A stretch of 40,670 bases of DNA from the NCBI GenBank assembly GCA_024226555.1, contig JAAELO010000550.1:1-40670 (forward strand). The letters run 5' to 3'. Below, in pieces: positions 1 to 40,670 of this stretch. The position numbers and the translations under genes are program-made. The notes under the pieces are model-generated. The model saw nothing but the letters and a program-made list of their open reading frames with translations, did not search any database and had not been told where the DNA came from. Within the stretch, counting starts at the first letter, position 1. Each line of letters opens with the position of its first letter. The DNA comes from Desulfobacterales bacterium (GTDB lineage Bacteria > Desulfobacterota > Desulfobacteria > Desulfobacterales > JAAELO01).

Positions 1-77
1 AACGGGTTGATTTTACTACAGTTTTATTTTTGTTATAACGCTGTGTTTTGCAAAAAGATCAGTTATTAGAGATTCCC
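1..77 (-). mobile_element. MITE-like element, copy 1 (cut by window start)
   Basis: This is the inner part and one end of the dispersed palindromic element, closing with the terminal sequence TTATTAGAGATTCCC at 63-77 and followed by TAAA. The other end lies outside the window. It matches the corresponding half of the copy at 5032-5161 almost base for base. Confidence 0.85.
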
Positions 78-152
78 TAAAGAACATATCTTATAATTTA
101 ATGTTATTCGAGATTCACTGAATTAATTAAGAATCCTACATTTTGAACTTGT

Positions 153-168
153 TAAGGTGATAACCTTA
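153..168. promoter_or_regulatory. Inverted repeat upstream of small Cys-rich gene
   Basis: TAAGGT-GATA-ACCTTA is a perfect 6-bp inverted repeat with a 4-base spacer, about 43 bases before the start of the small gene at 211. It could be an operator or a short leader hairpin. There is no U-tract, so it is not a terminator. Confidence 0.3.
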
Positions 169-210
169 TGCTATTTTACAAAAGTTTAAAATTACAAAAG
201 GTTATGAGTT

Positions 211-381
211 ATGGCTATTAAGAGAGATAAATTTGATTTTGAAGTGGGTTTTTTCCAAAAAAGCCCATGTAAAAACTGTGAAAAATGGGAAAAGAATTTT
301 CCTGGTTGTGAAAGTGATTGTGAAATTCTGGATAAAATCCATGGAAGACTTGCTGGTACAATCTCCTGTACTAAATCCTAA
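211..381 (+). CDS. Small cysteine-rich protein, unknown function
   Basis: This 56-residue reading frame starts at an ATG with AAAGG nine bases upstream and ends at TAA 379-381. It has five Cys: a C-x2-C pair at residues 20 and 23 (SPCKNCEKW), a C-x3-C-like pair at 33 and 37 (PGCESDC) and a single Cys at 53 (TISCTKS). The charged, Cys-paired composition suggests a small metal-binding (Zn or Fe) or redox protein in the cytoplasm, as there is no signal peptide or membrane segment. I do not recognise a family. It stands alone, with an inverted repeat upstream and a repeat element before that. The codon use looks coding and the Cys spacing is non-random, which is why I accept such a short gene. 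Confidence 0.6.
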   Translation: MAIKRDKFDFEVGFFQKSPCKNCEKWEKNFPGCESDCEILDKIHGRLAGTISCTKS

Positions 382-545
382 TAGTTTTTAAAAAAACCGT
401 GTATACTTAAATTGTATTGGTTCCATAAGAATAAAAAAATAATCTCTTTTTTATTCTGGAAGCACTCATAAATCAAAAATAAAAAACCATATTTTGATTT
501 ATTGAAGACGCTGTGAAGATCAAACAGAAATAAAGAGGCACATTT

Positions 546-590
546 AAAAGCAGGATTTAAAAATTATACTTTTTTAAATCTCGCTTTTTA
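546..590. terminator. Bidirectional intrinsic terminator after lysC
   Basis: A long hairpin pairs AAAAGC (546-551) and GATTTAAAAA (554-563) with TTTTTAAATC (571-580) and GCTTTT (583-588). Only one mismatch and one G-T pair interrupt the stem, and there are T/A runs on both sides. It sits just beyond the end of the minus-strand lysC transcript and a possible overlapping small gene, and could also end transcription from the small plus-strand gene at 211-381. Confidence 0.65.
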
Positions 591-593
591 ATT

Positions 594-686
594 TTAGAAA
601 CGGATGAAGTTAAAAATAACCACACCCGTTATGATTAGCGCAAGTACAATTATAAATGGAAGGTGATCAACTCTGAATTGCTTCAT
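594..686 (-). CDS. Possible 30-residue single-pass membrane peptide overlapping lysC
   Basis: In a different frame from lysC, an ATG at 686-684 opens a frame that overlaps the last 20 bases of lysC and ends at TAA 596-594, immediately before the terminator hairpin. The product begins MKQFRVDHLP and continues with about 18 uninterrupted hydrophobic residues (FIIVLALIITGVVIFNFI), so it would be a single transmembrane helix with a basic end. The overlap would suit translational coupling to lysC, but there is no clear Shine-Dalgarno sequence. The hydrophobic stretch could be chance in AT-rich DNA. The tight fit between the lysC stop and the terminator is the main argument for it. Confidence 0.35.
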   Translation of the reverse strand: MKQFRVDHLPFIIVLALIITGVVIFNFIRF

Positions 687-1899
687 TTTTGTCCAGATTA
701 AAAGTATCATGAAGTACACGTACTGCTAATTCTGCATATTTTTCCTCAATCATACACGAGATTCTAATTTCAGATGTAGCGATCAATCTAATATTTATGT
801 TTTCATCTGCAAGGGCTTGGAACATGCTCGCAGCAACACCAGAGTGATTCTTCATTCCAACACCAATTACAGATATTTTTGCGATTTGGTCGGCACAAAT
901 TACACCGGAAGCTCCAATTTCATCTGCAACTCTGTTAGAAATCTCTAAAGCTTTCTTGTAATCATTTTTAGTAACTGTAAAAGAGATATCTGTTCTTGAA
1001 TCTGATCTGGTATTTTGAATAATCATATCAACTGAAACATCACCCTCAGCAAGTGGTGTGAAAATCCGAGCGGAGATACCAGGAATATCCGGAACTTTTT
1101 TTATTGTTACTCTTGCCTGATCCCTGTCCAGAGCTACTCCGGAAACAAGAATACTTTCCATTCCTTTATCTTCACTGACTACCATTGTACCTTTCTCCTC
1201 ATTGAATGATGATCTTACATGTATTGGAACATTATATTTTTTTGCAAAACTTACTGAACGAATCTGCAAAACTTTTGCACCTAAACTGGACATCTCAAGC
1301 ATCTCATCATATGAAATTTTTTCGAGCTTTCTCGCTTTTGTACAGATTCTTGGATCTGTTGTGTAGATTCCGTCAACATCTGTGTAGATTTCACACATAT
1401 CCGCTTTTATTGCGGCAGCTATTGCAACAGCAGATGTATCCGATCCACCTCTTCCAAGAGTTGTTATATTTCCAGCAACATCATAGCCCTGAAAACCAGC
1501 TACAATAACTATATTTCTATCTTTAAGAAGCTGGTTGATAGAACCAGAACCAATACTCATGATTCTTGCATTTCCTGAGATATTGTTTGTTCTGATATCA
1601 GCCTGAGATCCTACAAGTGAAACAGCCTTGTAGTTTCTTGATTTCAAAATCATAGCAAGAAGAGCAATTGTGGTTTGTTCCCCTGTTGATAAAAGAACAT
1701 CAAGTTCTCTTTTGTCAGGGTTGTCACTGGCTTCATTTGCAAGCCTGAGAAGATCGTTGGTCACACCGGACATAGCTGATAGAACAACAACAACATCATT
1801 TCCCTGATCGAAAGTTTTTATAACTTTGTCTGCAACATTTTTTATTCTTTCAACATCACCTACAGAAGTTCCACCGTATTTTTGAACAATAATTCCCAT
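667..1899 (-). CDS. lysC: Aspartate kinase
   Basis: This enzyme phosphorylates L-aspartate, the first step toward lysine, threonine, methionine and diaminopimelate. The 410-residue length is typical of monofunctional aspartokinases. The N-terminal amino-acid kinase domain opens with the signature KYGGTSV at residues 7-13 and includes LSAMSGVTNDL and the nucleotide-site stretch LGRGGSDTSAVAIAAA. From about residue 255 there are two ACT regulatory domains (ARVTIKKVPDIPG and AKISVIGVGMKNHSGV), so feedback inhibition by lysine and/or threonine is expected from family knowledge. It is the last large gene of the minus-strand run pdxJ-nnr-tsaE-lysC, 64 bases after tsaE, and a terminator follows. The homoserine dehydrogenase domain of bifunctional enzymes is absent. 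Confidence 0.96.
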   Translation of the reverse strand: MGIIVQKYGGTSVGDVERIKNVADKVIKTFDQGNDVVVVLSAMSGVTNDLLRLANEASDNPDKRELDVLLSTGEQTTIALLAMILKSRNYKAVSLVGSQADIRTNNISGNARIMSIGSGSINQLLKDRNIVIVAGFQGYDVAGNITTLGRGGSDTSAVAIAAAIKADMCEIYTDVDGIYTTDPRICTKARKLEKISYDEMLEMSSLGAKVLQIRSVSFAKKYNVPIHVRSSFNEEKGTMVVSEDKGMESILVSGVALDRDQARVTIKKVPDIPGISARIFTPLAEGDVSVDMIIQNTRSDSRTDISFTVTKNDYKKALEISNRVADEIGASGVICADQIAKISVIGVGMKNHSGVAASMFQALADENINIRLIATSEIRISCMIEEKYAELAVRVLHDTFNLDKNEAIQS

Positions 1900-1963
1900 T
1901 ATACTAATCTCATAAGGCTAAATTGTTTCCTGGTTTTTCTCCTGATTTACAAATGTTCTTTAT

Positions 1964-2452
1964 TCAGGAGATATTCAAGTCAGATAGTTTCTGTATCAAA
2001 TCAGGGAGGTTAAGTCCATAGGTAATAACAGATAATTTTCTTTCATCATTTTCCAGAATCTTAATATCTATTTTGATATAGCTTTCAAAGAAATCATCAG
2101 GTAGTCTTTCCGGCCACTCAATTGCAATAACACCATTTTGTTCAAGGATCTCTTCAAAACCAATCTCATAAAGTTCATCAAAATCGGAAACTCGGTATAG
2201 ATCCATGTGGTAAAACGGGAGTTTACCAGGGTATTCATTTATAATGCTATATGTTGGGCTTGTGATATAATATTCGTCAGGTACAGCAAGTCCTTTTGCA
2301 AGACCCTGGACAAATGTTGTTTTCCCACTTCCAAGATCTCCATAAAGGGTTATTATTGTACCTTCTGGTATGTTCTCACCAACAATACCGGCTATTTTTT
2401 GTGTATCTTCAGGATTCTTTGTATCTGTAATGAATTCATTAACTTTTTTCAT
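1964..2452 (-). CDS. tsaE: tRNA threonylcarbamoyladenosine biosynthesis ATPase TsaE
   Basis: TsaE is the P-loop ATPase that works with TsaB and TsaD to place the threonylcarbamoyl group on A37 of ANN-decoding tRNAs. The protein has 162 residues, normal for the family. It shows the Walker A motif GDLGSGKTT at residues 38-46, the family block SPTYSIINEY, the HMDLYR motif and the late IEWPERL motif. It lies in the minus-strand run, and its start codon overlaps the end of nnr by 14 bases, which implies translational coupling. A comparable nnr-tsaE-lysC neighbourhood is known in Desulfobacterota. Confidence 0.95.
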   Translation of the reverse strand: MKKVNEFITDTKNPEDTQKIAGIVGENIPEGTIITLYGDLGSGKTTFVQGLAKGLAVPDEYYITSPTYSIINEYPGKLPFYHMDLYRVSDFDELYEIGFEEILEQNGVIAIEWPERLPDDFFESYIKIDIKILENDERKLSVITYGLNLPDLIQKLSDLNIS

Positions 2453-4001
2453 TTAATATCTTTCCAATAACACCAGGAATTTTTTCGATCAGATCCGTAG
2501 CAAGATAACCAAAGGGTTTATTTTCGTCCGAATAAATCGAGTCTGCTGCAAGCCCGTGAAGGAAAACACCTGTAACGATAGAATCAGTAATCTCATAACC
2601 CTGGGTGATAAAACCTGCAATCATACCAGTTAAAACATCACCCATACCACCTGTTGCCATTCCTTCATTTCCTGTGCTGTTAATAAGAGTTCTGCCATAA
2701 GGTGTTGCAATAACTGTGGCAGCACCTTTTAAAACCATATAAACATTGTGCTTTTTAGCAAATTTGTTTGCATGTTTAAGTCTGTCGCTCTGGACTTCCT
2801 TTGATGAAATCTTAAGAAGTTTAGCCATCTCACCAGGGTGGGGGGTCAATATTATTGGTGCTTTAGCAACCTTTAATACAGAGAGATTATCAGAAATAGC
2901 ATTTATTCCATCAGCATCCATAACTACAGGTATTTCAGAACTTTTGATCACATCTTCAACGACTTTTCTTATATCTTTAGATGTTCCAATTCCAGGGCCT
3001 ATTGCTATGCAGTTTTTACCTCTGGATAACTCTTCAATCTCTTTTTTTGAAGTAGCTGCAATTGATCTATCATCCATTTCCGGTAACCCATAGGTCATGC
3101 CATCAATAAAGGATGTATCCACTGATTGAGATAGGCTTTTCGGAACAGCAGTTGTAACAAGGCCAGCTCCGGATCTTGCTGCTGCTTTTGATGTCATTAT
3201 TACAGCACCGCTTTTGCCGTTAGATCCTCCAATAACTAAGGTGTGCCCGGTGGTTCCTTTATGAGATTCTTTATCCCTTTGTTTCAGGATTATTTTTATA
3301 CGTTTTTCTTTTATCAGTCTGTTTCCAGGATTAACCTTGTCGATGATAAAGTTTGGTATACCTATCTCAATTATCTTAAGTTTTCCAGTAAGCTCTTTTC
3401 CAGGATAGATGAAGTGCCCTGTTTTTGCTAAACCAAATGTTGCAGTAAAATCAGCCCTGACGCAAACACCACAGATTTTTCCGGTATCGGCATTTAGACC
3501 AGATGGAATATCAACAGCCAAAACCTTCTTTTCTAAGCTGTTTATAAAATTAATGACATCTTTAAAATGCCCCCTCACATCAGCATTTAATCCGGTACCA
3601 AAAATTGCATCTACTATAATATCAGAGTGAAGTATAGACCCTTTGTTTTTGTTCAAATCATCTGTACTTAAAATTTCCGTTACAGATATTTTCAGAGGAG
3701 ATAAGAGATCAAGATTAAACTTTGCATCACCCTGTACTTTATCTTTTTCTGACAAAAGAAAGACCTTAACTTCAACACCTCTGTTAATGAGGTAACGGGC
3801 TATAACAAAACCATCACCACCATTGTTACCCCTACCAGCAACAACAGATACTTTTCTATTCTTTATATCCTTAATTTCATCCAATAGAAAAAGAGTGGCA
3901 CCTAAACCCGCATTTTCCATAAGAACCACGCCAGGAATACCATAGGATTTTATGGTTTCCTTATCCATCTTTTGCATCTCTTCTGCTATAACAAGCTTCA
4001 T
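2439..4001 (-). CDS. nnr: Bifunctional NAD(P)H-hydrate repair enzyme
   Basis: This enzyme repairs hydrated NADH and NADPH. The N-terminal half (YjeF_N, about residues 1-215) epimerises the R and S hydrates. The C-terminal half (ribokinase-like, about 235-515) dehydrates the S form using ADP or ATP. Visible motifs are GRGNNGGDGFVIARYL near residue 60 for the epimerase, and GPGIGTS, DADGINAI, LTPHPGEMAKLL and the nucleotide-site stretch TGGMGDVLTGMIAGF for the dehydratase. At 520 residues it is a full-length fusion. It overlaps tsaE downstream by 14 bases. The 5' side is separated from pdxJ by a long, degenerate copy of the mobile element. In related gene orders acpS often sits in that gap; it is not here. 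Confidence 0.95.
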   Translation of the reverse strand: MKLVIAEEMQKMDKETIKSYGIPGVVLMENAGLGATLFLLDEIKDIKNRKVSVVAGRGNNGGDGFVIARYLINRGVEVKVFLLSEKDKVQGDAKFNLDLLSPLKISVTEILSTDDLNKNKGSILHSDIIVDAIFGTGLNADVRGHFKDVINFINSLEKKVLAVDIPSGLNADTGKICGVCVRADFTATFGLAKTGHFIYPGKELTGKLKIIEIGIPNFIIDKVNPGNRLIKEKRIKIILKQRDKESHKGTTGHTLVIGGSNGKSGAVIMTSKAAARSGAGLVTTAVPKSLSQSVDTSFIDGMTYGLPEMDDRSIAATSKKEIEELSRGKNCIAIGPGIGTSKDIRKVVEDVIKSSEIPVVMDADGINAISDNLSVLKVAKAPIILTPHPGEMAKLLKISSKEVQSDRLKHANKFAKKHNVYMVLKGAATVIATPYGRTLINSTGNEGMATGGMGDVLTGMIAGFITQGYEITDSIVTGVFLHGLAADSIYSDENKPFGYLATDLIEKIPGVIGKILNEKS

Positions 4002-4013
4002 AATAACCCCAAA

Positions 4014-4202
4014 GAAACCTCTAATAATTAAAATTTTGATAGAAATACAGAATATAAAAGCTTTCAGTTTTATAAAATCTCTGCTTGAGAAAAAAATAAC
4101 GAGCGGATTCGCTTATAAAAAGCTTTAATTTTATAAACTACAACAGTTCTTTTTTTCTTATAACACAGTAGTTCGGTCAAAAGACAGTTATTAGAGATTC
4201 CT
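4014..4202 (-). mobile_element. MITE-like element, copy 2 (long, degenerate)
   Basis: An element of about 189 bp with recognisable ends (GAAACCTCTAATAATT and TTATTAGAGATTCCT) fills the gap between pdxJ and nnr. It carries two extra AT-rich palindromic modules built around AAGCTTT flanked by TTTATAA-type arms. Base changes at both ends and the lack of a clear target duplication suggest an old insertion. Confidence 0.75.
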
Positions 4203-4206
4203 TCTA

Positions 4207-4926
4207 TTATAGGTCTTTCACTATTTCATACATCTCTTTTACAGCTCTCTCCAGACCAACAAATGCAGCTCTTGAGATTATACTGTGACCAATGCTAAAC
4301 TCCTGAATAAGATCATGTCCTTTAAATCTTTTAATATTATTGTAGCAAAGACCATGACCAGCATTAACACCTATCGATAATTTCTTACCAAAATTTGCAG
4401 CGTTAACAATCTCAGCAAATGTCTTATCCTTTTCAACCTCTGTCTTTGCCTCACAATATGCTCCAGTATGTATTTCAATAGAGTCGGTACCAATCTTGTG
4501 AGCGATTTGAATTTGTTCAGGATCAGGATCTATAAATATACAAACTTTTATACCACTGTTTTTTAGTGTATCAACGGCTTTTGCAATATTACCTTTGCTT
4601 GTCGTAAGATCAAGTCCACCTTCTGTTGTGACTTCAACCCTTTTTTCAGGTACTAATGTAACAACATCCGGCATTATAGACAGAGCAATGTTTAGCATCT
4701 CTTCAGTTGCAGCCATCTCTAATATTAGTCTTGTTTGAACAACTTCACGAAGAAGTTTCACATCTCTGTCCTGAATATGCCTTCTATCCTCTCTCAAATG
4801 GCAGACAATTCCGTCCACTCCAGCAAGCTCACAGATTCCTGCTGCAATAACAGGATCCGGGTAATTAATTTTTCGAGCTTCTCTAAGGGTTGCTATGTGA
4901 TCGACATTTACAGCGAGTTCAGACAT
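4207..4926 (-). CDS. pdxJ: Pyridoxine 5'-phosphate synthase
   Basis: PdxJ condenses 3-amino-2-oxopropyl phosphate with deoxyxylulose 5-phosphate to give pyridoxine 5'-phosphate, the last ring-forming step of the DXP-dependent vitamin B6 pathway. The 239 residues form one TIM barrel. Family blocks are all present: NVDHIATLREAR near the N-terminus, HLREDRRHI around residue 43, LEMAATEEM, TLVPEKRVEVTTEGGLD, EIHTGAYCEA and GVNAGHGLCYNN. The start is supported by GGAGAG seven bases upstream of the ATG. It is the first gene of the minus-strand run and ends just outside element copy 2, which now separates it from nnr. Confidence 0.97.
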   Translation of the reverse strand: MSELAVNVDHIATLREARKINYPDPVIAAGICELAGVDGIVCHLREDRRHIQDRDVKLLREVVQTRLILEMAATEEMLNIALSIMPDVVTLVPEKRVEVTTEGGLDLTTSKGNIAKAVDTLKNSGIKVCIFIDPDPEQIQIAHKIGTDSIEIHTGAYCEAKTEVEKDKTFAEIVNAANFGKKLSIGVNAGHGLCYNNIKRFKGHDLIQEFSIGHSIISRAAFVGLERAVKEMYEIVKDL

Positions 4927-4968
4927 TTTTCTCTCTCCATTTAAATTTAAATTTTATTCTATTAGATA

Positions 4969-4974
4969 ATTATA
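4969..4974 (-). promoter_or_regulatory. Candidate -10 box for pdxJ
   Basis: On the minus strand a perfect TATAAT lies about 43 bases before the pdxJ ATG. A weak TTGGTT-like -35 lies further upstream at a spacing longer than ideal. This is the most likely promoter for pdxJ and perhaps the whole run, but AT-rich DNA makes chance matches common. Confidence 0.35.
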
Positions 4975-5031
4975 TAGAATATCATATGCTTTAAAAACCA
5001 AAAAGCCAAATGTGCATATATGAAAACTAAA

Positions 5032-5161
5032 GGGAACTTCTAACAATTAGAATTTTTGATGAAAAACAAGGCATAACAAAAAATAACGGGTTGATTTTAC
5101 TACAGTTTTATTTTTGTTATAACGATGTGTTTCGCAAAAAGATCAGTTATTAGGGATTCCC
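5032..5161 (-). mobile_element. MITE-like element, copy 3 (full length)
   Basis: An intact 130-bp copy with ends GGGAACTTCTAACAATT and AGTTATTAGGGATTCCC. The flanking 4-mers are TAAA and TTAA, a target duplication with one mismatch. Its central sequence is almost identical to the fragments at the two ends of the window. Confidence 0.85.
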
Positions 5162-5545
5162 TTAAGACATTACAAACTCAAACAAGACTATGTTGTGGGA
5201 AGAAGTCTGTAGTAAATTGAAGTCATTTACATGAAATCCATGAAAAAGATTTAAAAATGTTGTAAGTACAAATTTTCATTTCAGGAATTTCATTTTATAA
5301 AAGATAATCTCGCTTAGGGTCACTGCATGTTCTGAAATTACTGGGTGTGCATGTAAACGTAGTGTAAATTATTTTCTCATATTTTTGTTTTTTGACAATC
5401 TTATAAAGTGTGTGAATTGTCATATTTAATATTAATGAACTTACAATTGAGAAAATTTTTGAAAATCCTATTTAAAAAGAATATAAAAGAGATAAAAAAC
5501 AATATAACAGGTTCATACATATTCCCATTATAAATTTAGATTTTT
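5162..5545. other. Gene-free stretch with one inverted repeat
   Basis: 384 bases between element copy 3 and the pseudouridine synthase gene. I find no credible coding frame, tRNA or riboswitch. The only structure is GACAAT (5394-5399) and ATTGTC (5416-5421), an inverted repeat with TTGACA at its left edge, but no good -10 box follows and no plus-strand gene lies downstream. Confidence 0.5.
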
Positions 5546-6427
5546 TTACCAGAATTCCTTTAGAGATCTTTTTGATGTGAAACAACAGTTTTTAAGAGTT
5601 ACAGGATCTTTAAATGATAACTTTCTTGAGATTAATTGTAATGGTTTTTCAAAATCTATTAATTGTGGCAATAAAGTGGGGTAAAACCTTTCATTAACAA
5701 TAGGTAAACCGGCATCAGCAAGATGAACTCTTAACTGGTGCTTTTTACCTGTTACCGGATTAAGTCTCAGAACAGCTTTGTTTTCCTTTGTCGCTTTTAC
5801 CTCAATTCCTGTAATAGCATTAATTTCACCCGGAACAGATTTCATCCTGAAAAAAGGTTCTCCTTTTATAATCCTGCTTTCTATTTTCCATTTATTATTA
5901 TTTACAGGTTTTTCAATTTTCACAACAGCTTCATACTCTTTCTTAACAACTCTATCCATAAACAAACTCTGATAAATCCCTCTGTTTTCCACACATTTAG
6001 AAATCATAACAAGACCGGCTGTATCTTTATCTATTCTATTTACAGGGCTTAAATCATGATTTCCGGTTTTCGTTCTTAATCTGTATAAAAGACATTCATT
6101 CAGATAATTTCCAGATGGGATAACTGGTAAAAAATGTGGTTTGCAAACTATTAAAAAATTTTTATCCTCAAAAACGATTTTTTCTTTAAAAGGTATTTCC
6201 GGCTCACTTTCCACAACTTTATAATAAAAAATTTTTTCTAAAGATTTATAGTGGGATTCAAGCGTAATCCTTTCCATATCGCAGTTTAATACAAGTCCCT
6301 CATCAATTCTCCAAATCCACTCTTTCTTTTTAATTGGCTTGAATCTTTCTTCAAGAAAATCTATTATTAATTTAAACTTTTGATTATCAGGTAAAGTGAC
6401 CACTGAAGGATATTTTGAAACTACCAT
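5546..6427 (-). CDS. RluA-family RNA pseudouridine synthase
   Basis: The product isomerises uridines in rRNA or tRNA to pseudouridine; the target cannot be read from sequence. The protein has 293 residues: an N-terminal extension of about 80 residues rich in charged residues, then the RluA catalytic domain starting at EDKNFLIVCKPHFLPV. The catalytic motif reads PVNRIDKDTAGLV around residues 129-140, with the essential Asp at 133. The usual His before Arg (HRLD) is Asn here. The late block NPVTGKKHQLRVHLADAGLPI is the conserved C-terminal motif. The gene is divergent from parE with about 145 bases between the starts. Confidence 0.9.
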   Translation of the reverse strand: MVVSKYPSVVTLPDNQKFKLIIDFLEERFKPIKKKEWIWRIDEGLVLNCDMERITLESHYKSLEKIFYYKVVESEPEIPFKEKIVFEDKNFLIVCKPHFLPVIPSGNYLNECLLYRLRTKTGNHDLSPVNRIDKDTAGLVMISKCVENRGIYQSLFMDRVVKKEYEAVVKIEKPVNNNKWKIESRIIKGEPFFRMKSVPGEINAITGIEVKATKENKAVLRLNPVTGKKHQLRVHLADAGLPIVNERFYPTLLPQLIDFEKPLQLISRKLSFKDPVTLKNCCFTSKRSLKEFW

Positions 6428-6492
6428 CTTAAAACCTTATAATTTTAAACTCCATTAATTATAAAAAAATGATTTAAAAAAATTGTAATTAA

Positions 6493-6522
6493 TTGTATTT
6501 GATAAAACCAATACAGTATACA
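6493..6522 (+). promoter_or_regulatory. Candidate promoter for parE
   Basis: TTGTAT (6493-6498) and TATACA (6517-6522) are separated by 18 bases, about 50 bases before the preferred parE ATG at 6573. It fits a sigma-70-type promoter moderately well. Confidence 0.4.
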
Positions 6523-6572
6523 AATATTTGAAAAGTTTTTTTTATAACCCAATTAAAGGTATTTACGCACGT

Positions 6573-8462
6573 ATGTCTAAAGAACAGTATAATGCAGAAT
6601 CGATTGAGGTACTTAAGGGGCTTGATCCTGTTAAAATGCGGCCTGGAATGTATACAGATACTATGAGACCCAATCACCTGGGACAGGAAGCTATTGATAA
6701 CAGTGTTGATGAGGCTATTGCAGGTTTTGCAGATTGTGTGGAAGTAACTCTTCATACAGATAACTCTCTTGAAGTTATTGATAATGGCAGGGGGATGCCT
6801 GTGGATATCCATCCTGAAGAGGGTGTTACAGGTGTAGAACTCATTCTTAGTAAACTTCATGCCGGAGCAAAATTTTCCAATAAAAACTATGAATTTTCCG
6901 GTGGATTACATGGTGTTGGAGTTTCTGTTGTTAATGCCCTTTCCACCAGACTTGAAGTACAGATTAAAAGAGGTGGAGAAAAATATGAGATATTCTTTGA
7001 GGATGGCTACAAAGTTAAAGATCTTGAGAAGATTGGAACTGTAAAAAAGAAAGAAACAGGAACGAGAGTCAGGTTTTGGCCAGATCGGGCATATTTTGAA
7101 TTTCATAAATTTTCAGTAAGAAGATTAAAACATGTTTTGAGGGCAAAAGCAGTTCTTTGCCCGGGACTTAAAGTTATATTCAATGATAATTATAGTGAAG
7201 AGATACATGAATGGTACTTTGAAGATGGTCTCAATGATTATCTCAAGGAAGCTCTTGTTGAATTTCAGCAGCTACCGGTTAACCCATTTGTTGGAAATCT
7301 TGAAGGTGATTCAGAGACCGTTTCATGGGCTGTTACCTGGCTTCCTGAAGGTGGAGATCTGATTACAGAAAGTTATGTAAACCTGATCCCAACAGCACTC
7401 GGCGGAACACACGTTAATGGATTTAGGACAGGCCTTTTAACATCCATGAGAGAGTTTTGCGATATCCGAAAGCTTCTTCCAAGAGGTGTAAAACTTGCTC
7501 CTGAAGATATTTGGGAAAATTGCTGCTACGTTCTTTCAGTGAAGATGCAGGACCCTCAGTTTTCAGGCCAGACAAAAGAGAGGCTGGCATCAAGAGAGTG
7601 CGCTGCATTTGTAACAGGAGTTGTTAAAGACTCTTTTAGTTTATGGCTTAATCAGCACACAGATATTGGTGAACTATTAGCTGAGCTGGTTATACAAAAT
7701 GCTCAGAAAAGACTTCGTGCCGGAAAGAGGGTTGTAAGAAAAAAAATTACCACGGGGCCAGCTCTACCTGGAAAATTAGCAGACTGTTCCGGCCAGGACC
7801 CTATGAGAAGTGAGTTGTTTTTAGTTGAAGGTGATTCTGCCGGTGGATCTGCCAAACAGGCCCGTGATAGAGAAAATCAGGCAATTTTACCACTTCGGGG
7901 AAAAATATTAAATACATGGGAATCTGACCCGGCACTTCTTTTGGCCTCGAAAGAGATTCATGATATCTCTGTTGCCATTGGAGTAGACCCCGTATCCAGT
8001 GATCTCAGTGGTTTAAGATATGGAAAGATATGTATTCTTGCCGATGCCGATTCTGACGGACTTCATATTGCTACACTTTTATGCGCACTTTTTCTCAAGC
8101 ATTTCAGCGAATTGGTTAAAAAAGGACATATTTTTGTTGCCATGCCTCCACTATACAGAATTGATGCTGCAAAAGAGATTTTCTACGCTCTTGATGAAAG
8201 CGAAAAGGATGCAATCATAAAAAAAATTGGTAAGAGAAAGAAGAAAGTTAAAATTAATGTACAACGTTTTAAGGGTTTAGGTGAAATGAATCCTTCCCAG
8301 CTAAGAGAAACTACTATGGCAGCAGATACAAGACGTCTTGTTCGTTTGACTGTTGAATCTGAAGAGGCTGCCTGTTTTATAATGGATAAACTATTATCAA
8401 AAAAACGTGCCGGAGACAGAAAAAAATGGCTTGAAGACAAGGGCGATCTTGCTTCCGTATAA
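6573..8462 (+). CDS. parE: DNA topoisomerase IV subunit B
   Basis: ParE is the ATPase subunit of topoisomerase IV, which unlinks replicated chromosomes. Starting at ATG 6573 gives 629 residues, essentially the E. coli ParE length; a TTG 45 bases earlier is in frame but lies outside the conserved protein. The order is clear: GHKL ATPase domain (IDNSVDEAIAG, DNGRGMPVDIHPEEGVTG, GGLHGVGVSVVNALS), transducer, then a TOPRIM domain with LVEGDSAGGSAKQARDRENQA and DADSDGLHIATLLCALF. These blocks match the proteobacterial ParE type and not the GyrB-like ParE of Gram-positives. A small Cys-rich gene and then parC follow on the same strand, presumably as one transcript. Confidence 0.97.
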   Translation: MSKEQYNAESIEVLKGLDPVKMRPGMYTDTMRPNHLGQEAIDNSVDEAIAGFADCVEVTLHTDNSLEVIDNGRGMPVDIHPEEGVTGVELILSKLHAGAKFSNKNYEFSGGLHGVGVSVVNALSTRLEVQIKRGGEKYEIFFEDGYKVKDLEKIGTVKKKETGTRVRFWPDRAYFEFHKFSVRRLKHVLRAKAVLCPGLKVIFNDNYSEEIHEWYFEDGLNDYLKEALVEFQQLPVNPFVGNLEGDSETVSWAVTWLPEGGDLITESYVNLIPTALGGTHVNGFRTGLLTSMREFCDIRKLLPRGVKLAPEDIWENCCYVLSVKMQDPQFSGQTKERLASRECAAFVTGVVKDSFSLWLNQHTDIGELLAELVIQNAQKRLRAGKRVVRKKITTGPALPGKLADCSGQDPMRSELFLVEGDSAGGSAKQARDRENQAILPLRGKILNTWESDPALLLASKEIHDISVAIGVDPVSSDLSGLRYGKICILADADSDGLHIATLLCALFLKHFSELVKKGHIFVAMPPLYRIDAAKEIFYALDESEKDAIIKKIGKRKKKVKINVQRFKGLGEMNPSQLRETTMAADTRRLVRLTVESEEAACFIMDKLLSKKRAGDRKKWLEDKGDLASV

Positions 8463-8511
8463 GTATTAGAGTTACCCAGTATTAAGATTTAAGATAAGGA
8501 TTTTGAATTAA

Positions 8512-8673
8512 ATGAGTGAAGTTAAAATAAATTGTCCAAACCTTGAACAAAATAAATTAGATTGCGATTGCACAAAAGAGTCATGTGATAAAAAAGGGAT
8601 GTGCTGTGACTGTGTTCGTCATCACAAAAAGATAGGTAATCTGCCCCTTTGTTTGAGAGATATCAACAAATAA
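8512..8673 (+). CDS. Small DUF6485-like cysteine-rich protein
   Basis: This 53-residue frame lies between parE and parC. After a short polar N-terminus it carries a dense Cys block: CDCTKESCDKKGMCCDCVRHH, then LPLCL near the C-terminus. The pattern C-x-C-x4-C-x4-GxCC-x-CVxxHxxxxxLPxC is what I recall for the DUF6485 family, a small presumed metal-binding protein of unknown role. It has no signal peptide and is probably cytoplasmic. Its placement inside the topoisomerase IV transcript is unusual and would give co-expression with both subunits. The upstream AAGGATT is a plausible ribosome-binding site. Confidence 0.7.
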   Translation: MSEVKINCPNLEQNKLDCDCTKESCDKKGMCCDCVRHHKKIGNLPLCLRDINK

Positions 8674-8702
8674 TTCCCTTTTGATTTTTTAAGGAAAAAA
8701 GT

Positions 8703-11012
8703 ATGAGCAATTTTTTAACAGAGTTTAACGGAGATATTGAATCAGAACCTCTTGAAGTCTATACTGAAAGAGCTTATCTTGATTACTCCATGTACGTTAT
8801 CCTGGACAGAGCACTTCCAAATATCGGTGATGGGCTCAAACCTGTACAAAGGCGTATTATATATGCCATGAGTGAATTGGGTTTGAAGTCCACAGCAAAG
8901 CATAAAAAGTCTGCCAGAACTGTCGGTGATGTTCTCGGTAAATTCCATCCCCATGGAGATGGAGCCTGTTATGAAGCTATGGTATTGATGGCTCAGCCTT
9001 TCTCTTACAGATATCCTCTTGTGGATGGTCAGGGCAACTGGGGAGCGCAGGATGACCCTAAATCCTTTGCTGCCATGCGTTATACCGAATCAAAACTATC
9101 AAAATATTCAGATGTTCTTTTAAGTGAAGTTGGTAAAGGAACTGTTACATGGGTCGATAACTTTGATGGAACACTTGATGAACCTAAAATTCTTCCTGCA
9201 ACAGTACCAAACATTCTTTTAAATGGAACCACGGGAATTGCAGTTGGGATGGCCACAGACATTCCACCACATAATCTCACTGAAGTTGTTAAAGGTTGCA
9301 TTGCAATGCTTGATAAGCCTGACATGACCGTGACAGAGCTTTTCAAAATAATTAAAGGGCCTGACTATCCTACCAATGCAGAAATCATAACTCCAAAAGC
9401 AGATATCGAAAAGATGTATGCCACCGGAAATGGTTCTATCAGGATGAGAGGCATATACCATTTTGAAAATGGTGATATTATTGTTACTGCACTTCCTCAT
9501 CAGGCTTCAGGATCTAAAATTTTAGAGCAGATTGCTGCTCTGATGACAGCAAAAAAACTCCCAATGGTTACAGATTTAAGAGATGAATCTGACCACGAAG
9601 ATCCAACAAGACTTGTTATAACTCCAAAGTCTAACAGGATTGATAGAGATGCTTTAATGGCGCACCTGTTTGCAACAACAGATCTTGAAAAAACATACAG
9701 AGTAAACATGAATGTAATTGGGTTAAACGGTAAACCCAAAGTCAAAAATCTTGCTGAGATGATTTCAGAATGGCTTCTCTTCAGAACGGTAACAGTTACA
9801 AAACGTTTAGAATACAGACTTGAGAAAGTTAAAGATAGAATACATATCCTTGAAGGACTATTAATTGCTTATCTAAATATTGATGAAGTGATTGAGATAA
9901 TAAGAAATGAAGATAAACCGAAAGCTGTTTTAATAAAGAAATTTGATCTGTCACAAATTCAGGCAGATGCAATTTTGGAGATCAGATTAAGACAACTTGC
10001 TAAACTTGAAGAGATTAAACTTCAGGGAGAGCTTGATGAGTTATCCACAGAAAGAGATCAGATTGAAGAGATATTAGGTTCAAAGACTAAGCTAAGAGCT
10101 CTCATTAAAAAAGAGCTTAAGGCAAACATTAAAACTTATGGCGATAAAAGAAGGTCTCCTCTTGTTGAAAGAGAAGTCGCACAACAAATGGACCAGACAG
10201 AAATTATTGCTGTTGAGCCAATAACAGTAATTCTATCAAATAATGGATGGGTACGAGCTGCTAAAGGCCATGATATTGATACCTCCAAACTAAATTTTAA
10301 ATCAGGGGATGAACTCCATTCAACAACTGAGGGAAAAAATAATCAGGCACTTGTAATGTTAGACACCACTGGTAGAGCGTATAATGTTCAAACCCACACA
10401 CTACCCTCAGCAAGAAGTCATGGAGAACCACTTACAGGGAGATTAAGCCCGCCTCCTGGCTCATCATTTACTTCCATGTTATTGAAAGATCCGGAAAGTG
10501 ACCTACTAATTGCAAGTGATGCAGGATACGGATTTGTTACAAAGTTAAAAGAGCTGTACACCAAAAATAAAAGCGGAAAAGCAGTATTGACTCTACCAAT
10601 TGGAGCCCTTCCTATGGATCCTGTCTGGCTCGAAAAAGATTCCGAAAATTTACTTGTTGCAGTTTCAAATGAGGGAAGAGTTCTGATATTTCCAGTTAAA
10701 GAATTACCGGTTCTTGCAAGAGGCAAGGGAAATAAAATTATAGATATACCTGCAAAACGCGCAAAAAGCAGAATGGAACTACTGTTATACCTTGTTGTTA
10801 TTAATGAAGGAGACCAGGTAAAAATTGAATCGGGTAAACAAACCGTCACTCTAAAAACAGGAAATATTGAAGATTATTACGGCACCAGAGCAAGACGAGG
10901 GAAGAAGCTTCCGAAAGGTTATCAGAAAGTAACAGGTCTTGAAATTATAAAGCCTAAACCAGAGCCTGAAAATGATTCAAATGTATTGGATTTTGATGAG
11001 AATAAAGATTAG
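8703..11012 (+). CDS. parC: DNA topoisomerase IV subunit A
   Basis: ParC is the DNA-breaking subunit of topoisomerase IV. The 769 residues begin after AAGGAAAAAAGT. The breakage-reunion domain has the classic block [19 protein letters not shown], and the catalytic Tyr is at 127 in [20 protein letters not shown] and [19 protein letters not shown] follow, and the C-terminal part (from about residue 490) is the beta-pinwheel DNA-wrapping region, short as in ParC rather than GyrA. Identity with E. coli ParC is visibly high. The quinolone-determining position usually held by Ser (S80 in E. coli) is Gly87 here, whereas the companion acidic residue (E91) is kept. Confidence 0.97.
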
Positions 11013-11020
11013 TTGATATA

Positions 11021-11719
11021 ATGCCTAAAATATCTTTCTTCAAAGAAGTAACAAAGGAAGTAAAAACATCTGAGAATGCTCTTTTAAATTTTTCAGAACT
11101 ATTTCAGCTGCGCACATATCAGTCAAAAGAACATTTTGTTAATATTGAGGAAAAAAATAGCAGAGTTGGTTTTTTGGCCGAAGGGGGTAATGAGAAGTTA
11201 TATTATAGATTTAGATGGAAACGAAGCAAACCTCAGATTTGTTCTTCCTTTAAATTTTGTTAAAGGAAGTTTTGCCAGTAATGACTCAAGCCCGGTTAAC
11301 ATACAATGTATTGAGAAATGTTCACTATATGTTGCTGACTGGGCTAATGTTATGAAGTTTGCATCTTCAAACCCTGAATTTCAGAACTTTTTTAATTTAC
11401 TGCTATCAAAAGGTTATTCAAAAACAATACAACTTCTTGCAAATCTTATAAGACTCAATGCCAAAGACAGATATTTGTTATTTATCAAAGAATTCCCTGA
11501 CTTAATAGAGGGAACCTCTAATAACTGATCTTTTTGCGAAATACTGCTTTTTCAAAAAAACAACTGTAGCAAAATCAACCCATTGTTTTTTCTCAGCCTT
11601 GTATTTCATCAAAAATTCTAATTATTAGAAATTCCCTAGACAAGATTCCCCACTATCTTATTGCAAACCATCTGGGAATAACTTCTGTTCAACTAAGCAG
11701 AATCAGAAAAAACCTGTAA
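11021..11719 (+). pseudogene. Crp/Fnr-family regulator, broken by a frameshift and a MITE insertion
   Basis: Two pieces of one gene are visible. The first frame from ATG 11021 (MPKISFFKEV) runs into FLAEGG. The protein then continues in the next frame as VMRSYIIDLDGNEANLRF, a cyclic-nucleotide-binding-domain block typical of Bacteroidota-style Crp proteins. Removing one G from the run of five at 11183-11187 restores FLAEGVMRSYIID. Near the end, element copy 4 (11510-11636, with TAGA on both sides) interrupts the frame. Deleting it and one TAGA yields LIDKIPHYLIANHLG followed by ITSVQLSRIRKNL and TAA at 11717-11719, the expected helix-turn-helix. As it stands, the element supplies a false ending (EGTSNN stop). 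The gene starts 8 bases after the parC stop. DNA binding is surely lost. Confidence 0.88.
11510..11636 (+). mobile_element. MITE-like element, copy 4, inside Crp/Fnr gene
   Basis: A 127-bp intact copy: GGGAACCTCTAATAACTG at the left, ATTATTAGAAATTCCC at the right, flanked by TAGA at 11506-11509 and 11637-11640. Because the interrupted gene can be read through when the element and one TAGA are removed, this copy fixes the element's exact ends and its 4-bp target duplication. Confidence 0.93.
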
Positions 11720-12063
11720 AAAACAAAATATAAATCTACTCCATTAACAAATGTTAATGCGATGTTTTCTAAATACTATTATTCTTACCTTAATCAAGAA
11801 TGGTTTTCATTAGAACAAAAAATGTTGAAGTTATATAATATTAAATAATAGTGATGGTATGATAAATTGTTGAATCTGTCTTAAGGTTAATTAGATGTGA
11901 TATTGAGGTGTTTTGGTATGTTTATTTAAAATAGGTGAACATGTCCCTTGTAATTTTGTTAAGAAAATGGATGAGTTGAGAGTATGAGTATATGTATGTA
12001 GTGTTGTTTAGCTTTGATAAATAGATCGAATTGTTGGAGATATGGAGTGTTGCAAATTTAGAA
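11720..12063. other. Gene-free stretch with a Crp/Fnr-like palindrome
   Basis: 344 bases between the broken regulator and the RiPP promoter. No credible coding frame or RNA gene is seen. It holds CATTAAC-AAAT-GTTAATG at 11742-11759, a perfect 7-bp inverted repeat with a 4-base spacer, whose geometry resembles Crp/Fnr-type operators (half site, N4, half site). Confidence 0.5.
11742..11759. promoter_or_regulatory. Perfect palindrome, Crp/Fnr-type geometry
   Basis: CATTAAC-N4-GTTAATG lies 23 bases after the end of the broken Crp/Fnr-family gene. FNR-type sites have the form TTGAT-N4-ATCAA; this one is TTAAC-N4-GTTAA. It may be a former binding site of that regulator, but nothing proves the link. 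Confidence 0.35.
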
Positions 12064-12082
12064 AGTTAACATATAATTAACT
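12064..12082. promoter_or_regulatory. Inverted repeat at -35 of the RiPP precursor gene
   Basis: AGTTAA-N7-TTAACT is a perfect 6-bp inverted repeat whose right arm touches the first T of the TTGACA -35 box. A protein bound here would occlude the promoter. Confidence 0.4.
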
Positions 12083-12111
12083 TGACATTGCTTATTTAGG
12101 AATTGTAAATT
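12082..12111 (+). promoter_or_regulatory. Promoter of RiPP precursor gene
   Basis: A consensus -35 TTGACA (12082-12087) and a -10 TAAATT (12106-12111) are separated by 18 bases, with a leader of about 60 bases before the ATG at 12179. This is the best sigma-70-type promoter in the window. Confidence 0.6.
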
Positions 12112-12178
12112 CAGCACAGTATTGCATGCAGTATTATATTGGTTGGAAATTGTGTCTTTAACAAAAGGAGAAAGAATT

Positions 12179-12367
12179 ATGAAAAAAAAGTTATCTCTAC
12201 AATTTATTGAAGATGGAATATCTTCAGAATCTGAAACATTATCTAATTTGAAAATAGATAAACTTTCGGATGAAGATCTGAAAAGTATTGAAGGTGGTGG
12301 ATGTATGGGTTCTTGGTGCCGTAGTAAAACATGCTCGTCAAGGCAGTGTCTGGTTTACTCTGGATAG
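12179..12367 (+). CDS. RiPP precursor peptide, double-glycine leader and C-x4 periodic core
   Basis: This 62-residue peptide starts at an ATG seven bases after AGGAGAAAG; an in-frame ATG 57 bases earlier has no comparable site. Residues 1-40 are a leader of the C39-peptidase type ending LSDEDLKSIEGG, matching the classic LSxxELxxIxGG pattern. The predicted 22-residue core (41-62) has Cys at 42, 47, 52 and 57, that is C-x4-C-x4-C-x4-C, with W46 and Y60 as the only aromatic residues and two Arg. The adjacent radical SAM/SPASM gene makes a Cys-linked or carbon-crosslinked product likely (sactipeptide, ranthipeptide or cyclophane class), with removal of the leader during export by the downstream ABC protein. 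The bioactivity is unknown. I do not recognise the core as any described family. Confidence 0.85.
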   Translation: MKKKLSLQFIEDGISSESETLSNLKIDKLSDEDLKSIEGGGCMGSWCRSKTCSSRQCLVYSG

Positions 12368-12387
12368 TAAAGTAAGATAAAGTGATA

Positions 12388-12430
12388 AGTGGGGTGCAGT
12401 GAAAAAAAGACTGCATTCCACTATTTTTAT
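12388..12430 (+). terminator. Intrinsic terminator / attenuator after precursor gene
   Basis: A 13-bp stem pairs AGTGGGGTGCAGT (12388-12400) with ACTGCATTCCACT (12410-12422), two of the pairs being G-U, around a 9-base loop, and is followed by ATTTTTATT. It lies 20 bases after the precursor stop and before the maturase gene, so it probably keeps precursor mRNA in large excess over the enzyme and exporter mRNA through partial read-through. Confidence 0.8.
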
Positions 12431-12477
12431 TAATCTGATAAAAAATTACATAATAAAGCCGATTTAAGTTTGACCAG

Positions 12478-12500
12478 CAAATAACATGTCAGGTTATTTG
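12478..12500. promoter_or_regulatory. Perfect inverted repeat upstream of maturase gene
   Basis: CAAATAAC-N7-GTTATTTG has 8-bp perfect arms, 48 bases before the maturase ATG, and overlaps a weak TTGACC-led promoter candidate starting at 12470. No T-run follows, so an operator or an mRNA-stabilising hairpin is more likely than a terminator. Confidence 0.4.
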
Positions 12501-12548
12501 TGATGGAAATTTAAATTAGCAATATTTCTAAGATAGGATGATTTTGAG

Positions 12549-13868
12549 ATGATTTGGTCAAAGTATAACTATTTATTTGTATCAAAAAAATTTGGTAATT
12601 TGCTTTTCAATAGTCTTTCCAATAGCTTTGCTGAACTGGATGATGAGACATACCATGAGTTATTAGAGATTAAAAAGAACACGGAAACATATGATTTTGA
12701 TACTGTTCCCGAGTTATACAGTCAACTGCTTAAGAAAAAAATTATTATACAGGAAAAAGATGATGACTATAATTATTTAAAATATGAGACATCAATACAA
12801 AGGTTCAACAACTCATTTCTTGCATTAACAATTGCTCCTACTCGTCATTGTAATTTTAGTTGTGAATATTGTTATGAACAAGACAGACCTTCAATTTATA
12901 TGACGGATAAAACAGAGGAAGCATTGATCGATTTTATCAAAGCACATACAGGAATAAATCGTCTTTTTATTGATTGGTATGGAGGTGAACCGTTACTTGC
13001 TTTTGATCGAATCAAAAGTATTACTAATAAGATATTAGAGTTAGATATTGAATATCAAGCTTCAATTATTACGAATGCCTATCTACTTGATAAAACGATA
13101 ATTGAGCAACTACCAGATCTTAAAATCAATGAAATTCAAATCACGCTTGATGGTTTGGAAGAAACTCATAATAAACGACGCCCTCATATTGAAAACAATG
13201 ATTCATATAAAACAATACTACATAATATTGATGATCTGGTTAAATTCGATAAAGAAGGTAAAATACTGAAAAACATCCGAATGAATGTGGATGCAACAAA
13301 CAGTCACGAATATAAAGAATTGTACAAGCTCCTGAATGAACAGCATGGACAGGGGAAATTAATGATGCATCCTGGATTTGTAGACGATATTACCGGTTGC
13401 AGGTCCTCAGGTGGTTGTCTGTTTGATAAAAATCAGGTCGCTGATTTCATAACTGATCAATATGAAAATCATAAAATTAAAGATCTTGGCTTTTATCCTC
13501 CAGGGCATCAGGGCGAGTGTATGGCTCGAAGTAACAATAGTTATCTGGTCGGGCCAGAAGGGGACTTATATAAATGCTGGAATGATATTGGGAATGACAA
13601 ATATTCAATCGGAAACATTCATGCACTGGATAAAATAAAAAATTCAATGTTAAGAAAGTATATGATTGGAGCAGATCCTCTTGATGATCCACGTTGTAAC
13701 AAATGTTTTTATTTTCCGATGTGTTCAGGTGGTTGTCCGTGGAAAAGGTTGAGAAATAAATATGACGGATTGGAATTTGACCTTTGTACATATTTTAAAG
13801 TGAACCTTGACACGTTTTTGGAGATTCATTATGAAATAAAAAAAGATAAAGTGAATGTAGGTTTATAA
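12549..13868 (+). CDS. Radical SAM/SPASM peptide maturase
   Basis: This 439-residue enzyme should modify the precursor encoded just upstream. Residues 1-90 look like the winged-helix leader-binding (RRE-like) start common in such maturases (FNSLSNSFAELDDETYHELL). The radical SAM core has C101-x3-C105-x2-C108 in the motif CNFSCEYCYE, and GGEP at 145-148 binds SAM. The C-terminal SPASM region carries C324, C343, C383, C386, C392, C396 and C413, enough for two auxiliary 4Fe-4S clusters. C284 and C290 are extra. Family knowledge says that these enzymes make thioether or C-C crosslinks in ribosomal peptides; which bond is made here cannot be read. It is co-directional with the precursor, about 180 bases behind it, past a terminator hairpin. 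Confidence 0.93.
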   Translation: MIWSKYNYLFVSKKFGNLLFNSLSNSFAELDDETYHELLEIKKNTETYDFDTVPELYSQLLKKKIIIQEKDDDYNYLKYETSIQRFNNSFLALTIAPTRHCNFSCEYCYEQDRPSIYMTDKTEEALIDFIKAHTGINRLFIDWYGGEPLLAFDRIKSITNKILELDIEYQASIITNAYLLDKTIIEQLPDLKINEIQITLDGLEETHNKRRPHIENNDSYKTILHNIDDLVKFDKEGKILKNIRMNVDATNSHEYKELYKLLNEQHGQGKLMMHPGFVDDITGCRSSGGCLFDKNQVADFITDQYENHKIKDLGFYPPGHQGECMARSNNSYLVGPEGDLYKCWNDIGNDKYSIGNIHALDKIKNSMLRKYMIGADPLDDPRCNKCFYFPMCSGGCPWKRLRNKYDGLEFDLCTYFKVNLDTFLEIHYEIKKDKVNVGL

Positions 13869-13975
13869 AAGGGTTACCTCTTTTTTGATCAATTATAAAA
13901 TAAGAGCATAAATGCCTGTGATTGAACGTTTATGATAAATAATAATATAAAGACAGATATGTATTTTGAGTTAAT

Positions 13976-16168
13976 ATGAAATTTCCATTTTATCAACAAT
14001 TAGATTCAAAGGATTGCGGGCCAACATGTTTAAGGATGATTGCCAAATTTTATGGTAGAGAATACTCTCTTCAAAGCCTGCGTGATCTGAGCGGAATTTC
14101 GAGAAGTGGTATATCTTTATTGGGGCTCAGCGGTGCTGCCGAATCACTGGGTATGCGAACAATGGGTGTAAAAATCTCCTTCGATCAGCTTCAAAAGGAT
14201 GTTCCACTACCTTGCATTGTCCATTGGAGTCAAAATCATTTTGTTGTAATTTATAAAGTTACAAAAAAAAAAGTATTTGTTGCTGATCCCGATTACGGGC
14301 ACATCGTTTATACTAAGAAAGATTTTTTAAACCAGTGGATCAGCACGCGACATAATGATGAGGAGTTAGGCATTTGCCTTTTGATTGAGCCCACTCCTGT
14401 TTTTCATGAACAGGATAATAAAAGAGATGACGAAAAATTTAATTACCGTTTTGCCCTTTCCTATTTAAAACCATATAAAAAATTTATTTTTCAACTTTTT
14501 ATAGGCTTAATAACGGCAAGTCTGATTCAATTAATATTCCCTTTTCTGACACAATCAATTGTTGATATAGGAATTGATCATCAGGATCTTGGTTTTATCT
14601 ATTTAATACTAATTGCTCAGCTAATGCTATTTATTAGTAGGATGAGTATCGATTTTATTCGTGGCTGGCTCCTTTTGCATATTAGTACACGGATTAACAT
14701 ATCTATTATTTCTGATTTTTTAATCAAATTAATGAAACTTCCAATTGGATTTTTTGATACAAAAATTATTGGAGATATTATCCAGAGGATAGATGATCAT
14801 CAGAGAATTGAGTCGTTTCTGACATCATCAACTCTGAATATTTTATTTTCAATGATTAATCTGGTTGTTTTTGGAATTGTTCTCGCCCTGTTTAATCTGA
14901 CAATTTTCAGTGTTTTTTTAGCAGGAAGTATATTATATATTTTTTGGCTCTCCTTGTTTGTAAGGAAGCGGCGTGTTTATGATTACAAACGATTTGAGCA
15001 ACTATCCTTAAGTCAGAGCAATGTTATTCAGTTAATATCCGGGATACAGGAAATTAAGCTCAACAATTGTGAGAAACAAAAGCGCTGGGAATGGGAAAAT
15101 ATCCAGGCAAAACTCTTCAAGGTGTCAGTCAAAAATCTATCATTACACCAATACCAACAGATTGGAGGATTTTCGATTAATGAAACAAAAAATATTTTAA
15201 TTTCCTTCCTTGCAGTAAAAGCAGTTATCGCAGGCGATATGACATTGGGGACAATGCTGGCAATACAATATATTCTTGGTCAGTTAAATAGCCCAATTGA
15301 GCAAATGATTGAATTTATCCATTCGATTCAGGATGCCAAAATCAGCATGGAACGATTGTGGGAAATTCATAAGAAAGAGGATGAAGAAACAAACCGCAAT
15401 ACCAAAATTACATCTCTTCCTGAAAAAAGAGATCTGCATATATCAGGTCTTTCATTTCAATACTCAGGAGCTCACTCACAATACTCATTGTTGAATATTA
15501 ATTTTCAAATACCCTCTGGAAAAGTAACTGCCGTTGTTGGTAAAAGTGGTAGTGGAAAAACAACGCTTCTCAGGTTACTACTTGGGTTTTATCCCCCAAG
15601 TAGTGGTAATATCTATGTGGGAAAAAAGAATTTAACAGATATCAGCGAGCATTTTTGGCGTAGTAAGTGTGGAGTTGTTATGCAGGACGGCTTTATTTTT
15701 TCAGATACCATTGCTGAGAATATTACAGTGAGTAGTGAAATCATTGATAATGAAAAGTTATTAAATGCTGCTAAAGTTGCAAATATACATGAGTATATAG
15801 AATCCCTTCCTCTGGGATATAATACAAAAATTGGCGAGGAAGGGCCTGGGCTCAGTCAAGGGCAGAAACAACGAATCCTTATTGCTCGTGCTGTATACAA
15901 AAATCCTGAATTTCTATTCTTCGATGAAGCTACAAATGCTCTTGATGCAGAAAATGAACAGATCATTATGAGAAATCTTGAAAATTTTTTCAGGGGAAAA
16001 ACGGTAGTAGTAGTTGCACATCGACTGAGTACAGTAAAAAATGCTGATCAGATTATTGTTCTGGATAAAGGAAGTATTATTGAAACAGGTCATCATCACG
16101 AATTGACACAAATTAAAGGAAAATATTATCAATTGGTAAAAAATCAATTGGAACTGGTAGCTTCATGA
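13976..16168 (+). CDS. Peptidase-containing ABC transporter (C39 type) for RiPP export
   Basis: This 730-residue protein both cleaves the double-glycine leader and exports the core. Residues 1-125 are the C39 papain-like peptidase, with catalytic C14 (SKDCGPTCLRM), H88 (HWSQNHFVV) and D104 (VADPDYG). A transmembrane domain of about six helices spans about 155-440. The nucleotide-binding domain has Walker A GKSGSGKTT near residue 522, signature LSQGQKQR near 626 and Walker B FLFFDEAT near 650. The wording of the peptidase region resembles Bacteroidota exporters. It lies 107 bases after the maturase and is followed after 13 bases by the HlyD-like partner. Confidence 0.95.
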   Translation: MKFPFYQQLDSKDCGPTCLRMIAKFYGREYSLQSLRDLSGISRSGISLLGLSGAAESLGMRTMGVKISFDQLQKDVPLPCIVHWSQNHFVVIYKVTKKKVFVADPDYGHIVYTKKDFLNQWISTRHNDEELGICLLIEPTPVFHEQDNKRDDEKFNYRFALSYLKPYKKFIFQLFIGLITASLIQLIFPFLTQSIVDIGIDHQDLGFIYLILIAQLMLFISRMSIDFIRGWLLLHISTRINISIISDFLIKLMKLPIGFFDTKIIGDIIQRIDDHQRIESFLTSSTLNILFSMINLVVFGIVLALFNLTIFSVFLAGSILYIFWLSLFVRKRRVYDYKRFEQLSLSQSNVIQLISGIQEIKLNNCEKQKRWEWENIQAKLFKVSVKNLSLHQYQQIGGFSINETKNILISFLAVKAVIAGDMTLGTMLAIQYILGQLNSPIEQMIEFIHSIQDAKISMERLWEIHKKEDEETNRNTKITSLPEKRDLHISGLSFQYSGAHSQYSLLNINFQIPSGKVTAVVGKSGSGKTTLLRLLLGFYPPSSGNIYVGKKNLTDISEHFWRSKCGVVMQDGFIFSDTIAENITVSSEIIDNEKLLNAAKVANIHEYIESLPLGYNTKIGEEGPGLSQGQKQRILIARAVYKNPEFLFFDEATNALDAENEQIIMRNLENFFRGKTVVVVAHRLSTVKNADQIIVLDKGSIIETGHHHELTQIKGKYYQLVKNQLELVAS

Positions 16169-16181
16169 GGGGTGTGCTGTA

Positions 16182-17345
16182 GTGCCTGTGAATATTGAAT
16201 TATATAGTGAAGAATGTCAGGAAATAATTGGGCAGATACCCCATTGGATTATCCGAACCGGAATGATTGTTATTCTACTGACTCTTCTGATGATGCTTGC
16301 TGGTAGTTGGTTTTTTCGCTTTCCTGAAGTAGTTGAATCTTCTGTGACCATATCCCCTGAGCACTTGCCCTTATCGGTTGTTGCCAAATCCAATGGAAAA
16401 ATAGCACAATCAATTGTATCTAACCACCAGAAGGTTAAGTGTGGTGATTTTTTAGCCATTTTTGAGAGCAAAGCTGTATGGGCAGATGTTAAACAGCTCA
16501 AAACAAATCTGGAATATTTCAAATCCTGTTTCCCTGAAATTAAGAGATGCCGTTTAATGCCTGTTAGTGAAGCAAAATTAGGTGTGTTGCAAATGGACTT
16601 TTCAAATTTTTACACCAACTATTCAAATTATCAAAATTTCTTACAGTCTGACTATTTTAAAAAAAAAATAGTATTAATTAAAAATCAGATCGACTTATAC
16701 CAGTTATCAGTTAATCGTTTAACACTTCAAAAAGAGAAGGAATTAATAAAACATAAAAATACAAAAAGTCCGATTGACCTTTCACAAATCGAACTTGAAA
16801 TCAATAATATTACAATCCAAATTGCTAAACTCAAAGAATCCGTATTGGATCTTACAAATCAATTCGAAAGCCAGAATAATAAACTTCAACTATCATTTCA
16901 CAGGTCATTAAAAAATTTAAATGTTCAGATTAAGTTGTGGGAAAACGACCATGTTTTAAAAGCACCAATAAGTGGAACTGTATTTTTTTCACAGGATTTA
17001 AACAAAAAAAAATATATAAAACAGGGTTCCTGTTTGATGAAAGTAAAACCACATGATCCGGGAAATATTACCGGGCGATTACAGTTATCTCAAGAAGTTC
17101 TTAGTAAAGTTAACGTAGGGCAAGCAGTTAAAATAAAGTTTAAAAATTATCCATGCATAGTTAAAGGAACAATAAAAAAAATTTCAAATGCTGTATTGAA
17201 TGGCTATTATAATGTTGAAGTAAATCTTCCAAAAAAAATAACAACTCACTGTGATAATATAGATTTAACTGTGACAAAACAGGGGGTGGCAGAGATACAG
17301 ACCGAAAATATCCGACTGTTTGAACAACTCTTTTTTTCCTTTTAA
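16182..17345 (+). CDS. HlyD-family membrane fusion protein of the RiPP exporter
   Basis: This is the periplasmic adaptor that should link the ABC exporter to an outer-membrane channel. The 387 residues begin with a GTG, 13 bases after the exporter stop, with GAGG at the preceding stop codon. An N-terminal cytoplasmic tail of about 24 residues is followed by one membrane helix (IIRTGMIVILLTLLMMLAGSWFF). Then come a lipoyl-like half (VVAKSNGKIAQSIV), a coiled-coil hairpin of about residues 125-235 and the returning lipoyl/barrel part (LKAPISGTVFF). The form is that of Bacteroidota peptide-export adaptors. No TolC-like gene is present, so an outer-membrane channel must come from elsewhere. Element copy 5 lies about 90 bases downstream. 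Confidence 0.88.
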   Translation: MPVNIELYSEECQEIIGQIPHWIIRTGMIVILLTLLMMLAGSWFFRFPEVVESSVTISPEHLPLSVVAKSNGKIAQSIVSNHQKVKCGDFLAIFESKAVWADVKQLKTNLEYFKSCFPEIKRCRLMPVSEAKLGVLQMDFSNFYTNYSNYQNFLQSDYFKKKIVLIKNQIDLYQLSVNRLTLQKEKELIKHKNTKSPIDLSQIELEINNITIQIAKLKESVLDLTNQFESQNNKLQLSFHRSLKNLNVQIKLWENDHVLKAPISGTVFFSQDLNKKKYIKQGSCLMKVKPHDPGNITGRLQLSQEVLSKVNVGQAVKIKFKNYPCIVKGTIKKISNAVLNGYYNVEVNLPKKITTHCDNIDLTVTKQGVAEIQTENIRLFEQLFFSF

Positions 17346-17432
17346 GAAACGGGTTTTCTCTGTTTGCAGATTAATCCAATTTAAAAAAACGATATTGCTG
17401 AAACAATGATATATTTGCGAACCAGCTATTAT

Positions 17433-17541
17433 ATGGTCGATGGAATACAAGGCTGAGAAAAAAACAATGGGTTGATTTTACAAAATTTGTTTTTTTTTGG
17501 AAAACAGTATTTCGCAAAAAGATCAGTCATTAGAGGTTCCC
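17433..17541 (-). mobile_element. MITE-like element, copy 5 (left end degenerate)
   Basis: Typical element interior (GATGGAATACAAGGC and on) and a good right end, AGTCATTAGAGGTTCCC, followed by TAAA. The left terminal sequence is not recognisable. With copy 4 it brackets the RiPP cluster. Confidence 0.75.
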
Positions 17542-17658
17542 TAAAAATAATATATCTAAATTATTGGAATGCACCCATTTCTTTCAAAATTATAGCGAAT
17601 ATTAAAGAAGTATTCCCTGTCTTCTTGCGGCGGGGAGTGTAGAATATTAAAGGTATAA
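17542..17658. other. Short gene-free gap downstream of copy 5
   Basis: Together with copy 5 this makes up the roughly 310-base space between the RiPP cluster and the next gene. It lies between the convergent 3' ends of the HlyD-like gene and the minus-strand peptidase-like gene. I see no gene or strong terminator hairpin. Confidence 0.4.
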
Positions 17659-18408
17659 TTACTTTTTCATCATAATCACTTTTACTTTGTCTCCCATAGT
17701 CCATTTAAGAATCAGAGAGGTGTTAAGAAGATTTCCAAGAACATAATTCTTACTGTTTTTTAATGCAACGGAATCATCAACCCTCTCTTTAACAACTTGA
17801 TATGGATCGATATAGCTTGAGTGTATAAAGTATATCTTATCATAATCTTTAACTATAAATCCCACATGGTTATCTAACCCTAAAACGTATATACTATCGG
17901 GTTTATTGATAATATAGGCTTTGATTTTATCTATTTTATCAAACCATTTAACGTTATTATGCCCTGATAAACTTTTTACTATTAAACTTGCTGGTTGCTG
18001 GGCTAATTTATATCTGTTCAGATTAAATCCAATCTGTTTTAAAAGTGTAGAAACAAAATAACCACAAGCAATTTCACCTTGTCCAGGTTTTTGGCTAATA
18101 CCATTAAAATCCCATTTGGTTCCATACCAGTATGGAAATATTTTTTTATATAGAATTTTATAAAGATAGTTTGTGATATCAATTGGAACTATACTTTTTG
18201 AGTTATAAATGATTCTTCTGTCAGCTATTTTGTTAAGGAGTGTTATGTATGACCTTTGCACATCGTAGACATTAGCCGGGGGATTCCCATATTCAACAGC
18301 AAGGTCGTGGGATTGAAAGGCAAAGGAATGATTATTCAAATTTTCTTCACTAAGGCCTATGGATGAATAACAAAATAGTAGTAGTAGTAAGATTTTTTTT
18401 TCTAACAT
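17659..18408 (-). CDS. Exported protein with NlpC/P60-like cysteine-peptidase features
   Basis: The 249 residues begin with a signal peptide (MLEKKILLLLLFCYSSIGLS, about residues 1-20), so it acts in the periplasm or outside. A likely Cys-His catalytic pair is visible: C115 in GEIACGYFVSTLLKQIGF, H181 in LGLDNHVGFIVK, and a third polar residue H196 in IYFIHSSY. That arrangement, with Cys at the start of a helix and His on a strand, is the NlpC/P60 or related papain-fold pattern. The exact family and substrate (murein peptides or another amide) are unknown. It faces the RiPP cluster tail to tail across element copy 5; a role with the peptide is possible but unsupported. Confidence 0.6.
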   Translation of the reverse strand: MLEKKILLLLLFCYSSIGLSEENLNNHSFAFQSHDLAVEYGNPPANVYDVQRSYITLLNKIADRRIIYNSKSIVPIDITNYLYKILYKKIFPYWYGTKWDFNGISQKPGQGEIACGYFVSTLLKQIGFNLNRYKLAQQPASLIVKSLSGHNNVKWFDKIDKIKAYIINKPDSIYVLGLDNHVGFIVKDYDKIYFIHSSYIDPYQVVKERVDDSVALKNSKNYVLGNLLNTSLILKWTMGDKVKVIMMKK

Positions 18409-18534
18409 CTCTTTTCCATAATAATAAAGTTTTTTTATTTATTATGCATTGGTTAAGAAAAGATATGGTCAAATGTATGTAAAAGAGTTGTAAATAGAAT
18501 GTAAAAACTACGTGATTGTTAAATCATCTTATCT

Positions 18535-18623
18535 TTAAACAAAAAAATCTAATGTAAAAATCGGCTCGGTATTTTTTCATCAGTCTTGTATTTCAATCAA
18601 AATTCTAATTATTAGAGGTTCCC
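18535..18623 (+). mobile_element. MITE-like element, copy 6 (truncated)
   Basis: The right two thirds of an element, ending TAATTATTAGAGGTTCCC; the left terminal part is missing. Its end overlaps the last codons of the minus-strand lipoprotein gene at 18612. Confidence 0.75.
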
Positions 18624-19157
18624 TTCACTAATTTTTTCAAATCTTTCTTCCGAAAAATCGGCAGCAAAAACTGGAATAAGAGATTTAACTAAAACCAGAC
18701 CAAACATCTGGGATTCATATTTAATATTACCTTTGATATCAAGACCAAGGAGTTCCCTTTGAAATGATGGGCCAACTGTTTTATCATCAGGACGTCTTTT
18801 CATCTTAAAAGCATAGAGATGAATTTTTCCGTTTTTTATCTCGAAGTCCTGTCCCTCAAGATACTCCTTTTGATATAGAACTGAACTGTTTTTGATTGCT
18901 TTTACAATTAGTTTTTCATCATCTGAGACTATCTCAATTAACTCAATCTCATCATGGATCGGTGCAGTATTCAGTGTCCACCTCCAAAGAAGTTCAGACA
19001 GATGAAAACCCCTTGGGATTCCTTTGTTTTTGTATAAACCATCTATCTCGTAAACAGTTTCAACAGAAGCAAAGTCTAATGTCTTCCCTGGTTTTGAAAA
19101 AGATATGCAACTACTAAGAGATATTGTTATTATGAGTATTAAAAAAAAATTTTTCAT
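18612..19157 (-). CDS. Lipoprotein of unknown function with element-derived C-terminus
   Basis: The 181-residue product has a lipoprotein signal with lipobox LSSC (Cys17) and so is probably anchored in the outer or inner membrane facing the periplasm. The mature part has a recognisable start (SKPGKTLDFASVETVYEIDGLYKNKGIPRG) but belongs to no family I know. The last four residues, EGNL, and the TAA stop come from the terminal repeat of element copy 6 (GGGAACCTCTAA), so the original C-terminus has probably been altered. A remnant of another element lies just upstream of its start. Confidence 0.65.
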   Translation of the reverse strand: MKNFFLILIITISLSSCISFSKPGKTLDFASVETVYEIDGLYKNKGIPRGFHLSELLWRWTLNTAPIHDEIELIEIVSDDEKLIVKAIKNSSVLYQKEYLEGQDFEIKNGKIHLYAFKMKRRPDDKTVGPSFQRELLGLDIKGNIKYESQMFGLVLVKSLIPVFAADFSEERFEKISEGNL

Positions 19158-19181
19158 TTGCTTTTCCTATTTTAATTTACT

Positions 19182-19201
19182 TTAATTATTAGAGGTTCTC
19201 T
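19182..19201 (+). repeat. Solo end of the MITE-like element
   Basis: TTTAATTATTAGAGGTTCTC matches the terminal 18-20 bases of the element with one change. No interior is recognisable beside it. It sits in the spacer between divergent genes. Confidence 0.5.
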
Positions 19202-19316
19202 ATTTTAATAAACGCTTTTTTTTAAATTTATTTATAGCAGTTTGTATGCCAAATGAGTAAAATTCATATTACACAAGCGCATACAGATTTACGATTCAAA
19301 ATGTTAAATATACCAC

Positions 19317-19340
19317 ACATGCTTTAGGTGTATCGCATGT
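19317..19340. promoter_or_regulatory. Inverted repeat upstream of kinase-regulator operon
   Basis: ACATGC-N12-GCATGT is a perfect 6-bp inverted repeat about 32-38 bases before the histidine kinase start, well placed for an operator near the promoter. I see no convincing sigma-54 -24/-12 pair. Confidence 0.35.
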
Positions 19341-19371
19341 ATACAAATGAATTCAATAGAATACGGAGATA

Positions 19372-21018
19372 GTGATTTTGAATAAGGATTATGAGATAAA
19401 AAAAATCAAACATTTAAACTGTGTTCTAAGGTCTCTGAGGGATGTTGGAAGACTTATTGTCACCCAGGGGGATAAAAAAAAACTTATTAGTGGAGTTTGT
19501 AATATTCTTGTTAAACAAAGGGGATATTATAATGCATGGATAGGACTTTTTAATCTGGATTATAATGTTGAGATGGTAGCCCATGCAGGATTTAATGGTG
19601 GGTTTGAAGAGATGTACAAACTTCTTGATAGTGGTGATTTTACAAGATGTATCAAACATACCTTAAAAACACAGGAAGTATTTTCTGCTCAGGACCCGGT
19701 TAAAGAGTGTAAGAAATGTATTCTATCCAGATACTATGCTGGTCGTGGATCAATCGCCGTAAGAATATCTCACGAAAAAAGAAATTATGGTTTTTTAATA
19801 CTTTCAATACCTCAGGAACTTAGTACTGATGATACTGAAAAAGATATTGTAAAAGAGATAGCAGATGATATAGCTTTTGGTCTTTCCAGAATTGATCTTG
19901 AGCTAAAAAGAGAAGAGGCAGAAAAAAAACAGAAAGAGAGTCAGTTTAGATTTAAAACCTTAATAGAAAACTCTCTCAATTTTATAACAATTATTCAGAA
20001 TGATGAGATAGTTTACAGAAATTATGGCCTGAGGAAAGTTCATAAGTTACTTGAAAAATCATTTGAACCCCCAAATTTTAATTCCATATACGAGGAGGAT
20101 CAGAAAAAAATCAGGGATTATTATAAACACTTGATTAAAGGTAAAATAACTCATATCGAAACAGACTTCAGATATTATCGGGATGGATCAAATAAAAATG
20201 AAACAGATGTAAGATGGGCACTTATAAGTGCAACAAAAATAGATTACATGGGAGTCGAGTCTATACTAACAAACACTATGGATATTACAGATTCCAAAGA
20301 GGTTGAAAACTTCTTAAAAATACAGGATAAAATGACTTCACTTGGTCGTGTTACCGCTGGAATTGCCCATGAAATCAGAAATCCATTATCAGGTATTTAT
20401 ATTTATCTGAAAGCATTAAAAAAGATCTATAACAACATGGGAGAAATAAAAAACGTTCTATCCATAATTGATAAAGTTGAGCTTGCCTCAAATAAAATTG
20501 AATCAATAATCAAGCGTGTTATGGATTTTTCAAAACCCGGAAAACCAACATATATTAAAACAAATATTAATGAATATATTAATGAAGTTACCAAACTAAC
20601 ATCCGTAACATTGAGGAAGAGTGGTATAAAGTTTATTAAAAAACTTGATTTAACACTTCCTGAATTCTGGAATGAACCCCACCTTATTGAGCAAGTTGTT
20701 CTGAATTTAATAACAAATGCTGCTGAAGCGATGAAAAATTTTGAGGGTGAAAAATCAATTGAACTTAAAACATATAAAGTTGAAAACTGTATTAATATTG
20801 CAATAAGAGATACAGGACCTGGTATTCCAATATCAAGTCAGTCAAAAATTTTCGACCCCTTTTATACTACAAAATCAAACAGTTCAGGTATTGGTTTAAG
20901 TATTTGTCACAGGATTATAACTGACCATGGTGGTAAACTCAAGTTCAGCTCCGGTAAGGAAAAGGGGACGGAATTTATAATTGAACTACCATTAAAAAAA
21001 GGACCAAAGGCGCCATGA
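19372..21018 (+). CDS. Soluble sensor histidine kinase (GAF-PAS-HisKA-HATPase)
   Basis: A 548-residue cytoplasmic sensor kinase with no membrane segments. A GAF-like domain (about 20-175) contains CIKHTLKT and a C-x2-C pair (KECKKCI) that might bind a cofactor or metal. It is followed by a short coiled coil (LKREEAEKKQKES) and a PAS domain (about 190-310). The HisKA box GIAHEIRNPLSG has phospho-acceptor H333. The ATPase domain has NLITNAAEAM, DTGPGIP and GIGLSIC. The GTG at 19372 gives 548 residues, but the TTG at 19378 has better spacing from GGAG and may be the true start. Its stop overlaps the next gene by ATGA, so kinase and regulator are translationally coupled. The signal is unknown. 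Confidence 0.93.
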   Translation: MILNKDYEIKKIKHLNCVLRSLRDVGRLIVTQGDKKKLISGVCNILVKQRGYYNAWIGLFNLDYNVEMVAHAGFNGGFEEMYKLLDSGDFTRCIKHTLKTQEVFSAQDPVKECKKCILSRYYAGRGSIAVRISHEKRNYGFLILSIPQELSTDDTEKDIVKEIADDIAFGLSRIDLELKREEAEKKQKESQFRFKTLIENSLNFITIIQNDEIVYRNYGLRKVHKLLEKSFEPPNFNSIYEEDQKKIRDYYKHLIKGKITHIETDFRYYRDGSNKNETDVRWALISATKIDYMGVESILTNTMDITDSKEVENFLKIQDKMTSLGRVTAGIAHEIRNPLSGIYIYLKALKKIYNNMGEIKNVLSIIDKVELASNKIESIIKRVMDFSKPGKPTYIKTNINEYINEVTKLTSVTLRKSGIKFIKKLDLTLPEFWNEPHLIEQVVLNLITNAAEAMKNFEGEKSIELKTYKVENCINIAIRDTGPGIPISSQSKIFDPFYTTKSNSSGIGLSICHRIITDHGGKLKFSSGKEKGTEFIIELPLKKGPKAP

Positions 21019-22400
21019 TAAGATACCTTATCAGTATTGTTGATGACGAAGAGACTATTCGTGATGGACTTGATATAATTCTTTCTGATGATTACGATAT
21101 CGACCTTTTTGAAACTGCAGAATCATTTCTTGAAACTCTGAATAAAAAAACACCGGATCTGATTCTTATGGATATTGGTTTACCTGAAATGAGTGGTATT
21201 GATGCTTTGGAAATTGTAAAAAAAGATTACCCGGATCTGCCTGTGGTTATGATAACTGCATTTGAAGATATTAATATGGTTATTCAGTCAATGAAACAGG
21301 GGGCTTTTGATTTTATTTTAAAACCAATTAATCCGGATATTCTTGAACTGACAATTAAGAAGGCTATTGAGTCTATATCTCTTCGTAAAGAGGTTAAAAT
21401 TCTTCAGGAGAAGTATCTTAAGGATAACCAACCATGTTTTATTGCAGAAAGTAAAAAGATTGAAGATGTTATGGATTTCATCAATATGGTATCCAAAAGT
21501 CCTGATACACCTATTATGATTGTAGGTGAAACCGGTACCGGAAAAGAGCTTATTGCAAGAGCGATTCATGCAAGAAGTCCGGTTTTTACCGGACCATTTA
21601 TTGCTGTAAACTGTTCGGCTTTTCCAGAAAATCTTATTGAAAGTGAACTGTTTGGATATGAAAGTGGTGCTTTTAGTGGTGCAAAAGCAAAAGGTAAAAA
21701 AGGATTTATAGAAGAAGCAGATGGTGGAACACTTTTTCTTGATGAAGTTGCAGATTTAAGTCTTGCAGGGCAGGCAAAACTTTTAAGATTTTTAGAAAGT
21801 TCTGAATTTTACAAAGTTGGAGGAACTAACCTTTATAAAGTTAGTACCAGGGTTGTTTCTGCAACAAATAAAAATCTTGAAGATTTAATCGAAAAAGATC
21901 TTTTCAGAAGAGATCTGTTTTTCAGATTATGTGTGGTCAAAGCCGATATTCCATCACTTAATGAAAGACCAGAAGATATTGTTCCCCTTGCAAAACATTT
22001 TCTGTTTGAGTTTAATAAAAAATTTAAAAGAAATTTTAAAGGTATCTCAAAGGAAGCAATGGATATCCTGCTTTCACACAAATTTACTGGCAATGTGCGG
22101 GAACTCAAAAACATTATTGAAAGAAGTGTTCTTATAGCTAAGGGTAAGCATATACTTCCTGTGGATCTTGGATTAATGCAGAAAAATGAAGGAGAAACCC
22201 ATAGGAAAGTAAAAGACTTAATAGCAGAGACCATACTCACAGAAAAGGGCTTGGATCTTGGGAATGTACTTGAAGATATGGAAAGAAAATATATGGAACA
22301 CGCTTTAAAACTTTCAAATAATAATGAAAGTAAAGCTGCACGTCTTTTGAAAATGAACCACCATACCTTTAGATATAAATGGAAGAAACTAAGGCCTTAA
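21015..22400 (+). CDS. NtrC-family sigma-54-dependent response regulator
   Basis: This is the partner regulator of the upstream kinase. The 461 residues have a receiver domain with D10-D11 and phospho-acceptor D53 (LILMDIGLPEMSG). An AAA+ sigma-54 activation domain follows, with Walker A GETGTGKE near 171, Walker B GGTLFLDEVADL and arginine-finger region FRRDLFFRL. A C-terminal Fis-type helix-turn-helix ends NESKAARLLKMNHHTFRYKWKKL. The sigma-54-contact loop reads GAFSGA (218-223) instead of the usual GAFTGA. That is a conservative change, so it is probably still functional. The element remnant at 22402 begins right after the stop codon. Confidence 0.95.
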   Translation: MIRYLISIVDDEETIRDGLDIILSDDYDIDLFETAESFLETLNKKTPDLILMDIGLPEMSGIDALEIVKKDYPDLPVVMITAFEDINMVIQSMKQGAFDFILKPINPDILELTIKKAIESISLRKEVKILQEKYLKDNQPCFIAESKKIEDVMDFINMVSKSPDTPIMIVGETGTGKELIARAIHARSPVFTGPFIAVNCSAFPENLIESELFGYESGAFSGAKAKGKKGFIEEADGGTLFLDEVADLSLAGQAKLLRFLESSEFYKVGGTNLYKVSTRVVSATNKNLEDLIEKDLFRRDLFFRLCVVKADIPSLNERPEDIVPLAKHFLFEFNKKFKRNFKGISKEAMDILLSHKFTGNVRELKNIIERSVLIAKGKHILPVDLGLMQKNEGETHRKVKDLIAETILTEKGLDLGNVLEDMERKYMEHALKLSNNNESKAARLLKMNHHTFRYKWKKLRP

Positions 22401-22401
22401 G

Positions 22402-22418
22402 GGGAATCTCTAATAACT
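22402..22418 (+). repeat. Solo end of the MITE-like element
   Basis: GGGAATCTCTAATAACT matches one terminus perfectly, starting one base after the regulator stop codon. The rest of the element is gone. It lies between convergent genes. Confidence 0.6.
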
Positions 22419-22433
22419 CAATTTTATGCATAC

Positions 22434-22763
22434 TTAATTCTTATTCTCTCTTTTTTCTATTTTTTCATTGGTTGTTGATAGAAGCCAGTTATTTGAACTA
22501 TTTGCCTCTACCAATTCATCTAAAGTATAGCTTTTGTAATAATCATTTTTAATAAATGGGTCTGATTTTATAATCACTTCAGCATCACCATAAGAGCTGG
22601 CCTCAATGATCTGAATTGCAGACTTCGAAGTTTTATAGGGACCGCATAGGTATATTTTTTCTTCAGCTGTAAGTTTTTTTAAATGCTCAACATGCTGATT
22701 TAAAAGTTCTTTTGATAATTCACCTTCACTTCTGTTCTGCAGAACTGCTACAAACTTTGACAT
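22434..22763 (-). CDS. YCII-related protein
   Basis: A 109-residue cytoplasmic protein with the YciI-like pattern: MSKFVAVLQNR at the N-terminus, a His pair in QHVEHLKKL (H24, H27), LCGPYKTSKSAIQIIEASSYGDAEVII and a DPF motif. Such proteins form a dimeric ferredoxin-like fold, and some act as dehydrochlorinases; the role here is unknown. A ribosome-binding site, AGAGGT, precedes the ATG. Removing element copy 9 shows that the gene once followed the MaoC-like gene after only about 17 bases, so the two formed an operon. Confidence 0.8.
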   Translation of the reverse strand: MSKFVAVLQNRSEGELSKELLNQHVEHLKKLTAEEKIYLCGPYKTSKSAIQIIEASSYGDAEVIIKSDPFIKNDYYKSYTLDELVEANSSNNWLLSTTNEKIEKRENKN

Positions 22764-22783
22764 TTTTACCTCTAAAAACTATT

Positions 22784-22912
22784 GGGAATCTCTAATAATT
22801 AGAGTTTTGGATGAAATACAAGGCATTTCCAAAAATAACGAGCCGATTTTATTACAGTTATTTTTGGAAATAACAAAGTATTTCGCCAAAAGAACAGCTA
22901 TTAGAGATTCCC
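22784..22912 (-). mobile_element. MITE-like element, copy 9 (full length, splits an operon)
   Basis: A 129-bp intact copy with TATT at 22780-22783 and 22913-22916. On the minus strand it is inserted between the TAG stop of the MaoC-like gene and the AGAGGT ribosome-binding site of the YCII-like gene. The upstream stop codon survives because the duplication ends in TA (minus strand) and the element begins with G. Confidence 0.92.
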
Positions 22913-23802
22913 TATTGTTTTATCTCAAAAATAATACTGGGGCGCTCATTATCTCCACAGTACAGATCAATCCTGTGGCCTTTTACTGATTTTTCTGAAA
23001 AAAGGCAAATTTCAGTATCATAATAAACAGGTCCTTTATATTGAATATTTATTTCATAGGGGTTTTGTTCATATAAACCCAGTATTCCAGAGGTCTTAAG
23101 TCTCGACATGCAAAATTCCATTGTAAGGATAGGTTGTGCAAAATCTCTCTCAAATCCCTGCATTTTAGCATAACCTGACAAATAGTGAATTGGGTTTGTA
23201 TCTCCTGAAAGGAATCCAAAACTGAATCCTGCTTTCCCGGGTATTATAAAGCGACTAACTTTATTCTCTTTACCTATTTCATCCATTTTTGTTGTATAAT
23301 TTTGAATATTCTTATTTACTTTACCTCTGTAAAGAAATGTTTTTGTTGTTTTAAATACAGTTTTACCACCTACAATTACCCGACCAATTATATCAGTTTC
23401 AAAACCATTTTTTACAAACCTGAGATTTGTGAGTTCACAGGAAATATCTGCTTTTTCAGATATATCGATGGGTCTGCCTACATATATGGTTTCTCTTGTA
23501 TTTAATGTTTTCACAACTGATAAGGGTGCTTTTTTATGTCCCAATACCCTCATAATAAGAGGGAAGATTCTTGTCATTTGGTAGAAAACCGGGAAATTGT
23601 TATCCGTTTCTATATTACATATATTGGAATATTTGGTGAGATGAATTTTATCATTGGAAACATCAGTCCATAAGGCTTTGATTTTTGAAAAATCACTTTC
23701 ATCAAAATTCAAAGATATTCCTGCAAAACTATATAATACTGTTGCCCATGGAGAAGGTTTTCTGCTGAAATTAAGAGTTGATTTGTTTGACGATGGTTGC
23801 AT
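22912..23802 (-). CDS. MaoC-like double hot-dog dehydratase/hydratase
   Basis: The 296-residue protein looks like two hot-dog folds, with the hydratase-2 motif in the C-terminal one: FGFLSGDTNPIHYLSGYAKMQGF, giving the catalytic Asp201 and His206. By family it should hydrate or dehydrate a thioester-bound enoyl or hydroxyacyl chain; the chain and carrier cannot be told. The N-terminal half is poorly conserved (residues about 20-160) but contains the long hydrophobic-basic helix PVFYQMTRIFPLIMRVLG. The final bases of its stop codon are shared with element copy 9. Confidence 0.72.
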   Translation of the reverse strand: MQPSSNKSTLNFSRKPSPWATVLYSFAGISLNFDESDFSKIKALWTDVSNDKIHLTKYSNICNIETDNNFPVFYQMTRIFPLIMRVLGHKKAPLSVVKTLNTRETIYVGRPIDISEKADISCELTNLRFVKNGFETDIIGRVIVGGKTVFKTTKTFLYRGKVNKNIQNYTTKMDEIGKENKVSRFIIPGKAGFSFGFLSGDTNPIHYLSGYAKMQGFERDFAQPILTMEFCMSRLKTSGILGLYEQNPYEINIQYKGPVYYDTEICLFSEKSVKGHRIDLYCGDNERPSIIFEIKQ

Positions 23803-23970
23803 GGTTATTCCTTAATCAATGTTTTAAGAATAATGATCCATTATATTTTTTTCTTTCAAAAAAACTAAAATTTGTAATAGTATTACAGACTGTTGTTATT
23901 ATTATACAAGGTTTTTTTATAAAACCTTATTGTATTTAAGTTTAAATTATTTATTAAGAAGAGTATTTTT

Positions 23971-24576
23971 ATGTTTAAAGTTTTAAAAAACTTTCTGTGT
24001 GTGTCATTAATTTTTTCTGTTTTTTCATGTTATTATGTTCCAGTTCCAGAAGTTCAGAAAAAATCGGAATCATTGGAAACAGAATCTAACAAAACTAAAA
24101 GCAAAAAAAGTATAGCATGTTCAAAAAAATGGATTTTAACGGGTTATTTCACACCTGTAGAAAAAGATTTTAAATCAAAAGTAATCAAAACTATTCGGGT
24201 TAAAAATCAAGGTTATAAAACTTTTTCATATGGTTTTCTTAAGGCTGTTAAAATGGAGGGCTGGGGAAGAACTAATAAAGGCTGGTATCTGGGTTACTAC
24301 TCAAAAAAATGGCATAAGAGCTTAAAACCTCTTGATGCATATGGAAAAAAACTTGTTATTGGGGTTATAGCAACAGATACAAAACTTATTCCAAAAGGAA
24401 CGAGAATAACAATACCATCACTTCCCAAACCGTTGAATACAATAGTTTTTACTGCAAAAGATACCGGAGGTAGAATAAAAGGTAAACACATAGACCTCTA
24501 TACAGGTGAAGGAAAATCTGCTGAGAAAATCACATATTTAATCACTGGAAAGAAACATAAAATTTGTATAAATTGA
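23971..24576 (+). CDS. 3D-domain lipoprotein
   Basis: The 201-residue product has a lipoprotein signal (FSVFSC, Cys20). The C-terminal third carries the 3D domain named for its three Asp: D136 in VIATDTKLIPKGT, D164 in AKDTGG and D175 in HIDLYTG. The 3D fold is shared with MltA and Bacillus YuiC/YocH proteins and is a double-psi barrel that cleaves or binds peptidoglycan glycan strands. A lytic transglycosylase or cell-wall hydrolase role is therefore likely. It is transcribed alone, and the SD-like AAGAAGAG precedes the start. Confidence 0.85.
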   Translation: MFKVLKNFLCVSLIFSVFSCYYVPVPEVQKKSESLETESNKTKSKKSIACSKKWILTGYFTPVEKDFKSKVIKTIRVKNQGYKTFSYGFLKAVKMEGWGRTNKGWYLGYYSKKWHKSLKPLDAYGKKLVIGVIATDTKLIPKGTRITIPSLPKPLNTIVFTAKDTGGRIKGKHIDLYTGEGKSAEKITYLITGKKHKICIN

Positions 24577-24584
24577 TGAGTTTT

Positions 24585-25010
24585 CTATGTTTCATTCCAC
24601 ATAATATAAACAATATTTGATCCATTTTTCTTCTCTATTCCAACAGACATGAACTTTCCGTGGGGAAGAGAAACTGATCCACCGGTAAGAATCCTGTCAA
24701 CACTACTCCACCACTTTATATTGTTCTTATGAAGTAAAAAAGTGCTATTAAGCTCTGAAGTATTTATTTGTTTTGTAAAAAAATTATTTGGATCATTTCT
24801 ATCCGTTTTAAACTTAAACCATATTGCTTTATCTATTCCCGAACCTCTGATTTTTAGACCTATAGGCTCAATTTGTAATGAATCCAATAGAAACATCTCT
24901 GCGCGACAATATTTTACCTGTTTTTCAGTTGGCTTTTCTGTCTCAATATCTTCACCAAATGGCAAGCATCCTGTAAATATAAAGGTTAAAATAATTAATA
25001 TTTTTTTCAT
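24585..25010 (-). CDS. Lipoprotein of unknown function
   Basis: A 141-residue product with a clear lipoprotein signal, lipobox FTGC (Cys15). The mature protein is polar, with motifs such as KIRGSGIDKAIWFKF and SVSLPHGKFMSVGIEKK, but I do not recognise a family. Its start overlaps the end of the TIGR04076-like gene by four bases, so the two are co-translated. It is convergent with the 3D-domain gene. Confidence 0.65.
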   Translation of the reverse strand: MKKILIILTFIFTGCLPFGEDIETEKPTEKQVKYCRAEMFLLDSLQIEPIGLKIRGSGIDKAIWFKFKTDRNDPNNFFTKQINTSELNSTFLLHKNNIKWWSSVDRILTGGSVSLPHGKFMSVGIEKKNGSNIVYIMWNET

Positions 25011-25357
25011 TTAAGAATGGTCCTTGTAATTTTAACAACTATACCCACATCAGAAGGATCGGGGCATCTTACAAATTCTGTTGTTACACCATCAGGATCT
25101 ATCTCCTTTTCATAAGGAGTACCTTCATATTTCCAGGGCAGTGTTCCGCCGAACTCAAGAACTCTGATAAATCCAGTCATGCTATCTAAAAGCCAGGGAC
25201 AAATTAAACCTCTGTCCTGTGGATATTCGAATTTATCACCAATCTTGTGACAAGTTGATTTATCACCCTCTACAACTTCAATTTCAAATCTGTATTTTTT
25301 TGTTTTACAGTATCCCCATGATTTTTTTAACTCTTCATAATTTTCACATTTACACAT
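25007..25357 (-). CDS. TIGR04076-like protein
   Basis: The best start is the ATG at 25357 (MCKCENYEELKK), with AGGAAA eight bases upstream; a GTG 45 bases earlier adds a sequence without conservation. The 116-residue product has KKYRFEIEVVEGDKSTCHKIGDKFEYP, GLICPWLLDS, LEFGGTLPW and FVRCPDPSDVGIVVKI, the order of blocks I recall for the TIGR04076 family of small proteins of unknown function. Conserved Cys residues suggest a metal or redox role. It is followed directly by a lipoprotein gene. Confidence 0.75.
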   Translation of the reverse strand: MCKCENYEELKKSWGYCKTKKYRFEIEVVEGDKSTCHKIGDKFEYPQDRGLICPWLLDSMTGFIRVLEFGGTLPWKYEGTPYEKEIDPDGVTTEFVRCPDPSDVGIVVKITRTILK

Positions 25358-25565
25358 TTGGTTATTTCCTGGTTTACGGTTTATAAAATTAATTGGTTCC
25401 ACAAAAATGAAATTTAATAATAATCAAGATTTCATAAACGTTAAAGCTTTTTATTGATATCTCATTTTTTATGTCCTTTTAATTCATTCTTAAAAATCCA
25501 ATCCCAAAAAATTTTAAGATTTTACAAAAAAAAAATAAATAAGCTATTGTGTTTTTTCATTGGGA

Positions 25566-25591
25566 GACCTGCTTTTTTATTGATATGCAGG
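25566..25591. promoter_or_regulatory. Inverted repeat before ABC-2 transporter operon
   Basis: ACCTGC and GCAGGT are perfect 6-bp arms separated by about 14 AT-rich bases, ending about 35 bases before the transporter ATPase start. It may be an operator. Confidence 0.3.
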
Positions 25592-25623
25592 TAATTTAAA
25601 AACCTTTAGATAATTCTATTGAT

Positions 25624-26523
25624 ATGATTGAAAATATAAACGAACCAATACTCCTTGAAGTTAAAAATATAATCAAAGCTTATGGTAAACTTAAAGCGGT
25701 TAACGATATCTCCTTTTCAATAGGAAAAGGCATTTGTTTTGGACTTCTTGGTCCAAATGGAGCAGGAAAAACCACAGCTTTAGAGGCAATCGAAAATATT
25801 ATAAAAATTGACTCGGGCACAATTCTTTACAAAGGAAAAGAGAGGTCCCGCCAGTTTAAAGAGGAGATCGGGATCCAGTTCCAGGCAACTGAACTCCTTG
25901 GGATGCTGTCAGTTTCTGAAACACTTGCGACCTTTAAATCACTATATTCAGAAACACAGGATCTTGAAACTCTTATCGATCTTTGTAAACTGGATGATAT
26001 CAAAGAGAATAGAAATGATAAGCTATCTGGTGGTCAGAAACAGAGATTACTTCTTGCGGTTGCCCTTGTTAACAGCCCTGAGCTTCTTTTTCTGGATGAG
26101 CCTTCAACTGGTATGGACCCGCAGGCAAGACGTAATATGTGGGATATAATCGAATCTGTTAAGGCTTCTGGTAAAACTGTTATCCTAACAACTCATTATA
26201 TGGAGGAAGCACAATATCTTTGTGATGAGATAGCAATTATGGATAATGGAAAAATTATTGCTAATGGTTCTCCAAAAGACCTGATAAAAACCCATTGTAG
26301 GAAATCAGCAATAATCCTTCCACAGGAAGTTGTGGGTGAACCAGACAGTTTAAAAATTAAATATACATATGTTAATGGAAATATTGAGATACTCACAGAT
26401 AATATCAATGACAGCATAGAACATTTAATACTGAATGGAATCAATTTAAATGATATGTCTGTAAGAACTCCAAATCTTGAAGATGTTTTTCTTACGCTTA
26501 CCGGAAAAAAATTAAGGGAATAA
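25624..26523 (+). CDS. ABC-2 type transporter, ATP-binding protein
   Basis: A 299-residue ATPase of the drug/lipid-export (DRA) type. It has Walker A GPNGAGKTT near residue 40, signature LSGGQKQR, Walker B LLFLDEPSTGMD and the switch His in ILTTHYMEE. A C-terminal extension of about 80 residues ends with NLEDVFLTLTGKKL, a motif usual in this family. The permease gene follows after nine bases. The substrate is unknown, as the family ranges from antibiotics to lipids. Confidence 0.93.
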   Translation: MIENINEPILLEVKNIIKAYGKLKAVNDISFSIGKGICFGLLGPNGAGKTTALEAIENIIKIDSGTILYKGKERSRQFKEEIGIQFQATELLGMLSVSETLATFKSLYSETQDLETLIDLCKLDDIKENRNDKLSGGQKQRLLLAVALVNSPELLFLDEPSTGMDPQARRNMWDIIESVKASGKTVILTTHYMEEAQYLCDEIAIMDNGKIIANGSPKDLIKTHCRKSAIILPQEVVGEPDSLKIKYTYVNGNIEILTDNINDSIEHLILNGINLNDMSVRTPNLEDVFLTLTGKKLRE

Positions 26524-26532
26524 TTGATCGAT

Positions 26533-27588
26533 ATGAGTTTAAAAAGAATCTGGATTCTATTTGTAGCAAGGAACAGAGAATTTTTTAGGGATAAGGCTTC
26601 TTTTGGCTGGAATTTTTTGTTTCCATTTCTAATTGTAATAGGTTTTGGCCTGATATTTGGACAGGAAGATAAAGCTGAATATAAAATAGGTATTTTTCCG
26701 GTTCAGGTAGAAGGCAAAATATCAAAAGAAAATGTCATCATTCCACGGAAACTTAAAAATGCAAAGTTTGTCGAATTCATAGGTTTTAAAAGTTATGATG
26801 AAGGTATAGATAAATTAAAACATCATAAGATAGATCTTCTTTTGCAAACAGATAATAAAGATTTTGGTTACTGGGTCAGCAGCACATCTCCAAAAGGGCA
26901 TATCGTTGAAAAAATCATGCAGGTAAATTTGATTCCTGAGCAAATTAAAAAACATGCTGGAAAAAGGAATGAGATTAAAGGTGATGAAATCCGTTATCTT
27001 GACTGGCTTTTTCCAGGAATTATCGGAATGAATCTTATGTTTTCAGCACTTTGGGGAGTTGGTTATATTGTAGTTCGTTACAGGAAAAATGGTGTTCTAA
27101 AAAGACTTAAGGCTACACCACTTTTGCCATTTGAATATCTAACAGCCCAGATGCTTTCCAGAATTTTTATTATGATGTTCATGGTGGTGGTTATCTGGAC
27201 AGGTGGGGATCTTATGTTCTCATTTGATGTGAAAGGTTCATTTATAAATCTTTTACTGGTGTTTCTTGCAGGAAGTACAAGTATGTGTGCTTTAGGGCTT
27301 GTTATAGCTTCCCGTGGAATCAATGAAGAGCTCACAAGTGGTGTAATAAACTTTTTATGCTGGCCAATGATGTTTCTTTCTGAGGTTTGGTTTTCAATTG
27401 AGGGAGCTCCTGACTGGCTTATATCCTTTGCTAAAATATTCCCCTTAACCCATATGCTAAATGGTGCAAGGAAAGTGATGAACGATGGAGCAACTTTTTA
27501 TGAGGTTCTCCCGGAATTATCAATCCTTTTAATAATGACAATTGTTCTTCTTACGATAGGCTCATTTCTATTTTCATGGAATGAATAA
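26533..27588 (+). CDS. ABC-2 type transporter permease
   Basis: The ATG at 26533 gives 351 residues (a TTG nine bases earlier adds three). One N-terminal helix (SFGWNFLFPFLIVIGFGLIFG) is followed by a large extracytoplasmic loop of about 130 residues. Then come about five helices with the ABC-2 signature region LKRLKATPLLPFEYLTAQMLSR and LTHMLNGARKVM. It partners with the ATPase just upstream. The last bases of the gene touch an element remnant. Confidence 0.9.
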   Translation: MSLKRIWILFVARNREFFRDKASFGWNFLFPFLIVIGFGLIFGQEDKAEYKIGIFPVQVEGKISKENVIIPRKLKNAKFVEFIGFKSYDEGIDKLKHHKIDLLLQTDNKDFGYWVSSTSPKGHIVEKIMQVNLIPEQIKKHAGKRNEIKGDEIRYLDWLFPGIIGMNLMFSALWGVGYIVVRYRKNGVLKRLKATPLLPFEYLTAQMLSRIFIMMFMVVVIWTGGDLMFSFDVKGSFINLLLVFLAGSTSMCALGLVIASRGINEELTSGVINFLCWPMMFLSEVWFSIEGAPDWLISFAKIFPLTHMLNGARKVMNDGATFYEVLPELSILLIMTIVLLTIGSFLFSWNE

Positions 27589-27614
27589 TTATTAGAGGTT
27601 CACCAGAGATTCCC
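27585..27614 (+). repeat. Collapsed remnant of two MITE-like ends
   Basis: TAATTATTAGAGGTTC is directly followed by ACCAGAGATTCCC. Two right-hand element ends are fused with everything between them lost, just at the stop codon of the permease. Confidence 0.5.
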
Positions 27615-27710
27615 ATAATTCTTAAAAAGTTCACATAATCCACATATTATTTCTATCCTGATCCGATATTTTATTTTTAAACTATTTACTAATAATATCG
27701 GATAAAATTA

Positions 27711-28538
27711 ATGATAAAAAGACCCAAATTTATTCCTAAACCCATATCTACCTATCACCCTGTTTTATATAAATTAGCTGTTGGCTTTCGAAAATTTGAA
27801 AGGCATCTGAATTGGCTTTTAAGCTCTTGTAAATTTGCTGATAAAACAGGTGCTGATAAATTAAAATACAGAGTTAAAAAACACCAAAGTGTTCTTATCC
27901 GTAAATCCAAGGGAATCGATCTAAAACTCCAGGAAAACAAGGTTGAAAACTTAAAAATAGTTATTAATAGATTGAACGGAGTTATAATTAATCCCGGTGA
28001 AACATTCTCATTCTGGAAACTTGTTGGAAAACCAACAAAAAGAAGGGGCTTTAAAATGGGTATGGAACTTTCATGTGGCGAAGCCAGAGAAGGTATTGGT
28101 GGGGGAATCTGTCAGGTATCAAATCTTATTTACTGGTTAATACTTCACTCTCCTCTTAAGGTTGCTGAAAGGCATCACCATAGCTTTGATCCTTTTCCCG
28201 ATAATGGAAGGGTTTTGCCATTCGCAAGTGGAGCAACTGTAATGTATAATTACAAAGATTTCCAATTCAAGAATTGTACTCCATATAAGGTCCAATTGAA
28301 TTTCTGGCTTGATAAAAAATGTATCAATGGTGAGATAAGAGCATCAGAACTATTTAAATATTCCTATAGCGTCTATGAGGAAAAGCACTTCTTTGAAAAA
28401 GTTAATGGAAATTACTTCAGAAGCAATCAACTATGGAGAAGGGTTATTGATAAAGAAAATGGTGGAATGACTATAGATCACGAATATATAGTTACGAACT
28501 ATGCTGAAGTAAAATACACTCCTGATTTGGTATCGTAA
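27711..28538 (+). CDS. VanW family protein
   Basis: The 275-residue protein shows the VanW core: LNGVIINPGETFSFWKLVGKPTKRRGF, GIGGGICQVSNLIYWLILHSPLKVAERHHHSFDPFPDNGRVLPFASGATVMYNYKDF. VanW genes occur in some vancomycin-resistance clusters, but their biochemical function is undefined, and most VanW homologues, such as this one, are outside such clusters. No signal peptide is evident. It is followed by a lipoprotein gene 36 bases later. Confidence 0.9.
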   Translation: MIKRPKFIPKPISTYHPVLYKLAVGFRKFERHLNWLLSSCKFADKTGADKLKYRVKKHQSVLIRKSKGIDLKLQENKVENLKIVINRLNGVIINPGETFSFWKLVGKPTKRRGFKMGMELSCGEAREGIGGGICQVSNLIYWLILHSPLKVAERHHHSFDPFPDNGRVLPFASGATVMYNYKDFQFKNCTPYKVQLNFWLDKKCINGEIRASELFKYSYSVYEEKHFFEKVNGNYFRSNQLWRRVIDKENGGMTIDHEYIVTNYAEVKYTPDLVS

Positions 28539-28574
28539 AAATTCTTAATTACTAAGGGGGAACTACAAAAAACA

Positions 28575-28967
28575 ATGAAGATATTCTTAATTATATTTGG
28601 TTTATTGGTAATCACTGGATGTGATGTTTTTATACAATATTGTGATGTAGGAAAGTCATATTATGTTGATAGTGAATATAGAGGTCTTAACTATGCTTTG
28701 GATGATGGTGGTGGAATTGGAAGAATAAAATCAGGCGTAACCGCTGCTGGTTGGAATAATAAGCATCTTATAATTGAGCGAAGACGTGATGATAATCTTT
28801 ATTTTTATATTATTGATGTAGAAAAAGACCATGGATTTGCTGAAAACCAAGAATTTGTTTCAGGACCTTTTAGTGAAAAAAAATTCTTAGAACAAAGAAA
28901 AAGAATGGGTGTTGACCCTAAATTACAATTCACTAAAAGGTGGAGTAACTGCTGTTGGATTGAATAA
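28575..28967 (+). CDS. Small lipoprotein with frame-shifted C-terminus
   Basis: A 130-residue product with lipobox VITGC (Cys16). The middle part, SGVTAAGWNNKHLIIERRRDD followed by IIDVEKDHGFAENQEF, is a compact soluble domain of unknown family. The reading frame then runs into a degenerate repeat of its own central segment, in the wrong frame, ending TKRWSNCCWIE. Hence the last ten or so residues are probably not the ancestral end. Confidence 0.65.
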   Translation: MKIFLIIFGLLVITGCDVFIQYCDVGKSYYVDSEYRGLNYALDDGGGIGRIKSGVTAAGWNNKHLIIERRRDDNLYFYIIDVEKDHGFAENQEFVSGPFSEKKFLEQRKRMGVDPKLQFTKRWSNCCWIE

Positions 28968-29110
28968 GAAAACATCTATAATTGAGTGAAAGCTTGATGA
29001 TAATTGTTATTATTGATTTAGAAAAAGTTCATAGAATTGCTGAATTTCAAAAAATTATTTCAGTTAACAAATCAAAGAACTTAGGTCGTATAAACTCTGT
29101 CTTTTTTTTA
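28935..29110 (+). pseudogene. Degenerate tandem copy of the small lipoprotein's middle part
   Basis: GGVTAVGLNKKTSIIE then a stop, then IIDLEKVHRIAEFQKIIS, mirrors the upstream gene's SGVTAAGWNNKHLIIE and IIDVEKDHGFAENQEFVS at both DNA and protein level. Frame changes and stops show that it is decayed. It arose by local duplication of about 150 bases. Confidence 0.7.
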
Positions 29111-29255
29111 CACAAAATGTGTTTATCAAACTTTTCAAAAGTTTGGCTCTCAGCAGAGGGTTTTTCTTTATTTTTTGAGCTATCTTCCAATATAGTTTCT
29201 CAAAAATATTAATATATGATAATTTTTAGTATTTCTAACCCTAAAGAGTTTAGCT

Positions 29256-31952
29256 ATGCAGAAAATATTATTTTTATACGATAAGAAGCTATCAAAAAAG
29301 AACAATCAGTTTACTGTTAAACTTTCAAACAGAATCAATAAGAATGGCTGTTGGGTTCTCGTTAAACCTGCAAAAATATATCATGCAAGGGATCTTGAGC
29401 TGGTCTCAAGGAATGTCCCGGATAGGGAGATTTTGAAAATGGCCCTTGAAAGTGAGATGGAGTTAAGAAAAATTGAAGGAAGGTTTTTCTCACCTGATGA
29501 AGAGTTCACTGTTTTAAGGATAAGTTCCAAATACCTTTTCCGTTTCATTAATAAATCACGGGATAAAAAGGTTCTGATAGATGATGAAGGGGCAATTCTC
29601 TCTTTTAAAGTGTTGAAAAATGTACTCCCTGAGATTAAAATTAACGATAATACATTTGATATTTTAATTGCGGGACAATCAATTCAAAAATCTGATTTTC
29701 TAATAAAGGCAGTACCTGTTACATATTTTTTTAAAGGTAGGATTGTACAACTTAGAAATAATATTACATATAGTTTTTTAAAAGAAATTCCTGTTAACGA
29801 AAAGCTTAAAATTGAGAGATTTAAAAAGGTTCTTAATGAGCTTAGAGATGATTATGATAGAGTTAAAGTATTAGAAAAACCCGAAGATAACATAAAAGTA
29901 ATTAATAACGAAAAATGCATACCATCAATCAGCTTTGAGGATACCTTAAAAAAAGCAAGACTATATTTTATATACAATGGTTTTCCGGTTAATGACGATA
30001 ATTCCAAAGAGATTATCTTTGCAGAAAAAGATAAAATGAAGATCCACAGAAACCTTACAAAAGAGGATGAGTATAAAAAAATACTCAATAGGTGTGGTTT
30101 TCTACATAGAGAAAAAGAGGACTATCCCTGGTTTCTTGCTTCAGGGTCTATTAATGATGTAATCCCACTATTGCAGAAAAGGGGTTTTGAAATAAGGGTA
30201 ATTGATGCAGAACTCCATTTCGAGGCCCGTGTGAAATGGAAAATCCAAGCAGAGAAGAAAAATATTCTTGTAGGTTGGAAAATTGTTAGTGGTGATTTTG
30301 AATTACATGAAAAAGAGCTTACTGATGCTTATAAAAAAGGTCAGTCATTTTTAAAAAGGCCGGATGGTTCCTATGGTCTGATCTCACAGGAAATTAAAGA
30401 ACTTCTGGGCAAATTAAGTGAAAATGGGACCATGATTAAGGGTTTTATAAAGTTTAAAAGATCGGATTTCTCATTTGTATCAAATATGTTTGATGAACTT
30501 GATAACACTGAGACAGACACAGGATTTGATGAATTATCAGATTTCAGCAAGGATTTTCATTCAATAAAAAGATACAAAATTGATAAATCTCTTTCAAAAA
30601 TCCTAAGACCATATCAAACACTAGGAGTAAACTGGCTCAAAACACTATTTGATCTAGGTTTAAATGGTATTCTTGCAGATGATATGGGGCTTGGTAAAAC
30701 CTTGCAGGTTCTAACACTTCTTAAAATGCTTAAAAGTGAGAAAAAACTAAATGAACCGGTTCTTTTAATTGTTCCTAAAACACTTATTTACAACTGGGAA
30801 CTTGAAATTGAAAAGTTTACGAAGGATCTTTCATATTATGTTTACGCCGGTAGTAAAAGAAGAAGTGATATAAATCTCTTTAAAGAGAATGATATTGTAA
30901 TAACTTCCTATGGATTAATCAGAACAGAGATTACATTTTTTTGCAGTATGACCTTCGATTACATAATCCTTGATGAAGCTCATACTATAAAAAATCCATA
31001 CTCAATGATCAGTAAAGCGATAAAAAAGATACCTTCAGTGAGTAGACTTTCTTTAACAGGAACACCTGTTGAGAACTCCCCTTCAGATCTCTGGAGTCAG
31101 TTTGATTTTTTAATGCCTGGATTTCTTTACGGTATTAAGAAGTTTAAAGACAGATACTCAGTTCACAAAGAGAATCTTAAAGAGCTCCATGTAAAAACCA
31201 AACCATACATCCTGAGAAGGCTTAAAACAGAAGTGCTTGATGAACTACCCGAAAAAACAGAGATTTCGATGTATTGTGAGTTTTCAAAAGAACAAAAAGC
31301 GATATATGATGAGGCATTGCTTAGATCAAGGGACGCAATTGATGAAAACACCAGGACTTTTAGTATATTGCCATTAATTCTTAAATTAAGGCAAATAGCA
31401 TGTCACCCTGCTCTGGCAGTTACAAATCTTAACAAAACAGTAACCAGTGGCAAAATGGAAAATGTTTTGAAATCCGCTGTTGATATTATCTCTTCAGGTC
31501 ACAAAATTCTGATATTTTCTCAGTTTACTGGACATCTTAAGATTACTGAGAATCTATTTAACAGCTATGAGATTAAATCATTTTATCTGGATGGAAAAAC
31601 TAAAAAAAGAACGGAAGTAATAGAAAATTTTAAAAATTTCAAAGAGCCTTGTGTATTTTTTATTTCCATAAAAACAGGGGGAGTTGGGCTTAACCTTACT
31701 GAGGCAAGTTATGTTTTTCTGCTTGATCCATGGTGGAACCCTGCTGTAGAAAACCAGGCAATTGACAGGTGCTACAGAATCGGTCAGAAAAAACCTGTGA
31801 CCGTTTATCGTTTCATCACGAAGGATTCAATTGAAGAGAAGGTTAATGAATTAAAATCTGTTAAACAGGAGATGGAACAAACTGTGATAGACAAATCAGA
31901 TATAGATTATGTTCCGCTTAATCAGATGCAGTTAAAAGATATTTTAAATTAA
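29256..31952 (+). CDS. Snf2-family DNA-dependent ATPase/helicase
   Basis: An 898-residue Swi2/Snf2-type protein. An N-terminal region of about 430 residues has no recognised motif. The ATPase core follows with LRPYQTLGVNWL, Walker A DDMGLGKTLQ at about 475-484, DEAH at 573-576, SLTGTPVENSP, and the C-terminal lobe ending with QAIDRCYRIGQ (about 834-844). Bacterial relatives (RapA/HepA and the stand-alone Snf2 group) remodel protein-DNA complexes such as stalled RNA polymerase. No methylase, nuclease or defence partner lies alongside, so I do not call it a phage-defence gene. It may be followed in one transcript by 32003. Confidence 0.92.
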   Translation: MQKILFLYDKKLSKKNNQFTVKLSNRINKNGCWVLVKPAKIYHARDLELVSRNVPDREILKMALESEMELRKIEGRFFSPDEEFTVLRISSKYLFRFINKSRDKKVLIDDEGAILSFKVLKNVLPEIKINDNTFDILIAGQSIQKSDFLIKAVPVTYFFKGRIVQLRNNITYSFLKEIPVNEKLKIERFKKVLNELRDDYDRVKVLEKPEDNIKVINNEKCIPSISFEDTLKKARLYFIYNGFPVNDDNSKEIIFAEKDKMKIHRNLTKEDEYKKILNRCGFLHREKEDYPWFLASGSINDVIPLLQKRGFEIRVIDAELHFEARVKWKIQAEKKNILVGWKIVSGDFELHEKELTDAYKKGQSFLKRPDGSYGLISQEIKELLGKLSENGTMIKGFIKFKRSDFSFVSNMFDELDNTETDTGFDELSDFSKDFHSIKRYKIDKSLSKILRPYQTLGVNWLKTLFDLGLNGILADDMGLGKTLQVLTLLKMLKSEKKLNEPVLLIVPKTLIYNWELEIEKFTKDLSYYVYAGSKRRSDINLFKENDIVITSYGLIRTEITFFCSMTFDYIILDEAHTIKNPYSMISKAIKKIPSVSRLSLTGTPVENSPSDLWSQFDFLMPGFLYGIKKFKDRYSVHKENLKELHVKTKPYILRRLKTEVLDELPEKTEISMYCEFSKEQKAIYDEALLRSRDAIDENTRTFSILPLILKLRQIACHPALAVTNLNKTVTSGKMENVLKSAVDIISSGHKILIFSQFTGHLKITENLFNSYEIKSFYLDGKTKKRTEVIENFKNFKEPCVFFISIKTGGVGLNLTEASYVFLLDPWWNPAVENQAIDRCYRIGQKKPVTVYRFITKDSIEEKVNELKSVKQEMEQTVIDKSDIDYVPLNQMQLKDILN

Positions 31953-32002
31953 TTAGTAGATCCGTATTAAAAGATCTATTTTTCTTATTTTATAGGGATA
32001 GT

Positions 32003-32386
32003 ATGAAACAAACAGATAGAGAGTTGACTGGAATTATTATAGCAAAAAGTCCCGATGATCTGGCAGATGCTGTGTTACCACTTCTGGATGAGTTCTATCT
32101 GTCTAAAGGCCGATATAGATATACATTACACGATGATGGAGATCATCTGTATGTTGAGTTCAATGATGAAAATGATACGAGTGCATGGTTTGAAGATACA
32201 GGTGATAATTTTTATGTTCTGCATATATCCAAAGACCAACCTTCTATCCATGAATTCAACTTTTTTCTGGCATTAAAAGACCAGCTTAATTCTATGGGAT
32301 TTAGATTTCGTTTGGAAAATACACCTGTATATGAAAATGATGAACACGGCAAAACAGAATTTATAGAATCGATAAAAAGTTTCTGA
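32003..32386 (+). CDS. Acidic protein of unknown function
   Basis: A 127-residue cytoplasmic protein, rich in Asp and Glu (HDDGDHLYVEFNDENDTSAWFEDTGDNFYVL). It starts 50 bases after the Snf2 gene, with GGGATAGT before the ATG, and is probably in the same transcript. I do not recognise a family. The regular alternation of strand-like segments suggests a small alpha/beta domain. Confidence 0.6.
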   Translation: MKQTDRELTGIIIAKSPDDLADAVLPLLDEFYLSKGRYRYTLHDDGDHLYVEFNDENDTSAWFEDTGDNFYVLHISKDQPSIHEFNFFLALKDQLNSMGFRFRLENTPVYENDEHGKTEFIESIKSF

Positions 32387-32423
32387 AGAATTTTAATAAA
32401 TAATCTGAGATTTAATACATAAT

Positions 32424-32840
32424 ATGGAATCAAAAGTCTTTTATCTTATCATAGCAGATGCAATTCTATTTACCCATGTACTTTTCGTTATGTTTGTTAT
32501 CATGGGTATGCTGCTAATTTTCTCAGGCAAACTGTTTTCATGGTCCTGGGTAAGAAATCCATGGTTTCGTTTTATGCATCTGATCGCAATCTGTATTGTA
32601 GTTATCCAGTCATGGTTAGGAGTTATCTGCCCTCTCACAATCTGGGAGATGGATCTTCGCTCAAAGGCAGGCGGCATTACTTACAAAGGTTCTTTTCTAT
32701 CCCACTGGTTAGATAAAACTTTGTATTATCATGCTCCTGACTGGGTCTTTATTGTTATTTATACCATATTTGGTTTACTGGTTGTAATTAGCTGGTTTTG
32801 GATTCGTCCCCGTCAATTTCCCATATTCAGGAAGAGATGA
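32424..32840 (+). CDS. DUF2784 membrane protein
   Basis: A 138-residue protein with four predicted membrane helices, at about residues 7-35, 47-66, 105-127 and the region around WLGVICPLTIWE. The wording IADAILFTHVLFVMFV, RFMHLIAICIVVIQSWLGVICPLTIWEMDLR and GSFLSHWLDKTLYYHAPDWVF is diagnostic for DUF2784, an inner-membrane family of unknown function. It follows the acidic protein gene by 37 bases. Confidence 0.85.
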   Translation: MESKVFYLIIADAILFTHVLFVMFVIMGMLLIFSGKLFSWSWVRNPWFRFMHLIAICIVVIQSWLGVICPLTIWEMDLRSKAGGITYKGSFLSHWLDKTLYYHAPDWVFIVIYTIFGLLVVISWFWIRPRQFPIFRKR

Positions 32841-32906
32841 TACAAAACCCAATTTGCAAAATTCACTGTATTTGACATCTTAAAAATAGCATTGTATTTA
32901 AATAAA

Positions 32907-32973
32907 GGTAACCTCTAAAAACTAAAATTTTGGTTGAAGTAATTCAGACAAAAGATAGTTTTTAGAGATTCCC
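32907..32973 (+). mobile_element. MITE-like element, internally deleted (67 bp)
   Basis: Both terminal sequences (GGTAACCTCTAA and TTTTTAGAGATTCCC) and a TAAA target duplication (32903-32906, 32974-32977) are kept, but about half the interior is missing. It must have been inserted in this form or deleted later. Confidence 0.75.
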
Positions 32974-33027
32974 TAAAGATAAAAATACTCTTTTACTTAA
33001 GATCATTAGAATAATAAAGGACAATTA

Positions 33028-33822
33028 ATGAGAGTATGCATTGTTTTATTATTAACTTTGGTTCTGTCTTCCTGTATAAAGCCCGCTGAACCAATATTTT
33101 CTCCAGTTGAGTCGAACCTGAAAGTTATCACATATAATGTTAATTGGGGTGGAGCTGGAGTAAATCAGATTATTAACTATCTTGATAAAGCTGATGCTGA
33201 TGTGGTTTTTCTTCAGGAAACCAATAAACAATGGGAATATTATTTAACAAAACACCTAAATTATCGCTATCAATATTCCGTTTTCAAAGAATCGCAAGGT
33301 GCAGGTGGAATTGCATTTCTTTCAAAATATGAGATTAAAAATATCAAATTTATAAAACCTGTTGGTTGGTTCCCAGGCTTAAAAGCAGATATCAAAACAC
33401 CATTTGGTTTGGTTCAAATACTAAATGTTCATTTGCGACCACCTCTGTCTGAGCGAGGAACACCTACACTATCGGCCCTTTACAATTCATCAAAAAGACA
33501 TCGTATTGAGCTGGATCATTTCCTAAAAGAAACTGTTAAAGATATTCCTCTGATTATCGCTGGTGATTTCAATGAGGAGGAGAGTGATAAGGCTATCGTA
33601 AATCTTGTTAAGAAAGGATTTACAGATTCTCTTTCTATCTATGACCGTTCCTCAAACACCTGGAGATGGAAGGTTTTTTCGGGGTTTACGCTTAAAGGTA
33701 GATATGATCATATCTTATATAGTAAGCATTTACATTGTACAGGAGCTCGTGTGACAAATGTTAATGCAAGTGATCATATGCCTGTATTAGCAGTTTTAGT
33801 AAAGCGAAAGATTGATAAATAA
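33028..33822 (+). CDS. Endonuclease/exonuclease/phosphatase-family lipoprotein
   Basis: The 264-residue product has a lipobox LSSC (Cys16), so it is membrane-anchored outside the cytoplasm. The EEP fold motifs occur in order: KVITYNVNWGG, VVFLQETN (metal-binding Glu), NVHLRPP, IAGDFNEEES, YDHILYS and ASDHMPVLAVL (catalytic Asp-His). EEP proteins cleave phosphodiesters of nucleic acids or phospholipids or act as phosphatases; the outside location suggests nutrient or lipid use or DNA degradation. The start has AAAGGA upstream. Confidence 0.88.
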   Translation: MRVCIVLLLTLVLSSCIKPAEPIFSPVESNLKVITYNVNWGGAGVNQIINYLDKADADVVFLQETNKQWEYYLTKHLNYRYQYSVFKESQGAGGIAFLSKYEIKNIKFIKPVGWFPGLKADIKTPFGLVQILNVHLRPPLSERGTPTLSALYNSSKRHRIELDHFLKETVKDIPLIIAGDFNEEESDKAIVNLVKKGFTDSLSIYDRSSNTWRWKVFSGFTLKGRYDHILYSKHLHCTGARVTNVNASDHMPVLAVLVKRKIDK

Positions 33823-33871
33823 TGATGTGTTGATAAAGTATGAACTCACCCTAAGCAACCTTTGGAGGAAT

Positions 33872-34522
33872 ATGAATATGAAAAACATCTGTTTAATTCA
33901 ATTTTTGATTATATTTATATCCTGTAATACCTTATTTGGAGAGCCTATGTCTTATAAGAAATTAGAAATGCTTAAAAGATCAGACTTGATTTTAAAAGCT
34001 GCTAAACAGGTTAAAAATTCGTATTCAGGATTCAACATAAGTAATTTCCCCCATATATCGGTGCAGAAAAATGGAATAGAAATTTTAGTTACTTTCTTTC
34101 ATCATGCTTTTTTAGTAACAGGTAATGAGGGAAAAATCTATCAGGTCTCTGCCTTGCTTATATCAGGAAGTGTTTCAAATACTTATATTCAAAGACCATT
34201 TGGTGCTAAATCTGACTGGCCGTGGCCATATAGCGATCAAAGTAAAATTGATTACAGTTTAATAGAGTTCTATGCCCCAAACAGAATTGAAAAATCTACA
34301 ATTAACAAAGTTTATTTCCTCCTGAAAATGGATAAATCAAAAATATCACATGATACCAGAGTACTAATTTTTGAGAATTTTATGAATTACGGTGTTGTAA
34401 TAACAGATGGTTATTGGACAGGTTTTTCACTTTTTAACAAATTAACAGGTTCAAGAAAGGAGATGGGATATATGGATGTGATTACGACCCCGCCGGAACA
34501 CCCATGGCAATATATTGAATAA
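33872..34522 (+). CDS. Exported protein of unknown function
   Basis: The ATG at 33872 (or 33878) follows a strong ribosome-binding site, TTTGGAGGAAT, so I prefer it to an earlier in-frame start. The product of about 216 residues has a signal peptide (NICLIQFLIIFISCNTLFGEP); ISC may be a lipobox. The mature part contains WPWPYSDQSKIDYSLIEFYAP and ends PPEHPWQYIE. The family is not recognised. It lies 50 bases after the EEP gene and may be co-transcribed. Confidence 0.6.
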   Translation: MNMKNICLIQFLIIFISCNTLFGEPMSYKKLEMLKRSDLILKAAKQVKNSYSGFNISNFPHISVQKNGIEILVTFFHHAFLVTGNEGKIYQVSALLISGSVSNTYIQRPFGAKSDWPWPYSDQSKIDYSLIEFYAPNRIEKSTINKVYFLLKMDKSKISHDTRVLIFENFMNYGVVITDGYWTGFSLFNKLTGSRKEMGYMDVITTPPEHPWQYIE

Positions 34523-34747
34523 CACTCTCTTTTTTGTTTTAGCAGTAGCTGTTTCATTCATTTTTGGCTTAGAAACTTATGCAATTTTTTCAAGACATTA
34601 TCAGATACAAGACACCCGATTTTTTTAACACCAAAGAGATCAATATCTATCATAACTATATCATCGTTAATCATTTCTGTTTTTTATGAAACATGTTATC
34701 TTCTGAAAGTTTCAAATTACTTCTATGGAATTTATAAATGCTGTAAA
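34523..34747. other. Gene-free stretch before element copy 12
   Basis: About 225 bases between convergent genes. A minus-strand frame of 38 codons (34674-34558, MINDDIVMIDIDLFGVKK) exists but has no ribosome-binding site, so I do not call it. Nothing else is seen. Confidence 0.4.
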
Positions 34748-34908
34748 AGGAATCTCTAATAACCTCTCTTTTGGCGAAATACATTGTTATTTCCAAAAAA
34801 AACTGTAATAAAATCGGCTCATTATTTTTTGAAATGCAGAGATTTTATAAAATTAAAGCTTTTATGAACGCTATATTTCATCCAAAATTTTAATTATTAG
34901 AGGTTCCC
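34748..34908 (+). mobile_element. MITE-like element, copy 12 (long subfamily)
   Basis: A 161-bp copy with TAAA on each side (34744-34747, 34909-34912). It contains the extra AT-rich module around AAAGCTTTT that marks the longer subfamily. Confidence 0.9.
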
Positions 34909-34934
34909 TAAAGTTTTAGATTTTACGAATAAGC

Positions 34935-36071
34935 TTACTTTTTATCTGAATAAGCAATTTTACTTTTATTTTGGTCCATTCTCCACCAATAAGAGATGTT
35001 ACTTGTTTTTCTCATATCAACAACCACACCAGGTTTAGGTAGCAATAGATTAACTTCATTCTCTCTTGCATACTGAATTATTTTTTCGGCGGGTTCTTTC
35101 CATGGGTGAGTACCGAGTTGAAACAGGCCCCAGTGAATTGGCATTAATACTTTTCCTCTTAAATCCTTATATGCTTTTAACACATTTTTTGGACCGAGGT
35201 GTGTATCCGGCCACAATTTGTCATATGCACCAGACTCCAGCATCGCAATATCAAAGGGACCATATTTATCACCTATTAGTTTAAACTCCTTTGAATAACC
35301 ACCATCTCCGCTAAAATAGATACTGTATTTATCTGTTTTGATCACCCATGATGACCAGAGTGTCTGATTACGCTTAGTGAGTGCTCTTCCTGAGAAATGT
35401 TTGGATGGAGTTGAAATAATTTTATATCTGTTTTCAATTACAACCTGATCCCACCAATCAAACTCTTTTATCTTACTTTCAGGAACACCCCATTTCACAA
35501 GATATTTTCCAACACCAAGTGGGACATAGTAAAAAGGAATATTTCGTTTGGCAAGTTTTCTTATTGTATATTCATCCAGATGATCATAGTGGTCATGGGA
35601 AATAATAACTCCTGATATTTTAGGTAGGTCATCAAGTTCTGTAACCATATTAAAAAAACGTTTTGGACCAGCCCAGGTTAAAGGAGAGGCCCGTTTACCC
35701 CATACCGGGTCAGTCATGAAATACTTCCCCTCGATTTTAATTAAGACTGTGGAATGACCTAACCATGCAACCTGAAATTCTTTATCATCAAAATTTAAAA
35801 CCCTTTTTATTTTATTTCTCCTTAGGATAAACTTTTTATCTGGTTCAGCATCATTTCCTTCAAACACTCTTTTCCACACGGCTTTAAAAAGTCCCCAATC
35901 GACCATAATCCTGGTTTTTTCTATATTTACGAATTCACCATCTCTGAAGTTTTCGGATTGTTGAATTACTTTCAACTGCTTTTTATCGTATGGAGATTGA
36001 CGACTTGCACAACTTAAAACACTCAAAATAATTATAGTACATAATATAGATATTTTTAGCAGTTTTGTCAT
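34935..36071 (-). CDS. Metallo-beta-lactamase-fold lipoprotein (NAPE-PLD/UlaG-like)
   Basis: A 378-residue exported lipoprotein (lipobox LSC, Cys21). The MBL core has FQVAWLGHSTVLIKIEGKYFMTDPVWGKRASPLTWAGPKRF, the zinc ligands HDHYDHLD (159-166), a later SGDGGYS and MPIHWGLF. This set is that of the NAPE-PLD-like and UlaG-like branch, which hydrolyse phosphodiesters such as N-acyl-phosphatidylethanolamine or lactonic sugars. A lipid phosphodiesterase role is the better guess because of its membrane location. It is transcribed alone. Confidence 0.9.
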   Translation of the reverse strand: MTKLLKISILCTIIILSVLSCASRQSPYDKKQLKVIQQSENFRDGEFVNIEKTRIMVDWGLFKAVWKRVFEGNDAEPDKKFILRRNKIKRVLNFDDKEFQVAWLGHSTVLIKIEGKYFMTDPVWGKRASPLTWAGPKRFFNMVTELDDLPKISGVIISHDHYDHLDEYTIRKLAKRNIPFYYVPLGVGKYLVKWGVPESKIKEFDWWDQVVIENRYKIISTPSKHFSGRALTKRNQTLWSSWVIKTDKYSIYFSGDGGYSKEFKLIGDKYGPFDIAMLESGAYDKLWPDTHLGPKNVLKAYKDLRGKVLMPIHWGLFQLGTHPWKEPAEKIIQYARENEVNLLLPKPGVVVDMRKTSNISYWWRMDQNKSKIAYSDKK

Positions 36072-36096
36072 AACATAATCCTTTACGGTTTTTATA

Positions 36097-36137
36097 GGGA
36101 ATCCCTAATAACTTCCTTTTGATTATTAGAGATTCTC
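36097..36137 (+). mobile_element. MITE-like element, minimal deletion form (41 bp)
   Basis: GGGAATCCCTAATAACT at one end and GATTATTAGAGATTCTC at the other, with TATA on both sides (36093-36096, 36138-36141). Almost the whole interior is deleted, yet the target duplication is intact. Confidence 0.75.
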
Positions 36138-36211
36138 TATAATTAAAAGCTTAATTTAATATGATTCCTTTGCTACATTTTTTCAAGAGTATTAAGAAAT
36201 GTTAAGATTTA

Positions 36212-36331
36212 GGTAACCTCTAACGACTGCTCTTTTTGCGAAATACTTCGTTACCAAAAAAACTGTTGTAAAATCGGTTCGTTATTTTTGTTCATGCATT
36301 TCATCAAAAATTTTAATTATTAGAGGTTCCC
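36212..36331 (+). mobile_element. MITE-like element, copy 14 (full length)
   Basis: A 120-bp copy with ends GGTAACCTCTAACGACTG and AATTATTAGAGGTTCCC, flanked by TTTA at 36208-36211 and 36332-36335. Confidence 0.9.
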
Positions 36332-36489
36332 TTTAGTTATTTCTTAAAAACAAAAGTTTTTTGAATAGCAAAAAAAGGATTGGAACTCTGTGATATTGTA
36401 GATAAAAAGAGCTTGACAATAAACACGATTAAAGGGTATTTTATAGCTGAATGCTATTAAAACCTAAATTTACAAAGTTTCTAAATCAA
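36332..36489. other. Gene-free spacer between two element copies
   Basis: About 158 bases without coding potential. It is part of the 675-base interval between the MBL-fold gene and the receiver gene, most of which consists of three element copies. Confidence 0.4.
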
Positions 36490-36638
36490 GGGAACTTATA
36501 ATAATTAGAATTTCTGATGAAATACAAGACAAAAAAACAATGGGTTGATTCGTTTATAAAAAGCTTTAGTTTGTAAAGTGTACAGTTTTATTTTTGTTAT
36601 ATCTGTATTTCGCAAAAAGATCAGTTATTAGCGACTCC
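36490..36638 (-). mobile_element. MITE-like element, copy 15 (long subfamily)
   Basis: A 149-bp copy beginning GGGAACTTATAATAATT and ending AGTTATTAGCGACTCC, containing the AAAAGCTTTAG module. Its right end is degraded and no target duplication is clear. Confidence 0.8.
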
Positions 36639-36746
36639 TCCAGAATAGATATTCTGGAACCTAACTGCCTAATAACACATAATATATAAAAAGTGTTACT
36701 TAGAAGAGATTCCTTCAATTAACTACAAAATTTGGATTCCAAAATT

Positions 36747-37163
36747 ATGAGAATACTAATAGTTGAAGATGAAGAGCTAATAATTAAGGTGATGAACAAA
36801 ACATTTTCCTTCTATGGTGAATGCGAAATAGCTAAAAACAGTAAAGAGGCAATGATGTTATATCTGGCCGGAATTGAAAAAAATACTCCTTTTGGTCTTA
36901 TTCTTCTTGATATTGCGTTAAGCTCAGGGAGTGGGCTCTCTGTTTTAAAACAAATAAGAAAGCGGGAAAAAAAAGCTGGGGCCAAAAGTCATAAAGAGGG
37001 TGTGAAAATAATAATGACCACAGGGAACAGGAAAGAAAGTGTTGTTAAAGAATCTATAGCCTCTGGATGTAATGGTTATTTACTAAAACCTTTGAATCCT
37101 AAAATGGTTAAAGAGATACTCCAAAAACTGAAAATTACACCTCTTAAAAACTCAGATAGTTAA
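36747..37163 (+). CDS. Single-domain response regulator (CheY-like)
   Basis: The ATG at 36747 gives a 138-residue receiver protein with no output domain. The acidic pocket E7-D8 (ILIVEDEE), phospho-acceptor D55 (LILLDIALSSGSG), the Thr in MTTGN and the Lys-Pro pair in GYLLKPLNP are all present. It would relay or sink phosphate from a kinase encoded elsewhere, or control a partner by binding. A TTG start 15 bases earlier is possible. It is flanked by element copies on both sides. Confidence 0.9.
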   Translation: MRILIVEDEELIIKVMNKTFSFYGECEIAKNSKEAMMLYLAGIEKNTPFGLILLDIALSSGSGLSVLKQIRKREKKAGAKSHKEGVKIIMTTGNRKESVVKESIASGCNGYLLKPLNPKMVKEILQKLKITPLKNSDS

Positions 37164-37241
37164 AAGCTATTATTGCACTTCTAATTTTCCCCAATAATAA
37201 ATGAAATTATTGTCTTAATAATGCTAAAAGCTGTATAATAA

Positions 37242-37272
37242 GCATTGTATTTCAATCAAAATTCTAATAATT
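37242..37272 (+). repeat. Right-end fragment of a MITE-like element, head-to-head with copy 16
   Basis: GCATTGTATTTCAATCAAAA followed by TTCTAATAATT matches the last third of an element but stops short of the terminal bases. Directly beside it begins copy 16 in the opposite orientation, making a large palindrome. Confidence 0.6.
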
Positions 37273-37273
37273 G

Positions 37274-37400
37274 CTAATCTCTAATAATTAGAATTTTTGA
37301 TGAAAAATAGCGTTTATAAAAAGCTTTAATTTTATAAAGTGTACAGTTTTATTTTTGTTATATCTGTGTTTCGTAAAAAGATCAGTTATTAGAGTTTTCC
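37274..37400 (-). mobile_element. MITE-like element, copy 16 (long subfamily)
   Basis: About 127 bp: CTAATCTCTAATAATTAG at the left, AGTTATTAGAGTTTTCC at the right, with the AAAAGCTTTAATTTTATAAA module in the middle. It ends 24 bases before the PTH2-like gene. Confidence 0.75.
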
Positions 37401-37423
37401 ATAGTTTATAAAGGGTTTAACCT

Positions 37424-37774
37424 ATGAAAATGTATATTCTAATCAAAGACTCAATTCCTGAATGTTTTGCTATTCTGGCTGCTGCCCATTCGTCATTAGC
37501 TGCATATCTTAAATTCGAGGAATCAAATGAAATAAAGGAATGGCTCTCCGGCCCTTTCTACAAGGTCATTTGTAAAGTAAACGAAAAGGAGTTCAAAAAA
37601 GCAAAAGAGTTTGATGATAATGTTATCTTAACTGAATCAGCTCTTGAGAATCAGGAGGTCGCAATAGCTTTTAAACCAAGATCTGATTGGCCCAAACCTT
37701 TCAAATTTTATAAGGGAATCTCTAATAACTGTTCTTTTGGCAAAATACTTTGTTATTTCCAAAAAAAACTGTAA
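37424..37774 (+). CDS. PTH2-like (peptidyl-tRNA hydrolase II fold) protein with element-derived C-terminus
   Basis: The first 97 residues fit a small PTH2-like family: MYILIKDSIPECFAILAAAHSSLAAYLKF, IKEWLSGPFYKVICKV, EFKKAKEFDD and ALENQEVAIAFKPRSDWPKPFKF. Such proteins recycle peptidyl-tRNA or are catalytically different homologues; activity here is unproven. The last 19-20 residues (GISNNCSFGKILCYFQKKL) and the stop codon are encoded by element copy 17, inserted after FKFYK. Without it the frame would read FKFYKLYKG and run into another element end, matching the usual short ending of this family as I recall it. The fold is probably intact. Confidence 0.72.
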   Translation: MKMYILIKDSIPECFAILAAAHSSLAAYLKFEESNEIKEWLSGPFYKVICKVNEKEFKKAKEFDDNVILTESALENQEVAIAFKPRSDWPKPFKFYKGISNNCSFGKILCYFQKKL

Positions 37775-37842
37775 TAAAATCGGCTCGTTATTTTTTGAAA
37801 TGGCTTGTATTTTATCCAAAATTCTAATTATTAGAGGTTCCC
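37714..37842 (+). mobile_element. MITE-like element, copy 17 (full length)
   Basis: A 129-bp intact copy with ATAA at 37710-37713 and 37843-37846. It overlaps the 3' end of the PTH2-like gene and is nearly identical to copy 18 only about 170 bases away, so one or both moved recently. Confidence 0.93.
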
Positions 37843-37854
37843 ATAAGTTATACA

Positions 37855-37868
37855 AGGGAACCTCTAAC
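37855..37868 (+). repeat. Solo left end of the MITE-like element
   Basis: GGGAACCTCTAACC, a terminus without interior, at the place where the PTH2-like gene would have ended before copy 17 was inserted. Confidence 0.5.
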
Positions 37869-38012
37869 CGGAAGCAAATTTAAAAAAATTGAACGTAATT
37901 TTATATCGATCCAATTCAATTCATTCTAAATCCTTTAGATAGTCGTTTATTTAAGAATACAACCTTGCTAATGAAATACAATCCTTATAATTTAATAAAC
38001 AGGCACATTTAA
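37869..38012. other. Gene-free spacer between element copies
   Basis: About 144 AT-rich bases between the solo end and copy 18. No coding frame, RNA gene or clear promoter is seen. Confidence 0.4.
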
Positions 38013-38139
38013 GGGAATCTAATAACTGTTCTTTTGGCAAAATACTTTGTTATTTCCAAAAAAAACTGTAATAAAATCGGCTCGTTATTTTTTGAAATGG
38101 CTTGTATTTTATCCAAAATTCTAATTATTAGAGATTCCC
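38013..38139 (+). mobile_element. MITE-like element, copy 18 (full length)
   Basis: A 127-bp copy with TTAA at 38009-38012 and 38140-38143. It differs from copy 17 by a 2-base loss near the left end and one change in the right end. Confidence 0.93.
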
Positions 38140-38144
38140 TTAAA

Positions 38145-38160
38145 ACAAAAAGCTTTTTGT
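38145..38160. repeat. 16-bp perfect palindrome
   Basis: ACAAAAAGCTTTTTGT, two bases beyond the target duplication of copy 18. Its AAAGCTTT core recalls the module of the long element subfamily, but it stands alone. Confidence 0.4.
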
Positions 38161-38282
38161 ACTGGGGATATTCAACTTAGCAACTGGAAAAGTAAATTTG
38201 TTAAAAATTATAGAAACATTTCAACAGGGAAGTATTATTGTTTTGACCTTAATGTTTTAGTAATTAATTCAGGCTATTAATG

Positions 38283-38311
38283 TTGACTAAATCAATGTTG
38301 TATATTAATAT
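38283..38311 (+). promoter_or_regulatory. Promoter of padR-fetAB operon
   Basis: TTGACT (38283-38288) and TAATAT (38306-38311) with 17 bases between. The start codon of padR is 43 bases further on. The operator palindrome overlaps the -10 box. Confidence 0.55.
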
Positions 38312-38324
38312 CGAAATACGATAT
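38308..38324. promoter_or_regulatory. Candidate PadR operator
   Basis: ATATCG-AAATA-CGATAT is a perfect inverted repeat that covers the -10 box and probable start point of the padR operon. PadR proteins usually repress their own operon from such a position. Confidence 0.55.
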
Positions 38325-38353
38325 CGTAAATAAATATTGTCAGGGATTAATCA

Positions 38354-38662
38354 ATGAAAGATAAAATTCTTCAGAAACTATATCAGGGATTTGTTCAACT
38401 TCACGTTTTGTATCATTCTAAAAAGAAGCCGGTTTATGGTGTTTGGATGATGGAAGAGCTTAAGGAACATGGATATAATATCGGGCCTGGTACTCTTTAT
38501 CCAATTCTAAATAAGATGGAGAAAAACGGATTGCTCTCAAAAGAGAACAGAATCAGTGGTGGTAAGATAAGAAAATATTATTCTATCACAGATCTTGGGC
38601 TTGAGATCTTTGATGATGCCAGTAAAAAAGCCTCCGAGCTTTTCCATGAAATAGAGGAATAA
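38354..38662 (+). CDS. PadR-family transcriptional regulator
   Basis: The 102-residue protein is a subfamily-2-like PadR: a winged helix with KPVYGVWMMEELKEHGYNIGPGTLYPILNKMEKNGLL and the wing ISGGKIRKYYSITDLGLEIF, then a short C-terminal dimerisation helix. It is first in a tight operon with an iron-export-type ABC pair (5 bases to the ATPase start). It therefore probably represses that operon through the palindrome at 38308-38324 and releases it on sensing a ligand or metal, which is not identifiable from sequence. Confidence 0.9.
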   Translation: MKDKILQKLYQGFVQLHVLYHSKKKPVYGVWMMEELKEHGYNIGPGTLYPILNKMEKNGLLSKENRISGGKIRKYYSITDLGLEIFDDASKKASELFHEIEE

Positions 38663-38666
38663 GAGG

Positions 38667-39302
38667 ATGATCAAATTTAACAATATTAATTTGATATACG
38701 ACGATAAGGTACTGTTTAAGGATTACACTCTGAATATAGAGGAGAATGAAAAGATACTTATCAGCGGTCCTTCAGGTTGTGGTAAAACTTCTCTTTTCAG
38801 GTTACTTCTTGGATTTTCAAAATTAGATAAAGGTGAAATTCATTATAACAACCAGATACTTAATAAAAAAAGTATTCGGAAAATCAGAAGTCATATTTTT
38901 TATTTGAGTCAGGACATAGACTTCAGAAATGATATTGTTGAAAATATTATTAAAGAAGTATTTGAATATGATTTGAATAAGCACTTAAAGTACGATATCT
39001 CGCAAATTAATAAGTATATGATTGAACTTGAACTTGATGAGAACCTTTTGAGTAAAAACATTATTGATCTTTCAGGTGGAGAAAGACAAAGAATTGGTCT
39101 TTTAATTTGTTTTCTTCTAAACAGACCGATTCTTCTTCTTGATGAACCAACATCTGCTCTTGATGAAAAAATGAAGAATAAAGTTGCTGATCTGCTTATT
39201 CAGAAAGGGAAAACAGTTCTGATTATTTCCCACGATGAAGTATTTCAAAGAAATAAAAATTATAAAAAAGTGGAGCTAACAAATGGGAACAACGGATATT
39301 AA
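38667..39302 (+). CDS. fetA: ABC transporter ATPase, FetA-like
   Basis: A 211-residue ATPase with Walker A GPSGCGKTS (34-42), signature LSGGERQR and Walker B LLLLDEPTSALDE. Pairing with a UPF0014 permease identifies the FetAB type, described in E. coli as an iron exporter that protects against oxidative stress. The reading frame overlaps the permease by 20 bases, so the two are coupled in translation. A GAGGATG start context is good. Confidence 0.88.
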   Translation: MIKFNNINLIYDDKVLFKDYTLNIEENEKILISGPSGCGKTSLFRLLLGFSKLDKGEIHYNNQILNKKSIRKIRSHIFYLSQDIDFRNDIVENIIKEVFEYDLNKHLKYDISQINKYMIELELDENLLSKNIIDLSGGERQRIGLLICFLLNRPILLLDEPTSALDEKMKNKVADLLIQKGKTVLIISHDEVFQRNKNYKKVELTNGNNGY

Positions 39303-40068
39303 CGCTCTTTCACTTACTTATTTTCTTATATTTTTAGTACCGTTTGTTTTTGTATGTTTTAAAGTTAAACTAAATATTGTTAATAAAGTGATCTATTCAG
39401 TCGTAAGGATGGTTATTCAGTTAAGTTTTGTTGGAATTTATCTGAAATATATTTTTGATTATAATCAACCTCTGATTAATATTTTATATATTCTGATAAT
39501 GATTACAGTTGCGACTTTCTCTATACTTAACTCAACTAAACTTAAAATCCGAAATATGTTTATGCCTGTTTTTTGCTCCATTCTTATACCTGTTTCAGTT
39601 ATGCTTTTGTTTTTTAATAATGCTATTATTAGCATCAATAATATATTTGATGCAAAGTATCTTGTGACAATTGGTGGAATGCTTCTTGGAAATAGTTTGA
39701 GTGGCAATATAATAGCCCTTGATAATTTCTATTCAGATATAAAGAAAAATGAGAAGATATATCTTTATTCCATATCCCTGGGGGGAACAAGAATACAGGC
39801 TCTTGCACCATTTTTTCGTAAAAGTATTATCGCTTCAATAAATCCAATTGTTGCTTCAATGGCAACTATTGGCCTTGTAGCTCTTCCCGGCATGATGAGC
39901 GGACAGATCCTTGGAGGATCTTCTCCTGCTGTCGCCATAAAATATCAGATAGCTATTATGCTTGCTATTTTTTTCACTCAGTTTTTTAGTGTGAATCTTT
40001 CTATTTTGTTTTCAATAAAAATGGGGTTTAATGATTTCGATATTTTGAAAACAAAGATTTTTAATTAA
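39283..40068 (+). CDS. fetB: UPF0014 permease, FetB-like
   Basis: A 261-residue membrane protein with about seven helices. Diagnostic FetB/UPF0014 wording is IGGMLLGNSLSGNIIALDNFY, SLGGTRIQALAPFFRKSIIASINPIVASMATIGLVALPGMMSGQILGGSSPAVAIKYQIAIML. Together with FetA it should export iron (or another metal or small ion). It is the last gene of the padR operon. Confidence 0.9.
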   Translation: MGTTDINALSLTYFLIFLVPFVFVCFKVKLNIVNKVIYSVVRMVIQLSFVGIYLKYIFDYNQPLINILYILIMITVATFSILNSTKLKIRNMFMPVFCSILIPVSVMLLFFNNAIISINNIFDAKYLVTIGGMLLGNSLSGNIIALDNFYSDIKKNEKIYLYSISLGGTRIQALAPFFRKSIIASINPIVASMATIGLVALPGMMSGQILGGSSPAVAIKYQIAIMLAIFFTQFFSVNLSILFSIKMGFNDFDILKTKIFN

Positions 40069-40146
40069 ATTATGAAAACATCTAATAATTTGAATTTAAA
40101 AGTGTCTTATGATGATGACACATGTAACATTTACCAAATATGAGAA

Positions 40147-40557
40147 ATGATAATGACTTTTAATAATATATTTGAGAATTCAGGCAAATGTCCTTTCTGT
40201 TTTGATAATATCAGATCGGAAATTGTTTCTGAATTTAATTCTGTTTTGGCAATTGAGGATAGTTTTCCTGTTAGTGATGGACATCTCTTAATAATTCCGA
40301 AACGACACTGCTCTGATTACTTTGAGTTGACAGAGGATGAACTAAAAGATGCAAACTCACTTTTAAAAAACCTGCGCAAGGGAATTACAGAATCAGATTC
40401 TTCAGTGACTGGATTTAATATTGGCATGAATACGGGTGAATCAGCTGGTCAAACAATATTTCACTGTCATATTCATCTTATTCCAAGAAGGGATGGGGAT
40501 ACACCAAACCCAAGAGGTGGTGTGAGAGGTGTTATTCCAGATAAGATGAATTACTAA
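40147..40557 (+). CDS. HIT family nucleotide-binding hydrolase
   Basis: The 136 residues hold the HIT motif HCHIHLIPRR, preceded by GESAGQTIFH, plus the N-terminal zinc-like pair CPFCF and SDGHLLIIPKRHCSDYFEL. It belongs with the Ap4A-hydrolase/HINT group that hydrolyses dinucleoside polyphosphates or nucleoside phosphoramidates. The first ATG is used here; a second ATG two codons on is equally placed. It is transcribed alone, 78 bases after fetB. Confidence 0.9.
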   Translation: MIMTFNNIFENSGKCPFCFDNIRSEIVSEFNSVLAIEDSFPVSDGHLLIIPKRHCSDYFELTEDELKDANSLLKNLRKGITESDSSVTGFNIGMNTGESAGQTIFHCHIHLIPRRDGDTPNPRGGVRGVIPDKMNY

Positions 40558-40613
40558 CAAAGGTATAAGATTCTTCAGCGATTAACCATGTTTGCGATAT
40601 GGGATTAATTATA

Positions 40614-40670
40614 GGGAACCTCTAATAATTAGAATTTTGGATAAAATACAAGGCATTTCAAAAAATAACG
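40614..40670 (-). mobile_element. MITE-like element, copy 19 (cut by window end)
   Basis: The left half of an element: GGGAACCTCTAATAATTAG and interior up to AAAATAACG, where the window stops. It is preceded by TATA. The break falls at the same interior point as the window's first base. Confidence 0.85.

What the first reader, a model, noticed from the sequence alone, without database searches (positions are those of the whole stretch)
12064..17345. RiPP cluster with a C-x4-C-x4-C-x4-C core peptide
Seen: a precursor with a double-glycine leader (LSDEDLKSIEGG) and a 22-residue core with Cys exactly every five residues (42, 47, 52, 57), then a radical SAM/SPASM enzyme, a C39-peptidase ABC exporter and an HlyD adaptor. 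Known: radical SAM/SPASM maturases next to Cys-rich precursors make thioether (sacti-, ranthi-) or cyclophane links. Inferred: a four-fold, evenly spaced crosslinked peptide is made and secreted. The strict five-residue period matches none of the patterns I know (six-Cys SCIFF, C-x3-D freyrasin type, sactipeptides with N-terminal Cys clusters), so it may be a new class.
Basis: partly seen in the sequence, partly recalled or inferred. Interest (0 to 1): 0.88.

Follow-up and report, generated by a model that had tools for sequence, protein, structure and literature searches.

The report
Bacteroidota-type RiPP cluster, evenly spaced cysteines
A bacterium carries a small, probably borrowed gene cluster for a secreted peptide whose four cysteines stand exactly five residues apart; a five-residue cysteine step beside a radical-SAM enzyme is already a named pattern, so this looks like a short, unusual relative of a known kind and not a new class.

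Summary
In detail: a 62-aa precursor (12179-12367; leader ...LSDEDLKSIEGG; Cys 42, 47, 52, 57), a radical SAM/SPASM maturase, a C39-peptidase ABC exporter and an HlyD adaptor. The claim that the five-residue period matches nothing known does not hold: NCBIfam has 'Cys-every-fifth RiPP peptide CefA' (NF038108) and 'maturase CefB' (NF038107). Tannerella forsythia, in the same small maturase group, has a CefA (11 Cys, all gaps five, 89.5 bits, cut-off 30) directly upstream of its maturase. The window's pair is not a formal member: its peptide is not reported by NF038108 and its enzyme scores 199 against 600. Its core also lacks the Asp/Asn/Gln found at Cys+3 in all 11 T. forsythia repeats. Neighbouring maturases have precursors with other Cys spacings (mostly seven; a single Cys), so the period does not define the group. 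Maturase tree and exporter place the cassette with Bacteroidota, as a horizontal acquisition (inferred). Best reading: a short CefA-like peptide without Asp/Glu/Asn in its core, probably thioether-crosslinked, cut after GG and exported. No chemistry is shown. New variant of a known kind; moderate interest.

The parts
12166..12170 (+). ribosome-binding site AGGAG of the precursor
   Evidence: read from the sequence
12179..12298 (+). leader peptide, 40 aa, ending in GG
   Evidence: TIGR04149 20.3 bits (cut-off 25) and TIGR01847 14.1 (cut-off 15.7), both below cut-off
12299..12367 (+). core peptide GCMGSWCRSKTCSSRQCLVYSG and stop; Cys 42, 47, 52, 57; no Asp, Glu or Asn
12549..13868 (+). radical SAM/SPASM maturase, 439 aa; C101-x3-C105-x2-C108 and seven SPASM Cys (C324-x13-G338-x4-C343, C383-x2-C386-x5-C392-x3-C396, C413)
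   Evidence: residue numbers from the alignment with T. forsythia L044; the form of the SPASM motif is recalled; tree
13976..16168 (+). C39-peptidase ABC exporter (PCAT), 730 aa
   Evidence: PF03412, PF00664, PF00005 over cut-off; 57% identical to T. forsythia L044, 60% to G446:C35
16182..17345 (+). HlyD-type membrane-fusion adaptor, 387 aa, GTG start
   Evidence: PF13437 over cut-off; TIGR01843 52.4 bits, cut-off 208.65
11510..11636 (+). 127-bp MITE-like repeat with duplication TAGA (11506-11509 and 11637-11640), upstream; one of many copies, not part of the pathway
17439..17542 (-). truncated copy of the same repeat, inverted, downstream; not part of the pathway
11021..11719 (+). remnant of a Crp/Fnr-like regulator gene (family name recalled, no family search run), frameshifted and split by the repeat at 11510-11636; no link with the cluster shown

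Best explanation
A single-precursor RiPP cassette acquired from the Bacteroidota. The SPASM maturase acts on the four evenly spaced Cys of a 22-residue core, most likely making Cys-derived thioether crosslinks to nearby residues (candidates: Trp46, Thr51, Gln56, Ser61 at Cys+4, or Ser45, Lys50, Arg55, Tyr60 at Cys+3). The C39 domain of the exporter then cuts after GG (residues 39-40) and the ABC/HlyD pair secretes the peptide. Shown: gene order, domains, motifs, and the placement of enzyme and exporter among relatives. Inferred: crosslinking and its sites, cleavage, export, the acquisition and its direction, and any antagonistic or signalling role. It works like, but is not a formal member of, the CefA (Cys-every-fifth) kind.
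For: Radical SAM and SPASM domains over cut-off and their Cys present. The three best NCBIfam models are maturases of Cys-rich peptides: TIGR04334 Clo7bot 245.4 bits, TIGR04463 205.9, NF038107 CefB 199.0. Only PDB sequence match at E<=1e-8: 5wgg/5why. Maturase tree of 55 rows: the window lies in a 32-row set (100/100) whose other 31 rows come from T. forsythia, a Parabacteroides plasmid or genomes drawn from T. forsythia's phylum, and within it in a 5-row set (92/71, not starred) with T. forsythia L125, L128, L044 and Parabacteroides L069; the own genome's other maturase (L039) groups elsewhere with own-phylum rows. L125 has a CefA with 11 Cys all five apart directly upstream. Holding the window with the G005 maturases of its own order is rejected, p-AU 1.8e-16 (group chosen after the tree was seen). 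Exporter: 0 of 344 other own-phylum genomes match at E<=1e-190 (the 3 best candidates scored per genome), against 57-60% identity in T. forsythia and 58-61% in Emticicia and Parabacteroides plasmids.
Against: In the 25 best of 75 NCBIfam matches, every maturase model that names a peptide class is below its cut-off. The precursor is not reported by NF038108 with the limit at E=10 (HMMER filters may hide weak scores). One of the rows drawn from T. forsythia's phylum, L132, falls outside the 32-row set, and the window-L125 pairing has support of only 22/6. No close homologue of the precursor was found: only itself in the own genome and 6 plasmid records at E 0.9 or worse. The core has no Asp/Glu/Asn, so PapB- or NxxC-type acceptors are missing. 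One neighbouring precursor has a single Cys. The structure model was too poor to use (mean pLDDT 46).
Confidence: 0.6

Rival explanations
1. The maturase makes another bond (for example a Trp- or Tyr-based cyclophane) and the Cys form disulfides or bind metal.
For: The core holds Trp46 and Tyr60; models of cyclophane-forming enzymes also match (YhhB 62.6 bits, AmcB 50.1).
Against: Those scores are far under the 245, 206 and 199 bits of Clo7bot, TIGR04463 and CefB and under their own cut-offs (445, 425). Several related maturases stand beside Cys-rich precursors, though not all (L044, one Cys).
Confidence: 0.18
2. The exact five-residue period is coincidence in an ordinary Cys-bearing GG-leader RiPP; the enzyme group does not require a period.
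For: Equal spacing at any period arises in 0.9% of shuffles. Near maturases have precursors with other spacings: L069 7,7,10,9,7,7; L044 one Cys; Nif11-leader peptides L150 and L152 8,7,8 in the core. No Asx at Cys+3, unlike T. forsythia CefA.
Against: A maturase in the same 5-row set has a CefA with all ten gaps five.
Confidence: 0.2
3. An inactive, decaying cluster.
For: The adjacent Crp/Fnr-like gene is frameshifted and split by a repeat.
Against: Precursor, maturase, exporter and adaptor have open frames and the maturase keeps its Cys motifs. The repeat is abundant, so an insertion nearby is unremarkable. The regulator may be unrelated.
Confidence: 0.08

Closest known systems
CefA / CefB, Cys-every-fifth RiPP system (NCBIfam NF038108 / NF038107)
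   Same: Cys every five residues in a peptide beside a SPASM maturase; the T. forsythia CefA also has a GG-ended leader and a maturase 36-37% identical to the window's
   Different: Four Cys instead of 11 (T. forsythia) or 28 (Methylomagnum, gaps of 5 or 10); no Ala/Gly-rich repeats; no Asp/Asn/Gln at Cys+3 (11 of 11 in T. forsythia; 17 of 28 Asp/Asn/Glu in Methylomagnum); both model tests failed
Clo7bot peptides and maturase (TIGR04334)
   Same: Best NCBIfam model for the maturase, 245.4 bits; Cys-rich precursors with a recurrent step
   Different: Cut-off is 600 bits; in the seven annotated P. bifermentans precursors 22 of 37 Cys gaps are four; they begin MKFI and have no GG leader
TIGR04463 maturase with CefA, Methylomagnum plasmid
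   Same: Maturase relative (26.7% identity) beside an annotated CefA
   Different: 679-aa precursor, a second radical SAM gene, and no C39 exporter among the 7 features listed (that gene table may be incomplete)
Ranthipeptides: CteA/CteB, PapA/PapB (freyrasin), NxxcA
   Same: Radical SAM enzymes making Cys thioethers; 5wgg (CteB) is the nearest solved sequence
   Different: PapB links Cys to Asp/Glu (PMC9413430, abstract and passages) and NxxcA links Cys to Asn (PMC8326336, passages); the core has none of these. Four Cys, not six as in SCIFF
Bacteroidales GG-leader radical SAM RiPPs (TIGR04149; PMC10352776, passages only)
   Same: GG leader, radical SAM enzyme, C39 exporter, membrane-fusion protein
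   Different: TIGR04149 20.3 bits against 25; the host appears (inferred) to lie outside the Bacteroidota

Membership tests
CefA (NF038108) | Match to the model over 30 bits | tested here: not met
   Not reported for the window peptide at E<=10; T. forsythia peptide 89.5 bits
CefA (NF038108) | Cys at every fifth residue | tested here: met
   Cys 42, 47, 52, 57
CefB (NF038107) | Match over 600 bits | tested here: not met
   199.0 bits. The maturase beside T. forsythia's CefA also fails (162.7), so CefA occurs without a formal CefB
Clo7bot maturase (TIGR04334) | Match over 600 bits | tested here: not met
   245.4 bits
TIGR04463 maturase | Match over 525 bits | tested here: not met
   205.9 bits
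SCIFF (TIGR03974 maturase) | Six Cys in forty-five residues; maturase over 425 bits | tested here: not met
   Four Cys; 101 bits
PapB-type ranthipeptide (NF047865) | Cys-Xn-Asp/Glu pairs; maturase over 340 bits | tested here: not met
   No Asp or Glu in the core; 115.6 bits
Ranthipeptide or sactipeptide by chemistry | Thioether from Cys S to a non-alpha or an alpha carbon | not testable with these tools
   Needs MS/MS and NMR
Radical SAM/SPASM peptide maturase | CX3CX2C plus SPASM Cys motif | tested here: met
   PF04055 53.5/29.5; TIGR04085 63.3/27; motif residues
C39-peptidase (PCAT) exporter | C39 peptidase fused to an ABC exporter | tested here: met
   PF03412, PF00664, PF00005 over cut-off; 4ry2 second among the PDB sequence matches shown
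TIGR04149 GG_sam_targ_CFB precursor | Match over 25 bits | tested here: not met
   20.3 bits

The most novel reading that the evidence does not exclude
A distinct crosslink type: a ladder of sequential thioether rings set by four Cys five residues apart in a 22-residue peptide, made without the carboxylate or amide acceptors used by PapB and NxxC enzymes and present at most CefA Cys+3 sites, so the enzyme must use a different acceptor (Cys+3 Ser/Lys/Arg/Tyr or Cys+4 Trp/Thr/Gln/Ser).
Probability: 0.2. Interest if true: 0.65.

Novelty: new variant of a known kind. Interest (0 to 1): 0.36.

Why it matters
The Cys-every-fifth family has a name in NCBIfam, but I found no paper on it in the open-licence PMC library: 0 papers for 'Cys-every-fifth', none naming NF038107 or NF038108, 0 for 'radical SAM' with 'every fifth' and 'cysteine', 0 for 'Clo7bot'. 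A 22-residue, four-Cys substrate with its own compact enzyme would be a much easier system for finding what this enzyme group does than an 11- or 28-Cys CefA. Its lack of acidic residues and Asn would also separate Cys-Asx crosslinking from other chemistry.

Tried and rejected
Composite-transposon idea: the inverted repeats flanking the cluster looked like mobile-element ends. The genome holds at least 40 copies, the window's two included, on the window's contig and 33 others (only 40 of 1130 candidates were scored). Many copies have GGGAAYC-type ends and several show 4-bp A/T-rich duplications (read by eye from the 25 copies printed). 16 matching pieces, 11 of them at least 76 columns long, lie in this window alone. 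So the flanking pair is background. The repeat's spread over contigs argues that the window's contig belongs to this genome.

Own phylum: CefB model, 18 of 395 genomes at E<=1e-50 (own included), 0 over the cut-off; controls 3 of 14, 0 over it. A script over those 19 loci showed no period-five precursor except the window's own, but read the + strand only, with an ATG/GG/Cys filter and about 1.5 kb of flank; the strict pattern count on both strands also has no hit in L045-L065 (L051, the window's own, left out). Window maturase: 3 of 395 at E<=1e-40, own included; 7 of 58 of the closer draw at E<=1e-20, own included.

CefA model in T. forsythia's phylum: 42 of 390 genomes at E<=0.01, 13 over the cut-off; controls 2 of 14, 1 over it. 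T. forsythia stands out at 90 bits; the next single stretch has 36.4, and another stretch of that genome reaches 49.1 with its neighbours in the frame. Of the 20 loci fetched (about 1.5 kb of flank) only T. forsythia's has a maturase match, so I read the others as low-complexity frames (inference).

Viral contigs: 3 weak relatives, not pursued. Phage records: 5 matches, two fetched. CefA in plasmids and phages by tblastn: none (low-complexity filter on). Structure: one AlphaFold job on a two-row alignment, mean pLDDT 46, not used. Naming the organism: a first 16S attempt used wrong coordinates and searched a tyrS stretch; the corrected one gave at most 76.8% identity among the 25 records listed of 543, while its tally has 34 records at 80-95%, presumably over shorter stretches; not named.

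Papers other than those cited: search listings only; PMC9062424 passages, where 'every fifth' does not occur.
Full report
What is there. The window holds a four-gene cassette on the + strand: a 62-residue precursor (12179-12367), a radical SAM/SPASM enzyme (12549-13868), a C39-peptidase ABC exporter (13976-16168) and an HlyD-type adaptor (16182-17345). The enzyme keeps C101-x3-C105-x2-C108 and the seven SPASM cysteines (residue numbers; the form of the SPASM motif is recalled).

Chance. In 200,000 shuffles of the core, exact five-residue spacing appears in 0.08% and equal spacing of any period in 0.9%. In six-frame translation of 882,435 bases of the other loci held at that time (five loci of the window itself left out) the bare four-Cys pattern occurs 36 times: 27 hits in two CefA genes (8 of them counted twice because L122 and L125 overlap) and 9 elsewhere, at 6 distinct places. 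The pattern alone is weak evidence; its place in a GG-leader peptide next to a maturase is what counts.

Already named. NCBIfam scans of the enzyme gave Clo7bot maturase TIGR04334 (245.4 bits, cut-off 600), TIGR04463 (205.9, cut-off 525) and NF038107 'Cys-every-fifth radical SAM/SPASM peptide maturase CefB' (199.0, cut-off 600) (25 of 75 matches shown). A Methylomagnum plasmid carries an annotated 'Cys-every-fifth RiPP peptide CefA' beside a TIGR04463 maturase. Searching T. forsythia's phylum with the window maturase gave 25 of 395 genomes at E<=1e-45, T. forsythia included (the 4 best candidates scored per genome). T. forsythia contig C19 (L125) encodes a 99-residue peptide with a GG-ended leader and 11 Cys all five residues apart, directly upstream of a maturase 36-37% identical to the window's. 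That peptide scores 89.5 bits to NF038108 (cut-off 30). The five-residue period next to a SPASM enzyme is therefore a known pattern, also in this enzyme's own neighbourhood. I found no paper on it in the open library (the 2 papers hold only TIGR04149; listings only).

How it differs. The window precursor is not reported by NF038108, and its enzyme is below the cut-off of every maturase model among the 25 shown that names a peptide class. In T. forsythia CefA the residue at Cys+3 is Asp, Asn or Gln in 11 of 11 repeats; in Methylomagnum it is Asp, Asn or Glu in 17 of 28, where the gaps are 5 or 10. In the window it is Ser, Lys, Arg, Tyr, and the whole core has no Asp, Glu or Asn. PapB makes Cys-Asp/Glu thioethers (PMC9413430, abstract and passages) and NxxcA links Cys to Asn (PMC8326336, passages), so neither acceptor type is available here. 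CteB links Cys to Thr (PMC8326336 and PMC11002830, passages), and Thr51 stands at Cys47+4; that is a lead only.

The enzyme group does not fix the period. The maturase tree (55 rows, 53 different) places the window in a 32-row set at 100/100 with rows from T. forsythia, a Parabacteroides plasmid and genomes drawn from T. forsythia's phylum, and in a 5-row set at 92/71 (not starred) with T. forsythia L125, L128, L044 and P. distasonis L069. One row of the same draw, L132, falls outside. The precursors of the 5-row set differ: L125 11 Cys at five; L069 a GG-leader peptide with gaps 7,7,10,9,7,7; L044 a GG peptide with one Cys; L128 three ORFs passed my filter, none convincing. In the 27-row sister set, 14 of 25 loci show Nif11-like GG peptides by eye, with varied Cys; one, L150, was checked and passes TIGR03798. 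The direct pairing of the window with L125 has support of only 22/6.

Origin. Forcing the window maturase together with the G005 rows of its own order is rejected (p-AU 1.8e-16; the group was chosen after the tree was seen). The own genome's other maturase, L039, groups with own-phylum rows instead. In the own phylum, 0 of 344 other genomes have an exporter match at E<=1e-190 (3 candidates scored per genome), while the best T. forsythia exporters are 57-60% identical and the best plasmid hits, Emticicia and Parabacteroides, are at 58-61%. I infer that the cassette came from the Bacteroidota. That the host is not itself in that phylum is also inferred: in the rows shown, the two phylum draws share no genome handle.

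Surroundings. A 127-bp repeat with duplication TAGA (11510-11636) splits a Crp/Fnr-like gene upstream, which is also frameshifted; a truncated inverted copy lies downstream (17439-17542). The repeat has at least 40 copies in the genome and 16 matching pieces in this window, so its flanking the cluster is background.

Mechanism and verdict. Most likely the maturase links each Cys to a nearby residue through a thioether, the C39 domain cuts after GG, and the ABC/HlyD pair exports the product. Domains, motifs and order are shown; modification, cleavage, export and function are inferred. It works like a short CefA, and it is not a formal member of CefA/CefB. New variant of a known kind.

Noticed in passing
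window 11510-11636; also pieces at 1-76, 5031-5160, 17439-17540, 18542-18624, 22784-22911, 36215-36332, 36486-36631, 37276-37397, 37715-37842, 38018-38140: One short MITE-like repeat family (GGGAAYC-type ends; 4-bp duplications in several copies) is very dense in this genome: 40 copies listed at the scoring limit and 16 pieces in this window.
   Followed up: partly
window 11021-11719: A Crp/Fnr-like regulator gene is broken by a frameshift and by a repeat insertion that cuts off its C-terminal helix-turn-helix-like part.
   Followed up: partly
L072 (Enterococcus phage IME_EF3 partial record, unverified) 1038-1178 and 1265-2467: A record labelled phage holds a maturase relative (33% identity) just after a 46-aa ORF with Cys gaps 5,7,5,7; it may be bacterial DNA or a phage-borne RiPP pair.
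   Followed up: no
L069 (P. distasonis plasmid NZ_OY725789.1) 71-1349: A 3.3-kb plasmid carries a maturase relative and a GG-leader peptide with seven Cys, four of its six gaps being seven.
   Followed up: no
L150 5867-6148 and L152 8259-8540: Nif11-like GG peptides with near-identical cores TCWAFSGSTCFSVGNNCWVVNPNFCSMVS / TCWAFSGTTCFSVGNNCWVVNPNYCSMVG (core Cys gaps 8,7,8) near maturases of the sister group.
   Followed up: no
G005:C194 1471-6825 (L032, L038, L040, L041): Four consecutive SPASM maturase genes in a genome of the window's own order, with a short Cys-rich ORF next to one of them, MEWIVEPEDETQRLEGAPGCCCMCSVTCSNGGGCTYYTPFCPSFG in L040.
   Followed up: no
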